From Candidatus Falkowiibacteriota bacterium (GTDB lineage: Bacteria; Patescibacteriota; Patescibacteriia; Patescibacteriales; VMTK01): a stretch of 53,566 nt of DNA. Under the pieces are notes generated by a model. The model was given only the letters and a program-made list of their open reading frames with translations. It was not told the origin of the DNA and searched no databases. The translations under genes and the position numbers were made by a program. Below are positions 1 to 53,566 of the stretch, in pieces. The stretch spans positions 1 to 53,566 of the forward strand of contig VMTK01000013.1 in assembly GCA_013791585.1 (NCBI GenBank), written 5' to 3'. Position 1 is the stretch's first letter; every line of letters begins with the position of its first letter.

Positions 1-122
1 ACACGAAAACACGAAAACACGAAAACACGAAAACACGAAAACACGAAAACACGAAAACACGAAAACACGAAAACACGAAAACACGAAAACACGAAAACAC
101 GAAAACACGAAAACACGAAAAC
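1..122. repeat. 8-bp tandem repeat (acacgaaa)n
   Basis: About 15 near-perfect copies of the 8-bp unit acacgaaa run from the window edge. There are no spacers, so this is a minisatellite and not CRISPR. The same unit with g changed to a occurs inside livG next to a shared palindromic core. Confidence 0.95.
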
Positions 123-136
123 ACTAATATTAAAAA

Positions 137-180
137 GTGTTTTCGTGTTTTGAGGCGAAGCCGAGTGTTTTCGTGTTTTT
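137..180. repeat. Palindromic repeat, family P3 (copy 1)
   Basis: A core at 145-173 (gaggcgaagccgag flanked by gtgtttt arms) is the exact reverse complement of 25199-25227, which lies in the livG coding region. The flanks at 110-155 form an inverted repeat of the acacgaaa type. Confidence 0.8.
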
Positions 181-183
181 GTT

Positions 184-212
184 TTGACAGAAATGCGCGT
201 ATTTGGTATATT
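184..212 (+). promoter_or_regulatory. Sigma70-type promoter, leaderless arrangement
   Basis: TTGACA (184-189), a 17-bp spacer and TATATT (207-212) lie just before the ATG at 219. Only 6 nt separate the -10 hexamer from the start codon, so transcription should begin at or beside the ATG and leave no Shine-Dalgarno leader. Confidence 0.75.
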
Positions 213-218
213 TACAAT

Positions 219-621
219 ATGCAGAAGCAATTGAATGAGCAAATGGACTATTGGAAACAATCCGCTCAAAAAAATCTTGATGCGGCTAAAGTTTTATTTG
301 ATAATAAGCATTATGATTCCTGCCTTTTTTTTCGGGCATCTTGCTTTGGAAAAAATAATTAAAGGATTGGTTATTAAGCAAATAAATAAAGCGGCGCCGC
401 TTATTCATGATTTAGAAAGATTGGCATTACTGGCGAAATTAGAATTAAGCGAAGAGCAAATAAAACACCTTAGAACTATTACTGATTTTAGCATAGCAGG
501 CCGTTATAGCGAGATTAAATATAATTTTTATAAAAAATGCACCAAAGAATACACTGAAAAAAATTTAAAAATTATTAAAGAATTATTTTTATGCATAGAA
601 AAAAAATACCAAAAAAAGTAA
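219..621 (+). pseudogene. HEPN-domain protein, frameshifted
   Basis: Partner of the downstream nucleotidyltransferase. It begins MQKQLNEQMDYWKQSAQKNL and reads ...HYDSCLFF in one frame, then continues as GHLALEKIIKGL...EKKYQKK in the next frame. The break lies in a run of eight T near 322-331. The joined protein would be about 133 residues, helical, typical of HEPN proteins paired with MNT genes, but without the RX4HXY ribonuclease motif. It overlaps the MNT gene by 31 nt. The paralogue at 35604-36001 is also frameshifted, at a different site. A sequencing error or slippage at the T-run is an alternative to true inactivation. Confidence 0.75.
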
Positions 622-923
622 GCGCGGAAATTAAAAGATATGTCAAAACGCTTCAAGAAGACGATTTGCCTGTTAAAAAGGTGATTCTTTTCGGATCTTT
701 TGCCAAAGGCAGGCAGCGCGAATGGAGCGATATTGATTTATGCATTATTTCCCCTAAATTTAAAGATGCATGGAGCGCTTTAGAATATTTATGGTCTAAA
801 AGAAAAATTTTTGATATAAAATATACTATTGAGCCAATCGGTTTTAGTCCAAAGGATTTTCAAGACAAATACGATTCGCTTATTCAAGAAATAAAAACAA
901 CAGGCATTGAAATACCTGTTTAA
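591..923 (+). CDS. MNT-type nucleotidyltransferase
   Basis: 110 residues. Minimal nucleotidyltransferase (pol-beta fold) with the GSX10DXD signature seen as GSFAKGRQREWSDID. In HEPN/MNT pairs such proteins act as antitoxins, in characterised cases by adenylylating the HEPN toxin; here that is an inference. The start overlaps the end of the HEPN frame, which supports translational coupling. The product is close to the MNT at 35299-35628: both end in EIKTTGIEIPV. The gene is intact although its HEPN partner is broken. Confidence 0.85.
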   Translation: MHRKKIPKKVSAEIKRYVKTLQEDDLPVKKVILFGSFAKGRQREWSDIDLCIISPKFKDAWSALEYLWSKRKIFDIKYTIEPIGFSPKDFQDKYDSLIQEIKTTGIEIPV

Positions 924-929
924 AACATT

Positions 930-1970
930 ATGGAAATAAACAAAAAGCCGATTAGCATTAATATTACGACATTTACCATAATCAAGATTATTTTGGTTTT
1001 CTTGCTGCTTTATTTTTTGTATTTAATCAAAGATATTTTAGCGATTCTTTTCGTGTCCTTGATTTTAGCCAGCGCGGTTGATCCATGGGTTGACTGGATG
1101 CATCGCAAGAAACTGCCCAGGAGCTTGTCAATATTGTTTATTTATTTCGTGATGTTAAGCGTTATCGGCTCGGTTATATATTTGATAATTCCGCCCATAG
1201 CCAAGGAAATCGGCGAAATATCAGTGAATTTTCCGCAATATCTTGAGAAAATTATATCCACTTTTTCCGCGCTGAAAGAATACTCGGCCCAGCACGGAAT
1301 TTTAGATAATATAAAAGACAGCTTGGGTTCGGTAAGCTCTAATCTGCAAAAGGCCGCCGGCGGGGTATTCTCCACCATTTCCAGCATTTTCGGCGGAATT
1401 TTTTCTTTCTTTTTGATTTTGGTAATAACTTTTTACATGGTGGTTGAGGAAAGCGCCATCAAGAAATTAGTCTGGTCAATAGCGCCGGAAAAGCATCAGC
1501 CGTATATCATGCAGCTGATAAACCGCATGCAGAAAAAAATCGGCTTATGGCTGCGCGGACAGCTTATTTTAAGCTTGGTTATATTTATTTTAACTTATAC
1601 CGGACTTTCAATATTAGGCGTTGAATACGCGCTGGTGCTGGCTTTGATCGCCGGCTTGACCGAATTCGTGCCGTATCTCGGGCCTCTTTTGGGCGCGATT
1701 CCCGCTGTTTTTCTGGCATTCACCCAGTCGCCGACATTGGCTTTGTTCGTGGCCGGATTATACTATATTATACAATTGGTGGAGAATAATATTTTGGTGC
1801 CGAAGATAATGCAGAAAGCGGTAGGGCTTAATCCTATCGTAAGCATTTCGGTTTTGCTGATCGGGTTTAAAGTAGCCGGAGTAGTCGGCGCCATTTTATC
1901 CATACCGGTTGCCACGGCAATCAGCGTTTTTGTCCAAGATTTGTTTGACAGCAAAGCGAAAGCGGAGTAA
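930..1970 (+). CDS. AI-2E family transporter (PerM-like permease)
   Basis: 346-residue polytopic membrane protein. Hydrophobic segments near residues 15-50 and 65-90, then a soluble central stretch (about 95-150), then membrane segments to the C-terminus. The late segment ALIAGLTEFVPYLGPLLGAI is the family signature (PF01594). Members have been proposed as autoinducer-2 exporters or ion antiporters, so the substrate cannot be assigned. The start lies 6 nt after the MNT stop, giving a possible operon, although the pairing looks incidental. Confidence 0.9.
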   Translation: MEINKKPISINITTFTIIKIILVFLLLYFLYLIKDILAILFVSLILASAVDPWVDWMHRKKLPRSLSILFIYFVMLSVIGSVIYLIIPPIAKEIGEISVNFPQYLEKIISTFSALKEYSAQHGILDNIKDSLGSVSSNLQKAAGGVFSTISSIFGGIFSFFLILVITFYMVVEESAIKKLVWSIAPEKHQPYIMQLINRMQKKIGLWLRGQLILSLVIFILTYTGLSILGVEYALVLALIAGLTEFVPYLGPLLGAIPAVFLAFTQSPTLALFVAGLYYIIQLVENNILVPKIMQKAVGLNPIVSISVLLIGFKVAGVVGAILSIPVATAISVFVQDLFDSKAKAE

Positions 1971-1982
1971 TGTTTTAAAAAT

Positions 1983-2294
1983 ATGGACGCTCAAAAAGAA
2001 ATTAAAAGAATCACCAAGCAGATTGTTAAAAATTATAATCCGGAAAAAATTATTCTTTTCGGCAGTTTTGCTTATGGCAAGCCAAAGCCGTCCAGCGATA
2101 TTGATTTGTTGATTATTAAAAAAAGCAGAAAAAAAAGAGTAGAGAGAATTAAGGAAATTTTAATGAAGACAGAAAGCGATATTCCTTTAGAGCCGCTGGT
2201 TTATACTCCAAAAGAAATTAAGAATCGCATTGATTTAGGCGATTTCTTTTTTCAAGATATTTTTAAAAAGGGTAAGGTTCTTTATGCTAGATAA
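1983..2294 (+). CDS. Orphan MNT-type nucleotidyltransferase
   Basis: 103 residues with GSFAYGKPKPSSDID matching GSX10DXD and a pol-beta minimal nucleotidyltransferase fold. No HEPN gene lies on either side: upstream is the AI-2E permease, downstream a terminator and a convergent gene. It may be a leftover of a HEPN/MNT pair or act on a distant HEPN partner. Confidence 0.85.
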   Translation: MDAQKEIKRITKQIVKNYNPEKIILFGSFAYGKPKPSSDIDLLIIKKSRKKRVERIKEILMKTESDIPLEPLVYTPKEIKNRIDLGDFFFQDIFKKGKVLYAR

Positions 2295-2340
2295 TTATAT
2301 TGAATTGTTTTAAGTACTTTAAAAATAAATTGAAAATAAA

Positions 2341-2374
2341 GAAAAGGGCTATGCGATCGTATAGCCCTTTTTGA
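2341..2374. terminator. Bidirectional intrinsic terminator
   Basis: Near-perfect hairpin aaagggctatgcgatcgtat agcccttttt between the convergent MNT gene (+) and the 92-residue gene (-). A-run and T-run flanks allow termination from both directions. Confidence 0.8.
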
Positions 2375-2391
2375 GTTTGGTAGCATTTTTA

Positions 2392-2670
2392 TTAACAAGG
2401 ACAGAATTCTCTAAAATCTAATCTGCGAGGAGTGTCCTCATTTTTTATTAACAACCTGACACTATATTCTAATTGTTTAAATTCAGCAGGTGAAATTTCT
2501 AATTCTTCAAAGCTTATTTCTCCTTTTTCGAGAAGGTTTTCCACTATACTAAAGTGCCTTCCCCTAAAAAAGGGATTAAATGTTTCATTTTTTGCGCTTT
2601 GAAGACTTATTTCAGCATCCTTTTTTTCGGTTATTTCATAGAACGACGATCCTATTTTTTTCCATTTCAT
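2392..2670 (-). CDS. Hypothetical protein, 92 aa
   Basis: Not recognised. It starts MKWKKIGSSFYEITEKKDAE behind a strong Shine-Dalgarno (AGGAGG about 8 nt upstream on the minus strand). The sequence is mixed alpha/beta, acidic in the middle (EKGEISFEELEIS) and ends in FREFCPC. No signal peptide or membrane segment. It is a single-gene unit ending at the bidirectional terminator. Confidence 0.65.
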   Translation of the reverse strand: MKWKKIGSSFYEITEKKDAEISLQSAKNETFNPFFRGRHFSIVENLLEKGEISFEELEISPAEFKQLEYSVRLLIKNEDTPRRLDFREFCPC

Positions 2671-2749
2671 TTTTCTTCCCTCCTTTTTTTGTTAAGGCAT
2701 GTAAATAACACTATTTCCAAACTTCAAATCAGCTTAGCAAACTAAGCCG

Positions 2750-2955
2750 TAAAAGTCAATGATCGCAGCGGAAAACTAGAATCAATACCTATTGCACCAC
2801 CTTAATAATAAGTAATATAAGTGTTGAAATTTAATTGCTACATGTCGATATTATCAAAATTAGCTTAAATAATCATATAGGAAGTTGTTAAATTGCCAAA
2901 TAATGTAGTAGTTAAATACATACAGGGTGGTGCAGTAGAACCTTGAATCTACAAA
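2750..2955. other. Non-coding interval with tgcaccacc inverted repeat
   Basis: No gene is visible. The arms tgcaccacc (2792-2800) and ggtggtgca (2926-2934) enclose about 125 bp of AT-rich sequence, with imperfect extension of the arms (ctaYtgcaccaccYt). It may be a decayed small inverted-repeat element. Confidence 0.4.
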
Positions 2956-3006
2956 AAAACGCCTAAAGCGCCGTCGTTTTTAAGAAATGACAGCGCTTTA
3001 GGCGCT
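2956..3006 (-). terminator. Terminator of tRNA-Leu
   Basis: On the minus strand a long stem (gcgcctaaagcgctgtc with its complement) is followed by a run of T just downstream of the tRNA 3' end. Confidence 0.85.
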
Positions 3007-3019
3007 TACAGAAGTTTTG

Positions 3020-3103
3020 TGCCCAGGGAGGGAGTTGAACCCTCACTCTGTTGCCAGAACGGGATTTTGAGTCCCGCGTGTCTACCAGTTTCACCACCTG
3101 GGC
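3020..3103 (-). tRNA. tRNA-Leu (anticodon CAA)
   Basis: 84-nt class II tRNA. The acceptor stem GCCCAGG pairs with CCTGGGC, followed by discriminator A and no encoded CCA. The anticodon stem CGGGA/TCCCG carries loop CTCAAAA, giving anticodon CAA. There is a long variable arm (TTCTGGCAACAGAGT region) and a T-loop GTTCAACTC. It reads UUG leucine codons. Confidence 0.95.
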
Positions 3104-3143
3104 AAATAATAACAAAAAACTAGCCCTTTTTGCTAGTGATATT

Positions 3144-3172
3144 ATTATAATGCAAGCAATAAAAATTGTCAA
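3144..3172 (-). promoter_or_regulatory. Consensus promoter of tRNA-Leu
   Basis: On the minus strand: TTGACA (3172-3167), a 17-bp spacer and TATAAT (3149-3144). Both hexamers are perfect. The expected start is near 3137, giving a leader of about 33 nt before the tRNA. Confidence 0.85.
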
Positions 3173-3194
3173 AAGCAGGAAGACAGGGTATAAT
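3166..3194 (+). promoter_or_regulatory. Promoter of parA, overlapping the tRNA promoter
   Basis: TTGTCA (3166-3171), 17 bp and TATAAT (3189-3194). Its -35 hexamer overlaps the -35 of the divergent tRNA-Leu promoter by five bases, so both promoters cannot hold RNA polymerase at once. Confidence 0.75.
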
Positions 3195-3256
3195 AAAAAT
3201 ATAATTCAAATACTACAAATAATATTCAAATGCCTCAAATGTTAATTATCAAAATA

Positions 3257-3326
3257 ATTTGAATAACATTCGTAGAATTGAATTATTATTTGAAGCATTT
3301 GAATAACATTCGTAGATTTGAATTAT
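3257..3326. repeat. Two 30-bp direct repeats before parA
   Basis: 3257-3286 and 3297-3326 share atttgaataacattcgtaga followed by a/t and ttgaattat, with one mismatch. They start 40 bp apart and end 5 nt before the parA ATG, where ParA or ParB autoregulation could act. No canonical parS (TGTTTCACGTGAAACA) is seen. Confidence 0.6.
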
Positions 3327-3331
3327 ATAAC

Positions 3332-4093
3332 ATGGGCAAAATAATCGCCATTGTAAACCAAAAAGGCGGAGTCGGCAAAACCACAACCGCTGTTAATCTG
3401 GGAGCTTACTTAAGCTATTTGGGCAAGCATGTTTTGTTAGTGGATATTGATCCTCAGGCAAACGCCACTTCCGGCATGGGCATTGACCATAAAAACTTGG
3501 AACATGGGGTGTATGAAGCGCTAATCGGCCAAAAGGAAATATATGAAGTCATAAAGCGCACTTTGCAGGAAAGGTTAAAAATAGCTCCTGCCACTGTTTC
3601 TTTGGCAGGCGCCGGAATTGAGCTGGTAGGCATGGAAGAAAGGGAATTCAGATTATTAAGAATTCTGGAAAGCGTCAAAGATGAATATGATTATATAATT
3701 ATTGACGGGCCGCCTTCTTTGGGTTTGTTGACAATCAACAGTTTGGTGGCGGCTGACGAAATATTAATTCCCATCCAGAGCGAATATTACGCTTTGGAAG
3801 GCGTGGGGCAGCTGCTGGAAACAATCGGCTTGGTGCAGAATAATTTAAAGCCGGAGCTCGGGGTGATGGGAGCCGTGATCACTATGTTTGACAAGCGCAA
3901 CAGATTGTCAGCTTCCGTGATGAACGAGCTGTACCAGTATTTTCCCAACCGCGTATTCCGTTCAATCATCCCCAGGAGCGTGCGGCTGGCAGAGGCGCCG
4001 AGTTTTGGCAGGTCTATTCTTCATTATGATCCAAAATCAAAAGGCGGGCGGGCTTATGAGAAATTAGCAAGAGAGATTATTAATTTGGAATAA
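3332..4093 (+). CDS. parA: Chromosome-partitioning ATPase ParA
   Basis: 253 residues from the ATG at 3332 (MGKIIAIVNQKGGVGKTT), the normal start for the family; an upstream in-frame ATG would add a non-conserved tail made of the direct repeats. Deviant Walker A KGGVGKTT near residue 11-18, Walker A' DIDPQ near 40, Walker B IIDGPPSLG near 110. ParA/Soj ATPases drive segregation of ParB-parS complexes at the nucleoid. parB follows after 75 bp, the usual order. Confidence 0.95.
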   Translation: MGKIIAIVNQKGGVGKTTTAVNLGAYLSYLGKHVLLVDIDPQANATSGMGIDHKNLEHGVYEALIGQKEIYEVIKRTLQERLKIAPATVSLAGAGIELVGMEEREFRLLRILESVKDEYDYIIIDGPPSLGLLTINSLVAADEILIPIQSEYYALEGVGQLLETIGLVQNNLKPELGVMGAVITMFDKRNRLSASVMNELYQYFPNRVFRSIIPRSVRLAEAPSFGRSILHYDPKSKGGRAYEKLAREIINLE

Positions 4094-4168
4094 ATTATTT
4101 AGTTTTTAAATTAACGAGTTAACGGGTTAACGAGTTGTTGTTAGAATTAAATAATTATTATAAAAATT

Positions 4169-5047
4169 ATGAACAATGGTTTAGGCAGGGGACTAAGCTC
4201 CCTTATTCCTCAAAAAGCGAAAAAGATGGCGGAAACTTCCAAGGGCGAAGCGGTGGTTGACATTGCCGGCGAAGATGATAAAGGCAGGATATTAAACATC
4301 GCGCCCGGCAAGATAAAAACAAATCCGCTTCAGCCGCGCAAAAATTTTGCCGGCCAGCCCATGGATGAGCTGGCGGAGTCAATCAAGCAATACGGCATAA
4401 TCCAGCCCCTGATAGCCAGCAGAAATAATGGCGGCTACGAGCTGATAGCCGGGGAGCGAAGATTAATGGCCGCCAGCGCGCTCGGATTAAAAACGGTTCC
4501 GGTTATAATACGGGATATAAAAGAGCAGGAGAAGCTGGAAGTGGCGCTGATAGAAAATATACAGCGCCAAGACCTGAATGCCGTTGAGCAGGCGCTGGCT
4601 TTTCGCAAGCTGATTGATGAATTTAATTTAAGCCAGGAAGACATGGCAAGGCGGGTCGGCAAATCAAGGTCGTCCGTATCAAACTCTCTTCGCATCCTTA
4701 ATCTGCCGGAGGAAATACAGCAAGCTTTAATAGAAGGCAGAATAAGCGAAGGCCATTCCAAAATAATAGCCGGCTTGGATTCTCCTGAAAAGCAAATGGC
4801 TTTGTTCAGGAAAATAACGCGCGGCGGCTTGTCCGTAGACGGCTGTGCCAAGGAAGCGCGAGTTATGGGAGGGACAAAAGCGGCGCGCATTAAAATCAAT
4901 TACGGCGACAAAGATAAGGAATTTGCTTTTAGGGAATTTTTCGGCGCCAAGGTGGAGGTAAAGCGAAAAGGCAAGGGCGGGCAGATTATTATTGATTTTT
5001 ACAGCGATGACGAGCTGAGGGAGATTGTTGAGAAAGTGAAGGGTTGA
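4169..5047 (+). CDS. parB: Chromosome-partitioning protein ParB
   Basis: 292 residues. It starts NNGLGRGLSSLIP, the conserved ParB/Spo0J N-terminal peptide that contacts ParA. The CTPase/ParB-N domain (NPLQPRKNF at about 50-60; ELIAGERRLMAA at about 90-101; ENIQRQDLN at about 129) precedes the helix-turn-helix parS-binding domain (VGKSRSSVSNSLRILNLP, about 170-188) and the C-terminal dimerisation region. It forms an operon with parA; an A+T-rich interval with a triple taacgRgtt motif lies between them. Confidence 0.95.
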   Translation: MNNGLGRGLSSLIPQKAKKMAETSKGEAVVDIAGEDDKGRILNIAPGKIKTNPLQPRKNFAGQPMDELAESIKQYGIIQPLIASRNNGGYELIAGERRLMAASALGLKTVPVIIRDIKEQEKLEVALIENIQRQDLNAVEQALAFRKLIDEFNLSQEDMARRVGKSRSSVSNSLRILNLPEEIQQALIEGRISEGHSKIIAGLDSPEKQMALFRKITRGGLSVDGCAKEARVMGGTKAARIKINYGDKDKEFAFREFFGAKVEVKRKGKGGQIIIDFYSDDELREIVEKVKG

Positions 5048-5061
5048 TTGCGGGAATGTAA

Positions 5062-5134
5062 GAACGCGCCATGGCGCGTTCACGCGCTTGATTGATGAGG
5101 GGTCTGATGAAACCGTTACAAAATGTAACGGTTT
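5062..5134. repeat. Perfect 20-bp palindrome and hairpin after parB
   Basis: gaacgcgccatggcgcgttc (5062-5081) is a perfect palindrome 14 bp after the parB stop. A second hairpin, aaccgttacaaaatgtaacg gtt, lies at 5111-5133. Neither has a clear U-tract. Confidence 0.7.
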
Positions 5135-5231
5135 GAAAATGATAGCTCCTGACGGTAAAATGCGCTTAACTGATGTCGCTGATACTAAGACAGCGCTTCG
5201 TTTGATTAATCCAATATCATCGCTCGTTTGA
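5133..5231 (+). pseudogene. Fragment of BRO/DinD-like DNA-damage-inducible protein
   Basis: Reading from TTG at 5133: LKMIAPDGKMRLTDVADTKT then ALRLINPISSLV and a TGA stop. The segment resembles the APDGKMRLTDVADTE...RLIQSIPS part of BRO-N/DinD-type proteins (family resemblance from memory). Only about 32 codons remain, so it is a remnant. A C-terminal fragment of a DinD-like protein lies at 14741-14845. Confidence 0.45.
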
Positions 5232-5235
5232 CAGC

Positions 5236-5264
5236 TTGACCTTTGCCGTATTTTTTGTTATTTT
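5236..5264 (+). promoter_or_regulatory. Promoter of the toxin/DUF2283 pair
   Basis: TTGACC (5236-5241), 17 bp, TATTTT (5259-5264); an alternative -10 TATAGT lies 5 nt further on. The ttgccgtattttttgtta stretch resembles the leaders at 5908, 6995 and 9354. Confidence 0.5.
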
Positions 5265-5305
5265 ATAGTTAAGAATAAAGGCGATTTTTTGTTAATAATG
5301 TTATT

Positions 5306-5641
5306 ATGGCTAAATTTATTCAAAGCGCTAATCTTTTTGAAGTTCGCTCCGTGTTGGGCAAGAATATTAGGACAACAAAAAGATACTGGGAATTCATTGT
5401 TAAATTTAAGCATGCTGAATTAGAAAATAAATTGCCGGAAGTTTTAAAAACAATTCAAAAAGCTCAATTTGTTTATCAAGACACAGAACATAAAGAAATT
5501 TTTCTTTATTATTATAAAATTAACAAGCATTGGATTTGCGCGGTTTGCCGGCATTTAAGCCAAGACGGCTTTCTAGTAACAGCTTACTTAACAGCCAAAT
5601 CCAAGCGCAGAGGCATAAAAGTATGGCCAAAGAAAAAATAA
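5306..5641 (+). CDS. Probable toxin of the RelE/barnase-like (PBECR) class
   Basis: 111 residues. The C-terminal half, EIFLYYYKINKHWICAVCRHL then GFLVTAYLTAKSKRRGIKVW, resembles small RNase-fold toxin domains of the PBECR2 kind, where a tyrosine/arginine strand is followed by FxxTAYxT. This is family resemblance without a search. It overlaps the downstream DUF2283 gene by 19 nt, the layout of a toxin-antitoxin operon with the toxin first. No membrane segment. Confidence 0.55.
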   Translation: MAKFIQSANLFEVRSVLGKNIRTTKRYWEFIVKFKHAELENKLPEVLKTIQKAQFVYQDTEHKEIFLYYYKINKHWICAVCRHLSQDGFLVTAYLTAKSKRRGIKVWPKKK

Positions 5642-5883
5642 AAATTTATATTGATCCCTATGGCAACACTCTTAATATGTGGTGGGATGATCCTAAAAAA
5701 TCTTATATCTCTGAAGAAGCAAAGCATTCTTTTGATGTGATTGTTAAGGACAAAAACAATAGGGCGATTGGTTTGGAGAAAATCGGGTTTTTCCCAAAGG
5801 AAATAGATCCGATGAAATATCTTCGGGATAAAGCACAGTTTTTATTGGAAGCTAAAGTAAGATTATTAAATAAAGGCGCGTAG
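5623..5883 (+). CDS. DUF2283 family protein, probable antitoxin
   Basis: 86 residues from ATG 5623 (MAKEKIKIYIDPYGNTLNMW). The pattern DPYGNTLNMWWDD...SFDVIVKDKNNRAIGLEKIGF fits the DUF2283 fold (short beta-rich protein, YDxxxDxLYI...V..D..G.IvGIEI). DUF2283 genes commonly sit beside small RNase-like or DUF4258 toxins, so an antitoxin role is inferred. The start overlaps the upstream gene, suggesting coupling. A longer frame beginning at 5530 lies inside the toxin gene and is not favoured. Confidence 0.7.
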   Translation: MAKEKIKIYIDPYGNTLNMWWDDPKKSYISEEAKHSFDVIVKDKNNRAIGLEKIGFFPKEIDPMKYLRDKAQFLLEAKVRLLNKGA

Positions 5884-5907
5884 ATTTTTTAAACAGCTAT
5901 TCTTGAT

Positions 5908-6005
5908 TTCCCCGCTTTTTTGCTATGCTGTATTTAACAATTCAATAACAACTCATCAGCCTAACCCTTGAATTTTATGTTTTAGGTATTTTTGTAAAAA
6001 ATTTT
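5908..6005 (+). promoter_or_regulatory. Repeated leader, copy A (before antirepressor gene)
   Basis: It contains ttgatttccccgcttttttgc and, at 5960-5994, cctaacccttgaatttt then tgttttaggtat. Copies B and C (6995-7155 and 9354-9480) share these blocks. A lacks the hairpin seen in B and C. The shared promoter-like part suggests a common 5' unit for independent genes. Confidence 0.55.
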
Positions 6006-6962
6006 ATGAACGAAATAATAAATATCAAAGTTGTTCAAAAATCAATAGGCAGCGAGAAAAAGCGGTTTGTCAACGCTCGGGAATTGCATAAATGGCTAAA
6101 AGTAGGCAAGTTTTTTGCTAACTGGATAAAAGATAGAATAGAAAAATATGATTTTGCGGAGGGTACTGATTTTTTTAAAGTGATGCCATACAAAGAGCTA
6201 AAACAAGCTAAAAATTTTGATTTGCCAGATTTGGCAAATCAAAAATCAGGGCGCGGTAATTTTGACTTCACAATTTCAGGAAATCAAAAATTAAAGCGAG
6301 GCGGAGATGTAAGAAGCATAGAATATATTTTAACAATTGACATGGCAAAAGAGGCGGCAATGCTTGAGAACAATGAATTGGGCAAAAAAGTAAGAAAATA
6401 TTTTATCAGAACAGAAGAAAGGTTTAAGCAAGTGATGCGCGCGGCCTTAGAAAATCCGAAATTTATCAATCAACTTTCTAAAGATTTCAAAGAAACAAGA
6501 GAGGAGACAAAAGATTATAGAAAAGATTTTACAGACAGCATAAAGAAATATGTATCAGCCAAACATTATGGGACTTACACGGATATGTTGTATCAGTTTT
6601 TGTTCGCGGAAAGAGCGAAAGAATACAGAAAATTATTAAATTTAGCTAAAAAAGATTTAACCCGAAACACAATGTACGAAGAGATATTGTTTATTATAGG
6701 AAGTTTTGAAACAGGGCTGGCTGGGGAGCTGGAGAAAAAATATAAGAAAGATGGGGGACATTTAAACAAACAGGCGTTTATAAAAATTTTTGAACAATTT
6801 TCTTCAACGCGGAACTGGGACGCTTACAAAAAGAGAGTTAGAAAAATAATGGCGACTTATGACGAGGAGTTAAGAGATATTAGGCATCCAAAATTAATTG
6901 ATTACAAAAAAGAGTTTACAAGCGAGGACATTAAACAACTATTAGGGCAGAGAGGCGATTAA
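6006..6962 (+). CDS. AntA/AntB-type antirepressor domain protein
   Basis: 318 residues. The N-terminus (about 18-60), FVNARELHKWLKVGKFFANW then IKDRIEKYDFAEGTDFF, matches the AntA/AntB antirepressor domain of phages. A low-complexity insert (about 62-100) splits the domain before SIEYILTIDMAKEAAMLENN and RKYFIRTEERF. The C-terminal 170 residues are helical and unassigned. Phage antirepressors relieve lysogenic repression; the cellular role here is unknown. The gene lies in its own transcription unit behind leader copy A and may be phage-derived. Confidence 0.75.
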   Translation: MNEIINIKVVQKSIGSEKKRFVNARELHKWLKVGKFFANWIKDRIEKYDFAEGTDFFKVMPYKELKQAKNFDLPDLANQKSGRGNFDFTISGNQKLKRGGDVRSIEYILTIDMAKEAAMLENNELGKKVRKYFIRTEERFKQVMRAALENPKFINQLSKDFKETREETKDYRKDFTDSIKKYVSAKHYGTYTDMLYQFLFAERAKEYRKLLNLAKKDLTRNTMYEEILFIIGSFETGLAGELEKKYKKDGGHLNKQAFIKIFEQFSSTRNWDAYKKRVRKIMATYDEELRDIRHPKLIDYKKEFTSEDIKQLLGQRGD

Positions 6963-6994
6963 AATTGTTTGAATTTTAAAATTACAGTTAAGGA

Positions 6995-7155
6995 TACAAA
7001 AATGCCGTATTTTTTGCTAACTTATAATTAAATAAAACAATATATCAACCCTGTTAGATATAATGATCTAACAGGGTCAACCTAACCCTTGAATTTTTTG
7101 TTTGAGGCATGGTTGAAAATTTAAATCGATCTTTTAAAACTGAAAGGAGAAAAAC
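6995..7155 (+). promoter_or_regulatory. Repeated leader, copy B (before radical SAM gene)
   Basis: Contains ttttttgctaacttataatta (TATAAT 7023-7028), a 12-bp-stem hairpin accctgttagat/atctaacagggt (7048-7077) and cctaacccttgaattttttg (7081-7100) then tttgaggcatggttgaaaa. Copy C at 9354 matches almost base for base. A Shine-Dalgarno (aaaggaga) precedes the ATG at 7156. Confidence 0.65.
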
Positions 7156-8067
7156 ATGAAGACAAAAGAAGAAATTTTTTTTAATCAAAACTCATGCAGA
7201 TTTGAGATTAGGCAAGGCAGTTTCATTAAAAATGAGTTGCCTCTATCCATTATTTTGCAGGTAACCAGACATTGTAATTTTTCTTGTATATTTTGTTCCG
7301 AAACAGAGAAAATACCCGACCCGTCTCTTTCAAAACTTCATAAAATGAGAGATAATTTGCTGGGCGTATCTAGAGTTTATATCTCTGGAGGAGAACCGCT
7401 TTTAAGAAAAGATTTACTGCAAGTGTTAGAATTATTTTATAGTGATTTTGTTGTTGGTCTGCCGACTAATGCAACTACTGTTACTGCCGATATCGCAAAA
7501 GATTTAAAAAATAGATTGGACTTTGTTAATATAGGATTGGATGGTCCTAGAAATATTACGACCACAATACGAGGTGATTACGACAAAATAATGAAAGGCA
7601 TATATCATCTTAAATATTGTGATATACCTATTGCTTTATCTTGTGTTATATTGAATAGCACAAAGGACTCGGTTCTTTTTACTTGCCAGATTGCTGACGT
7701 GTTAGATGCTGTAAAACTTAAGTTAATTATTCCTATTCCTAAAGGTAACGCTCTTGGTTTATCTGAAAATGAATATCTTAATACTGAAGATGCAAATAAT
7801 CTTTTTGCTGACATAAAAAAAGCGAAAAAAATTTATGGTTGGACTCCAAAAATTACTCTCACGACATGGGGCGCGGAGGTAGAGGGTTATTCATTATTAG
7901 TATATCCTAATGGCAATACATATGCATGGCCTGTTTATAACCAAATAGATAAGGTTTTGCTATTAGGGAATTTAGCGGACGAAAATATTAAGGATATTTG
8001 GGCAAAAAATCCCTACAAACAAAATCATTACAACAAATATCTTGGCAAAAGCATATTAGCAGCTTAA
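7156..8067 (+). CDS. Radical SAM enzyme, substrate unknown
   Basis: 303 residues. Iron-sulfur motif C40-x3-C44-x2-C47 (RHCNFSCIFC), then the SAM-binding GGEP motif (ISGGEPLL, about 75-82). The C-terminus (YPNGNTYAWPVYNQ...LLLGNLADENIKDIWAKNPY) has the layout of a SPASM/twitch tail, but the usual auxiliary-cluster cysteines are absent (W where C is common). A good Shine-Dalgarno precedes the start. The next genes encode a possible 3'-5' exonuclease and a MazG-like protein, which hints at nucleotide or RNA chemistry. A viperin-like or peptide-modifying role cannot be told from sequence alone. Confidence 0.8.
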   Translation: MKTKEEIFFNQNSCRFEIRQGSFIKNELPLSIILQVTRHCNFSCIFCSETEKIPDPSLSKLHKMRDNLLGVSRVYISGGEPLLRKDLLQVLELFYSDFVVGLPTNATTVTADIAKDLKNRLDFVNIGLDGPRNITTTIRGDYDKIMKGIYHLKYCDIPIALSCVILNSTKDSVLFTCQIADVLDAVKLKLIIPIPKGNALGLSENEYLNTEDANNLFADIKKAKKIYGWTPKITLTTWGAEVEGYSLLVYPNGNTYAWPVYNQIDKVLLLGNLADENIKDIWAKNPYKQNHYNKYLGKSILAA

Positions 8068-8149
8068 GCGCTTGAACTAAGGCATAATAATAGTAGAGGT
8101 GATTTAAAGCTAAAAAATCTCTATTTATTTTGTTTAAGGAGGTTTTATC

Positions 8150-8899
8150 ATGTTGAATTATCAAAAACAACTTAAAAAATCAGCTAAAGAATTAATAGTG
8201 AGTTTTGATTTGGAGTGGACAAAAAATTATAAAATTAAAAACGGCAACAAGCCATTTTGTTTTTCTTATATTTTTTTTGAACCATTTGCAGATATTGCTA
8301 AAACTGAAAAATATCTTGAGTTTGGGTTATATTTATGTTATTGCGAGAATGAGGATGATATTTCAAGTTTAATTAAAGAGGCAAATAAAATCTTAGGTAA
8401 ATTTTTTAATATGAGAAAAAGAATGACTATGGTCGGGCATCAACTTTCCAGTGATATTGCAGTAATGTTAAAGTGTGATAAAAAAAATAAAGAGATATAC
8501 TTTTCTCAGTTAAAAACATTATGGCGCAACAGAAAAGAAGCTATTAATAAAGAAGTAAATGTTTTTGACAGTAGATATGATTTGAATTTTTTTCTAAAAG
8601 GAAAAAGCAGAAGGCTAGTAGACATTTGCGAGGAGCGCCGATTAGATGTGGTTCAGCCGGAACTTAAATTTTCCATGACTAAAATGCAAAATGATTTTTA
8701 TTCCACGGGGAATAAAGAGATAATGGAAAAACTTTCAGTGTTAAATATTCGCCATAGTCTTTCAACGGCAATCCTTTTTCTTCTCTCAGAAAAGAATAGT
8801 ATGCCGAAGAAATCAATTAATGTTAATAGGATACTTTATAGAAATCTTAAAGACATTTTCAGTTATGCGCGGAGCAAGGAATTTAAGAAATTGTTATAA
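8150..8899 (+). CDS. Possible DEDD-type 3'-5' exonuclease fold protein
   Basis: 249 residues behind a strong Shine-Dalgarno (aaggagg). LIVSFDLEWT (D20, E22) resembles exonuclease motif I, and MVGHQLSSDIAVML (D102) resembles motif II. NIRHSLSTAIL near residue 203 could be motif III, but the usual final aspartate is not obvious. The RNase H-like fold is therefore plausible, and activity is uncertain. It starts 83 nt after the radical SAM gene in the same direction and is probably co-transcribed with it. Confidence 0.5.
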   Translation: MLNYQKQLKKSAKELIVSFDLEWTKNYKIKNGNKPFCFSYIFFEPFADIAKTEKYLEFGLYLCYCENEDDISSLIKEANKILGKFFNMRKRMTMVGHQLSSDIAVMLKCDKKNKEIYFSQLKTLWRNRKEAINKEVNVFDSRYDLNFFLKGKSRRLVDICEERRLDVVQPELKFSMTKMQNDFYSTGNKEIMEKLSVLNIRHSLSTAILFLLSEKNSMPKKSINVNRILYRNLKDIFSYARSKEFKKLL

Positions 8900-8959
8900 T
8901 TTTATCCCAAAATAGCTGATTGATTTTTTATTTTTGTTAATTATTTAAAAACAATAGTT

Positions 8960-9280
8960 ATGCTGACACTTAATAGCGACCCAACTTTAAAGGATTTGCA
9001 AGATTACGTAAGGCGGCTGGAAGCGGAACGCAATTTTGACAAAGAGGATGTTTTGCAAAAATGTTTATTATTAGGAGAAGAAGTGGGCGAGCTTTATAAA
9101 GCGATTAGAAAGAAAAGCAAGATTATTAAGGTTGATCATAAATCCAGCTTTGGCTCAGTTGAGGAAGAATTGGCAGATATAATAATTTATATCTGCGCAA
9201 TTGCAAATCGTTTTAATATTGATTTAGAACAGTCTTTTAGGGAAAAGGAGGAGTTGAACAAAAAAAGGGCATGGGAATAG
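8960..9280 (+). CDS. MazG-like nucleotide pyrophosphohydrolase
   Basis: 106 residues. All-alpha NTP-PPase (MazG superfamily) motif: KCLLLGEEVGELYKAIRK (EExxE, about 35-40), then SVEEELADIIIYICAIANRF (ExxD, about 73-77). Such enzymes hydrolyse NTPs or dNTPs to the monophosphate and PPi, often for house-cleaning or stress. It is probably the third gene of the radical SAM unit and ends at the terminator at 9317. Confidence 0.85.
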   Translation: MLTLNSDPTLKDLQDYVRRLEAERNFDKEDVLQKCLLLGEEVGELYKAIRKKSKIIKVDHKSSFGSVEEELADIIIYICAIANRFNIDLEQSFREKEELNKKRAWE

Positions 9281-9316
9281 TTAAATGATGGGATTAAGCT
9301 CATAATATTAATGCAG

Positions 9317-9352
9317 GTCTTTGGTTTTTTATTTTGCCAAAGGCCTTTTTTT
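9317..9352 (+). terminator. Intrinsic terminator after mazG-like gene
   Basis: Stem ggtctttggt.../...gccaaaggcc followed by ttttttt. Confidence 0.8.
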
Positions 9353-9353
9353 A

Positions 9354-9480
9354 TTGACTTTCCCCGCTTTTTTTGCTAACTTATAATTAACAATAAAACA
9401 ATCTATCAACCCTATTAGATATAATAATCTAACAGGGCAAACCTAACCCTTGAATTTTTTGTTTGAGGCATGGTTGAAAA
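9354..9480 (+). promoter_or_regulatory. Repeated leader, copy C
   Basis: TTGACT (9354-9359) with TAACTT at 17 bp or TATAAT (9382-9387) at 22 bp; hairpin ccctattagat/atctaacaggg (9410-9437); then cctaacccttgaattttttg (9442-9461) and tttgaggcatggttgaaaa. It is nearly identical to copy B. Confidence 0.65.
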
Positions 9481-9590
9481 CTACACAAGTATAAAGACGG
9501 CTTTCCGTCTGGTATTACTTGTGTAGTCAATATCCGAAAGGGCATTGGATGCCCGCAAGGGCGTCGCCAGCACGAGGAGCCTTTTTTGAT
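9481..9590 (+). ncRNA. Possible structured RNA or long leader
   Basis: A hairpin actacacaagta.../...tacttgtgtagt (9482-9528) encloses an inner gacggctttccgtc hairpin. It is followed by a GC-rich fold (ggcattggatgcc, gcccgcaagggc) ending in ggagcctttttt. No open frame is visible. It continues from leader copy C, so it may be a small RNA or riboregulator. No known family is recognised. Confidence 0.4.
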
Positions 9591-9678
9591 GTAATTTTAG
9601 CTTTTTGTTGCTTGATTTATTGATGAACTTGTGATATAATAAGTGAATAATTAACTAAAAAATAATTTAATAAAAATT

Positions 9679-9855
9679 ATGAGTGCAATGATTAAATGTC
9701 ACTGTTGTAAAATTTCAACTGAAGGAATTTATGGAACATCTTATGATTTACCAATATTGGATAGTTCTACAGGTGAAATTAAAAAGGACAACACGGATAA
9801 AATTATTTTAATACTTTGCGATAAGTGTGGAGCTATACTTGGAGTATATAAATAA
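9679..9855 (+). CDS. Small zinc-ribbon protein, 58 aa
   Basis: MSAMIKCHCCKISTEG at the N-terminus and LILCDKCGAILGVYK at the C-terminus give two knuckles (CHCC and CDKC), as in a zinc ribbon. A TATAAT-like box (tgatataataag) lies about 45 nt upstream. It is followed after 4 nt by the P-loop gene, so the two are probably one operon. The function is unknown. Confidence 0.65.
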   Translation: MSAMIKCHCCKISTEGIYGTSYDLPILDSSTGEIKKDNTDKIILILCDKCGAILGVYK

Positions 9856-9859
9856 ATTT

Positions 9860-10450
9860 ATGGACAAAATAAAACACTTTGATAATAAGGAACAATTAGT
9901 AGACGAATTAAAAAACAGAGAAATTTGTAGTAAAAATTTGCTCATTGGTATAGATGGATTTTTAGGGGCTGGCAAAACATATTTAGCTGATGACTTAGTA
10001 GAAATTTTAGGTACTAATTGTGTTAATACTATAGACATAGATGATGAAGAAAAGAATTATTATTTGCAAAAAAAAAGATCTATTATTAAATATACTAATT
10101 TTGACAAGTTAAAAAATGATATAATAAATCTTCAAAGAAAAACATCTGTCATTTTTTCAAGTGCATGTTTATTGCAAATATTAAAAAAAATTAACATTTC
10201 CCCTGATATTCATATATACATTAAGAAGATGGCTAAATGTGTTGGTTGTGCACCAGATAAGTGGATTGATGAGGATAATTGTACATTTGAGGGCGATATT
10301 AATAAGTGGGGGAAACAAGGATTGTCGGAAAGATTAGAGCCTGTTGATACAGAACAATTAGAGACAACAAGAAAAGAGGTAGTTCGATATCATCAAAAAT
10401 ATAAGCCACATGAAAAAGCCGAATTCTTGTATAAAAGATACGAAAAATAA
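9860..10450 (+). CDS. P-loop NTPase, kinase-like
   Basis: 196 residues from ATG 9860 (MDKIKHFDNKEQLVDELKNR). Walker A LIGIDGFLGAGKT at about 28-40 resembles uridine-kinase or AAA-like P-loops. A TIDIDDEEKNYY segment follows, then SVIFSSACLLQIL as a possible Walker B strand. The C-terminal half is basic, with cysteines (KCVGCAPDKW). The region is strongly AT-rich. The role is not known; a small-molecule kinase is an inference. Confidence 0.65.
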   Translation: MDKIKHFDNKEQLVDELKNREICSKNLLIGIDGFLGAGKTYLADDLVEILGTNCVNTIDIDDEEKNYYLQKKRSIIKYTNFDKLKNDIINLQRKTSVIFSSACLLQILKKINISPDIHIYIKKMAKCVGCAPDKWIDEDNCTFEGDINKWGKQGLSERLEPVDTEQLETTRKEVVRYHQKYKPHEKAEFLYKRYEK

Positions 10451-10476
10451 TAAATTATTTATAATTATTAAATTAT

Positions 10477-10608
10477 ATGAATATGACAAAGGAAAAAATG
10501 CTTGAAAAAATAAATAAATATTTAAAGAATTATATAGATAGAATAATTATTAAAGATATAGAATTAATAAAAAATGACATTTATAAAATAAAATCTATTT
10601 ATGAATAA
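10477..10608 (+). CDS. Small hypothetical protein, 43 aa
   Basis: MNMTKEKMLEKINKYLKNYI then DRIIIKDIELIKNDIYKIKSIYE. Probably a single coiled-coil-like helical peptide. The stop overlaps the start of the next gene (ATGAATAA, 8 nt), which supports real translation and coupling. Confidence 0.5.
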   Translation: MNMTKEKMLEKINKYLKNYIDRIIIKDIELIKNDIYKIKSIYE

Positions 10609-11173
10609 AAATAAAATTATTCTAAAAAAATTAGAAAAATTTTTGCAGAACCATTCCGAATTTAAAGAAGAATACGAAATAGTTTATTTGCTTGCAGAAA
10701 TTAGAAAAATTATTGAAAATGACAAGACAAAATATGAAACATTACGTTTTTATTGTTGTTGGGTTTTACATAGCAGATTAAGTTATAATTCAAAAGCTAA
10801 ATTTTTATCAGGAAAATTTGATAAATTTATAGATTTTGCTAAAAGCAAAAAAGAAATTCAAAGAGATTTGATAAATGGACAAAAAGATTTCTTTAAACTT
10901 AATGATCTAAATTTTGAATTAAACGAATTTTTGAAAAATTATAAATTACCTATGGATTTTTTAGAAGGTAATAAATGGTATAAGTTTTGTAAATTATTTT
11001 TAGAAAATATTATGGAATGTCAAATTGATTTTAATTTAAACACAAAATCTTGCAGAATTAGTAAATTTTCTGTAGAAAAAGCCAGTCAAGATTATTATTA
11101 TTTATTTTATCTTTCAAATGGCGTGCGAATTCCAAAAATAGGTATAAAATTTAAAAAATTCATTAAAAAATAA
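10601..11173 (+). CDS. Hypothetical protein, 190 aa
   Basis: Not recognised. Helical, lysine-rich, with no signal or membrane segment. The N-terminal part (EFKEEYEIVYLLAEIRKIIE) and the FYCCWVLHSRLSY segment suggest a four-helix arrangement of the kind seen in accessory immunity or HEPN-like proteins, but the HEPN motif is absent. It overlaps the 43-residue gene upstream and belongs to the AT-rich cluster at 9.6-11.2 kb. Confidence 0.6.
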   Translation: MNKNKIILKKLEKFLQNHSEFKEEYEIVYLLAEIRKIIENDKTKYETLRFYCCWVLHSRLSYNSKAKFLSGKFDKFIDFAKSKKEIQRDLINGQKDFFKLNDLNFELNEFLKNYKLPMDFLEGNKWYKFCKLFLENIMECQIDFNLNTKSCRISKFSVEKASQDYYYLFYLSNGVRIPKIGIKFKKFIKK

Positions 11174-11225
11174 CTTTATAAAAAAAATTTAAATTTTAAG
11201 TATAAAAAATTAATCAATTAAATCT

Positions 11226-13271
11226 ATGAAAAAACAGTTTACAATTTTTCTAATTTTGATTTTCATTTTAGGATTAGTGCCTGTTAATTTTTCTCAAGCA
11301 ATAACTCAAAACCAAATTGACGCGGAGGTGCAAATCGTTTGCACGGACGGAAGCGATAATTGGTTTAGCGGGTCTGGAACAATAATTGATCCCAAGGGGA
11401 TTATTTTGACTAACAGGCATGTTGTTGAGGGAGCGTATATGAATACTTGCTTTATTGGTTTTATAGAATCAATAAATCAAGAGCCGAATTTCGGAATTTC
11501 GGGAAATTATAATTTAGCGGAAGTAAAATATCAGACTGTTTCTAATGATATGGACGCGGCGATTTTGTATTTAGATAATCCAACTAATAAAAGTTATCCT
11601 TATATAAATATTTGGGATTCAAATTCTGATGCTTTGCAGTTTGGCGATAAGATTGAGGTTATTGGTTTTCCAAGTATTGGCGGATCTACTATTACTTATA
11701 CTTCAGGGGATTTTAGCGGGTTTGGGAGCAGTGGTGATGGAACGCAGAATTATATTAAAAGTACCGCGCCGTTGGAGCATGGAAATTCTGGCGGTGCTTC
11801 TTATAATTCAAGCGGGCAGTTTATGGGTATTCCTACTATGGTTGTGGCAGGGACTTTAAATTCTATGAGTTATGTTTTGTCGGTTAATAGTATTAAGAAT
11901 TGGTTGAGTGGGATTTTGGGGAGTCATTATCAAGAGGAGGTTATAAAACAAGTTTCTGAGCCGGCAGAACCAACAGTTAATATTCAAAATGATATTACCC
12001 CTCCTAGCATGAAAGGATTTAATATAGACTATGAAATCGCAAATAACGACGTGCTGAAACAAAGCTATATTCGATATTCAATCCAACGGGATAAAATCAC
12101 GGAAGAAGGATATATAAAAAAAGTATATTACTATTTTGGAGAGAACAAGTTTGCGGATCCGCTGCTTGAAGGCGAATCATTTATACCTATCATATCAGGA
12201 GATATAGTAATACCAGATATATTTATGTTATCTGAAAATACAGATCAATATTTTATATTGAAATTACAAGATTCATCTGGTAATGTTTCCGATTCAGTAA
12301 TTGCCCCTTGGGAACTTAGCGTAATTAGAAATCGAGGCATAGAAAATGCCATATACGAAAAAGCTATAAATGAATTTGAAAGACAGGAATATAGCATTTT
12401 CAATAAGTATAGTGGCTTATTTGTAAAAAATGGCAGCACATATTGGTGGGTAAGCCCGAGGGATAATGTACGGTTTGTGATATATAGCCCAGATTTAGGA
12501 TCAGAATTTTTGAGCCAGACACTAGATAAGTGGTTTACTTCGTCTTGGGGTGGATTTTCAGCTTCAACTGGTATAACAGATGCTGATTTAAAAAGAAAAC
12601 CAAAGAATGTATGGGGGCACTTATTGTTTCTTCACCACAAGTATATAGATCCTATAAATGGAGAAATAATATATTTTGGGAATGTTGTAGGTTGGGGAAG
12701 CGATGGAAATCATTATCAAACTGGCGAGGAGGCTTTTTCGATTGTTAAGTCTTTATCTGTTGATATAAGCGACCAAGAAATTAAGTATATAGAGCCGCTA
12801 GGAAAAGATAATTATGTTCAATATGGAAATCAATGGTATAAAGATCACAATCAAATCCCGTTTTATGGATTTTCAATTGACACCAAAGATTATTCGGATT
12901 TTGTTAATAGGCTAAAAGGTAGAATTTTATTACAGGTAGAAGAACACGGAGAAGCTTACTATGTATACCCCAAAGACAGCAAAAAATATTATATGGCAAA
13001 CGGAAATGAAGCATACAGAATAATGAGATATTTGGGTGTCGGCATAACTAACAAGGATTTAGATAGGATTAAAAACGACAAAGCTTTTGCTAAAAAAAAT
13101 AGCGGTAAAATATTTTTACAAGTAGAAGCTAATGGAGAAGCTTTTTATATAGACGCAGATGGTTACTATTATTATTTAAAAAATGGAGAAGCCGCCTATA
13201 ATATCATGAGAGATTTGGGGTTAGGTATTACAAACAATGATTTAAATAAAATCCCAGAAGGTAATTTATAA
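11226..13271 (+). CDS. Secreted trypsin-like serine protease with C-terminal repeats
   Basis: 681 residues. Signal peptide at 1-25 (ILGLVPVNFSQA). The trypsin/HtrA-like domain has the triad H65 (TNRHVV), D110 (NDMDAAIL) and S188 (EHGNSGGAS). No PDZ domain is evident. A central region (about 245-560) with Ig-like and beta segments is followed by two copies of a motif (GRILLQVEEHGEAYYV / GKIFLQVEANGEAFYI) each ending in NEAYRIMRYLGVGITNKDL-type sequence. It probably acts at the cell surface. A decayed copy of the C-terminal motif lies at 14298-14399. Confidence 0.85.
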   Translation: MKKQFTIFLILIFILGLVPVNFSQAITQNQIDAEVQIVCTDGSDNWFSGSGTIIDPKGIILTNRHVVEGAYMNTCFIGFIESINQEPNFGISGNYNLAEVKYQTVSNDMDAAILYLDNPTNKSYPYINIWDSNSDALQFGDKIEVIGFPSIGGSTITYTSGDFSGFGSSGDGTQNYIKSTAPLEHGNSGGASYNSSGQFMGIPTMVVAGTLNSMSYVLSVNSIKNWLSGILGSHYQEEVIKQVSEPAEPTVNIQNDITPPSMKGFNIDYEIANNDVLKQSYIRYSIQRDKITEEGYIKKVYYYFGENKFADPLLEGESFIPIISGDIVIPDIFMLSENTDQYFILKLQDSSGNVSDSVIAPWELSVIRNRGIENAIYEKAINEFERQEYSIFNKYSGLFVKNGSTYWWVSPRDNVRFVIYSPDLGSEFLSQTLDKWFTSSWGGFSASTGITDADLKRKPKNVWGHLLFLHHKYIDPINGEIIYFGNVVGWGSDGNHYQTGEEAFSIVKSLSVDISDQEIKYIEPLGKDNYVQYGNQWYKDHNQIPFYGFSIDTKDYSDFVNRLKGRILLQVEEHGEAYYVYPKDSKKYYMANGNEAYRIMRYLGVGITNKDLDRIKNDKAFAKKNSGKIFLQVEANGEAFYIDADGYYYYLKNGEAAYNIMRDLGLGITNNDLNKIPEGNL

Positions 13272-13275
13272 AATT

Positions 13276-13899
13276 ATGGATCAAAATTTAGAACACAAAA
13301 AAATTACAGATTATTTCAGGTCAAATATCTATGAATCCTTTTCGTCATATAATGGATGGAAAATGATTTTTTTATGCAGGTCAAAGAATGTGGTTTCAGG
13401 TGAAATGGCCGAGAAGTATGTGGAAATACAAAGATATCATCCACAATTTTTTCCTCTAGTAGAGCGAGCCTTTTTTGTTGATTTTGTATTGATGGTCCTA
13501 CATCCTTTTGATAAAAGAGATGATTCTTTTTCTTTATATAAAGTAGACAAAGAAGGAACAGCAAATTTTGTTGAAGAAAATAAAACGGTGATTAATAAAC
13601 TGAAAGACTTAAGGCATAAAATTTTTGCTCATAAAGATATTCATACAAATTCTAGTGATTATCAGATTCCGTCAGCTATTGATTTAGATGATTTTTTTGA
13701 TAAATTAATTATTTTTTATAATAAGCTTACTTCTAGCGTAGACGACTCCTCGACAATTTTTTCTAATGCTAAGGAAATTAAGCGTCAAATTGAGCTTTTA
13801 CTCATGAATTTATATCGCGGTGAGGCTATGCGAAAGAAAGAAATAGATGTTAAATACTTGTGGGAAGAAAATAATGAAACAGCATCAGATATTATTTAA
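13276..13899 (+). CDS. AbiU2-like HEPN protein
   Basis: 207 residues, helical. LKDLRHKIFAHKDIH (about 115-129) has the R-x4-H pattern of HEPN ribonucleases and resembles AbiU2-type abortive-infection proteins. It starts 4 nt after the protease stop, so it is co-transcribed with it. A defence role is inferred from family resemblance. There is no obvious antitoxin partner; the next gene is a small membrane protein. Confidence 0.55.
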   Translation: MDQNLEHKKITDYFRSNIYESFSSYNGWKMIFLCRSKNVVSGEMAEKYVEIQRYHPQFFPLVERAFFVDFVLMVLHPFDKRDDSFSLYKVDKEGTANFVEENKTVINKLKDLRHKIFAHKDIHTNSSDYQIPSAIDLDDFFDKLIIFYNKLTSSVDDSSTIFSNAKEIKRQIELLLMNLYRGEAMRKKEIDVKYLWEENNETASDII

Positions 13900-13961
13900 A
13901 ATTTTTAACATCTACGACCAAAATTGGTTACAGGAAAGAGCAAATATCTTTTTAGTTTTAT

Positions 13962-14279
13962 ATGTTTGATTATTTATTAATTACATTTGCAAAAATAGGA
14001 TTATCCTTAGTAGCTGTATTTTTTGTTTTGAGATGGTCTATTGTCGTTCCATATATTTGGCTTAAATATGATCGCCAAATTTTAAAATTAAAAAAAGGTC
14101 TTAATGAATTTAAGAATAAACAAAGAGGCATGCCAATGACACAGGAAAGACTAGAAGGAACAATACGGCAAGAAACAATAACTATTCACGAAAAATTAGA
14201 AATTATAGAAACTAAAAGAAAATTATTTATAGATCGTGTTAATTTAATTTTATCTATAAGTTCTATAAATAAATCATAA
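13962..14279 (+). CDS. Small membrane-anchored protein, 105 aa
   Basis: One hydrophobic segment (about 4-35, LLITFAKIGLSLVAVFFVLR then WSIVVPYIWL) followed by a basic helical cytoplasmic tail with coiled-coil character. Not recognised. It lies 62 nt after the AbiU2-like gene and could be a membrane partner. Confidence 0.5.
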   Translation: MFDYLLITFAKIGLSLVAVFFVLRWSIVVPYIWLKYDRQILKLKKGLNEFKNKQRGMPMTQERLEGTIRQETITIHEKLEIIETKRKLFIDRVNLILSISSINKS

Positions 14280-14297
14280 AAAATTGTAGAAAGTCTT

Positions 14298-14399
14298 TAC
14301 CTCAACCGCCCGTCAGACGCATTCAGGATTATGCGCGAACTGGGACTGGGCATTACGAATGATGATGTTAGGAAAATAGATGTGGGGGAGATAGAATAA
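14298..14399 (+). pseudogene. Decayed C-terminal repeat of the surface protease type
   Basis: The frame reads YLNRPSDAFRIMRELGLGIT then NDDVRKIDVGEIE and a stop. It matches the NEAYRIMRYLGVGITNKDLD motif of the protease at 11226-13271. It has no start and a higher G+C content than the neighbours, so it looks like the tail of a lost paralogue. Confidence 0.6.
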
Positions 14400-14430
14400 A
14401 ATTGGCGGTAAGCAGGTAAATCATTGAACC

Positions 14431-14465
14431 GCCGTAGTCCTTTGTGGAGAGAATGCGGCGAGGCG
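14431..14465. repeat. Palindromic repeat, family P2 (copy 1)
   Basis: gccgtagtcctttgtggaga then gaatgcggcgaggcg. Relatives at 22959-22994, 23061-23093 and, as a clean palindrome, inside the DGR reverse transcriptase at 44097-44138. Confidence 0.7.
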
Positions 14466-14478
14466 AAAAACAACCTTC

Positions 14479-14615
14479 ATTTGCGCCAAAAGGCGGTTAT
14501 ATTTCAATAGAATTTACATTTTTCAAATAAGGACAATTTGGTGCAAATTATCCTTATTTTTTTTGGCAATAACGCCCTATTCTTACTTGTATCATTTGGC
14601 GCAAATGATACAAGT
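14479..14615. promoter_or_regulatory. Cluster of TTTGGCGCAAA-like sites and hairpins
   Basis: tttgcgccaaa (14480), tttggtgcaaa (14540) and tttggcgcaaa (14597) recur within 130 bp. The second and third form hairpin loops: aataagga.../...tccttatt with a T-run, a plausible terminator, and cttgtatcatttg/caaatgatacaag. The sites could be operators, but no regulator is identified. The remainder of the interval to dnaE is non-coding except for the fragment at 14741. Confidence 0.4.
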
Positions 14616-14740
14616 TTTACCGCGTATTGATTTGCCATTTTATCTTAAATATTATACTATATTGACAGACAGCAGGCATTAAGTTACCGTAGCCATGCCT
14701 TTTTAATATTCAATAAAATAAATCTAAAGTAATTTTTAAA

Positions 14741-14845
14741 GCAAAAACAGCCTGTGAAATATCAGGAAATAAAGTAAATGATCATTTCGTTGACGCCAAC
14801 AAAACGATAAAAATGCCTAAAACTGCGGAAAAGCAAAAAGTATAA
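14741..14845 (+). pseudogene. C-terminal fragment of a DinD-like protein
   Basis: The frame AKTACEISGNKVNDHFVDAN then KTIKMPKTAEKQKV ends at TAA. It resembles the A..AC...G..ISDHF..V.K part of DNA-damage-inducible protein D (recognised from memory). Only 34 codons survive. Together with the BRO/DinD-like fragment at 5133 it suggests lost DinD-type genes in this accessory region. Confidence 0.45.
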
Positions 14846-14933
14846 TATAAACTTTACCCATGCAAGACATTTTCAATTATAAAATAATAAAAAAACAAGA
14901 ATTTATGATTCGTTATAAATTCATGTATAAAAA

Positions 14934-17900
14934 ATGAAATTCATCCATCTCCATACTCATAGCCATTATTCCCTGCTGGACGGCCTTGCCAAGATTGACG
15001 ATCTTGTTAAGCGCGCCAAAGAGGAGGGGGCGGAAGCGCTTGCCTTAACCGACCACGGCACCATGTATGGCGTGATTGAGTTTTACCAAAAATGCAAAAA
15101 AGCCGGCATCAAGCCGATTATCGGCGTTGAAGTTTATCTGGCTCCGGAATCAAGATTTGACAAAAATACTAAATCAGACGAAAAAAATTATCATTTATTA
15201 TTGCTGGCGAAAAATAATCAGGGCTATAAAAATTTAATCAAGCTTACCGCCATAGCGCATTTGGAAGGATTTTATTACAAGCCGCGCGTTGATTGGGAAG
15301 TTTTAAAAAAGCGCAGCCAAGGGCTGATTGCCTGCTCGGCTTGCATAGCAGGGGAAATCCCCAGATTGATAGAGGCGGGCAAAATTGACAAAGCCAAAAA
15401 AAGAATCAGAGAGTATCAGGAATTATTCGGCAGAGAAGATTTTTATCTTGAATTGCAGAGCCATCCGAATCTGGAGCATCAAGACGAGGTTAATAAAAAG
15501 CTGATTGAATTCAGCCGCGAACTCAGCGCGCCATTAGTTGCCACAAACGACATGCATTATATCAACAAGGACGATGACGAGGCCCAGGATGTGCTTTTGT
15601 GTTTGCAGACCAAGAAGAAAAAAGAAGACAGGGACCGCTTAAATATGCTTGGCGATGATTATTCTTACCGCAGTTCGCGGGATATGGTTGAGACGTTCAA
15701 GGATGTTCCGGAAGCCATTGAAAATACCGTTAAAATCGCGGAAAAATGCAATCTGGAAATAGAATTAGGGCAGACCCACTTGCCTTATTTTGAAGTGCCT
15801 GCCGGCTTTAACAGGGACAGCTATTTAAGAAAATTGTGCGAAGACGGCCTTGTTAAGCGGTATGGCAAGAGCTATCAGGAAGTTGATAAAGAAATAAAAA
15901 ATAGAATGGATTATGAATTAAAGGTTATTCAGGATATGGGTTTTTCTTCGTATTTATTAATTGTAGCGGATTTTGTAAACTGGGCTAAAAATAGCGGGAT
16001 TGTAGTTGGCCCGGGCAGAGGATCAGCCGCTGGATCTTTAGTTTGTTATATAGCCGGCATTACCAACATTGATCCGCTGAAATATGGATTAATATTTGAA
16101 AGATTCTTAAACCCGGATCGCAATGAAATGCCTGATATTGATTTGGATTTTGCAGATACAAGGAGGGATGAAGTTATCCGCTATGTTGAAAATAAATACG
16201 GCAAAGACAATGTGGCGCAGATAATCACTTTCGGAACCATGGCCGCCCGCGCCGCTATCCGGGATGTCGGCAGGGTGTTGAATTACCCTTATGATTATTG
16301 CGATAAATTAGCCAAGATGATACCGATGTTTTCAAAGATAGATCAGGCGCTGAAAACAACCAGCGAGTTAAAGGAAATTTATCGGACGGAAGACGCGGCC
16401 AAGAAAATAATTGATTACGCCAAGCGGCTTGAAGGCGTGGCCAGGCATGCTTCAACCCATGCCTGCGGCGTGCTTATCACCAAGGAGCCATTAGTTGAAT
16501 ATGTTCCTTTGCAATACGCCTCGTCTTCCGACAGGACAATCGTGTCCCAATACAGCCTGCATCCGATAGAAGATTTAGGGCTTTTGAAAATGGATTTTTT
16601 GGGGCTGAAAAACCTGACAATCATTGAACGGGCGATCAGGATTATTAAAAATACCAGAGGAATAGAAATTGACATTGATAAAATTCCGCTTAACCACAAA
16701 GAATCTTATGAATTATTCCAAAAAGGAGAAACCACAGGCGTATTTCAATTTGAATCAAGCGGCATGAAGCGATATTTGCGGGAGCTGAAGCCGACTGAGT
16801 TTGAAGATATTATTGCCATGGTAGCGCTGTACCGGCCAGGTCCGATGGAATGGATACCTGATTATATATCAGGAAAACGAGGCAGAAAAAAGCCGCAATA
16901 TCTGCACCCTAAGCTGGAGCCGATTTTAGCCAAAACTTACGGCGTGGCGATTTACCAAGAGCAAGTGATGGAAATGGCGCGTGATTTAGCCGGTTTTACC
17001 ATGGCCGAGGCCGATGTATTGCGCAAGGCCGTGGGAAAGAAAATCCCAAAACTTTTAGCCGAGCAGAAAGAAAAATTCATTGACGGCTGCGTCAAAAACA
17101 TAATCTCCAGCCAATTGGCCGAGAAAATATTTTCTTTTATTGAGCCGTTTGCCGGCTACGGATTTAACAGGAGCCACGCGGCATGCTACGCCATGATCGG
17201 CTATCAGACGGCGTATCTTAAAGCCAATTGGCCCACGGAATTTATGGCGGCGCTTTTAACCAGCGACCAGCAGAATACTGACCGCGTCGCGATTGAAATA
17301 GAAGAATGCCGCAACATGAATATTGAAGTTCTGCCGCCGGACATTAATGAATCTTTTGATTCTTTCACGGTTGTAGCAAGCGGCGCGGAGGAAAATAAAT
17401 TAGCGCCAGAAAAAAAACAGCCAAAAACTATCCGCTTCGGGCTGAGAGCCATAAAAAATGTCGGAGGCCATATCGCGGAAGCCATAATAGCGGAAAGAAA
17501 AAAGCGCGGCCAGTACAAAGACATTACTGATTTTTTGGAGCGGGTCAGCGACAAGGATTTGAATAAAAAGTCTTTGGAAAGCTTGATCAAGAGCGGCGGT
17601 TTGAGCCAGTTTGGCGAGTGCGGCCGGCTTTTGGGAAATATTGAAAGCTTGCTTAAATTCAACAAAGAAATAGCAAAATCAAAAGACAACGGGCAATCCA
17701 GCTTGTTCGCCGGCGCCCCGGAGCTTAATGTCAACAATGAAGTCAAGCTGGAAAAATGCGAGCCGGCAAAACAGCGGGAAAAGCTGGCGTGGGAAAAAGA
17801 ATTGCTCGGCCTGTATATTACGGAGCATCCTTTTTCTGATTATAAGAAATTTTTAGACGGCAAAGCATTGCCCTTGGCGGCTTTAAGAGACCACTTGAAA

Positions 17901-18476
17901 GACAGCCAAGTCAATATAGCGGGAATTATTACAACAATAAAAAAAATAAATACGCGTTCCAATGAGCCCATGCTTTTTGTTAAAATTGAAGATCTGACAG
18001 GCAATATTGAAATTCTTGTATTCCCCCGGCTGTTGAAAGACACTGTTAATATATGGCAGGACGGCAAAGCGGTTATCTGCCGGGGAAAGCTGTCTGACAA
18101 AGACCGGGAAATAAAATTGTTGTGCAACTCGGCGTCTGAATTAATCTTGGATAATACAGGGCAGGTTTTAAACAAGCTTCCAAGAATTAATTCTTCCGAG
18201 CCGAACAGCAATAATGAAGCGGCAAGCAATTTCGCCGGACCGGCTGTCCGCAGGGAAGAGAATAAAAAATATTTGGAATTTGACGGAACAAATTTGCATA
18301 TTATTTTAAATAATAATTATCCGCCGGCTGTTTTGGAAAATTTAAAAAATCTGCTTTTGAACAATCAAGGCGATAAAAAAGTTTATTTTAAAATTAAATC
18401 AGGCAGCATTGAGACTGATTTTACGGTTGAATATAGCGATGCTTTGGCAGAGGGGATTAATGGTTTGTTGAAGTGA
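14934..18476 (+). CDS. dnaE: DNA polymerase III alpha subunit
   Basis: 1180 residues, normal DnaE length. PHP domain at the N-terminus (FIHLHTHSHYSLLDG). Catalytic palm with GPGRGSAAGSLVCY (about 357-370) and PDIDLDFADTRRDEV (about 401-415), the aspartates being active-site residues. Fingers and tandem HhH motifs follow (KAVGKKIPKLLAEQ; GYGFNRSHAACYA). The OB-fold is VNIAGIITTIKKI...NIEILVFPRLL (about 988-1040), and a divergent C-terminal tail ends the protein. It is the replicative polymerase. It ends in TGA, evidence for standard UGA termination. Single-gene unit. Confidence 0.97.
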   Translation: MKFIHLHTHSHYSLLDGLAKIDDLVKRAKEEGAEALALTDHGTMYGVIEFYQKCKKAGIKPIIGVEVYLAPESRFDKNTKSDEKNYHLLLLAKNNQGYKNLIKLTAIAHLEGFYYKPRVDWEVLKKRSQGLIACSACIAGEIPRLIEAGKIDKAKKRIREYQELFGREDFYLELQSHPNLEHQDEVNKKLIEFSRELSAPLVATNDMHYINKDDDEAQDVLLCLQTKKKKEDRDRLNMLGDDYSYRSSRDMVETFKDVPEAIENTVKIAEKCNLEIELGQTHLPYFEVPAGFNRDSYLRKLCEDGLVKRYGKSYQEVDKEIKNRMDYELKVIQDMGFSSYLLIVADFVNWAKNSGIVVGPGRGSAAGSLVCYIAGITNIDPLKYGLIFERFLNPDRNEMPDIDLDFADTRRDEVIRYVENKYGKDNVAQIITFGTMAARAAIRDVGRVLNYPYDYCDKLAKMIPMFSKIDQALKTTSELKEIYRTEDAAKKIIDYAKRLEGVARHASTHACGVLITKEPLVEYVPLQYASSSDRTIVSQYSLHPIEDLGLLKMDFLGLKNLTIIERAIRIIKNTRGIEIDIDKIPLNHKESYELFQKGETTGVFQFESSGMKRYLRELKPTEFEDIIAMVALYRPGPMEWIPDYISGKRGRKKPQYLHPKLEPILAKTYGVAIYQEQVMEMARDLAGFTMAEADVLRKAVGKKIPKLLAEQKEKFIDGCVKNIISSQLAEKIFSFIEPFAGYGFNRSHAACYAMIGYQTAYLKANWPTEFMAALLTSDQQNTDRVAIEIEECRNMNIEVLPPDINESFDSFTVVASGAEENKLAPEKKQPKTIRFGLRAIKNVGGHIAEAIIAERKKRGQYKDITDFLERVSDKDLNKKSLESLIKSGGLSQFGECGRLLGNIESLLKFNKEIAKSKDNGQSSLFAGAPELNVNNEVKLEKCEPAKQREKLAWEKELLGLYITEHPFSDYKKFLDGKALPLAALRDHLKDSQVNIAGIITTIKKINTRSNEPMLFVKIEDLTGNIEILVFPRLLKDTVNIWQDGKAVICRGKLSDKDREIKLLCNSASELILDNTGQVLNKLPRINSSEPNSNNEAASNFAGPAVRREENKKYLEFDGTNLHIILNNNYPPAVLENLKNLLLNNQGDKKVYFKIKSGSIETDFTVEYSDALAEGINGLLK

Positions 18477-18493
18477 TCTATACCTGCTAAATT

Positions 18494-18612
18494 TTTATAT
18501 AATTCCCCTCTTGGGAGGGGTAGGGGTGGGTTAGCTATTTTATTGCACAACTAACACACCCCCTACCCCCTCTTCAAGAGGGGACTTCTAAGGAGGGGAA
18601 TTATATAAAAAA
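18494..18612. repeat. Palindromic element, family P4 (copy 1)
   Basis: The outer arms tttttatataattcccctc and gaggggaattatataaaaa enclose a second inverted pair (ggaggggtaggggtgggtta and its relative taacacaccccctaccccctc). Non-coding, between dnaE and livH. A related G-rich block lies at 42645-42738. Confidence 0.75.
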
Positions 18613-18650
18613 TCACCAGCCTCAAATTTCCAATTTCAAATTTCATTTCT

Positions 18651-19574
18651 ATGGACATATTTTTACAATTATTCATAAACGGCCTGATAGCGGGAGCGAT
18701 TTACGCGCTGGTTGCGGCCGGTTTTGCTTTGATTTATTCAACCTGCAAATTTGTGCATTTCGCGCACGGATCAGCGGTTGCCGCATCGTCTTATGCTTTA
18801 TATTTTTTATTTTCGCAATTAGGGCTGAACTTTTGGATTGCAATTGTTTTTACAATAATTTTTGCCGGCTTATTCGGGTGGCTGATTAATCGGATTGTAT
18901 ATCAGGAGTTAAGGAAAAGAAAAGCCAGCAATGTTATTCTGCTTATTGCCAGTGTCGCTTTATTGATTTTAATAGAATCTTTGATTTTGCTTTTGTTCGG
19001 GGCTGATGTAAAAACAATCGGCTTTATTAAAATCAGCAAGGGAATGGAATTTTTAAACGCTATTATCACGCCTTTGCAGATTGTAATTATTATCTCTTCT
19101 TTAATCCTGCTTGCCTTGCTGTTTGTTTTCATGAAAAAAACACGGCTGGGAAAAGCAATGCGCGCTGTTGCCGGCAACAAGGAAGCGGCGGAAATATCAG
19201 GAATATCAGTTAAAAAAATTTATTCCCGGGCGTTTATGATCGGCTCGGCTATTGCCGGAGCGGCCGGAGTTTTAATCGGGCTTGAGCAGAATCTGGAGCC
19301 GATGATGGGAACCAGCTTGATAATCAAGGGGTTCACCGGAGCCATAATAGGCGGCGCGTCTTCAGTGCCGGGAGCGATTCTGGGGTCTTTTCTTCTGGGC
19401 CAAGCCGAGAATTTCGGCATTTGGTTTTTGCCGTCCGGCTACAAGGACGCGATCGCTTTTGTAATCCTGTTTATTTTCCTGATTTTCAGGCCGAATGGGA
19501 TTTTGGGGGTTAAGAGACTGTTTATAAAGTCCGTTTTTACTGCAAATTCCAAATTTTGGCATAATTTTTTTTAA
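18651..19574 (+). CDS. livH: Branched-chain amino acid ABC transporter permease LivH
   Basis: 307 residues with about eight membrane segments. Family features: NGLIAGAIYALVAAGFALIY at the start, ISGISVKKIYSRAFMIGSAI (EAA-like loop), and GASSVPGAILGSFLLGQAE near 230-250. Usual members end shortly after IFRPNGILG. Here the last ~19 residues (from about 288, RLFIKSVFTANSK...) are encoded by a 162-bp inverted-repeat element. It is the first gene of a liv set spread over 10 kb. Confidence 0.92.
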   Translation: MDIFLQLFINGLIAGAIYALVAAGFALIYSTCKFVHFAHGSAVAASSYALYFLFSQLGLNFWIAIVFTIIFAGLFGWLINRIVYQELRKRKASNVILLIASVALLILIESLILLLFGADVKTIGFIKISKGMEFLNAIITPLQIVIIISSLILLALLFVFMKKTRLGKAMRAVAGNKEAAEISGISVKKIYSRAFMIGSAIAGAAGVLIGLEQNLEPMMGTSLIIKGFTGAIIGGASSVPGAILGSFLLGQAENFGIWFLPSGYKDAIAFVILFIFLIFRPNGILGVKRLFIKSVFTANSKFWHNFF

Positions 19575-19674
19575 ATTTTTTCACCTATGCTTAGGCATAA
19601 GCTCAAAAATTTATAAAAAATTCTGCTCAAAATTTGAAATTTTCGCTACAAAAGCGACTTTATAAACAGTCTCT
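19513..19674. repeat. 162-bp inverted-repeat element (P5) at the livH 3' end
   Basis: 19-bp perfect arms agagactgtttataaagtc (19513-19531) and gactttataaacagtctct (19656-19674) enclose AT-rich sequence with a ctatgcttaggcata hairpin. It supplies the livH C-terminal codons and stop. No internal gene. Confidence 0.85.
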
Positions 19675-19697
19675 AAGAAAAATGAAAAATAATTTTT

Positions 19698-19726
19698 TTG
19701 ACTTTTGGATTTTGTTTTGGTAATAT
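19698..19726 (+). promoter_or_regulatory. Promoter of hicBA
   Basis: TTGACT (19698-19703), a 17-bp spacer tttggattttgttttgg, TAATAT (19721-19726). The spacer matches that of the promoter at 25828-25856 (MNT-HEPN) at 16 of 17 positions, so the two toxin-antitoxin promoters look related by descent. Confidence 0.7.
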
Positions 19727-19753
19727 AAGAGTATAAATAATAATTTTAAAAAT

Positions 19754-19999
19754 ATGCTAAAGAAAAGAAAGAAAAAATATAATTTTTCGGCCATTATTGA
19801 AAAAGACGAAAACGGGTATTATGTTGGGCGAGTGCCTAGTTTGCGCAGTTGTTATACGCAAGCTAAAACTCTGCCAGAATTGTATAAACGGCTTGAAGAG
19901 GTTGTTGGTCTGTGCTTAGAAGTGGAGGAAGAAATTTTTAAGCAAGAAATTCCGCAAAATAAATTCATCGGGCTGCAAAGTCTTGAATTTGTTAGATAA
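19754..19999 (+). CDS. hicB: HicB-like antitoxin
   Basis: 81 residues. YNFSAIIEKDENGYYVGRVP then SLRSCYTQAKTLPELYKRLEE is the partial RNase H-fold pattern of HicB. No C-terminal DNA-binding domain is present, so this is the short class. HicB normally neutralises HicA and represses the operon. It stops 1 nt before the hicA ATG. Confidence 0.85.
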   Translation: MLKKRKKKYNFSAIIEKDENGYYVGRVPSLRSCYTQAKTLPELYKRLEEVVGLCLEVEEEIFKQEIPQNKFIGLQSLEFVR

Positions 20000-20000
20000 T

Positions 20001-20237
20001 ATGCCTAAATTAAACATCATTCCAGCTAAAAAAATGATCAAAATTTTAAAGTTGCTTGGATTTGAATCGGCGCGCGTAAAAGGCAGCCATCATTTTTTCT
20101 TTAATTCAAATAGCGGCATGACGGCTACAATTCCTATTCATGCCAATGCGGATTTAAGCGTTGGCATCCTTAAAGAAATATTAAAAGATATTAGATTAAG
20201 CATAGAGGAATATGAAAAATTAAGAAGAAGAATATAA
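20001..20237 (+). CDS. hicA: HicA-like mRNA interferase toxin
   Basis: 78 residues from ATG 20001 (MPKLNIIPAKKMIKILKLLG). The dsRBD-like fold has the catalytic histidine in VKGSHHFFFN, and ATIPIHANADLSVGILKEIL matches the family core. HicA cleaves mRNA; the pair sits between livH and livK1. The order antitoxin-toxin is the reverse of the classical hicAB order but is common. Confidence 0.88.
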   Translation: MPKLNIIPAKKMIKILKLLGFESARVKGSHHFFFNSNSGMTATIPIHANADLSVGILKEILKDIRLSIEEYEKLRRRI

Positions 20238-20248
20238 TATAAAATAAA

Positions 20249-20304
20249 CAACCGCAAGAATAATTTTTGAAAATATTCTTTTATAAAAATAATTCCTGCA
20301 GTTA
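20249..20304. repeat. Inverted repeat before livK1 (shared with livK2)
   Basis: cgcaagaataattttt.../...aaaaataattcctgcag around gaaaatattcttttat. The same arms flank the P1 element at 26511-26636 upstream of livK2, so the two livK leaders are paralogous. A partial relative (aaaatattcttttataaaaa) lies at 24868. Confidence 0.7.
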
Positions 20305-20311
20305 AAATTCT

Positions 20312-21454
20312 ATGAGCAAAAACACGAAAATTATCCTCGGCATTATTATCGCCGTCGTGATTATCGGAGGGATTTGCTGGGCGGCGCGCAGGAAAGCGGC
20401 TGCTCCTGTCGCGGAGGAAGGAGAGGTTATTAAGATTGGAGCGATTTTGCCGTTGAGTGGACCTGTTGCTATGTTTGGTGATTGGGCGCGTAAAGGAATG
20501 GAGATAGCATTAGAGGATATAAATTTAGAAGAAGTCAAAATAGAAGTTTTATTTGAAGATAGCAAACTTGACGCGAAAGAGGGAATAATTGCCTATAATA
20601 AATTAGTTAACATTGACAATGCTGGTTTAATCATATCAGCAATGTCCTCTGTTAGTGTTCCTTTAATTCCTATTGTCAGAGAAGACGAAAAAGTTTTGTT
20701 ATTACAGGATGTTACATTTCCCGAAATAACTAAAAACAACCCATTAGTTTTTAGGCATTTTATTCAAAGCGACAGAGAAGCATTAATACTTGCTGAATAT
20801 GCAATTAAAACACTAGATGTAAATAATGTGGGCATATTATATGTAAATGATGAAGCGGGCGTCGGTGCTAAAAATGCTTTTAAAAGGATATTCGAACAAA
20901 ATGGTGGGAGTGTTTCAATAATGGAAGCTTTTGGCGGAAGAGATACTGACATGAAGACACAAATTTTGAAAATTAAAAATAAAGGCGTTCAAAGCATATA
21001 TTTATTTGGCAATGGACCTTCTTGGGCGCAAGCATTAAAGCAGATAAGAGAATTAGAGTTTACAGGCGTTATTTTAACAAATACATCGATGTTTATTGAA
21101 AATTTTAGAGAATTAGCAGGCAGTGCAACAGAAAGCGTGTATTTTACATATCCTTTTGCGGATGAAGGTCAGCAAAGTTTCCAGATTTTTGCAGATAAAT
21201 ATAAAAAACGATATGGGACAGAGCCACAATTAGAAGCATTTTATGGTTACGATTTGATTAATGTTATTAAAATAGCTTTGGATAAAAATAATTGGGAAAT
21301 AAAAAATTTAAATAAAGCAATTTTAGACATTAAAGAGTTTTTCGGAGTTTTTGGGAAAACAAAGATAGATAAAGAAGGTGATTTTATTACATCAATAGGA
21401 ATTGGAATAATAGAAAATGGCGCATTGAAATTAATTGAAATTATTCCAAATTAG
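20312..21454 (+). CDS. livK: Branched-chain amino acid ABC substrate-binding protein LivK1
   Basis: 380 residues. N-terminal membrane anchor at about 6-24 (IILGIIIAVVIIGGICWAA), no lipobox. The periplasmic-binding fold type I follows: EVIKIGAILPLSGPVAMFGD, VEILFEDSKLDAKEGI, GYDLINVIKIAL. Membrane-tethered binding proteins are expected in a cell with one membrane. It is a paralogue of livK2 at 26644 but diverged enough to suggest a different ligand preference. Confidence 0.9.
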   Translation: MSKNTKIILGIIIAVVIIGGICWAARRKAAAPVAEEGEVIKIGAILPLSGPVAMFGDWARKGMEIALEDINLEEVKIEVLFEDSKLDAKEGIIAYNKLVNIDNAGLIISAMSSVSVPLIPIVREDEKVLLLQDVTFPEITKNNPLVFRHFIQSDREALILAEYAIKTLDVNNVGILYVNDEAGVGAKNAFKRIFEQNGGSVSIMEAFGGRDTDMKTQILKIKNKGVQSIYLFGNGPSWAQALKQIRELEFTGVILTNTSMFIENFRELAGSATESVYFTYPFADEGQQSFQIFADKYKKRYGTEPQLEAFYGYDLINVIKIALDKNNWEIKNLNKAILDIKEFFGVFGKTKIDKEGDFITSIGIGIIENGALKLIEIIPN

Positions 21455-21478
21455 GAAACGAGTAATTCAGTTTGACAA

Positions 21479-21510
21479 AATCCCCGCGTCCCCGCGGTGG
21501 GTTTTTGGTT
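21479..21510 (+). terminator. GC-rich terminator after livK1
   Basis: tccccgcgtccccgcggtgg gtttttgg, an imperfect hairpin with a T-run. Relatives follow at 24960 and 27833. Confidence 0.65.
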
Positions 21511-21526
21511 TAGGGCGGAAAATCAC

Positions 21527-21593
21527 TTGACAGCTTTTTAAAGCTGTTTTATACTGAAAATAGGTAATTCATTATTGGGACATAATTGTCCCA
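21527..21593 (+). promoter_or_regulatory. Promoter and candidate operator of abiE
   Basis: TTGACA (21527-21532), 17 bp, TATACT (21550-21555). Downstream, the inverted repeat tgggaca-taat-tgtccca (21576-21593) lies in the leader, 16 nt before the ATG. AbiEi proteins are known to repress their own operon through inverted repeats, so this is the likely site. Confidence 0.75.
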
Positions 21594-21609
21594 TAACATA
21601 AATACGATT

Positions 21610-22239
21610 ATGCAAAAGAAATTAAGTATTATTGAAGCGCAAAATTTTATCAGGGATAAAAGCAAATATGTTTTTTCGCCTTTAGATCTGCAAAGGCATT
21701 TTGATGTTGCTTACGGAACAGCTAGAAAGTTTATTTTAAGGAATGTAAAAAGAGGAATTTACATAAAAATAAAAAGAGGGCTTTATTTTGACAAGAATTT
21801 TAAGCCGTCGGAAATGGAAATTGCCAATAAATTGTATTATCCGTCTTATGTATCTTTTGAATACGCCCTTTCTTACTATGGAATAATCCCTGAAACAGTC
21901 TATTCCATAACCTCGTCTACGCCAAAGACGACGCGCAATTTTATTGTCGCAGGAGTTAATTACGGTTTTTTTCATATCAAAAAGGAAGTTTTTACAGGGT
22001 ATGTTAAAAAAAACATCAGCGGACAATTAGTATATTTAGCCGAGCCGGAAAAAGCTTTGGCTGATTATTTTTATTTTGTTGATTTAAAAAAGAAATCGCT
22101 GTATGACAGGATAAATGTTAAGGATATAAATTATAAAAAATTAATGGCGCTTATAAAGCTTTTTAACAGGCCTTCATTAATAAAATTAACTAAAGAAATT
22201 TATGATCAGTCAAGAAGAAATAAAGAGATTATCTACTAG
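21610..22239 (+). CDS. abiEi: AbiEi-like antitoxin and repressor
   Basis: 209 residues from ATG 21610; a TTG at 21586 would fall inside the candidate operator. The N-terminal winged helix (FSPLDLQRHFDVAYGTARKF) is followed by YVSFEYALSYYGIIPETVYS and LAEPEKALADYFYF, typical of type IV antitoxin AbiEi/DUF6088-like proteins. It overlaps abiEii by 38 nt. It probably represses the operon and counteracts the AbiEii nucleotidyltransferase. Confidence 0.85.
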   Translation: MQKKLSIIEAQNFIRDKSKYVFSPLDLQRHFDVAYGTARKFILRNVKRGIYIKIKRGLYFDKNFKPSEMEIANKLYYPSYVSFEYALSYYGIIPETVYSITSSTPKTTRNFIVAGVNYGFFHIKKEVFTGYVKKNISGQLVYLAEPEKALADYFYFVDLKKKSLYDRINVKDINYKKLMALIKLFNRPSLIKLTKEIYDQSRRNKEIIY

Positions 22240-22930
22240 GTCGCAAGCGCAAGAATTGACTATAGCCAGAGAATATCTCCATCATAATTTTTTGTCAGAA
22301 CTATACAAACAGCAAGGATCTGACAGGATATTGTTTAAAGGCGGAACCGCTTTGCGCATTATTTTCAACAGCCCTCGTTTTTCAGAAGATTTGGATTTTA
22401 CAGCAACTAAAAATATCAGCTATCAAGAGATAGAAAATTTGCTTATGGAAATTTATTCCACTCTTGATCAATGGGGATTTGCGGCGGAAATAAAAGAAGC
22501 CAAAAAAACAACAGGCGGATATTTGGCAAAAACTATTTTTTCTTTTTATGATTATAGGATTAATTTAAAAATTGAAATTTCATTCAGGAAGAGCAGAACA
22601 AAGCCGCAGAAAGAAATTAGCCAGATAAGAAGCGAGTTTTTGCCGGCTTATGATATCGCGCATCTTCCGCAAGAGGAAATAATCAGCGGCAAACTGGCCG
22701 CGCTTTTGGCAAGGAGCAAGCCGCGCGACTGGTATGATTTGTATTTTTTATTGAAAAATGATTATTTAAGCGGCAGGCAAAAAAAACTTCTGCCGGATAT
22801 ATTGAAAAAATTTAAAAATTACAGAGGCAATATCAGGAAAGAGCTTAAAGAATTTTTGCCGGTTAGCCATCAGCTGATTTTAAAGGATTTTAAAAATATG
22901 TTAAAACAAGAAATTGAAAAATTTTTATAA
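22202..22930 (+). CDS. abiEii: AbiEii-like nucleotidyltransferase toxin
   Basis: 242 residues. DRILFKGGTALRIIF then SPRFSEDLDFTA is the GGT...SEDLDF nucleotidyltransferase signature (about 41-63). The later EEIISGKLAALLARSKPRDWYDLYFLL segment is also diagnostic. These enzymes transfer nucleotides, in characterised relatives to tRNA ends, and cause abortive infection. The 3' end (MLKQEIEKFL) is duplicated downstream with a P2 palindrome between the copies. Confidence 0.88.
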   Translation: MISQEEIKRLSTRSQAQELTIAREYLHHNFLSELYKQQGSDRILFKGGTALRIIFNSPRFSEDLDFTATKNISYQEIENLLMEIYSTLDQWGFAAEIKEAKKTTGGYLAKTIFSFYDYRINLKIEISFRKSRTKPQKEISQIRSEFLPAYDIAHLPQEEIISGKLAALLARSKPRDWYDLYFLLKNDYLSGRQKKLLPDILKKFKNYRGNIRKELKEFLPVSHQLILKDFKNMLKQEIEKFL

Positions 22931-23135
22931 TCTCCGTTTTTGTCTCAGCAGGCAGATCGCCGCAGTCCTCTGCGGAGAGACTGCGGCGAGGCGGAAAAAC
23001 AAGAAATTGAAAAATTTTATGATCTCCGCCTGCTTCATCCATCTCTTAATTCTTTCGCTTCGCCGCAGTCTCCTGAACAGTGGCTGCGGCGGATAAGTAA
23101 TCTTATGATCTCCGCCTACTTCATCCATCTCCTAA
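22904..23135. repeat. Tandem duplication with P2 palindromes at the abiEii-livM junction
   Basis: aaacaagaaattgaaaaatt occurs at 22904 and 22997. atgatctccgcctRcttcat occurs at 23019 and 23105. P2 palindromes lie at 22959-22994 (gccgcagtcctctgcggaga...) and 23061-23093 between the copies. The segment looks duplicated together with a repeat insertion. An open frame through it (from 22940) only extends livM with repeat-encoded residues. Confidence 0.75.
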
Positions 23136-23977
23136 TCCTAATCGGCATTTATCTGATTCTTGCCGTCTCGCTCCAGCTTACAATCGGGTTTTCCGGGCTT
23201 TTAAATCTGGGGCATATTGCTTTTTACGCCATAGGCGCTTATGCTTCAGCGCTTCTTGCCTTAGCCGGCTGGCCTTGGATAGTATGCTTTTTGTCAGCGG
23301 GAATTACAGCCATGCTGTTCGGCTTTGTTTTGGCATTGCCATCCAACAAGTTAAAAGGCGATTATCTTGCTTTGGCTACCTTGGGTTTTTCTTTTGTTGT
23401 TTACGCTGTACTTTTAAACTGGACATCTTTGACCAGAGGTCCGCTTGGCCTGCCGGGCATTCCAAAACCGGAAATATTCAATATAGATTTTTCAAGCAAC
23501 GCGAGCTTTCTTGTTTTAACCGCGATCATCGCCTTAATATCCTATTTAATTATCAAGAGAATTACCGCCTCTCCTTTTGGCAGGGCAATGCAAGCCGCGC
23601 GGGACGATGAATTAGCCGCCAGAGTACTGGGCAAAAATACTTTTAAGATAAAATCAATCTCGCTTGCTGTTTCCGCCTTTTTCGCCGGTCTGGCCGGCTC
23701 TCTCTACGCAAGTTATATCACTTTTATTGACCCTTCGTCTTTTACTATAATGCAGTTGATCCCTGTTTTGTGCATTGTGATCATCGGCGGCTTGGCATCG
23801 CTTAAAGGAACGGTTATCGCTTGCGTAATTTTAGTTTTACTGCCCGAGCCGCTAAGGTTCATCGGTTTTCCGTCGTCAATCATCGGCCCTGCCCGACAGA
23901 TTATTTACGCTTTGATTTTATTGCTGATTTTAATTTTCAGGCCAAAAGGATTTTTCGGCAAGGTTGAATTGGAGTGA
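23105..23977 (+). CDS. livM: Branched-chain amino acid ABC transporter permease LivM
   Basis: 290 residues from ATG 23105 (MISAYFIHLLILIGIYLILA). The longer frame from 22940 is rejected because its first 55 codons are the duplicated repeat DNA. Multiple membrane segments; LNLGHIAFYAIGAYASALLA (about 40-59), LRGDYLALATLGF-like KLKGDYLALATLGFSF (about 83-98), GRAMQAARDDELAARVLGKN (EAA-type loop), and the end IFRPKGFFGKVELE are typical of LivM. It pairs with LivH in the membrane. Confidence 0.93.
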   Translation: MISAYFIHLLILIGIYLILAVSLQLTIGFSGLLNLGHIAFYAIGAYASALLALAGWPWIVCFLSAGITAMLFGFVLALPSNKLKGDYLALATLGFSFVVYAVLLNWTSLTRGPLGLPGIPKPEIFNIDFSSNASFLVLTAIIALISYLIIKRITASPFGRAMQAARDDELAARVLGKNTFKIKSISLAVSAFFAGLAGSLYASYITFIDPSSFTIMQLIPVLCIVIIGGLASLKGTVIACVILVLLPEPLRFIGFPSSIIGPARQIIYALILLLILIFRPKGFFGKVELE

Positions 23978-23991
23978 GAAAATACTGCAAA

Positions 23992-24021
23992 TTGACAGGC
24001 AGGCGGGGGTTGTGATAGAAT
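23992..24021 (+). promoter_or_regulatory. Promoter of MNT-HEPN pair
   Basis: TTGACA (23992-23997), 18 bp, TAGAAT (24016-24021), then 7 nt to a TTG start at 24029: a near-leaderless arrangement. Confidence 0.65.
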
Positions 24022-24028
24022 TTAACCA

Positions 24029-24451
24029 TTGAAACAAAATTATGTTAGAAAATTAAATCTTTTATTTAAAAACAAGCTCAAAAAGCATGGGGTTGTTTTG
24101 GCGTACTTGTACGGCTCGCAAGCTCGGGGCGATGTTATGGCTGAAAGCGATGTTGATATTGCCGTGCTGTTGGATAAAAAAGTAAAAGAAGAAAAATATT
24201 TGGATAAAACTTTAAAATTGTCAGTATTGTTCGGCCAATTATATCCTGGCAAGGAAATTGGTATTTTGATTTTAAATCAAACCACGCCATTGCTTAAACA
24301 AAATGCTATAGTAGAAGGAAAAGAGCTGTATATTGCCGACAAATTGCAAAAAATTATGTTTGAAAATAAAGCTCTTCACGAATACGAGGATACAAAAAAA
24401 TTAAGAAATATATTTAATTACTTTTTAAATTTGCGCTTAAAAAATATATGA
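24029..24451 (+). CDS. MNT-type nucleotidyltransferase (MntA-like)
   Basis: 140 residues, TTG start. YGSQARGDVMAESDVDIAVLL carries GSX10DXD. The longer C-terminal part (LFGQLYPGKEIGILILNQTT, KALHEYEDTKKLRNIF) matches MntA antitoxins of HepT-MntA pairs. It overlaps the HEPN gene by 4 nt (ATGA). The partner is broken by a stop codon. Confidence 0.85.
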   Translation: MKQNYVRKLNLLFKNKLKKHGVVLAYLYGSQARGDVMAESDVDIAVLLDKKVKEEKYLDKTLKLSVLFGQLYPGKEIGILILNQTTPLLKQNAIVEGKELYIADKLQKIMFENKALHEYEDTKKLRNIFNYFLNLRLKNI

Positions 24452-24861
24452 CAAAAATCTTAAAAGAAAAATTAGAAGAAAAAAAGAACAAACTATTAGA
24501 GACTTATAATGTTTTAATAAAATTGCGGAAATTATCACTTAAAGATATTAAGGATAAAAAGGAAAATTTTTGGGCAGTGAGTTACGGCTTGGTTATTGCC
24601 ATTGAAGCCATTTTGGATATCGGGCAATATATTTTATCAGACAGAGGAATAAAAGCTGAAAATTATAGCAAGATCGTCCCTTTGCTTGCTCAAGAAAAAG
24701 TATTGCCGCAAAAATAAGCTGAAAAAATTAAGGGCATGGTTAATTTTCGCAACATTGCCATCCATGCCTATCCCGGCTTAAGCGAGAATTTAGTGCACAA
24801 ATTTTTACAGGAGAATATAAATGATTTTAAGGATTTTTTAAAGTATGTTCAAAAAATATAA
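24448..24861 (+). pseudogene. HEPN (HepT-like, DUF86) toxin with in-frame stop
   Basis: The frame from ATG 24448 runs 89 codons to TAA at 24715-24717 and continues in the same frame as AEKIKGMVNFRNIAIHAYPG to TAA at 24859-24861. The RX4HXY ribonuclease motif (RNIAIHAY) lies after the stop, so the truncated product lacks the active site. The full protein would be about 137 residues, a normal HepT length. A single base change (TAA to AAA, CAA or GAA) would restore it. Confidence 0.85.
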
Positions 24862-24959
24862 TTTTTAAAATATTCTTTTATAAAAAAATCAATTTTAAAT
24901 CTTAAATGAAGATGATAGTTGATTCTCTGTTATAGAAAATTAAAAAAATTCAAATACCA

Positions 24960-24990
24960 AAACCCCGCGCCCCCGCGGGTTTTTTGGTTT
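24960..24990 (+). terminator. Terminator fused to the livG promoter
   Basis: aaccccgcgcccccgcgggt tttttgg: strong hairpin and T-run. The T-tract with ggtt also forms the -35 region of the livG promoter. Confidence 0.75.
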
Positions 24991-25011
24991 TTAGATAATT
25001 TGTGCTAAAAT
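24984..25011 (+). promoter_or_regulatory. Leaderless-type promoter of livG
   Basis: TTGGTT (24984-24989), 16 bp, extended -10 tgcTAAAAT (TAAAAT 25006-25011), then exactly 6 nt to the ATG at 25018. Confidence 0.6.
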
Positions 25012-25017
25012 AGAACT

Positions 25018-25821
25018 ATGCTAAAAATAACTAATCTAAAAAAATATTTCGGCGGAGTAAAAGCCGTGGACGGCTGCGATTTTGAAGTTAAAAAAAACAC
25101 CATTACCGCGCTGATCGGGCCGAATGGATCAGGCAAGTCAACTGTTTTTAATTTGGTTTCAGGTATTCTAAAAGCGGACAAGGGCAGTATTTATTTCACG
25201 AAAACACTCGGCTTCGCCTCAAAACACAAAAACACAAAAACACAAAAACATAGCGCGGAGAAACAAGAATTTGTTGAGATTACCAATCTGCCTCCGGAAA
25301 AAATTTCCAATCTCGGCATTTCCCGGCTGTTCCAGCAGTCGCGGCTGTTTAATAATCTGACAGTTAAAGACAATCTGCTTTTAGCCATTGGCAATGAAGA
25401 CATGAAATTTTTCCGCTCTGTTTTCAAGCCAATCTCAACAGGAGATAAAAATAAAAAAATCAAAGAAATGCTAAAAGCAGTTGAATTGGAAAAAATCGCG
25501 AATAAATTAACCCGCGATTTAAGCTATGGGCAGAAAAGATTGCTTGAAATCATAAGAGCTATATTAAACCCGCACAGCTTTTTAATGCTTGACGAGCCGG
25601 CTGCCGGAGTTAATCCTGCTCTAAGGAAAAAAATCGCGGAAATTTTGTTAAAGCTGAAAAGCAGGGGCGAGACAGTTTTGCTGATTGAGCATGACATGAA
25701 TTTTACCTTAAGCATCGCGGATAAAGTTGTTGTAATGGAAAAAGGCAGGGTTATCGCCCAAGGCAGTCCGGATGAAATAAGAAATAATCCAGAAGTTTTA
25801 GAAGCGTATTTAGGAGAATAA
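25018..25821 (+). CDS. livG: Branched-chain amino acid ABC transporter ATPase LivG
   Basis: 267 residues. Walker A GPNGSGKST (about 39-47), signature LSYGQKRLLEII (about 169), Walker B FLMLDEPAAGVNP (about 188-200), H-loop IEHDM. The normal G-x-I-x-F-x-G segment before ITNLPPEKISNLGI is expanded by about 24 residues (TKTLGFASKHKNTKTQKHSA...) encoded by a P3 palindromic repeat identical to one at the window start. The insertion keeps the frame and lies in a surface loop of LivG-type ATPases. Confidence 0.93.
   Translation: MLKITNLKKYFGGVKAVDGCDFEVKKNTITALIGPNGSGKSTVFNLVSGILKADKGSIYFTKTLGFASKHKNTKTQKHSAEKQEFVEITNLPPEKISNLGISRLFQQSRLFNNLTVKDNLLLAIGNEDMKFFRSVFKPISTGDKNKKIKEMLKAVELEKIANKLTRDLSYGQKRLLEIIRAILNPHSFLMLDEPAAGVNPALRKKIAEILLKLKSRGETVLLIEHDMNFTLSIADKVVVMEKGRVIAQGSPDEIRNNPEVLEAYLGE
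25199..25250. repeat. Palindromic repeat P3 (copy 2) inside livG
   Basis: 25199-25227 (cgaaaacactcggcttcgcc tcaaaacac) is identical in reverse complement to 145-173. It is followed by acaaaaac tandem units. In frame with livG. Confidence 0.9.
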
Positions 25822-25827
25822 TGCTTT

Positions 25828-25856
25828 TTGACATTTGGGTTTTGTTTTGGTAAGAT
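25828..25856 (+). promoter_or_regulatory. Leaderless promoter of MNT-HEPN pair
   Basis: TTGACA (25828-25833), a 17-bp spacer tttgggttttgttttgg, TAAGAT (25851-25856), 6 nt to ATG 25863. The spacer nearly equals that of the hicBA promoter at 19698. Confidence 0.75.
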
Positions 25857-25862
25857 AATAAT

Positions 25863-26168
25863 ATGAACAAACAACAAATAAAACAACAAATTATTCAGGC
25901 AATTGAAAATGATCCATTCAAAAAAGACATTAAAAAAGTTTCTTTATTCGGGTCGTATTTAACTAGTCAGCAAAGAGAAAACAGCGATATTGATATACTG
26001 ATTGAATTTCAGCCCAAGGCGGCAATTGGGTTTTTTAAGCTGGCTAAGATTAAAAGAAATTTAGAAAGTTTTGTTAAAAAACAAGTTGATTTATTGACTC
26101 CTGAAGCTCTTAGCAAGTTTTTTAGAGCCGATGTTATAAATAACGCGGAAACCATTTATGAAGGATGA
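25863..26168 (+). CDS. MNT-type nucleotidyltransferase (MntA-like antitoxin)
   Basis: 101 residues. FGSYLTSQQRENSDIDILIEF gives GSX10DXD; IKRNLESFVKKQVDLLTPEAL is typical of the short MntA group. It overlaps the HEPN gene by 11 nt. The pair is intact, and the antitoxin probably AMPylates the HEPN partner, by analogy with characterised HepT-MntA systems. Confidence 0.88.
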   Translation: MNKQQIKQQIIQAIENDPFKKDIKKVSLFGSYLTSQQRENSDIDILIEFQPKAAIGFFKLAKIKRNLESFVKKQVDLLTPEALSKFFRADVINNAETIYEG

Positions 26169-26496
26169 CATGATTTATTTAAAACATATTTTGGAATCAA
26201 TTGAACAGATTGAAAATTATCTGCATGATGTTGATTATGAAGCTTTTACCGAGAACGACATGATGGTTAACGCCACTGTGCGGATGCTGGAAATTATCGG
26301 GGAAGCAACTAATAACCTTGGCAAAGATTTTCAATACGGCCATCCTGAAATTGATTTCCGCGATATTATTGATATGCGCAATTTTTTAATCCATGAATAT
26401 TTTGGAGTGAATAAAAAAATAGTTTGGGATACTTGCAAAACCGATTTGCCGGATTTAAAGAAAAGCATTTTGTATATTTTGCAAAAAAATAAATAA
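26158..26496 (+). CDS. HEPN toxin (HepT-like, DUF86)
   Basis: 112 residues, all-helical. The RX4HXY ribonuclease motif is intact (MRNFLIHEYFGV, about 77-84). EIIGEATNNLGKDF and KTDLPDLKKSILYIL are family hallmarks. RNA cleavage is the known activity of the family. It is coupled to the upstream MNT gene and sits between livG and livK2. Confidence 0.9.
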   Translation: MKDDMIYLKHILESIEQIENYLHDVDYEAFTENDMMVNATVRMLEIIGEATNNLGKDFQYGHPEIDFRDIIDMRNFLIHEYFGVNKKIVWDTCKTDLPDLKKSILYILQKNK

Positions 26497-26529
26497 GTTT
26501 AAAATAAAAAACTGCAAGAATAATTTTTA

Positions 26530-26614
26530 CCCCGCACCTTTTAGACAGTTTATTTTTTTAAGATTTCTATCACGAAAATATTTTATAAAAATGCTCTGCC
26601 TAAAAGGTGCGGGG
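26530..26614. mobile_element. Palindromic MITE-like element, family P1 (copy 1)
   Basis: The ends accccgcacctttt-agacag (26529-26548) and the near-perfect complement at 26596-26615 enclose about 47 bp of AT-rich sequence. The ends match those of the GIY-YIG element at 42841-43151. It sits in the loop of the inverted repeat upstream of livK2; no direct target duplication is evident here (TTTA left, TAAA right). Confidence 0.75.
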
Positions 26615-26643
26615 TAAAAATTATTCCTGTAGTTAAAAAACTT

Positions 26644-27810
26644 ATGACAAAAAATTCCTTGTCCGCCGAAGCTTCAGCGAAGGCGGGAAAAATCATCCTC
26701 GGCATTATTATCGCCGCTGTGATTATAGGAGGGATTTGCTGGGCGGCGCGCAGGGAAGCGGCTATTCCGGTTGCGGAGGAGGATGTTATTAAGATTGGAG
26801 CGATTTTGCCTATGACAGGAAATGCGGCAATTTATGGAGAAAGCATGCGGCAAGGAGCGGAATTAGCCACAGAGCAAATAAACAAATTAAATAGCAAAAA
26901 AGTTGAAATTATTTTTGAAGATTCAAAAGGAGATCCTAAAGAGGCATTAAGCGCTTTTAATAAACTCAAAGACAATACAAATGTAGTTATTACTGCGATA
27001 AGCGGGGTTGTTTTAGCAATAGCGCCTTTGACTGATGAACAAAAAATAGTTCTTATGAATGTTGGCGCAAAAAACCCGAAAATTTCTGAAGCAGGTGACT
27101 ATATTTTTAGTAATATTCCAAATTCTGATTTTGATGAAAAAGTTTTTGCTGATTTCGTGAAAAACGATCTCAAATTGAACAAAGTCGCTATTATTTATGG
27201 CAATAACGATTATGGAGTTGGCACATCTGATGTATTTGAAAAATTTTTTGTTAGTGCTGGCGGTACAATTGCAACAAAAGAAGCATATGGAAACGATGCA
27301 ACAGATTTTCGCACACAGTTAACAAAAATAAAGTTAGTTAAACCAGAAGGAATTTTTATTGTAGGATACAAAGAACAAGGATTATTATTAAAACAGGCGT
27401 ATGAGCTTGGAATAAATGCAAAATGGCTTGCCCCAGAAGGATTTGCGCAGCCGGAAATTGTTGAAATTGCAGGTGTTGCAGCAGAAGGAGTAATATATCA
27501 TGCTCCAGGATTAAATCCAAACTCTGTTGAAGAACCTGCAAGAAGTTTTTTTGCAGAATATTCTGCGCGTTTTGGTAAACAGCCGGATATTTATGCGGCG
27601 AACTCTTTTGATGCGATTCGATTATTTAATCAGGCGATTTTAGAAGTTGGCGATAACAGCGAAAAAATTAAAGAATGGTTATATAATGTAAAAAGTTGGT
27701 TAAGCGTTTCGGGTAAAATTTCTTTTGATTCAAATGGTGATGTAATTAAACCTATTTTAATTATGACAGTCAAAAATGGCGAATTCGTTCCCTACGAAGA
27801 AAACAAATAA
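26644..27810 (+). CDS. livK: Branched-chain amino acid ABC substrate-binding protein LivK2
   Basis: 388 residues. Same membrane anchor as LivK1 (IILGIIIAAVIIGGICWAAR), but preceded by an extra SLSAEASAKAG, encoded by a repeat bounded by ccgcc and ggcgg (26663-26686). The binding domain is DVIKIGAILPMTGNAAIYGE, IIFEDSKGDPKEAL, ANSFDAIRLFNQAI. It probably binds branched-chain or other amino acids for LivHMGF. Confidence 0.92.
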   Translation: MTKNSLSAEASAKAGKIILGIIIAAVIIGGICWAARREAAIPVAEEDVIKIGAILPMTGNAAIYGESMRQGAELATEQINKLNSKKVEIIFEDSKGDPKEALSAFNKLKDNTNVVITAISGVVLAIAPLTDEQKIVLMNVGAKNPKISEAGDYIFSNIPNSDFDEKVFADFVKNDLKLNKVAIIYGNNDYGVGTSDVFEKFFVSAGGTIATKEAYGNDATDFRTQLTKIKLVKPEGIFIVGYKEQGLLLKQAYELGINAKWLAPEGFAQPEIVEIAGVAAEGVIYHAPGLNPNSVEEPARSFFAEYSARFGKQPDIYAANSFDAIRLFNQAILEVGDNSEKIKEWLYNVKSWLSVSGKISFDSNGDVIKPILIMTVKNGEFVPYEENK

Positions 27811-27831
27811 AAATTTTAAAAATTCAAATAC

Positions 27832-27862
27832 AAAAACCCCCGCGTCCCCGCGGGGTTTTTGG
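27832..27862 (+). terminator. Terminator after livK2
   Basis: aaaaacccccgcgtccccgc ggggtttttgg: near-perfect stem with T-run. Its tail overlaps the -35 region of livF, as at livG. Confidence 0.8.
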
Positions 27863-27886
27863 TTTTCAGAGAATTTGTGGTAAAAT
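27859..27886 (+). promoter_or_regulatory. Leaderless-type promoter of livF
   Basis: TTGGTT (27859-27864), 16 bp, extended -10 tggTAAAAT (TAAAAT 27881-27886), 6 nt to ATG 27893. Same design as the livG promoter. Confidence 0.6.
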
Positions 27887-27892
27887 AAAATT

Positions 27893-28606
27893 ATGCTAAA
27901 GATACAAAATTTAAAATCCGGCTATGATAAAATGGAAGTTTTAAAAGGGGTTGATTTTGAGATTGGCGCCGGAGAAATTGTCGCCATAATCGGGCCGAAC
28001 GGAGCCGGCAAGTCAACCTTGCTGAAAAGCGTATTTAATCAATGCGAGATTTACGGCGGAGAAATTATTTTTCAAGGCAGGAATATAACAAAACTCGCGG
28101 CCCATAAATTAATCCGCGAAGGCGTCAGCTATGTTCCGCAAGGCAGGCAGGTTTTTGCCGATATGACTGTTAAAGAAAACTTGGAAATGGGAGCTTTTAT
28201 ATTCCGCGATAAAAAACTGATAGAGAAAAACATTAATAATGTTTTCAAGAGGTTTCCGTTTTTAAAAGAAAAGCAAAATGATCGCGCCTTTTCTTTGTCC
28301 GGCGGACAGCAGCAGCTGCTGGCGATCGCGCGCGCCTTAATGCAGAATCCGAAATTGCTTTTGCTTGACGAGCCGTCGCTCGGGCTTTCCCCAAAATCAA
28401 TGAAAGAAGTGTTTGGAATAATCAAAGAAATAAATTCAAGCGGCGCGGCGATTATTATCGTAGAGCAGAACGCGAAGCAGGCGGTTGAAATTTCCAACAG
28501 AACTTATATTTTTAAAAACGGCCAAATCGCTTTAACTGGAGGCAAAGAGATTTTTAACAATGATAGTATAAAGAATATTTATTTTGGGGGACAGGGCTTA
28601 ATTTAA
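27893..28606 (+). CDS. livF: Branched-chain amino acid ABC transporter ATPase LivF
   Basis: 237 residues. Walker A GPNGAGKST (about 39-47), Q-loop region VPQGRQVFADMTVKENLEMG, signature LSGGQQQLLAIARAL (about 140-154), Walker B LLLLDEPSLGLSP, switch VEQNAKQAV. No insertion relative to the family. It completes the LivHMGF-K set; each liv gene here seems to have its own promoter. Confidence 0.95.
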   Translation: MLKIQNLKSGYDKMEVLKGVDFEIGAGEIVAIIGPNGAGKSTLLKSVFNQCEIYGGEIIFQGRNITKLAAHKLIREGVSYVPQGRQVFADMTVKENLEMGAFIFRDKKLIEKNINNVFKRFPFLKEKQNDRAFSLSGGQQQLLAIARALMQNPKLLLLDEPSLGLSPKSMKEVFGIIKEINSSGAAIIIVEQNAKQAVEISNRTYIFKNGQIALTGGKEIFNNDSIKNIYFGGQGLI

Positions 28607-28650
28607 GATTTAAGATACCGCATCAGAGTGCGGCACAAGCTTTAGATCTT
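28607..28650. repeat. Repeat family P7, copy 1
   Basis: gatttaagataccgcatcag then agtgcggcacaagctttagat. A second copy lies at 41512-41553 (gatttaagataccgcatcgg...). Confidence 0.7.
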
Positions 28651-28756
28651 AGATTGCAAGATTAAAGTTTGCGGATATTATGATTTTTTGTTATAATAAA
28701 TTTATATCTACGGACATTGTTATATTGTTATATGGCTATATTGTTGTTAGATTTTT

Positions 28757-28824
28757 TAACCATATAACCATATAACCATATAACCATATAACCATATAAC
28801 CATATAACCATATAACCATATAAA
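28757..28824. repeat. 8-bp tandem repeat (accatata)n
   Basis: About eight copies of accatata directly before the 570-residue gene. Related gttatatggctatattgtta sequence lies just upstream. Confidence 0.9.
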
Positions 28825-28843
28825 TAATATAACTTTTAAAAAT

Positions 28844-30556
28844 ATGCCAAGGAGCGTTGATTCAATCAATAAAAAAATTATTAAAATTAAGCAAAAGGCG
28901 GATAAAGCCGCGAGGCCGGTTATTAAGGCAAGGGCGGCTGTTAAAAAAGTTAAAGCTACAACCAAGCCTAAGCCCAAGCCTAAGCCTAAGCCTAAGCCCA
29001 AGGCAAAGCTTAAAGCCGCGGCGCCGGTAAGCAAAAAGGCAACAGTTATAAAAGTTAAAACAGTTGAGAAAGAAGTTTTGGCCGATAAAAAAATTGTTCA
29101 GTCAAAATACGCGGAGCCGGAAAGCAAAGATCCTAAAAGCATTGTCTTGGATGCTGTTTTGCAGAACGAGAAAGCGGAAAATAAGGAGTTGGAAAATTTT
29201 GAAAAAGATATTAAAGCGGATATTCAAAAAGATGTTAACGTTGGCATCGGCGAAGATATTCAAAAAGACGATTTTGAAAATGAAATTGTTGAAAAAAAAA
29301 TTATTGAAAATAAAGCTGTTGAAAAGGAAATTAATCCGAATGTTGAAAAAAATATAAACGCGGACGCCGAGAAAGACGCGGATGTTGAGAAAGATGTTGA
29401 AATCAATAGCGAAGAAGAGCATAAAGAAAGCAGGCCGTTAAGCTTGTACCGAAAAATCGCTTTAAGCTTTATTGTTTTAACCGTTTCTTTGCTGGCTGTT
29501 ATTTTTTATTTTTCTGTCGTAAAAGTGTCAATTTTTTTAATACCCAAGCAAGAGCGCTTAAGCGGCAATTTGATTATTGATGTTTTTGACAAGGACAAAA
29601 AGGCCGTAAAAGCGGAAGGCGGCGCGGAAATTTTGGGAGAGGTTGAGCAAGTTGAAATAGAAGAGACAAAAACTTATTATGCCGGCGGAATTGATGTGAT
29701 CGGCGAAGAGGTAACCGGGAAAGTTACCATTATAAATAATTACAATAAAAATCAGCCATTGGTAGCCACCACGCGGCTGCTTAGCGGCAACAAGCTGTTC
29801 AGGATAAAAAATACAGTTAATGTTCCGGCCGGAGGGAGTGTTGAGGTTGAAGTTTATGCTGATGAGCCAAGTTCCGGCATGGCGATCGGCCCGGCCCATT
29901 TTATCATCCCGGGGCTTTGGGCGGGCCTGCAGGACAAGATTTACGGAGAAAGCAAAGAGCCGATGAAGTATTCTAAAAAAGTTAAAAAACATATCCGGCA
30001 GTCGGATATTGACGATAGCGTTAAAGATCTTGAGGAAAGTTTGCTGGCCAAGGCAGAGCGCGAAATCGGAGAGAATTATCAAAATTACGATCAGGTTATT
30101 TATGAAATTGACAATAATTCAATCAGCCGGGAAATAGACGGCAAGGTTGGGGAGGAAAAAGATGAGTTTTCCGTTTCAATGAAAACAAAAGTCGTTGTGG
30201 TCGCGTTTAACGAGGACAAAATTTTTGAAAAAGCCAAGCAAAATCTTTTTTCATCGCTGCCGGACGACAAGAATTTGCTGGACATTAACAAGGCAGACAT
30301 CAGCTATGATTTGAATAATTACAATATCAGCCAAGGGACTGCGTCTTTAAGCATTGGCTTTTCAGGGCAAATAACAGTTAAAGACGGCAACAGCATTGTG
30401 GATAGGGAAAATATTTTAGGGTTGAACCAACAGCAGCTTAATGATTATTTGAATAATTTGCAAGGAGTTACAATAAGCGCGATAGAATTTTATCCCGCTT
30501 TCATAAAAAAAGTTCCCAATTTAGTTGATAGGATTGAGGTGATAATAGAGAAGTAA
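28844..30556 (+). CDS. Membrane-anchored protein with Lys/Pro-rich cytoplasmic region
   Basis: 570 residues, not recognised. A basic N-terminus with a (KP)8 tract at about 41-52, then an acidic/lysine coiled stretch to about 198 with repeated EKDxxVEK motifs, then one membrane segment (about 205-232, IALSFIVLTVSLLAVIFYFS), then a large exported domain with beta-rich sequence (YYAGGIDVIGEEVTGKVTII; VPAGGSVEVEVYADEPSSG). It fits a CPR surface-anchored protein with FN3/Ig-like or baseplate-J-like extracellular parts. It lies 25 bp before thrS. Confidence 0.75.
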   Translation: MPRSVDSINKKIIKIKQKADKAARPVIKARAAVKKVKATTKPKPKPKPKPKPKAKLKAAAPVSKKATVIKVKTVEKEVLADKKIVQSKYAEPESKDPKSIVLDAVLQNEKAENKELENFEKDIKADIQKDVNVGIGEDIQKDDFENEIVEKKIIENKAVEKEINPNVEKNINADAEKDADVEKDVEINSEEEHKESRPLSLYRKIALSFIVLTVSLLAVIFYFSVVKVSIFLIPKQERLSGNLIIDVFDKDKKAVKAEGGAEILGEVEQVEIEETKTYYAGGIDVIGEEVTGKVTIINNYNKNQPLVATTRLLSGNKLFRIKNTVNVPAGGSVEVEVYADEPSSGMAIGPAHFIIPGLWAGLQDKIYGESKEPMKYSKKVKKHIRQSDIDDSVKDLEESLLAKAEREIGENYQNYDQVIYEIDNNSISREIDGKVGEEKDEFSVSMKTKVVVVAFNEDKIFEKAKQNLFSSLPDDKNLLDINKADISYDLNNYNISQGTASLSIGFSGQITVKDGNSIVDRENILGLNQQQLNDYLNNLQGVTISAIEFYPAFIKKVPNLVDRIEVIIEK

Positions 30557-30581
30557 GAAGTAAGAAGCATTAATTACGCTT

Positions 30582-32351
30582 ATGTCTAATGATAACATTA
30601 ATAATTTAGAAATTATGCGGCATTCTTTGTCGCATATTTTAGCGTTGGCGGTTTCAGAGTTGTGGCCGGATGTCAGATTTGCCATTGGTCCGGCGATTGA
30701 AAGCGGTTTTTATTATGACTTTGATTTTGGCGAAGAAAAAATAGGAGAAGAGGATTTGATCAAGATAGAGAAAAAAATGAATCATTTGATAAAGCAGAAT
30801 TTAAAGTTTGCCAAATCAGAATTAAGCTGTGAAGAAGCGATAAAAAAAGAAAAAAAAGCTGGCCAGGATTACAAAGTTGAATTAATCGCAGACTTAAAAA
30901 ACAACGGTGAAAAAAAAGTAAGCTATTATAAATTGGGAAAATTTGAAGATTTATGCCGCGGTCCGCATATTGAATCAACCGGCAAAATAGCCAAGGGAAG
31001 TTTTAAGTTAACGAAAATAGCCGGCGCGTATTGGAGGGGCGATGAAAAAAATAAAATGCTTACGCGCATTTACGGCGTTGCTTTTGATTCTAAAAAAGAA
31101 TTGGATGAATATTTAAAAACAATGGAAGAAGCGGAAAAAAGAGATCACAGAAAATTAGGCAAGGAATTGGATTTGTTTATGACATCAGAAGAAGTCGGGC
31201 GCGGACTGGTTATGTATTTGCCGAAAGGAACGTTTATCAGGAAAAAACTTGAAGATTATATGTATGAAAAAGAATTCAAGCTTGGCTACAGCCATGTGAT
31301 GACGCCGGTGCTGGCGCGCGAAGAAATGTATAAAAAATCAGGGCATTTGGCGCATTATCATGAAGATATGTATAATCCGATTGACATAGACGGAGAAAAT
31401 TATTATCTCAAGCCGATGAATTGCCCGCATCATCATATAATTTATAAAAACAGCAAAAAAAGCTATCGGGATTTGCCTTTGCGGATTGCCGATTTCGGCA
31501 TGATTCACAGATATGAAAGGTCGGGAGTACTCACGGGAATAATCAGGGCAAGGAATTTTTCCCAGAATGACGCGCATATTTATTGCGCTAAAGAGCAAAT
31601 TAAAGAGGAATTTATTCAAGTTTTGCAATTGTTAGATGAGGTTTATAAAGATTTTAACATTACGGATTATTGGTTCAGATTGTCTTTGCCGGATTACGGC
31701 AACAAAGAAAAATACGGGGATATTGAAAATAAAAAAATGTGGAAATATTCCGCTGATATTGCCAGAGAAGCAATGAAAGAGCATGGCGCCAAATTTGAAG
31801 AAACTGAAGGAGAGGCCGCTTTTTACGGGCCTAAAATTGATGTGCAAGCTAAGAATGTTTTAGGCAAGGAAGACACAATCGCGACTATTCAAATAGATTT
31901 TTATATGCCGGAGCGGTTTGGCTTGACTTTTACCAATGAAAAAGGCAAGGAAGAAAGACCGGTGATAATTCACCGCGCCATCATGGGGTCTTTTGACAGG
32001 TTTTTCGCTTTTTTAATAGAGCAGACCGCCGGCGCTTTTCCGGTTTGGCTGTCCCCGGCGCAAGTGAAAATAATTTCAGTCGGGGAAGGGCATATTGGAT
32101 ATTGCCAAAAATTAGCAGGCGAGTTAAAAGAACACAACATCAGAGTTGAAGTTGATGATGCCGATGAAACAGTAGGCAATAAAATAAGAAAAGCCGTTCA
32201 GGAAAAAGTTCCGTATATGTTAGTCGTGGGCGACAAAGAAATAGCATCAAACAAGCTGGCCGTACGCGACAGAGGGGGCGACAAACTCAGGCAGATTAAC
32301 AAAGATGAATTATTTAAAGAAATTAAAGAAAAAATAGAAAATAAAGAGTAA
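30582..32351 (+). CDS. thrS: Threonyl-tRNA synthetase (no TGS domain)
   Basis: 589 residues. It starts directly in the second editing-type domain (IMRHSLSHILALAV) and lacks the N-terminal TGS domain of most bacterial ThrRS. Catalytic core: motif 1 region KLEDYMYEKEFKLGYSHVMT, zinc ligand region PMNCPHHHIIYK, motif 2 YERSGVLTGIIRARNFSQND, motif 3 IIHRAIMGSFDRF. The anticodon-binding domain is at the C-terminus. Loss of TGS is common in reduced genomes. Confidence 0.96.
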   Translation: MSNDNINNLEIMRHSLSHILALAVSELWPDVRFAIGPAIESGFYYDFDFGEEKIGEEDLIKIEKKMNHLIKQNLKFAKSELSCEEAIKKEKKAGQDYKVELIADLKNNGEKKVSYYKLGKFEDLCRGPHIESTGKIAKGSFKLTKIAGAYWRGDEKNKMLTRIYGVAFDSKKELDEYLKTMEEAEKRDHRKLGKELDLFMTSEEVGRGLVMYLPKGTFIRKKLEDYMYEKEFKLGYSHVMTPVLAREEMYKKSGHLAHYHEDMYNPIDIDGENYYLKPMNCPHHHIIYKNSKKSYRDLPLRIADFGMIHRYERSGVLTGIIRARNFSQNDAHIYCAKEQIKEEFIQVLQLLDEVYKDFNITDYWFRLSLPDYGNKEKYGDIENKKMWKYSADIAREAMKEHGAKFEETEGEAAFYGPKIDVQAKNVLGKEDTIATIQIDFYMPERFGLTFTNEKGKEERPVIIHRAIMGSFDRFFAFLIEQTAGAFPVWLSPAQVKIISVGEGHIGYCQKLAGELKEHNIRVEVDDADETVGNKIRKAVQEKVPYMLVVGDKEIASNKLAVRDRGGDKLRQINKDELFKEIKEKIENKE

Positions 32352-32375
32352 ATCTTTCTATTTTAACTCAAAAGA

Positions 32376-32412
32376 TAAAGGCGCATAGCTTAACGCGATG
32401 CGCCTTTTTTGT
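32376..32412. terminator. Bidirectional terminator
   Basis: aaaggcgcatagcttaacgc gatgcgccttttttg between thrS (+) and the small genes (-). Confidence 0.85.
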
Positions 32413-32423
32413 TTTTTTTGGTT

Positions 32424-32606
32424 TTAGTTGTTTTTGGTTAGATTCGTGTACACTTTTCCCCAACTTCTTTTCTTAAGGGACAAAGTATCAGTGTTAGGCC
32501 AGAAATCAGGTGGTGGTTTCCCATGTTTTTTTATATACTTTTTTTTTGCCTTGCCAGTTAATTTTTTCACTGTGCCATCCTTTATTTTTTCCAGCAAGCC
32601 CAGCAA
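32424..32606 (-). CDS. Possible small basic protein, 60 aa
   Basis: MLGLLEKIKDGTVKKLTGKA then KKKYIKKHGKPPPDFWPNTD. It overlaps the end of the zinc-ribbon gene by 25 nt in another frame. Lysine-rich, no recognised domain. Two overlapping frames occur here, so the call is tentative. Confidence 0.35.
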   Translation of the reverse strand: MLGLLEKIKDGTVKKLTGKAKKKYIKKHGKPPPDFWPNTDTLSLKKRSWGKVYTNLTKNN

Positions 32607-32878
32607 ATTGTAGCTTCTTCGTCTGGTGTCGCAACATTAAAAAGAAAATTTTTCCGGTCACATCCGGGACATTTGTTAAAACCTTCAAATCCTTTTTGGA
32701 GCGCTCTTAATATACCTTTAATATGCCAATACAGCCTGCTTTTGCTTCGTTCCCAGATTAATAATTCTAAATCAGACATTGAAGATTTATCAACAAAAAT
32801 TTTTGATATAAATTTGTCGTAAATAATCGGCAGGCATTTATCAGCAAAAGCACTTAACCTCTTTTTAAAAGATACCAT
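32582..32878 (-). CDS. Small protein with C-terminal zinc knuckle, 98 aa
   Basis: Good Shine-Dalgarno (aaggaggt) on the minus strand. The helical N-terminus (FKKRLSAFADKCLPIIYDKF) is followed by NKCPGCDRKNFLF...ATICWACWKK, two CxxC pairs of a zinc ribbon. The function is unknown. It is transcribed away from gyrB in the same direction. Confidence 0.65.
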   Translation of the reverse strand: MVSFKKRLSAFADKCLPIIYDKFISKIFVDKSSMSDLELLIWERSKSRLYWHIKGILRALQKGFEGFNKCPGCDRKNFLFNVATPDEEATICWACWKK

Positions 32879-32967
32879 TTATTCTACCTCCTTTTTTGTT
32901 TTTTTATTCGTTAATATTCTTTTTAAATTTGTGAGAATTTATTTTTAATCTGTGTAAATTTATGTTA

Positions 32968-35247
<2,280 letters not shown>

Positions 35248-35277
35248 AAACCAAGCTTAAAAGCTTGGTTTTTTTTG
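35248..35277. terminator. Intrinsic terminator
   Basis: aaaaaaccaagcttaaaagc ttggttttttt: near-perfect hairpin with flanking A and T runs, downstream of the MNT gene on the minus strand. Confidence 0.85.
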
Positions 35278-35298
35278 TTGATATTGAAAATAAGATTG

Positions 35299-35628
35299 CT
35301 AAACAGGGATTTCAATGCCGGTTGTTTTTATTTCATCAATCAGTGAGCTGTATTTGTCTTTAAAGTCCTTTGGACTGAACCCCACGGGCTCAATAGGATG
35401 TTTTGGCTTAGTAATTGTTTTTAATAATAAATATTGCATAGCGCAATAGGCATCTTTAAATTTAGGCGAAATAATACACAGATCAATATCACTCCATTGA
35501 TGTTGTTTTCCTTTTGCGTAAGAACCGTAAAGAATAACTTTATTAATAGGCAGTTTATCGGTTTTAAGAATTTGAATATATTCTTTTATTTCTTTTTTTA
35601 TTTTTATTGGTATTGTTTTTTTAGCCAT
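35299..35628 (-). CDS. MNT-type nucleotidyltransferase
   Basis: 109 residues; YGSYAKGKQHQWSDIDLCII has GSX10DXD. Close paralogue of the gene at 591-923 (shared CIISPKFKDA, GFSPKDF.DKY.SLI and the same C-terminus). It overlaps the broken HEPN gene by 25 nt. The pair 219-923 and this pair look like copies of one module. Confidence 0.87.
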   Translation of the reverse strand: MAKKTIPIKIKKEIKEYIQILKTDKLPINKVILYGSYAKGKQHQWSDIDLCIISPKFKDAYCAMQYLLLKTITKPKHPIEPVGFSPKDFKDKYSSLIDEIKTTGIEIPV

Positions 35629-36001
35629 AAATATAATTGTTTAGAAATTTCTAAGTATTCTTCAGTATATTGCGAGGTGCATTTTTCATAGAAAGCAAAT
35701 TTAATTTCGTCATATCTGCCTGAAATATTAAAACCGGAAATAATTTTTAAATTTTTTAACTGTTCTTCTGTTGGTTTTAATTCCGCTAAGGATGATAATT
35801 GGTCTAAGCGGTGTATATACGGAGCGGATTTACCAGTCTGCTTGTCTGCAAATCTCGTCGCTTAAGCATTTTTTCAATAGTTAAATGGCAAAAGAAAAGA
35901 CAGGAGTCATAATGCTTTAACTCAAATAACCCTAAAGCTGTTTTCCAATTTCTGCCGGCTGAAGTTTCCCCGTATTCAATTTGCTGTTTAATCTTATCCA
36001 T
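35604..36001 (-). pseudogene. HEPN-domain protein, frameshifted
   Basis: It begins MDKIKQQIEYGETSAGRNWK and reads HYDSCLFFCHLTIEKMLK in one frame; then a missing base near 35868 shifts it to ATRFADKQTGKSAPYIHRLD...ISGRYDEIKFAFYEKC...LWLKKQYQ in another. Joined, it matches the HEPN protein at 219-621 along its length. The shift is at a different place from that copy, so the two lesions are independent. Confidence 0.75.
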
Positions 36002-36007
36002 AATTTA

Positions 36008-36035
36008 AGTATATCAAACAATGAATTTCTGTCAA
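36008..36035 (-). promoter_or_regulatory. Leaderless promoter of HEPN-MNT pair
   Basis: Minus strand: TTGACA (36035-36030), 16 bp, TATACT (36013-36008), then 6 nt to the ATG at 36001. Confidence 0.75.
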
Positions 36036-36080
36036 TTTAAAATTATAAACAATATCCTTTTTATTTCCCCAAAACTATGT

Positions 36081-36086
36081 TAAAAT
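36081..36086 (+). promoter_or_regulatory. -10 box of the membrane protein gene
   Basis: TAAAAT in ctatgttaaaataataac, exactly 6 nt before ATG 36093. No good -35 is seen. Confidence 0.5.
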
Positions 36087-36092
36087 AATAAC

Positions 36093-37064
36093 ATGCAAGA
36101 CAATAATATTATATCATCCAATAAAAAAGATGAAATCAAGAAAGAGATAGAGATGAAGAAAAAAGTTGAGGAATATAAAGACATAGAAGGGCTGTCAACC
36201 AAAAAGCTTAATTTCGGGCTTTGGTATGTGGAGCACAAACGTCATTTCCGGCTGGTTTTCATCGGTTTTTTAATCGCGGTTAGCGCGGCAACTTGGACTT
36301 ATTCAATCTATGGTTTTGCTTATTACATCGCGCGAGGAATGGCGGAAGACGAAGTGTTGGCAAAAATGCTGGTGGAAACTAAAGTCATAAGCCATGAATA
36401 CATCAAACAAGCTTCCGCTCAGGATCTAAAATATTATCCGGTTAGCATTTTTGATTCAGGAACGGGCAAATATGATTTAGTTATCCGCGTTGAAAATTCA
36501 AACCAAAGATGGTGGGCGGAGATTAGCTATTACTTTTCAGCCAACAATGATCAAACAGGAGAATCATCAAGCTTTATCTTGCCGAACGGAACAAAGCATT
36601 TAATGGCTTTGGCGCAGGATTTTCGCGTCAAGCCGGCTAACGCCCAGCTAATTGTAAAAAACATAAGCTGGAAGCGCGTTGACAGGCATGAAATTGCCGA
36701 CTGGCAGGCGTATCAAGACAGTTATTTGAATATCGCGGTTGAGAATATTGAATTTATTCCGGCCGGGAAAAGCAAGCTTACCGAGAAAATTAATTTAAAT
36801 CAAGCCAATTTTGACGTTATAAATAAAACAGCTTATAATTATTGGCAGGTTGATTTTCCTATTTTGCTTTACAGCGGCGCGGCTCTTGTCGGAGTTAATA
36901 GATATTCCGTGAGCGAATTAATGTCCGGCGAAAAGCGGCAAGTCCAAGTCCGCTGGCCCGGCAATCTCGGCCGCGTAAGCGGAGTGGAAGCCATCCCTGA
37001 ATTAAATATCTTGAGAGATGATATTTTTATTAAATTTGAAGGAGGAGTCGGGGAGGAGAAATAA
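36093..37064 (+). CDS. Single-pass membrane protein, 323 aa
   Basis: Not recognised. A charged cytoplasmic N-terminus (about 1-50) precedes one membrane segment (about 53-78, FRLVFIGFLIAVSAATWTYS). The exported part is beta-rich with tryptophans (NQRWWAEISYYFS, HLMALAQDFRVKPANAQLIV). It lies 81 bp before the RodA-like gene in the same direction, so a cell-envelope role is possible. Confidence 0.7.
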   Translation: MQDNNIISSNKKDEIKKEIEMKKKVEEYKDIEGLSTKKLNFGLWYVEHKRHFRLVFIGFLIAVSAATWTYSIYGFAYYIARGMAEDEVLAKMLVETKVISHEYIKQASAQDLKYYPVSIFDSGTGKYDLVIRVENSNQRWWAEISYYFSANNDQTGESSSFILPNGTKHLMALAQDFRVKPANAQLIVKNISWKRVDRHEIADWQAYQDSYLNIAVENIEFIPAGKSKLTEKINLNQANFDVINKTAYNYWQVDFPILLYSGAALVGVNRYSVSELMSGEKRQVQVRWPGNLGRVSGVEAIPELNILRDDIFIKFEGGVGEEK

Positions 37065-37138
37065 TCACTCAAATCTACAAATTGTATTCAAATCTACAAA
37101 TATTTGTAGATTTGCATTGCATTTGTAGATTTGAGTGC
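37065..37138. repeat. Nested inverted repeat between membrane protein and rodA-like gene
   Basis: cactcaaatctacaaat at the left pairs with atttgtagatttgagtg at the right; the middle holds caaatctacaaatatttgta gatttg, itself palindromic. It could be an operator or a transcript-end structure. Confidence 0.65.
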
Positions 37139-37145
37139 TTTTAGG

Positions 37146-38252
37146 ATGTTTAACAAAATAACCCTATATTTAAAGAATTTTGACTGGATTTTGTTTGTTG
37201 CCGTATTATTTCTCGTTTGTTTCGGCTTGATTGAGATTTACAGCATCGCTTTGGGGCAGAATGAAATTGATTTGCTTAATTTTAAAAAGCAGATTTTTTT
37301 TATTGCCGCCGGCTTGGCCGTGTTATTTGTTTTTGCTTTCTGGGATTATTATAATTTAAGGAGTTATAGCGTTTATATTTATTTATTCGGCGCGGCGCTT
37401 CTGCTCGGGGTTTTATTTTTCGGCCAAGAAATCAGGGGCACCAAGGGCTGGTTTTATTTATGGGAATTCGGCTTGCAGCCGGTGGAATTTATCAAATTTA
37501 TTTTAATTTTATTTTTAGCCCGTTATTTTTCGTCAGCTTCTTTAAAAATCAACCCGTTAAAGCATTTAGCCATAACAGCGCTTGGAACTTTTGTTTTTAT
37601 CGCCTTGGTTTTGCTTCAGCCGGATTTCGGCTCAGCTTTAATTTTATTTTTATTATGGTTTTCCATGGTTGCTTTAGCCGGATTCAAGAAGAAATATTTT
37701 ATTGTTATTGTTTTAATCCTGTCAATTTTAATGGCGGGCGGGTGGACATTTATTTTTAAGGATTATCAAAAACAGCGCGTAATAACTTTTATTAATCCTT
37801 CCAACAGCCCCCTTAAGCAAGGGTACAATGTTGCCCAGTCCATTATCGCCGTAGGGTCAGGCGGGCTGGCTGGCAGGGGGCTTGGATTTGGCTCGCAGTC
37901 CCAGCTTAAATTTTTGCCTGAAGCCCAAACTGATTTTGTTTTCGCGGTTGTGGCCGAGGAATTAGGATTTTTAGGCGTATCTTTAGCGTTTATATTTTTC
38001 GCCGTATTTTTTTACAGATGCTTGGCGGCGCTGAAAAATGTCAATAATGATTTCGGAGTTTTTTTTATATTGGGAGGCATGAGCTTGATTTTTATTGAAA
38101 TGTTTATTAATATAGGTATGAACATAGGATTATTGCCTGTCGTGGGCATATCTTTGCCGTTTTTAAGCTACGGCGGCAGCGCTATGTTTTCCAAGCTAAT
38201 GATAGTCGGGGTTATTGAGAGCATTATTATTAGATCAAAGATAAATTATTAA
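37146..38252 (+). CDS. rodA: RodA/FtsW-family SEDS peptidoglycan glycosyltransferase
   Basis: 368 residues from ATG 37146, about ten membrane segments. KGWFYLWEFGLQPVEFIKFI (about 103-122) and the loop PSNSPLKQGYNVAQSIIAVG then SGGLAGRGLGFGSQSQLKFL are SEDS hallmarks; the QTDFVFAVVAEELGF segment and the end VGISLPFLSYGGSAM follow. The loop is closer to RodA than FtsW. It polymerises lipid II glycans with a class B PBP. An upstream TTG at 37131 lies in the inverted repeat and is less likely. Confidence 0.9.
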   Translation: MFNKITLYLKNFDWILFVAVLFLVCFGLIEIYSIALGQNEIDLLNFKKQIFFIAAGLAVLFVFAFWDYYNLRSYSVYIYLFGAALLLGVLFFGQEIRGTKGWFYLWEFGLQPVEFIKFILILFLARYFSSASLKINPLKHLAITALGTFVFIALVLLQPDFGSALILFLLWFSMVALAGFKKKYFIVIVLILSILMAGGWTFIFKDYQKQRVITFINPSNSPLKQGYNVAQSIIAVGSGGLAGRGLGFGSQSQLKFLPEAQTDFVFAVVAEELGFLGVSLAFIFFAVFFYRCLAALKNVNNDFGVFFILGGMSLIFIEMFINIGMNIGLLPVVGISLPFLSYGGSAMFSKLMIVGVIESIIIRSKINY

Positions 38253-38414
38253 TATTTGCGAAATTTGAAATTTGAAATTTGAAATTTGTTTTAATTTTAA
38301 GAATTACGCGTGTTAACCTTTGCTTTATCGGCAATTAGTTAATTAGCATAATCCGATGCTGAAATTAATCAAATAACATCTAATTTCCAATTTCCAATTT
38401 CCAATTTTACAGTT
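38253..38414. repeat. gaaattt / aattcc short repeats flanking the rplY leader
   Basis: gaaatttgaaatttgaaatttg (38259-38288, interrupted here) and aatttccaatttccaattt near 38382-38406. These microsatellite-like inverted blocks recur before gyrB and after livH. Confidence 0.6.
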
Positions 38415-39104
38415 ATGAACGAAATAAAATTATCAGCTGAGAGCCGCGACAAGAAAAACGGTTCGGCAAAACAAGTATTGTCAACAGGATATATTCCGGC
38501 GGTTATTTACGGTTCCGGAGCAAAGAACATTAATTTAAAAATCAAAAAAAATGATTTTGAGCGTGTTTTCGCGGCCGCCGGAGAATCTAATTTGATTGAT
38601 TTGATTATTAGCGGCAAGCAAGCCGTGAAAGTGATAGTAAAAGACTTTCAAGAAAATGCCGTGAAAGGCGGTGTTACCCATATTGACTTTTATCAAGTGG
38701 ATATGAAAAAGAAAATCACCACTAATATTCCGCTGGATTTTATTGGAAAATCAAAGGCCGTAAAAGAGTTAGGAGGAATTTTGATAAAAAATATGGACGA
38801 GGTTGAAGTTGAATGTTTGCCTGGAAATTTGGTTAATAAAATTGAAGTTGATTTGTCAAAATTGAATGATTTAAGCGATATTATTAGAGTTTCTGATTTA
38901 TCTTTGCCTGAAGGAATAAGTATCATCAACGAACAAAGCGATGTTGTAGCCAGTGTTGTTGAACTGCGCGCGGCAGTAGAAGAAAAACCGCAGGAAGAAC
39001 AAGCGGCCGGTGAAAAAACTGAAGCTGCGGAGGAATCCAAAGAAAAAGAAGGCGAGGTAAAAGGCGAGAATGTCAAAGGAGAAGTGAAAAAAGAGAAGAA
39101 ATAG
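38415..39104 (+). CDS. rplY: 50S ribosomal protein L25 (CTC form)
   Basis: 229 residues. L25 domain with LSAESRDKKNGSAKQVLSTG and IPAVIYGSG (about 6-35), then the TL5/CTC domain with VTHIDFYQVDMKKKITTNIP and the PEGISIINEQSDVVASVV end. An acidic/lysine tail after about residue 195 (EEKPQEEQAAGEKTEAAEES) is typical of long forms. It binds 5S rRNA. Confidence 0.95.
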   Translation: MNEIKLSAESRDKKNGSAKQVLSTGYIPAVIYGSGAKNINLKIKKNDFERVFAAAGESNLIDLIISGKQAVKVIVKDFQENAVKGGVTHIDFYQVDMKKKITTNIPLDFIGKSKAVKELGGILIKNMDEVEVECLPGNLVNKIEVDLSKLNDLSDIIRVSDLSLPEGISIINEQSDVVASVVELRAAVEEKPQEEQAAGEKTEAAEESKEKEGEVKGENVKGEVKKEKK

Positions 39105-39282
39105 ACTTTAAAATTGTTAAATTGTTATATTGGGTATAGGTAACTTAATTCTGTTGATATCCTTTTAAAATTTTATCAGCAATATAGCCATGCGTCCGAC
39201 GGCTTCACGGCTTAGATTGTGATTGAATATTATGGAGCCATCAATGTTTTAAAGTTTCAAGTTTTATTAACAATCAAGGAGA

Positions 39283-40377
39283 ATGAATAACGTTGATCTA
39301 AATCAAAACAATAAAAAAAAGCGGTTTTGGATTATAACCGGCTGTATTTTTGTTGTTTTGTTTTTATTGCTGGGATTTATCGCTTATTTTCTCGCGGCTG
39401 ATTTTTACCCGGCGATTTTCGGGGAAGTGAAAAAGCCCAAAGTTTTTGAGCTGGCGAAAAAAAGCATAAGCGCTGATTTATGCGCCGGCTGCGCAAGGCG
39501 GGCTATTGACGGAGTTTATGTTGAAGAAGCGCTCGCCAATTTGTATCCGGCCGCGGTTATTATAGAAAACAATATTGATTCACGGCCGTCTTCAGCGCTT
39601 GCCAAAGCCAATTTAGTCTTTGAAGCGGAAGCCGAGGGCGGAATTACCAGATTTTTGGCTGTTTACGCCGCTGGCGAAGATATAGACGAGATAGGCCCGA
39701 TAAGAAGCGCGCGGCCTTATTTTGTTGATTGGGCGCGGGAACTGTCAGCGCTGTTCATCCACTGCGGAGGCAGTCCGGAAGCGCTGATTAAGATAGCGCG
39801 AGACAATATTTTTAGCATTAATGAATTTTACAATGAAACTTTTTTCTGGAGGGACAAGCATAGAGCGGCGCCCCACAATATTTATACTTCAACTGAAAAT
39901 ATAAATAAATATTTAGCAAAAAAAGAAGCTGGAGAAGGCATGCTTTTGAGCTGGCATTTTAAAGACGACGCGCCGGAAGATGAAAGAACCGACAGCGCTC
40001 AAGTAAAAATCGGCTACAAAACCAATTATGAAGTAGAGTGGATTTATAATAAAAAAACAAATGATTATATCCGCTATCTGGCCGGCCAAAGGCACAAGGA
40101 TTCCAATGGCGATGAAATCAGGGCGAAGAATATTATTGTCCAGTATGTAAAAGCAAAAGTCCTTGATGATGAAGGCAGATTGAAAATGGAGCATATCGGA
40201 TCAGGAAAAGCGCTGGCATGCTTGGACGGAAAATGCGCCGCGGGCGAGTGGCGCAAGGACAAAAGCTCGGCTAGAACCCGTTTTTATAATGAAGGCGGAG
40301 AGGAATTTGAATTTAACTCCGGCGTAACTTGGGTAGAGGTTGTGAGGCCGGAGATAGAATTATCAATTGCGAATTAA
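39283..40377 (+). CDS. DUF3048 (YerB-like) anchored protein
   Basis: 364 residues. N-terminal membrane segment (about 15-40, FWIITGCIFVVLFLLLGFIA). The exported DUF3048 region has PAAVIIENNIDSRPSSALAK, EAEAEGGITRFLAVYA and IGPIRSARPYFVDWA. A second domain contains GSGKALACLDGKCAAGEWRK and FNSGVTWVEVV. The family is common in Firmicutes and CPR; its role in the envelope is unknown. No lipobox. Confidence 0.88.
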   Translation: MNNVDLNQNNKKKRFWIITGCIFVVLFLLLGFIAYFLAADFYPAIFGEVKKPKVFELAKKSISADLCAGCARRAIDGVYVEEALANLYPAAVIIENNIDSRPSSALAKANLVFEAEAEGGITRFLAVYAAGEDIDEIGPIRSARPYFVDWARELSALFIHCGGSPEALIKIARDNIFSINEFYNETFFWRDKHRAAPHNIYTSTENINKYLAKKEAGEGMLLSWHFKDDAPEDERTDSAQVKIGYKTNYEVEWIYNKKTNDYIRYLAGQRHKDSNGDEIRAKNIIVQYVKAKVLDDEGRLKMEHIGSGKALACLDGKCAAGEWRKDKSSARTRFYNEGGEEFEFNSGVTWVEVVRPEIELSIAN

Positions 40378-40380
40378 CCA

Positions 40381-40452
40381 TTACGAATTACGAATATTTA
40401 TTATAATTAATCTATTTAGGCCGTGCAGGTCTTTTTTTATTTGGATTTTTGG
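40381..40452 (-). pseudogene. Detached copy of the prmC 3' end
   Basis: The minus strand reads HPKIQIKKDLHGLNRLIIIN then IRNS, matching the prmC C-terminus AKIQIKKDLSGLNRLAIINI. Only about 23 codons remain, so it looks like a duplicated scrap. Confidence 0.45.
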
Positions 40453-40481
40453 ATGCGGGAAGCAAGAAGCCGCCAAGATGT

Positions 40482-40509
40482 TTGTTTTTTTATCCTTTTG
40501 TGGTATAAT
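40482..40509 (+). promoter_or_regulatory. Leaderless promoter of MNT-HEPN pair
   Basis: Extended -10 tgTGGTATAAT with TATAAT at 40504-40509, exactly 6 nt before ATG 40516. The -35 region (TTGTTT at 40482-40487, 16-bp spacing) is weaker. Confidence 0.65.
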
Positions 40510-40515
40510 TTGAAT

Positions 40516-40938
40516 ATGAAAATAGCAAAAACACAACTCAAGCAAATAGCTCAAAAGCATAATATTAATACTGTTTATCTTTTTGGCTCCCAAGCTGCCG
40601 GGAAAGCCCATCCCGGAAGCGATTATGATTTTGCCGTTCAATTTAAAAAAGAAGTAAAGCCGGCAAAATATTTTGATTTAAAATTAAAATTAATGCGGGA
40701 TATAGGAAAATTGGCGGAAAGCGATAAAATAGATATAGTGGTTTTAAATGACATAAAAGCGCCGTTAGTTTTAAAATTCCGCATTATAAAAGAAGGAAAA
40801 ATTTTGTATGCTGATGATGATATCGCAAGAAGCAGGATGGAGCATAAAATTATGTCTTATTATTTAGATCGGCAATATTATTTTAAGCGGCATATTGACG
40901 CGAGCTTAAAAAATATTGCCGCGCATGGAATATTATGA
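40516..40938 (+). CDS. MNT-type nucleotidyltransferase (MntA-like)
   Basis: 140 residues from ATG 40516 (MKIAKTQLKQIAQKHNINTV). FGSQAAGKAHPGSDYDFAVQF has GSX10DXD. The long C-terminal part (ARSRMEHKIMSYYLDRQYYF) is shared with the 24029 gene family. It overlaps the HEPN gene by 4 nt (ATGA). A longer frame from 40423 runs back through the prmC scrap and the promoter and is rejected. Confidence 0.87.
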   Translation: MKIAKTQLKQIAQKHNINTVYLFGSQAAGKAHPGSDYDFAVQFKKEVKPAKYFDLKLKLMRDIGKLAESDKIDIVVLNDIKAPLVLKFRIIKEGKILYADDDIARSRMEHKIMSYYLDRQYYFKRHIDASLKNIAAHGIL

Positions 40939-41363
40939 GCATTATAATTGACAAAGAAAGAATTGAAGAGCGGTTAAGCAAATTAAAAGAATATGCGGCG
41001 ATTTTGAAAAGTTATCAGCAGTATTCTTTCAAAAAATTTAAAAAAGACGCGACTTTGCGCGGAGCAACGGAAAGATATTTTCAGCTATCAGTGGAATGCA
41101 TTATTGACATCGGCGAGATTATTATCGCTAATTTGGGATTAAGAAAGCCGAATGATTCAAGGGATGTTGTTGATATTTTAGGAGAGAATAAGATAATTCC
41201 GGATAAATTCGCTTATTATTTCGGACCGGTTGCCGGTTTTAGAAATATTTTAGTTCATGATTATTTAGATATAGATTATAAGCAGGTTTATGGGCATTTG
41301 CAAAATGACTTGGGCGATTTTGACAAATTCGCCAAGCATATTGCCAAGTTTTTAACAAAGTAA
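40935..41363 (+). CDS. HEPN toxin (HepT-like, DUF86)
   Basis: 142 residues. Intact RX4HXY motif (FRNILVHDYLDI, about 103-110). QLSVECIIDIGEIIIANLGL and FDKFAKHIAKFL are typical. It is a probable RNase toxin neutralised by the MNT gene upstream. It is the second of two fully intact MNT-HEPN pairs in the window. Confidence 0.9.
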   Translation: MSIIIDKERIEERLSKLKEYAAILKSYQQYSFKKFKKDATLRGATERYFQLSVECIIDIGEIIIANLGLRKPNDSRDVVDILGENKIIPDKFAYYFGPVAGFRNILVHDYLDIDYKQVYGHLQNDLGDFDKFAKHIAKFLTK

Positions 41364-41445
41364 ATCAAAATGGCTACAAAACAATTTTATAACAAATTCT
41401 ACAATAATATAATATTTTCAAATCCGCTTGCCATTGTACGAGAGA

Positions 41446-41497
41446 CCCCGCGCTATGCAAGCAAGCGCGGGGCAAGGAGAGAGAGAGAGAGAGAGTA
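41446..41497. repeat. GC hairpin followed by (GA)n microsatellite
   Basis: ccccgcgctatgcaagcaag cgcgggg hairpin (41446-41472), then gagagagagagagagagag (about 41477-41495). Confidence 0.85.
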
Positions 41498-41511
41498 ATT
41501 TCCGATTTTTG

Positions 41512-41553
41512 GATTTAAGATACCGCATCGGGGCGCGGCGCAAGTTTAAGATT
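41512..41553. repeat. Repeat family P7, copy 2
   Basis: gatttaagataccgcatcgg then ggcgcggcgcaagtttaagatt; matches 28607-28650. Confidence 0.7.
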
Positions 41554-41595
41554 TTAATAAGTCTAGCGCTTTTCGCGCATTTAATATTTTTAATT

Positions 41596-41624
41596 TAAAC
41601 ACTGTTTTTTGCAGTGTTTTTTTG
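41596..41624 (+). terminator. Intrinsic terminator
   Basis: aaacactgttttttgcagtg tttttttg: short stem with T-run. Confidence 0.75.
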
Positions 41625-41735
41625 TTTAACTACAAAAATTAAGTTTAAACTACAAAAATCTTGTTTAAACAAAGATAAAGATTGCGTATTTTTGTTTAAA
41701 TAAAATCTTTGTAGTTTAAACAAATAATTCTTGTA
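41625..41735. promoter_or_regulatory. GTTTAAAC-type repeats before DGR 1 target
   Basis: gtttaaac or close variants occur about six times with ctacaaa/tttgtag blocks in both orientations. AT-rich region directly upstream of the DGR 1 target gene; possible regulatory or recombination-prone leader. Confidence 0.5.
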
Positions 41736-41746
41736 GTTCTATATCT

Positions 41747-42394
41747 ATGATCAACAAAAAACAATTTAAATTTTTAGCGGTTTTCATAGTATGCGCTATG
41801 GCCGTGATTGCCGGATATATTATTTTTGTGCAAGCGCAATTTGTCACAGAAGATTTTACCGCGGAAACTAATATTGCCGCGACATGGCAGACAACAGTGG
41901 CCACCACTACAGGGCAAGTTACCTTGGAATTAAGGGATTGCGATGTTGGAGCCGGGGTATGGTTTTGCAATGCGTCCACGACTTGCGCTAATTATTTAGA
42001 GGACGGTGATTATATTCTGCTGGCGCAGGCGGATTTGGCTACCACAAAACAATGGAAAACTGCCAACACTGCCTGCAATCGGCCTGAATGCGGGGCGGAC
42101 GGAAGCCAGAATGGAGATAATTTAGTTGCCGATAATACCGTAAATTTTGCCACTAACGGCTATACTGCGCGGAACGCTTGCAAGGATATTGGAGGACGAT
42201 TGCCGACAAAAGATGAACTTAATTGTATATACACTAATAAAGTTACTTTTGGAGATAGTTTTGCGGCCGGCGGTTACTGGTCATCTACAGAGTACTCGGC
42301 GACGAGCGCGTGGAAACAGAATTTCACTACAGGCAATCAGACCAACAACAATAAGACGAACAGCCATTATGTCCGCTGTGTCCGCGGGTGGTAG
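41747..42394 (+). CDS. DGR 1 variable protein (C-type-lectin-like, DUF1566-type)
   Basis: 215 residues. N-terminal membrane or signal segment at about 7-30 (FLAVFIVCAMAVIAGYIIFV). A threonine/alanine-rich stretch and cysteine-bearing region (RDCDVGAGVWFCNASTTC) follow. The C-terminal lectin-fold end GGRLPTKDELNCIYTN...YWSSTEYSATSAWKQNF...YVRCVRGW is the FGE/DUF1566-like scaffold used by DGRs. The last 44 codons are the variable repeat. It is probably displayed at the cell surface for ligand binding. Confidence 0.9.
   Translation: MINKKQFKFLAVFIVCAMAVIAGYIIFVQAQFVTEDFTAETNIAATWQTTVATTTGQVTLELRDCDVGAGVWFCNASTTCANYLEDGDYILLAQADLATTKQWKTANTACNRPECGADGSQNGDNLVADNTVNFATNGYTARNACKDIGGRLPTKDELNCIYTNKVTFGDSFAAGGYWSSTEYSATSAWKQNFTTGNQTNNNKTNSHYVRCVRGW
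42259..42389 (+). other. DGR 1 variable repeat (VR1)
   Basis: 131 bp at the 3' end of the target gene, matching the template repeat once the inserted element is removed. Differences: seven at template adenines, all amino-acid-changing, and four at non-adenines, all silent (TCG/TCA, TCC/TCT, ACG/ACA, GCT/GCG). Confidence 0.92.
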
Positions 42395-42803
42395 AATTTG
42401 GAAAATTGGGTAATTTGGAATTTGATAATTTGGAAATTGGATAATTTGGAAACCGCTGATTTTACGCTGATGAGTACGCTGATTTTACGCTGAATTTTTC
42501 AGCGTCTTATCAGCGTATATATCGGCGTTAATTCAGCGGTAAGCAATTCGCCGGATTTCTTAAGTGTTAATTCCCGCAGTATCGCGGATAACCTTAAGAA
42601 GAGAAAGCGCTAAAAATTAACCACGATTCCCGCCGCCTTTAAAACCCCTCTGCCCTTCGGGCATCTCCCCTTGGCAAGGGGAGAAAAACAGAAAATATTC
42701 CCCTCCTTGCCAAGGAGGGGTTAGGGGAGGTTAATAAGGGCATTGATTGTCAAAAAATCTTTTTTAAAATCAGATTTTTGGAGATTATAATAGTGCGGGA
42801 ATA
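42395..42803. other. Non-coding interval rich in small repeats
   Basis: Contains ggataatttggaaattgg-type microsatellites, inverted ccgctgattttacgctga blocks (42452-42540) and a P4-type palindrome (42645-42738: cccctccttgccaaggaggg g and ttaggggaggtta). No gene seen. Confidence 0.6.
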
Positions 42804-42840
42804 TTTTGCGGACGGCAATTACTGGTCGTCCACGGAGAAC

Positions 42841-43151
42841 CCCCGCACCTTTTAAGCAGAGATTATATATATGCATTATGTATACATATTAAAAAGTTTA
42901 AAGGATTTGAAGTTATATATTGGTTACACTAATAATCTTGTTCAACGTTTAAAAAAGCATAATAATGGCGAAGTAGTATCCACTAAACACAGACGACCAT
43001 TGGTAATTGTATATTGCGAAGCATATCGTACAGAAAAAGAAGCACGCGAAAGAGAAAGACAATTAAAACAATATGGAAAGGCATATGCGCAGCTAAAAAG
43101 AAGGATAGGAAGAAGCATAAATAGCGTTAATACTGCTTAAAAGGTGCGGGG
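42841..43151 (+). mobile_element. GIY-YIG mobile element (family P1, coding copy) inside TR1
   Basis: 311 bp. Perfect 19-bp terminal inverted repeats ccccgcaccttttaagcag, flanked by GAAC on both sides (42837-42840 and 43152-43155). It contains one gene, a GIY-YIG nuclease whose stop lies in the right repeat. Short non-coding relatives at 26530-26614 and 48036-48109 share the ccccgcacctttt ends. The nuclease may be the mobility enzyme; this is inference. Confidence 0.88.
42871..43140 (+). CDS. GIY-YIG nuclease carried by the inserted element
   Basis: 89 residues. GIY half HYVYILKSLKDLKLYIGYTN (about 2-21), catalytic arginine in NLVQRLKKHNNG (R26), glutamate in RTEKEARERERQLKQYGKAY (about 56-66). 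It is the compact UPF0213/YhbQ-like single-domain type. ATG lies 30 bp inside the left terminal repeat; the last codons NTA-stop run into the right repeat. These nucleases nick or cut DNA; here it probably acts on the element ends or target. Confidence 0.92.
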   Translation: MHYVYILKSLKDLKLYIGYTNNLVQRLKKHNNGEVVSTKHRRPLVIVYCEAYRTEKEARERERQLKQYGKAYAQLKRRIGRSINSVNTA

Positions 43152-43266
43152 GAACTCGGCTACGAACGCGTGGAAACAGAATTTCACTACAGGCAATCAG
43201 AACAACAACAATAAGACGAACAGCAATTATGTCCGCTGTGTCCGCGGGTAATTAATTTTAGCCAAA

Positions 43267-43310
43267 ATTTTTTGTTAGGATGGGTTTTAAAACCCATCCT
43301 AACAAAAAAT
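43267..43310. repeat. 44-bp perfect palindrome after TR1
   Basis: attttttgttaggatgggtt at the left mirrors perfectly around tttt|aaaa to the right arm. It starts 17 nt after TR1 and ends 11 nt before the avd start. Likely extruded as a cruciform or RNA hairpin that delimits the TR transcript. Confidence 0.9.
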
Positions 43311-43321
43311 GCGAAAAAGCC

Positions 43322-43687
43322 ATGCTTAACTCCAAACAGCTTCCTTTGTATCACAAATCATATCTGTTAATAAAATATTTCTATCGCTTAGTAAAAAATT
43401 TTCCCAAACATTATAAATACACTCTTGGCCAAAGCATGATTGATTTGAGCTGGCAATGCTTGGACTTGGTTTTGGCGGCCAATGTTCTGCCAAACAAAGA
43501 TAAATACTATAAAATTCTGGAATTAAGCGCTGTTTTTGACAAATTAAAACTTAGAATCAGGATGACTCAGGAAATAGGATTAATTTCTTCCAAGCAATTT
43601 GCCCATCTGCAAGTTAATTATATTGCCGCAATCGGCGAGATGATCGGCGGCTGGCTAAAATGGGCTTTAAATTGTCGGGGGGGGTAA
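43322..43687 (+). CDS. avd: DGR accessory variability determinant (Avd-like, S23-type four-helix bundle)
   Basis: 121 residues from ATG 43322 (MLNSKQLPLYHKSYLLIKYF); an upstream ATG at 43280 lies within the palindrome. LIKYFYRLVKNFPKHYKYTL then GQSMIDLSWQCLDLVLAANV and LKLRIRMTQEIGLISSKQF are typical of bAvd/S23 proteins, which form pentameric barrels that bind RT and TR RNA. The gene ends on a run of eight G (43677-43684), coding RGG just before the stop. RT1 follows after 39 nt. Confidence 0.88.
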   Translation: MLNSKQLPLYHKSYLLIKYFYRLVKNFPKHYKYTLGQSMIDLSWQCLDLVLAANVLPNKDKYYKILELSAVFDKLKLRIRMTQEIGLISSKQFAHLQVNYIAAIGEMIGGWLKWALNCRGG

Positions 43688-43726
43688 TTGCCGATTTACG
43701 ATTGCCGATTTAAGATTTGCGAATTT

Positions 43727-45019
43727 ATGGATGTTTTTACATACAACAATTTATACCGCGCTTATCTGGATTGCCGGAAAACGAAGCGTAAAACCGCTAA
43801 TGCTTTAAAATTTGAAATTGAGCTTGAGAATAATTTACAACTATTGTTAGCAGAGCTTAAAAATAAAGAATATAAGCCGGGCCGTTCAATTTGCTTTGTG
43901 GTAACCAAGCCCGTGCCGCGCGAAATATTCGCGGCGGACTTCAGGGATAGAGTTGTCCACCATCTGTTAATCAGGGAAATTATAAAATACGGCGAGCGAA
44001 ATTTCATTTTTGATTCTTACGCCTGCCGAGAGGACAAAGGAACGCATAAAGCGATTGCTAAATTGAAAAAGTTTATCAGGCAAATTACAAATCTCTCCGC
44101 CTCGTCGCAGTCCTCTCCGAGAGACTGCGACGAGGCGGAGGATGCGAGTTTGCAAAACGGCTCCACAGCCCCGATTGCGATCGGGGACTATGAAGCCATC
44201 ACCCGGGTATTTTACGCGCAACTGGATATAAAAGGATTTTTTATGGCTATTGATCAGCGGATTTTGTATAAATTGGTTGAAAAATTGGTTGAAAAGCAAA
44301 ACAGGCCGCGGCAATGGAAGCAGGATGTTCTATGGCTGGCCGGAGTAATTATTTTCCATAGGCCGGCGGAAAATTATATAACGAAAGGGGATCGTTCTTT
44401 GTTTAATTTAATACCGCCGCATAAATCATTGCGCTGCCAGCCCAAAGGCAGGGGACTGCCAATCGGCAATTACACCTCCCAGTTTTTTGCCAATCTTTAT
44501 TTGAATGAATTGGATCAATTTGTAAAAAGAGAATTAAAATGCAAGCATTATATTCGCTATGTGGATGATTTTATTTTGCTATATGCGGATAAAGAAAAGT
44601 TAAAATATTTTAAAGGCGGAATTAATGCTTTTTTAAAAGACAAATTAAGATTGGAATTAAATTCAAATAAAATTAAAATTCAATCTTTGGATAAAGGAAT
44701 AGATTTTTTAGGGTATTTTATAAAGCCGGATTACGCTTTAATAAGGCAAAAAGTGGTTAATCGTTTGAAAAATAAGTTGTCTTGTGTAAATTTTGCGGAT
44801 GTTAATAGTTTAAATGAATTGGAATATTTAAATAAAAATTTAGCAATGATCAATTCTTATTACGGACACTTTAAGCATGCGGAGAGTTTTAATTTAAGAA
44901 AAAATATTTATAATAATCATTTAGGAGAGTTAAAAGGAGCGTTTTTACTTAAAGAAGGATTTGTTTCGCTTAAGATAAAGCGGCAAAATAAAAAACAGCC
45001 GGCTTGGGCTGGCTGTTGA
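43727..45019 (+). CDS. DGR 1 reverse transcriptase
   Basis: 430 residues from ATG 43727 (MDVFTYNNLYRAYLDCRKTK). RT motifs: FRDRVVHHLLIREI; motif A AQLDIKGFFMAID; motif B GLPIGNYTSQFFANLYLNEL (the I/LGN..SQ form of DGR enzymes); motif C YIRYVDDFILL; then DFLGYFIKPD. About 35 extra residues (SASSQSSPRDCDEAEDASLQ...) lie between FIRQIT and the motif A strand, encoded by a P2 palindrome. It copies TR RNA with adenine mutagenesis into VR cDNA. Confidence 0.93.
   Translation: MDVFTYNNLYRAYLDCRKTKRKTANALKFEIELENNLQLLLAELKNKEYKPGRSICFVVTKPVPREIFAADFRDRVVHHLLIREIIKYGERNFIFDSYACREDKGTHKAIAKLKKFIRQITNLSASSQSSPRDCDEAEDASLQNGSTAPIAIGDYEAITRVFYAQLDIKGFFMAIDQRILYKLVEKLVEKQNRPRQWKQDVLWLAGVIIFHRPAENYITKGDRSLFNLIPPHKSLRCQPKGRGLPIGNYTSQFFANLYLNELDQFVKRELKCKHYIRYVDDFILLYADKEKLKYFKGGINAFLKDKLRLELNSNKIKIQSLDKGIDFLGYFIKPDYALIRQKVVNRLKNKLSCVNFADVNSLNELEYLNKNLAMINSYYGHFKHAESFNLRKNIYNNHLGELKGAFLLKEGFVSLKIKRQNKKQPAWAGC
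44097..44138. repeat. P2 palindrome inserted in frame in RT1
   Basis: Perfect 16-bp arms ccgcctcgtcgcagtc (44097-44112) and gactgcgacgaggcgg (44123-44138). Same family as 14431, 22959 and 23061, and read in the same frame as at 22959 (DCDEAE / DCGEAE). Confidence 0.85.
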
Positions 45020-45042
45020 AAATAAAAATCATTCGCGGTTGT

Positions 45043-45423
45043 TTATAAAATTTTTGTTTTAATTTCCTTGATTTTAAGAAAAATCTTGTCGCGGCTTATC
45101 AAGGTTGCTTTATTAAAATAAGCGGTGCTGGCGATAATAGCGTCAGAAAGCGAGGATTGATATTTGCAGCGAAATTTTCCAGCTAAAATCGCAATATCCC
45201 TGTCCACGGCTATTTCTTCAAAGGCAGATAGAAGATCTGATAAAATTTTTTGAGTTCGTTTATTTTGAGCGCTTTTGCCGCTAAACAATTCAGCAGTGGT
45301 AATGGAAGAAATCAGAAAAGCAGTTTCTTTGCGCGAAGTAAGGGACTCGATGAATTCAAGAATCGGCTTGTCTTGGCGAAGGCAATCAATAATGATTGCG
45401 GAATCAATAAGATACTTTTGCAT
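45043..45423 (-). CDS. vapC: PIN-domain RNase toxin (VapC-like)
   Basis: 126 residues. PIN acidic residues in KYLIDSAIIIDCL (D7), TTAELFSG (E about 45), SLSDAIIASTAYF (D about 93) and LISRDKIF (D about 113). VapC toxins cleave tRNA or rRNA in the presence of Mg. The antitoxin gene lies 7 nt upstream in the same direction. Confidence 0.9.
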   Translation of the reverse strand: MQKYLIDSAIIIDCLRQDKPILEFIESLTSRKETAFLISSITTAELFSGKSAQNKRTQKILSDLLSAFEEIAVDRDIAILAGKFRCKYQSSLSDAIIASTAYFNKATLISRDKIFLKIKEIKTKIL

Positions 45424-45430
45424 AATATTA

Positions 45431-45691
45431 TTACCAGTTAAGTTTTTTTAATTTTTCATCTGATTCTTTCCTTATTTTTCTCACAAAGGATTTGCCATGT
45501 TCGTCTTTCCAAATTCCTTGGGAATTAAGCAATTTATTCCAAACAAGAGCAGTGTTTCCTTTTGGCATAGAAATGATTTTATTTAAAAACACTACTAACA
45601 CTTCCTTTGGCTCTTTGCTTAAAGGTTTGGTTTTTGGAATAACAATTCCATTTCTATAAATTCCAGTGGTAGTTATTAAAGTTTCGGACAT
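45431..45691 (-). CDS. Probable antitoxin of the PIN toxin
   Basis: 86 residues. ITTTGIYRNGIVIPKTKPLS suggests an AbrB/VapB-like beta N-terminus (GIY..G...P), and FVRKIRKESDEKLKKLNW a toxin-binding helix. Position and size fit a VapB-type antitoxin; the exact family is not certain. Confidence 0.7.
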   Translation of the reverse strand: MSETLITTTGIYRNGIVIPKTKPLSKEPKEVLVVFLNKIISMPKGNTALVWNKLLNSQGIWKDEHGKSFVRKIRKESDEKLKKLNW

Positions 45692-45736
45692 ATTTTTATC
45701 AGTTAATTTTATTATTATTTCTTATATTTTTATTAT

Positions 45737-47140
45737 ATGTTTAATAAAAGCAAATGTCAAATTAAAAATTTAACAATTTTAGCACCGAGTGCTGCGGCAG
45801 CACTTGGTGCTGTAGTGTTTATTTCTGTTTTTCTATTTTCAGCCGGACAGGCAAAAGCCGTTGATTATTATAACGAAGGCATTTTAAAATCTACCAATGT
45901 TTTATCCGGGGCGAGCGTGACAGCGATTAACAGCTTTACAGTAACAAGCTCTATGGCGGCGACCGCTTCAACCAGCGCCCAGTTTTCGCAGGATCGGGTT
46001 AATTTTTATTCTTCTGCCGGCGTAAAAGGGGAGTGGGACAGCTGTTCTGACGGAGCAACCGAGATTGATTTAAGCGGACTTGGCTGGAGCGGAGAACTTT
46101 TGTTTTATAAATTAAAGCTGGAAACATCCGACGCGTCCACAACTCCGAGCGTGGCTGATATTCAGGTTGATTATGATGGAACAGAAGTTCCGGCTGACAG
46201 CGGAATTCGTTATCATAATGAAGGATTTTTGGTTTCAGAGGATTTATTGGCGGGCTTAAGCGGGAACTTGAACGGCTCGGAAAAGTTCGGCTATAACATC
46301 ACTTCTCTGCCTGCCGGCTCCGCGGTTCACGCGCAGTTTTCGCAGGACGGCGAGAATTGGTATAATTCATCCGGGACAAAATGGGGCTGGGATACATTAT
46401 CAGTTGGCAGCCATCTTGAAAAAGCCAGCGCGCTTGGCTTATCCGGGCTGGGCTGGAGCGGGGACAATTTTTATTATAAATTGAAATTTACTTCCATAGA
46501 CGGCGAGCAAACTCCGGCAGTGAGCGAGATTAGTTTGTTAAAAAGCGCGACGCAGATTAACGCGCCGATAACCAATAAATCCTCTGGCGGCCTGGTCGGC
46601 GATTGGACCTTCAACGGTCCTGATATGGACTGGGCGTCAACAACGGCTGAAGCGCTGGACCGAAGCGGGGAAGCAAATAATGGGAATGTCATTGGCGCAA
46701 AAGCCGCGATTGGAATTTCTGGTCAGGGATTGGAGTTTGACGGGGCGGATGATTATATTGACTGCGGAAATGTTTATAATGGAATAAAAACCATTAGTTT
46801 TTGGATTAAAGCAGACAGTATTACGGAAAAAATTATTGACTTGAACGGGACAGCTGATATAGAAGTTGTTGGCGGAACAATTACAGCTAATAATTTTAGC
46901 CAAACTATTTATGTGGACGGAAGTTTAGGATCAACAATAGACGCTGAATGGCATTATATTTCTATCGCTACCAGCACGGGAATAAACGCCGGCGCCGTTG
47001 ATATCGGCAGAATCGGCGCGGATTATTTTGACGGAATTCTTGATGAAGTCCGTTTTTATGATTACGCGTTAAGCGCTGATGAGATATTGAAGCATTATCG
47101 GGTTTGGAGCAGGACAATGAAAATTGATCCTGCTAAATAA
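45737..47140 (+). CDS. Secreted LamG/concanavalin-like surface protein
   Basis: 467 residues. A signal peptide to about residue 42 (FLFSAGQAKA) contains a palindrome-encoded PSAAAALGAVV stretch. Two related beta domains follow (YYNEGILKSTNVLSGAS...; RYHNEGFLVSEDLLAG...) with repeated SAQFSQDRVNFY / HAQFSQDGENWY and LGWSGELLFYKLKL / LGWSGDNFYYKLKF. The C-terminal LamG-type domain runs from GLVGDWTFNGPDMDW to GILDEVRFYDYALSADEILK. Probably cell-surface adhesion or glycan binding. Confidence 0.85.
   Translation: MFNKSKCQIKNLTILAPSAAAALGAVVFISVFLFSAGQAKAVDYYNEGILKSTNVLSGASVTAINSFTVTSSMAATASTSAQFSQDRVNFYSSAGVKGEWDSCSDGATEIDLSGLGWSGELLFYKLKLETSDASTTPSVADIQVDYDGTEVPADSGIRYHNEGFLVSEDLLAGLSGNLNGSEKFGYNITSLPAGSAVHAQFSQDGENWYNSSGTKWGWDTLSVGSHLEKASALGLSGLGWSGDNFYYKLKFTSIDGEQTPAVSEISLLKSATQINAPITNKSSGGLVGDWTFNGPDMDWASTTAEALDRSGEANNGNVIGAKAAIGISGQGLEFDGADDYIDCGNVYNGIKTISFWIKADSITEKIIDLNGTADIEVVGGTITANNFSQTIYVDGSLGSTIDAEWHYISIATSTGINAGAVDIGRIGADYFDGILDEVRFYDYALSADEILKHYRVWSRTMKIDPAK
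45781..45811. repeat. Palindrome inside the signal peptide coding region
   Basis: agcaccgagtgctgc and gcagcacttggtgct, near-perfect arms, in frame (encodes APSAAAALGA). Confidence 0.75.
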
Positions 47141-47304
47141 AACGATTATTCAACAATAACTGCACGAATTATTTTTATAACAGAATAAAAAATCATATAA
47201 ATCTTATAAATCCCTGCCAAAAAATTAGCAGAGATTAATCCGACTTCGCTAAAGCTATGACGGACAAGTATGATTTATAAGATTAATATTTAATTCAAAA
47301 AAAT
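47141..47304. other. Non-coding interval
   Basis: AT-rich with ataaatcatacttg-type and ataaaaaatcatataaatct repeats; no gene seen. Confidence 0.3.
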
Positions 47305-47601
47305 ATGTTAAATTTAAAAAAAATAATGCAATTAAGCATTATTTTGGGAGTGCTGATAATCAGTTTTTCAGTTTTTTATCATCTGGTTATTTTTCAGGAA
47401 CATAGCAAAAAAGAACTGGACGATTGCCTTCAGCAGGCAAAAGAAAAGTATAATAAGCAATGGAAAGCAGATTGCCGTTATTTAGGCGAAGAGCTGGACG
47501 AAAACGGCTCTTGCGAAACACTGCCTACGGAATCAGCTTATTGGCTCAGGGAAGAGTATATGCAGCTGATGGACAAATGTTTCAAGCAGTATCCGCAGTA
47601 A
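47305..47601 (+). CDS. Small membrane-anchored protein, 98 aa
   Basis: N-terminal membrane segment (about 8-30, IMQLSIILGVLIISFSVFYH), then a helical exported part with four cysteines (DDCLQQAKEKY, ADCRYLGEELDENGSCETLP, MDKCFKQYPQ). Not recognised; the cysteines may form disulfides. Confidence 0.6.
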   Translation: MLNLKKIMQLSIILGVLIISFSVFYHLVIFQEHSKKELDDCLQQAKEKYNKQWKADCRYLGEELDENGSCETLPTESAYWLREEYMQLMDKCFKQYPQ

Positions 47602-47631
47602 GCGGGAATCAGGAATAATGGATCCTCGCAA

Positions 47632-48660
47632 TCAGCGGGACAGGCAGGAATTAGGGATATTTATTATTGCCAGTCTGTTCAATCCCGATAAGTCTTTTTT
47701 TATTTGGATTTTTGCTTTAGGCAGAATTTTTTTTATCAACTGTTTTAGCATAACCGTTTGACGCGGGTCAATCTCGCATAACGCATAACGCATAACGTAT
47801 AACGTATTTAATTTTTTGATTTGTTTAAATAATTCGCGGTAATATTTTAATCCATCATGACCTGCATTTAATGCGATTTTTGGCTCACATTGTATTGAAG
47901 GTGAATTTTTTATTTGAGCAGGCGTTAGATACGGAAGATTGGCTAAAATAATGAATTTTGAATTTTGAATTTTGAATTTTGGTTTTTTTATTAATTTTAA
48001 AAATGGTTCAAGCAGATTGCCATGGAGGAATTTTACCCCGCACCTTTGGGGCAGTTTTTTATTGTCGTTTACATTATTTTTATTATAGCTCTGCCCCAAA
48101 GGTGCGGGGTTTATTTGTTTATCAACATGATGCAGTTTTGCGTTTTTTTTGGCGATTGCGAGCGCGGGTTTTGAAATATCCGTAGCCAGATAGCGGATTT
48201 CGGATTTCGGATTTCGGATTTTATTTTTTAATAATTTTGCGAGGGATATTATTATACATCCGCTGCCAGTCCCAACATCTATTAACGTTATGCGTTGCGC
48301 GCCTGCCCCGTTTTGCAAAGCATTTGCGGGGTTATGCGCTGCGCGAAGAGCTTCATCAACCATCAACTCAGTTTCCGGGCGGGGGACAAGCACATTTTTG
48401 TTGACAAAAAAATTAAGCCCGTAGAATTCCTTATGGCCGGTTATATAGGCGATTGGTTCGCCCTTTATCCTTCGCGTAACGCATAACGCGTAACGCGCAA
48501 CGATTGATTTGCTTAATTTATAATTTGGATAAGTATATATATATTCTCGTGATTTTTTTAAAATATGAGATAATAAAATTTCCGCGTCAAGGCGCGGAGT
48601 TGGTATTTTTTCTTGTTTTAATTTTTCTACAGCATTAATTAATACTTGACTTATAGCCAT
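47632..48660 (-). CDS. prmC: Release-factor glutamine methyltransferase PrmC with repeat insertions
   Basis: 342 residues against about 280 usually. N-terminal helical domain (PTPRLDAEILLSHIL), GEPIAYITGHKEFYGLNFFV then LVPRPETE, SAM motif IDVGTGSGCIIISLAK, active NLPY (for NPPY) in ILANLPYLTP. Extra stretches against the family: ARYALCVT, AHNPANALQNGAGAQR, a 26-codon P1 insertion, KPKFKIQNSKF and LNTLYVMRYALCEI, each encoded by short repeats. It methylates the GGQ glutamine of RF1 (prfA lies nearby). All insertions keep the frame, so the protein may work. Confidence 0.9.
   Translation of the reverse strand: MAISQVLINAVEKLKQEKIPTPRLDAEILLSHILKKSREYIYTYPNYKLSKSIVARYALCVTRRIKGEPIAYITGHKEFYGLNFFVNKNVLVPRPETELMVDEALRAAHNPANALQNGAGAQRITLIDVGTGSGCIIISLAKLLKNKIRNPKSEIRYLATDISKPALAIAKKNAKLHHVDKQINPAPLGQSYNKNNVNDNKKLPQRCGVKFLHGNLLEPFLKLIKKPKFKIQNSKFIILANLPYLTPAQIKNSPSIQCEPKIALNAGHDGLKYYRELFKQIKKLNTLYVMRYALCEIDPRQTVMLKQLIKKILPKAKIQIKKDLSGLNRLAIINIPNSCLSR
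48036..48109. mobile_element. Palindromic MITE-like element, family P1 (copy 3), inside prmC
   Basis: 20-bp perfect arms accccgcacctttggggcag (48035-48054) and its complement (48091-48110). TTTA flanks both sides (48032-48035 and 48110-48113). 74 bp plus the 4-bp duplication adds 78 bp, exactly 26 codons, giving NPAPLGQSYNKNNVNDNKKL then PQRCGV in PrmC. Confidence 0.88.
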
Positions 48661-48735
48661 AGATATAGTAAGGTAAAATGAAAATTAAGGGGGAATATTT
48701 TTTTGTTCATTTTATTTTAAATAAGGAGATTAAGC

Positions 48736-49047
48736 ATGAAAAAGATAAAAAAATTTGAAATTGATATGAGTAAGAAACAGCCAGATTTTGCAGAAGTTAT
48801 TAAATGGTTAGAATCAAAGAAGTACTGTTTATGCGAAATAGAACGTTTAAAAGCAACTTATTATGATACCGGAACAGTAGTTGTAGCAATAAGAAAGGTG
48901 AACCCGCCAGGGCCGCCGGTTGCTAAAATAAAGCTTGTTTGTTATAACAAATACAGTTATGGCAGTTATAATGAATGGGATGTGCGAGGTCCATTAGAAT
49001 TAATCAAAAAGGAAGTAATTTTAAAAGCGGCTTTACAAAACCATTAA
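48736..49047 (+). CDS. Hypothetical protein, 103 aa
   Basis: Shine-Dalgarno ataaggaga 9 nt before the ATG. No signal, mixed alpha/beta: FAEVIKWLESKKYCLCEIER, TGTVVVAIRKVNPPGPPVAK, CYNKYSYGSYNEWDVRGPLE. Not recognised. Convergent with prfA. Confidence 0.6.
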   Translation: MKKIKKFEIDMSKKQPDFAEVIKWLESKKYCLCEIERLKATYYDTGTVVVAIRKVNPPGPPVAKIKLVCYNKYSYGSYNEWDVRGPLELIKKEVILKAALQNH

Positions 49048-49070
49048 TATTTTTACAAAGGCATACCGAT

Positions 49071-50129
49071 TTAAAATTGTTCCTTATCCATTTTATCCTG
49101 GAGTTCAATTATAATTTTATCCAAATCACCATCAAGGATAGAATTCATGTTGCTCCAGGATTTTTTTATTCTATGATCAGTAATTCGGTCCTGCGGGAAA
49201 TTGTAAGTGCGGATTTTTTCCGAGCGGTCGCCTGAGCCGACTTGCTGTTTTCTGTCAGCCGCTTCTTTGGCATGTTTATCATCTTCTATTTTTTGCGCGA
49301 GCCGGGCGCGCAGCACTTTCATGGCCTTTTCCTTGTTTTGATGCTGGGATTTCTGATCCTGGCACGAAACAACTAAATTTGTGGGCAAATGAGTAATGCG
49401 TACTGCCGAATAAGTGGTATTTACGCTTTGGCCGCCCGGGCCTGATGAGCAGAAAGTGTCTATTTTTATGTCTTCCTGTCTTATTGCCACGTCAACTTCT
49501 TCGGCTTCAGGAAAGACCGCGACTGTGGCCGCGGAAGTATGTATCCGCCCCTGCTTTTCCGTTTCCGGAACGCGCTGGACTCTGTGCGTTCCCCTTTCAA
49601 ATTTTAAATTTCCGTAAACATCCTTGCCTTTTATTTCAAAAATTATTTCTTTCAGCCCGCCGATTCCGATATGGCTGGAGGTTAATATTTGCGTTTTCCA
49701 TCCTTTGTGTTCAGCGAGCCTTGAATACATGCGGAATAAATCAGCCGCGAACAGGGCTGATTCATCGCCTCCTGTTCCGGCGCGTATCTCCATTATCGCG
49801 TTTTTTTTGTCTTTAGGGTTAGCGGGATGAAGCTCTGTTTCTATTTCTTTTTTTATCTTTTCCTGTTTTTCTTGCATTTCTCCCAATTCTTCCTGGGCCA
49901 TTTTTATCAGTTCATTGTCTTTTTCTTTGCCAGCCGGCGGATTAATCATTTCTTTGTTTTCGTTAATATTTTTTTCAATTTTTTCCAATTGCAAAATCAG
50001 CCCAATCGCGTTTTTAAGCTCGGCGCGCTGGCTGGAAATTTCTTTTAATTTTTTTAAATCTCCGGTAATGGCGGGATCAGACAATTGCTTTTCCAGTTTA
50101 TTAAATTGTTGTTTTATTTCTTGGTACAT
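49071..50129 (-). CDS. prfA: Peptide chain release factor 1
   Basis: 352 residues. [20 protein letters not shown], then [20 protein letters not shown] and the catalytic GGQ in [20 protein letters not shown] (about 232). [20 protein letters not shown] follows. RF1 reads UAA/UAG. It lies in the usual neighbourhood order rpmE-prfA-prmC on this strand, although a small convergent gene now sits between prfA and prmC. Confidence 0.97.
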
Positions 50130-50149
50130 AATATAGATCTTTAGCTTCT

Positions 50150-50240
50150 ACCGACTTTTAAGTCGGGTTTTGAGGCTTTAGCCTCAATCACACTGGATGC
50201 TAAAGCATCCGGAACCCGAGTTAAAACTCGGTAGAAGAAT
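50150..50240. repeat. Compound palindromic element (P6)
   Basis: The outer arms cttctaccgacttttaagtc gg and ccgagttaaaactcggtagaag pair imperfectly. Inside lie two hairpins, ttgaggctttagcctcaa and ggatgctaaagcatcc. The layout resembles REP-type or small palindromic elements; it lies upstream of prfA. Confidence 0.75.
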
Positions 50241-50264
50241 AGAGAATCACCAGCCCTTATATAA

Positions 50265-50331
50265 TAAAAACAGTTATTCTATATTGTATGATATTTATAT
50301 TATATCACACAATAAAGAATAACTGTTTTAA
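50265..50331 (-). terminator. Terminator of rpmE
   Basis: The arms aaaacagttattct/agaataactgtttt enclose AT-rich sequence; on the minus strand it follows rpmE and ends in tttttatt. Confidence 0.65.
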
Positions 50332-50337
50332 GAGTAG

Positions 50338-50676
50338 TTATTTTTTATTTGCTTTTTTCTTGCTGACTTTTTTGACCCCGGAATCAGCTTTTACCTTTAC
50401 TTCCTTTTTAGCCCTTGCTTTGGCTTGCGCGGCTCTTTTTACTTTTTTGCCTTTGCGGGTTTTAGCAATTTCTTTTTGCGCGCCTACTTTGGCTTTGAAT
50501 TTTTCAACTCTGCGCGCGGAGTCAACTAATTTTTGCTTGCCGGTGTAAAAAGGATGGCAGCTTGAACAAAGCTCTGTCTTGATTTCTTCTTGAGTAGAGC
50601 CGGTAGTAAAAGTGCTGCCGCAAGCGCAGATTACTTTTGCGTTAGAATAATAAACTGGATGTATGCCTTTTTTCAT
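50338..50676 (-). CDS. rpmE: 50S ribosomal protein L31 with basic extension
   Basis: 112 residues. [20 protein letters not shown], then [20 protein letters not shown] and [20 protein letters not shown] are the L31 core, with the zinc pair CAC/CSSC. An unusual 40-residue Lys/Ala-rich tail follows from about residue 70 ([20 protein letters not shown]), probably for RNA contact. Confidence 0.96.
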
Positions 50677-50681
50677 AAGTA

Positions 50682-50728
50682 AAATAATAAAATAATAAAA
50701 TAATAAAATAATAAAATAATAAAATAAA
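50682..50728. repeat. 8-bp tandem repeat (aaaataat)n
   Basis: About five copies of aaaataat upstream of rpmE on the minus strand. Confidence 0.85.
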
Positions 50729-50784
50729 ACTATGTTGCGGTATGCAACATTATAATGTTAGCACAGGATTAAAATTTTAGCAAC

Positions 50785-50813
50785 TTGACATAATTTTTAT
50801 TTTGTGCTACATT
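50785..50813 (+). promoter_or_regulatory. Promoter of DGR 2 target
   Basis: TTGACA (50785-50790), 17 bp, TACATT (50808-50813). Leader of about 70 nt ending in a Shine-Dalgarno (aaaggagaat) before ATG 50893. Confidence 0.75.
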
Positions 50814-50892
50814 GATATATCATAGAATGGTCTATGATACTGCTGTTTTCAGCAGGAAAATTGTACTTTTTATTTAAGAAAGGAGAATTGTC

Positions 50893-51519
50893 ATGACAAG
50901 AAGAAATGTCACCGACGAGCAGTATGGCAGGTTGTGCAGGCGGGCAGGAGAATTGCTCCGCCGGGTTGACGAGGGAACGCTTGGTTTTGATCAAGCGATG
51001 GATTCTCTACAAACGGCAATTGAGGGAATATTCCACAGTATTCCCGGTAATTGGGCGGTTTGGAAAACCATCCAGCTCGGCACCGGCCTGAAAACTGCCG
51101 ATGAATTTCGCAGAGCCATGAAGGGTGGCGGATTCCGAATTTCCAATTGGGCAAACGACATCATTGGAAAATCCAGCATATCGTCCGAGAAAGCCGAACT
51201 TGATTTGGCCGTGGTAACAGTCGCGGAGCTTGGTTTCCTGAAAGGCGCCACCAGAAAAGAAATTTATGAGCGCGCGCGATTACTCGGTTTGGAGCTTTGT
51301 CCCCCGGAAGCAGGCTCGCAATTGCGCTTGCAATACCGGGATCAGCCCGCGGGCGAGTGGTTGTTCATAGCCATGCATCCTATAGAAGATTCCGATGGCG
51401 GTCCTAGCGTTTTCCACGTCGAGCGTCTTGGCGGTGTTCTCTGGCTGGGCACGCGCTGCGACTACCCCGGCCTCGTGTGGGATCCCGATTACCGTTGGGT
51501 TTTCGCCCTCCGCAAGTAA
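50893..51519 (+). CDS. DGR 2 variable protein (CPR-type C-type-lectin target)
   Basis: 208 residues, no signal peptide. NWAVWKTIQLGTGLKTADEF, IVANDIIGK-like NWANDIIGKSSIS and the RARLLGLELCPPEAGSQLRL segment belong to a family of CPR DGR targets (from memory). The C-terminal lectin-fold strand set is GEWLFIAMHPIEDSDGGPSV then FHVERLGGVLWLGTRCDYPG and RWVFALRK. The last 42 codons are the variable repeat. It has higher G+C than the neighbours, suggesting acquisition together with the DGR. Probably intracellular. Confidence 0.88.
   Translation: MTRRNVTDEQYGRLCRRAGELLRRVDEGTLGFDQAMDSLQTAIEGIFHSIPGNWAVWKTIQLGTGLKTADEFRRAMKGGGFRISNWANDIIGKSSISSEKAELDLAVVTVAELGFLKGATRKEIYERARLLGLELCPPEAGSQLRLQYRDQPAGEWLFIAMHPIEDSDGGPSVFHVERLGGVLWLGTRCDYPGLVWDPDYRWVFALRK
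51390..51515 (+). other. DGR 2 variable repeat (VR2)
   Basis: 126 bp at the target 3' end. Against the template, 19 substitutions, every one at a template adenine (A to G, C or T), and no insertions or deletions. Confidence 0.95.
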
Positions 51520-51556
51520 TCTTTGTAACTTGAAACTTTGACCCTTGAAATCCTTG

Positions 51557-51592
51557 TCCCTTTGACTCTTGAAGTTGAAGGGACATTTTTTA
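51557..51592 (+). terminator. Hairpin/terminator after VR2
   Basis: tgtcccttt...aagggaca followed by tttttta, about 45 nt after VR2. It may double as the DNA hairpin that favours homing in other DGRs. Confidence 0.7.
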
Positions 51593-51836
51593 TGTGCTAA
51601 AATTATAATTGGATAGTAAACTCACAAAGCTTGCGGTTACGGTTGCAAGCGGTTCTGTCTAAAACACGAAAAAGCAGAGCAGAAAAGGGCAAGCTTTTTT
51701 TCTGGAGCCTCTTTTGTGTTTTTATGAAAAATAAAGATACTTGGTGCAAGGTGTTTTTGGACTTTGACGTCTAAAATAAAATACAGCACATTTGAGTATT
51801 CGAGTGGGCAGTGGCCAATGATGACACCTTGCTCAT
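51593..51836. other. Non-coding interval between VR2 gene and TR2
   Basis: No gene seen. Probably carries the TR RNA promoter and leader; ttgcggttacggttgcaagc forms a weak hairpin, and tctaaaataaaat is a possible -10. Confidence 0.35.
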
Positions 51837-51962
51837 TTCCGATGGCGATCCTAACGTTTTCAACGTCGAGCGTAATGACGATGATCTCTGGCTGAACACG
51901 AACTACGACAACCCCGACAACGTGTGGAATCCCGATAACCGTTGGGTTTTCGCCCTCCGCAA
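51837..51962 (+). other. DGR 2 template repeat (TR2)
   Basis: 126 bp, same length as VR2. Rich in AAC/GAC/GAT codon positions in register with VR2. The 3' end cgttgggttttcgccctccg is unchanged in VR2 and would be the homing region. A hairpin (51976-52000, ctcccgcc/ggcgggag) follows 13 nt later. Confidence 0.95.
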
Positions 51963-51986
51963 CTCTCTTTATTTTCTCCCGCCCGT

Positions 51987-52343
51987 TTATCTGGCGGGAG
52001 CTTTCGTTTGAATACCTCTTATCCATCCGCCGAGCATCCTGCCGATTTCATTCAGGCGCTCAGAAATAGAGATGTACTTTTTGTTGTCCAAAGCTTTAAT
52101 TTCCCAGCTGACTTGAAAAAAGAATTTAAGCACGTCAAGTTTTCTTATTGCTTTTTGCAGATATGGCAATTTTTCCTGTTTTCCTAAATAGCTGGCGACA
52201 AAAAGCAATTCAATAATTTCAATAAATAAAGAATCAATTTTTCCTCCCAAAGAAAAGCGTGATTTTTTTGGAAAATGATCGCGATATTCCTGCCAAAGCT
52301 TGTAAACCGCTACGAACTTCTGAACAAGGGCAGGAACAGCTAT
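51987..52343 (-). CDS. avd: Avd-like DGR accessory protein, antisense, no clear start
   Basis: The conserved frame reads IAVPALVQKFVAVYKLWQEY, RDHFPKKSRFSLGGKIDSLF then IEIIELLFVASYLGKQEKLP and LNEIGRMLGGWIRG: a full S23/bAvd-type bundle. Its 5' end meets a run of ten C (minus strand, 52353-52344) with a stop just beyond, and no ATG. Nine C would put an upstream TTG in frame. A TTG at 52250 gives only a shortened protein. The gene is opposite to RT2 and TR2, unlike usual DGR order. Confidence 0.7.
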   Translation of the reverse strand: MAVPALVQKFVAVYKLWQEYRDHFPKKSRFSLGGKIDSLFIEIIELLFVASYLGKQEKLPYLQKAIRKLDVLKFFFQVSWEIKALDNKKYISISERLNEIGRMLGGWIRGIQTKAPAR

Positions 52344-52353
52344 GGGGGGGGGG
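52344..52353. repeat. Ten-G homopolymer between avd and RT2
   Basis: g x10 on the plus strand, 19 bp before the RT2 ATG and at the 5' end of the antisense avd frame. A candidate phase-variable tract. Confidence 0.85.
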
Positions 52354-52372
52354 CAATGTTAGATGATTTGTT

Positions 52373-53452
52373 ATGAAAATTCAATTGACTCATAAATTTG
52401 ATGATATAATTAGTATTAATAATTTGCTTGAAGCATGGAAAGAGTTTGAAAAAGGAAAAAGGCACAGAAAAGATGTGCAGGAATTTTCTTTAGATCTCAT
52501 GGATAATATTTTTTCGCTTCACAGCAGCTTAGTTAATCATACCTATAAACACGGCGGTTATCAAGCTTTTAAAATAAACGACCCGAAGCCAAGAGATATT
52601 CACAAAGCTGAAGTTAGAGACAGGTTATTGCATCACGCAATTTACAGAATGCTTTATCCTTTTTGTGATAAAACATTCATTGCTGATTCTTATTCTTGCC
52701 GCCTTAATAAAGGCGCGCACAAGGCCGTTAACAGGCTTGATCATTTTACCAGAAAAGTCAGTAAGAATAATACCGGAGCATGCTGGATTCTGAAATGCGA
52801 TATAAAAAAATTTTTCGCCAGCATTGATCATAAAATTCTTATTAAAATTTTAACAGAATACATTCCGGACCAGAATATTTTACGGCTTCTTGAGGAAATA
52901 ATTTATAGCTTCAACACTAAATCAGGCGCTGGGCTTCCTCTTGGCAATCTTACTTCGCAACTTTTCGTAAATATTTACATGAATAAATTTGATCAGTTTA
53001 TGAAGCATAAGATAAAAGCCGAAAAATATATAAGATATGCTGATGATTTCGTTATTATTGATTCAAGCGCAAAGCGCCTGAGAGAGCTTGTTGTTCCAAT
53101 TACAGAGTTTTTAAAAACAGAGCTTAAGTTGGAATTGCATCCCCGAAAAGTGGAGATTAGGAAATTTAGGCAAGGAATTGATTTTCTCGGCTATGTTGTT
53201 TTGCCGTATTACAAAGTTTTGCGGACAAAAACGAAGAAGAGGATGTTTAGGAAAATTAAGGCAAGAGTTAATGAATATCATAACGGAATTATAACAGAAA
53301 AGCGCCTTAAGCAGTCATTGCAATCTTATTTCGGCGTATTGTCTCATGCCAACGCGTATACATTAAGCGAGGAGCTTAAAAATCAATATTGGTTTTGGCT
53401 TAATGAATGTGAAAATTTGATCATGTGTCGCAGCCATATGATAATGTCATAG
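52373..53452 (+). CDS. DGR 2 reverse transcriptase
   Basis: 359 residues. RDIHKAEVRDRLLHHAIYRM; motif A LKCDIKKFFASIDHKIL; motif B GLPLGNLTSQLFVNIYMNKF; motif C YIRYADDFVII; then GIDFLGYVVLPYYK. LGN..SQ is the DGR form of motif B. No palindromic insertion, unlike RT1. The last residues (IMCRSHMIMS) do not resemble the usual end and may derive from a junction with following sequence. Start ATG 52373 has no clear Shine-Dalgarno. Confidence 0.93.
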   Translation: MKIQLTHKFDDIISINNLLEAWKEFEKGKRHRKDVQEFSLDLMDNIFSLHSSLVNHTYKHGGYQAFKINDPKPRDIHKAEVRDRLLHHAIYRMLYPFCDKTFIADSYSCRLNKGAHKAVNRLDHFTRKVSKNNTGACWILKCDIKKFFASIDHKILIKILTEYIPDQNILRLLEEIIYSFNTKSGAGLPLGNLTSQLFVNIYMNKFDQFMKHKIKAEKYIRYADDFVIIDSSAKRLRELVVPITEFLKTELKLELHPRKVEIRKFRQGIDFLGYVVLPYYKVLRTKTKKRMFRKIKARVNEYHNGIITEKRLKQSLQSYFGVLSHANAYTLSEELKNQYWFWLNECENLIMCRSHMIMS

Positions 53453-53536
53453 TACAGCCAAATAGAAATGTCATACCTGCTAATTTTTGTGCCATAATGG
53501 TTTAGATAATAATTAACTATTAATCTAAACAAAATT
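53428..53536. other. Possible left boundary of an insertion sequence
   Basis: Spaced motifs tgtcgcagcc, aatgtcatagtacagcc, aaatgtcatacc follow the RT2 gene end, then an inverted gtttagat...atctaaac (53503-53531 region). This layout is seen at ends of some transposons; the window ends before it can be confirmed. Confidence 0.3.
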
Positions 53537-53566
53537 ATGGAACAAAAATTAATATGTATGACAGAA
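53537..53566 (+). CDS. Start of an unidentified gene, cut by window end
   Basis: ATG at 53537 reads MEQKLICMTE to the edge. Too short to identify; may be a transposase given the preceding repeats. Confidence 0.35.
   Translation, partial: MEQKLICMTE

Follow-up and report, generated by a model that had tools for sequence, protein, structure and literature searches.

A 311-bp unit with a single small GIY-YIG gene lies inside the template repeat of a DGR locus. The question raised by this locus is whether the unit is a mobile element and, if so, what moves it. The window analysed here is the whole stretch of 53,566 nucleotides (contig VMTK01000013.1, Candidatus Falkowiibacteriota bacterium). The unit and the DGR locus comprise the following features, where TIR is terminal inverted repeat, TSD is target-site duplication, TR is template repeat and VR is variable repeat.

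41747..42394, plus strand: DGR target gene, Lcl_C domain, VR at its 3′ end
42259..42389, plus strand: DGR variable repeat, 131 bp, unbroken counterpart of the template
42804..42840, plus strand: DGR template repeat, 5′ part, 37 bp
42837..42840, unstranded: GAAC target-site duplication, left, following the family-wide 4-bp rule
42841..43151, plus strand: GIY-YIG TIR element, 311 bp, with perfect 19-bp TIRs, one ORF and GAAC on each side
42841..42859, plus strand: left TIR CCCCGCACCTTTTAAGCAG; pairing in the family ends sharply at bp 19
42871..43140, plus strand: predicted GIY-YIG nuclease gene, 89 aa, UPF0213/Slx1-like, catalytic residues intact
43133..43151, minus strand: right TIR CTGCTTAAAAGGTGCGGGG, a perfect match to the left end over 19 bp
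43152..43155, unstranded: GAAC target-site duplication, right, following the family-wide 4-bp rule
43156..43249, plus strand: DGR template repeat, 3′ part, 94 bp
43280..43687, plus strand: DGR accessory protein gene bAvd (PF22296; NF033474 just under the cut-off)
43688..45019, plus strand: DGR reverse transcriptase gene (RVT_1), open through two other palindromic repeats

The 19-bp perfect TIRs, the GAAC on both sides and the single GIY-YIG gene agree to the base with the preliminary description of this DNA. The product of 42871-43140, the sole ORF of the unit, belongs to the GIY-YIG family (PF01541, E 4.7e-17), and the profile search of this protein gave no match to a DDE family or to Y1 HUH. 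The TR halves of 37 and 94 bp add up to the VR length of 131 bp, as described earlier, and the rejoined halves align to the VR without gaps. Taken alone, the ends of the window unit can also be read as 20-bp TIRs, with the flanking C and G paired, and a 2-bp AA duplication. We prefer the 4-bp reading because exact 4-bp duplications flank 20 of the 36 copies of the family in the source genome, whereas 2000 permutations gave a mean of 2.8 and a maximum of 8. This family-wide rule also upholds the earlier proposal of a precise insertion with a 4-bp target duplication. From sequence comparison, the window unit is likely to be an autonomous member of a family of minimal DNA transposons that is widespread in CPR and is probably moved by its own Slx1-like GIY-YIG nuclease acting on hairpin ends. 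We lean, less firmly, towards a new class of transposable element, which would have a Slx1-like GIY-YIG protein as its sole dedicated enzyme, base-paired ends, hairpin units of 26–27 bp, a 4-bp duplication and a CPR-wide range, and would be the source of rRNA insertions.

Copies of the element in the source genome

When up to one mismatch is allowed, the 13-bp TIR end CCCCGCACCTTTT occurs 78 times in the 1.34-Mb source genome and the reversed control pattern once. TIRs bound 36 copies, two with the gene (311 and 296 bp) and 34 short ones without it. The short copies span 59–149 bp, mostly 74–86 bp, a range that includes one nested compound and one composite. They share the ends and the 4-bp TSDs of the GIY-YIG copy, while their middles are mostly unrelated from copy to copy. 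Judged by these shared features, they are MITE-like, being gene-less with the TIRs and TSD of the parent. Two of them are found in the window.

26530..26614, unstranded: short copy, 85 bp, same ends, no ORF, TA on both sides, palindromic flanks
48036..48109, unstranded: short copy, 74 bp, same ends, no ORF, duplication TTTA

Compared position by position, the flanks of the 36 copies match in 31, 27, 24 and 28 cases within the four bases and in 1–11 cases outside them. The duplicated word is mostly TNNA, with T first in 16 of 20 and A last in 19 of 20. The GAAC of the window is an outlier to this pattern, yet it follows the 4-bp length rule. A palindromic target preference, prompted by the copy at 26530 and by the rRNA hairpin tips described below, was rejected, as flank complementarity is at chance (124 versus 118.4 over 35 sites). 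Contig C48 contains a third copy of the gene; its left end is preserved, but an IS3-like element interrupts the copy. The right end at C3:134-166 bears the matching arm AAGCAT and adjoins a similar IS end; it is probably the other half of this interrupted copy.

Empty sites, nested and composite copies

Empty sites and 4-bp duplications, suggested earlier as a check, were found, and in two cases the missing length equals the insert plus 4 bp. In the nested copy at C42:3908-4056, excision of the inner 83 bp with one CAGA leaves an outer element of 62 bp, and this restored element matches an uninterrupted sibling at C44:8186 in 57 of 62 positions. The genomes of the sister species G107 and G108 share a ~95% alignable stretch that differs by exactly 31 bp; G107 has the 27-bp hairpin CCCCCACACCAAAATTTGGTGTGGGGG and 4 bp (AATT/TATT), both absent from G108. 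The DGR locus is the third case, with the VR serving as the unbroken counterpart. The composite at C44:19912-20014 consists of an outer left end and a whole inner copy, with TGGA on both sides. It moved as one unit, so any suitable pair of ends is usable.

Many other 27-bp palindromes of G107 and G108 (L298, L304, L310, L316, L299, L305) have common flanks, CCTTCCAGAATA / CCCGGYGG, as if they were inserted into repeated host sequence or amplified along with it.

Distribution among CPR genomes

Within the order, 58 of 111 genomes have related GIY-YIG genes, and such genes also occur across many other CPR lineages. A TIR score of at least 14 tight around the gene was found at 45 of 172 GIY-YIG loci (26%), compared with 0.27% of 3363 displaced windows within the same loci. 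A few high scorers were unrelated palindromes, and L097, L234, L201 and L218 (palindrome pairs or N runs) were discarded. Most gene-bearing units are ~284–320 bp long, with a GIY-YIG gene of 80–90 aa and near-perfect ends of 14–21 bp that usually start with CCC. The end types vary and include CCCCGCACCTTTTAAGC, CCCCCACACTAATTAAG, CCCGGTAGTGAAATTTC, CCCGCCCAAATTTTTGG and ATTCACCCCGTGAAATAA. An exact 4-bp TSD is seen at 17 of 50 TIR-bounded gene loci (permuted mean 2.4, maximum 9); some TIR-bounded copies have no clean duplication, and the ATTCACCCCGTGAAATAA-ended subtype shows none. The expectation that small GIY-YIG genes in other CPR genomes would be bounded by these or related ends is borne out by the 45 loci. 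The more general suggestion of a compact mobile element class in CPR is supported as well, with the addition that most copies are gene-less short derivatives and that the ends apparently matter as a base-paired hairpin.

Detectable TIRs are absent from about three quarters of the related GIY-YIG genes at the 172 loci, which means that this element is not to be equated with the entire protein family. The TIR-bounded state clusters on the protein tree (16 changes versus 41.6 shuffled), and the protein of the window sits in a group of 27, of which 25 are TIR-bounded. End similarity rises with protein identity (r 0.42; null maximum 0.16 in 5000 shuffles). Since TIRs and gene are physically linked, such correlated divergence is expected even for a passenger gene, and we keep it as consistent evidence only.

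Short CCCGCACC copies occur in 6 of the 111 genomes, all six with GIY-YIG matches, yet in G002, G029 and G102, which have such copies, no matching TIR-bounded gene was found. Short CCCCCACAC copies occur in only three (G008, G107 and G108), the same three whose retrieved GIY-YIG elements bear CCCCCACAC ends; these are not three independent events, because G107 and G108 are sister species. With a strict pattern, no short copies with CCCGCCCAAATTTT ends were found in the 111 genomes.

The GIY-YIG protein and its role

The protein of the element is a predicted nuclease of the GIY-YIG superfamily and is UPF0213/Slx1-like. The catalytic motif Tyr, Tyr-x-Gly, Arg, Glu is present: Y5, Y16, G18, R26 and E62 are conserved in all or nearly all of 41 sequences. 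Y16, G18, H30 and E62 are invariant and R26 is nearly so. The predicted fold is closest to UPF0213 and then Slx1, with I-TevI a weaker match, and 1zg2 is the best match both by sequence and by fold. This model, with a pLDDT of 95.6, was built with an alignment; the single-sequence model reached a pLDDT of only 49.8. Slx1 is a branched-DNA nuclease. Pairwise dN/dS values of 0.07–0.31 indicate purifying selection on a gene carried by multi-copy, widely scattered elements.

The main rival explanation accepts a mobile element but makes the GIY-YIG gene a passenger or helper; an unrelated transposase encoded elsewhere would move the ends in trans. No GIY-YIG nuclease is known to act as a transposase, the fixed 4-bp duplications resemble DDE chemistry, and linkage by itself yields a correlation between TIR and gene. 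The Tsy transposon, moreover, relies on tyrosine recombinases, and its GIY-YIG gene is a dispensable accessory (PMC10293859). However, every TIR-bounded unit examined, over many TIR types, has GIY-YIG as its sole gene, which extends to the family what had been proposed for the window unit as a transposon-like unit with one protein. No TIR pair in the draft source genome encloses another transposase gene or a transposase-sized ORF, and no CCCCCACAC pair in three relatives encloses such an ORF. The purifying selection on the gene also argues against a passenger, and units of 26–27 bp should leave no room for an ordinary synapsis between two duplex ends. Mobilisation in trans is therefore unlikely, though it is the strongest of the alternatives. 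We infer that the GIY-YIG enzyme is the catalyst of movement.

Hairpin ends and proposed mechanism

Arm positions 14–19 vary among copies yet stay paired, the two arms changing in concert (176 of 204; permuted mean 108, maximum 132). The pairing halts after position 19, with position 20 paired in 1 of 34 against 12 expected. The minimal units are only 26–27 bp long. Base-paired ends are indicated by the arm covariation, these minimal units and the Slx1-like predicted fold. As a separate observation, in 23 of the 27 copies with 19-bp arms the base at position 20 is repeated across the middle (A..A or T..T), which makes a 1-bp direct repeat around it.

In the mechanism that we propose, the nuclease would recognize the base-paired ends as a hairpin or cruciform and cut at the C-tract ends. 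The target is a loosely specified 4-bp site, mostly TNNA in the source genome and here GAAC within the DGR template, at which the enzyme may make or exploit a 4-nt staggered break. The hairpin would then be joined in, and gap filling would produce the 4-bp duplication. Gene-less derivatives of 26–130 bp with the same ends are mobile too. Strand joining could be carried out by the GIY-YIG enzyme or by host replication and repair; to our knowledge, GIY-YIG enzymes act as hydrolytic nucleases and not as strand transferases.

Insertions in rRNA, tRNA and other genes

Four TIR-bounded units lie within 16S genes. Two of them (L072 and L109) are located directly after GCATGCAAGTCGA near the 16S 5′ end, and the other two (L114 and L183) are at the tip of the 3′-terminal long helix. 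Uninterrupted relatives have short natural hairpins at those same points, so that the hairpin of the element itself lengthens the rRNA stem, and the outermost paired bases of the 16S copies may belong to the rRNA. Because flank complementarity is at chance over the 35 sites, the rRNA hairpin tips are more likely tolerated sites. GIY-YIG-encoding insertions that are neither group I nor group II introns nor homing have been reported in CPR rRNA genes (PMC11270868); the text of that report mentions no inverted repeats and offers no mechanism for them. Compared by this text, the TIR element probably accounts for the reported insertions. Copies of the element also interrupt a tRNA-Leu gene.

A free-standing homing endonuclease gene or an intron-like unit, which cuts one cognate site and is copied in by recombination, is very improbable here. 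GIY-YIG is a homing-endonuclease family, and two 16S insertions of different lineages do share one position while two others share another. However, the sharing can be explained by tolerance, since both positions lie at variable hairpin tips. Dozens of unrelated sites in one genome have 4-bp duplications with only TNNA in common, and neither the nested copies nor the gene-less copies with ends alone fit homing. A transposable element with loose target choice remains the preferred reading.

Several other genes are associated with element ends. tRNA genes are entangled with them at G000:C29:1-310, C43:1-330 and C71 near 9000-9180, and at G102:C1:97067-97167 (L241); tandem ~102-bp tRNA-Leu units are broken at GGTAGA by an element end, and one tRNA-Ala is wholly enclosed by two inverted ends. 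Two old short copies of 65 bp lie in frame within ORFs that resemble riboflavin kinase and riboflavin synthase (G000:C9:2721-2785 and 3788-3852; L036 522-586 and 1589-1653). Each adds ~20 codons and no stop, which recalls the Rickettsia palindromic elements. In L073, an RNase P RNA gene annotated at 931-1476 is overlapped at its end by a bounded GIY-YIG unit (1442-1748).

The split DGR template

The split repeat is assigned as the DGR template because the bAvd and reverse transcriptase genes lie downstream. TR and VR differ at 11 positions; 7 of these are a template A, a bias that is modest and based on few positions. Three of the remaining four differences fall in the 37-bp half on the far side of the insert, as would be expected if homing no longer reached this half, again with small numbers. 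No second intact TR was found in the genome, and its single VR does not have the element. The suggestion that DGR homing could carry the element into surface-protein genes gains no support, since the sole VR is free of it and the other GIY-YIG copies are elsewhere.

It may be argued that the split is an assembly or recombination artefact, or that the repeat, instead of being a TR, is a second VR in decay. Just 7 of the 11 mismatches are at A, and the DGR may be in decay, given the other in-frame palindromic repeats of its reverse transcriptase gene. However, the ends of the insert and its TSD rule are common to 35 other copies, both halves align to the VR without gaps, and the repeat is placed upstream of Avd and reverse transcriptase like a TR and is A-rich (A at 40 of 131). 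Such an origin is quite improbable; we prefer a template interrupted by a transposon. Static hairpins, terminators or REP-like, that flank GIY-YIG genes by chance with nothing mobile are hardly credible, as the discarded L097, L234 and L201 do resemble pairs of unrelated palindromes around a gene but the family has exact TSDs, empty sites, nested and composite insertions, and interrupts a DGR template, 16S rRNA genes and a tRNA-Leu gene.

The two other palindromes in frame in the DGR reverse transcriptase ORF lie at 44092-44143 and 44159-44197. One has CTCCGCCTCGTCGCAGTC arms, and the second (GGCTCCACAGCCCC...GGGGACTATGAAGCC) belongs to another family, with 18 pattern matches in the source genome.

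Relation to known systems

Known DNA transposons rely on DDE, HUH, serine, tyrosine or Cas1-type enzymes. The element resembles DDE insertion sequences and MITEs in its TIRs, fixed-length target duplication, autonomous and gene-less copies and nested insertions. It differs from them in encoding a single protein, an 89-aa GIY-YIG nuclease, in the small size of its full copies (only ~300 bp) and of its minimal units (26–27 bp), and in the covariation of the end arms; no DDE gene is found with these ends. With REP/REPIN sequences and their RAYT (Y1 HUH) it has in common many short palindromic units, a low-copy gene bordered by the same palindromes and a hairpin that likely matters; here, in contrast, the protein is GIY-YIG instead of Y1 HUH and insertion duplicates 4 bp of the target. 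GIY-YIG homing endonucleases (I-TevI, Seg/free-standing) share the catalytic domain family and the selfish character, whereas the present element duplicates many unrelated 4-bp sites instead of using one cognate site and its protein has no separate DNA-binding domain. UPF0213 (YhbQ-like) proteins and Slx1 are treated as cellular, but the gene of the present element is enclosed by inverted ends, occurs in several copies and is mobile. The GIY-YIG insertions of CPR rRNA genes (PMC11270868) are matched by the four TIR-bounded units at 16S hairpin positions. The Tsy transposon also has a GIY-YIG nuclease gene within a transposon; there, two tyrosine recombinases do the work, GIY-YIG is dispensable and there are no inverted ends (PMC10293859).

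In the open-access literature searched, no earlier description of a GIY-YIG TIR element family was found, and this hairpin-ended family is apparently both widespread and undescribed. If our reading is correct, a ~300-bp element with GIY-YIG alone would add an enzyme class to those of known transposons and would be among the smallest autonomous mobile elements. The small GIY-YIG genes that are frequent in CPR genomes would then have a mobile role, and the unexplained GIY-YIG insertions in CPR rRNA genes would have a possible origin. Whether a GIY-YIG enzyme is able to carry out transposition on hairpin ends is a directly testable question, and a compact protein with short, simple ends is of practical interest. 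Palindromes of the CTGAACTTGTTTCAG type flank GIY-YIG genes in two Flavobacteriaceae, Kordia (L170) and Tamlana (L162, a named strain), and match 37 and 19 times across the respective genomes. These palindromes are abundant and their link to the GIY-YIG gene is only a candidate one, but they may provide an experimentally accessible relative.
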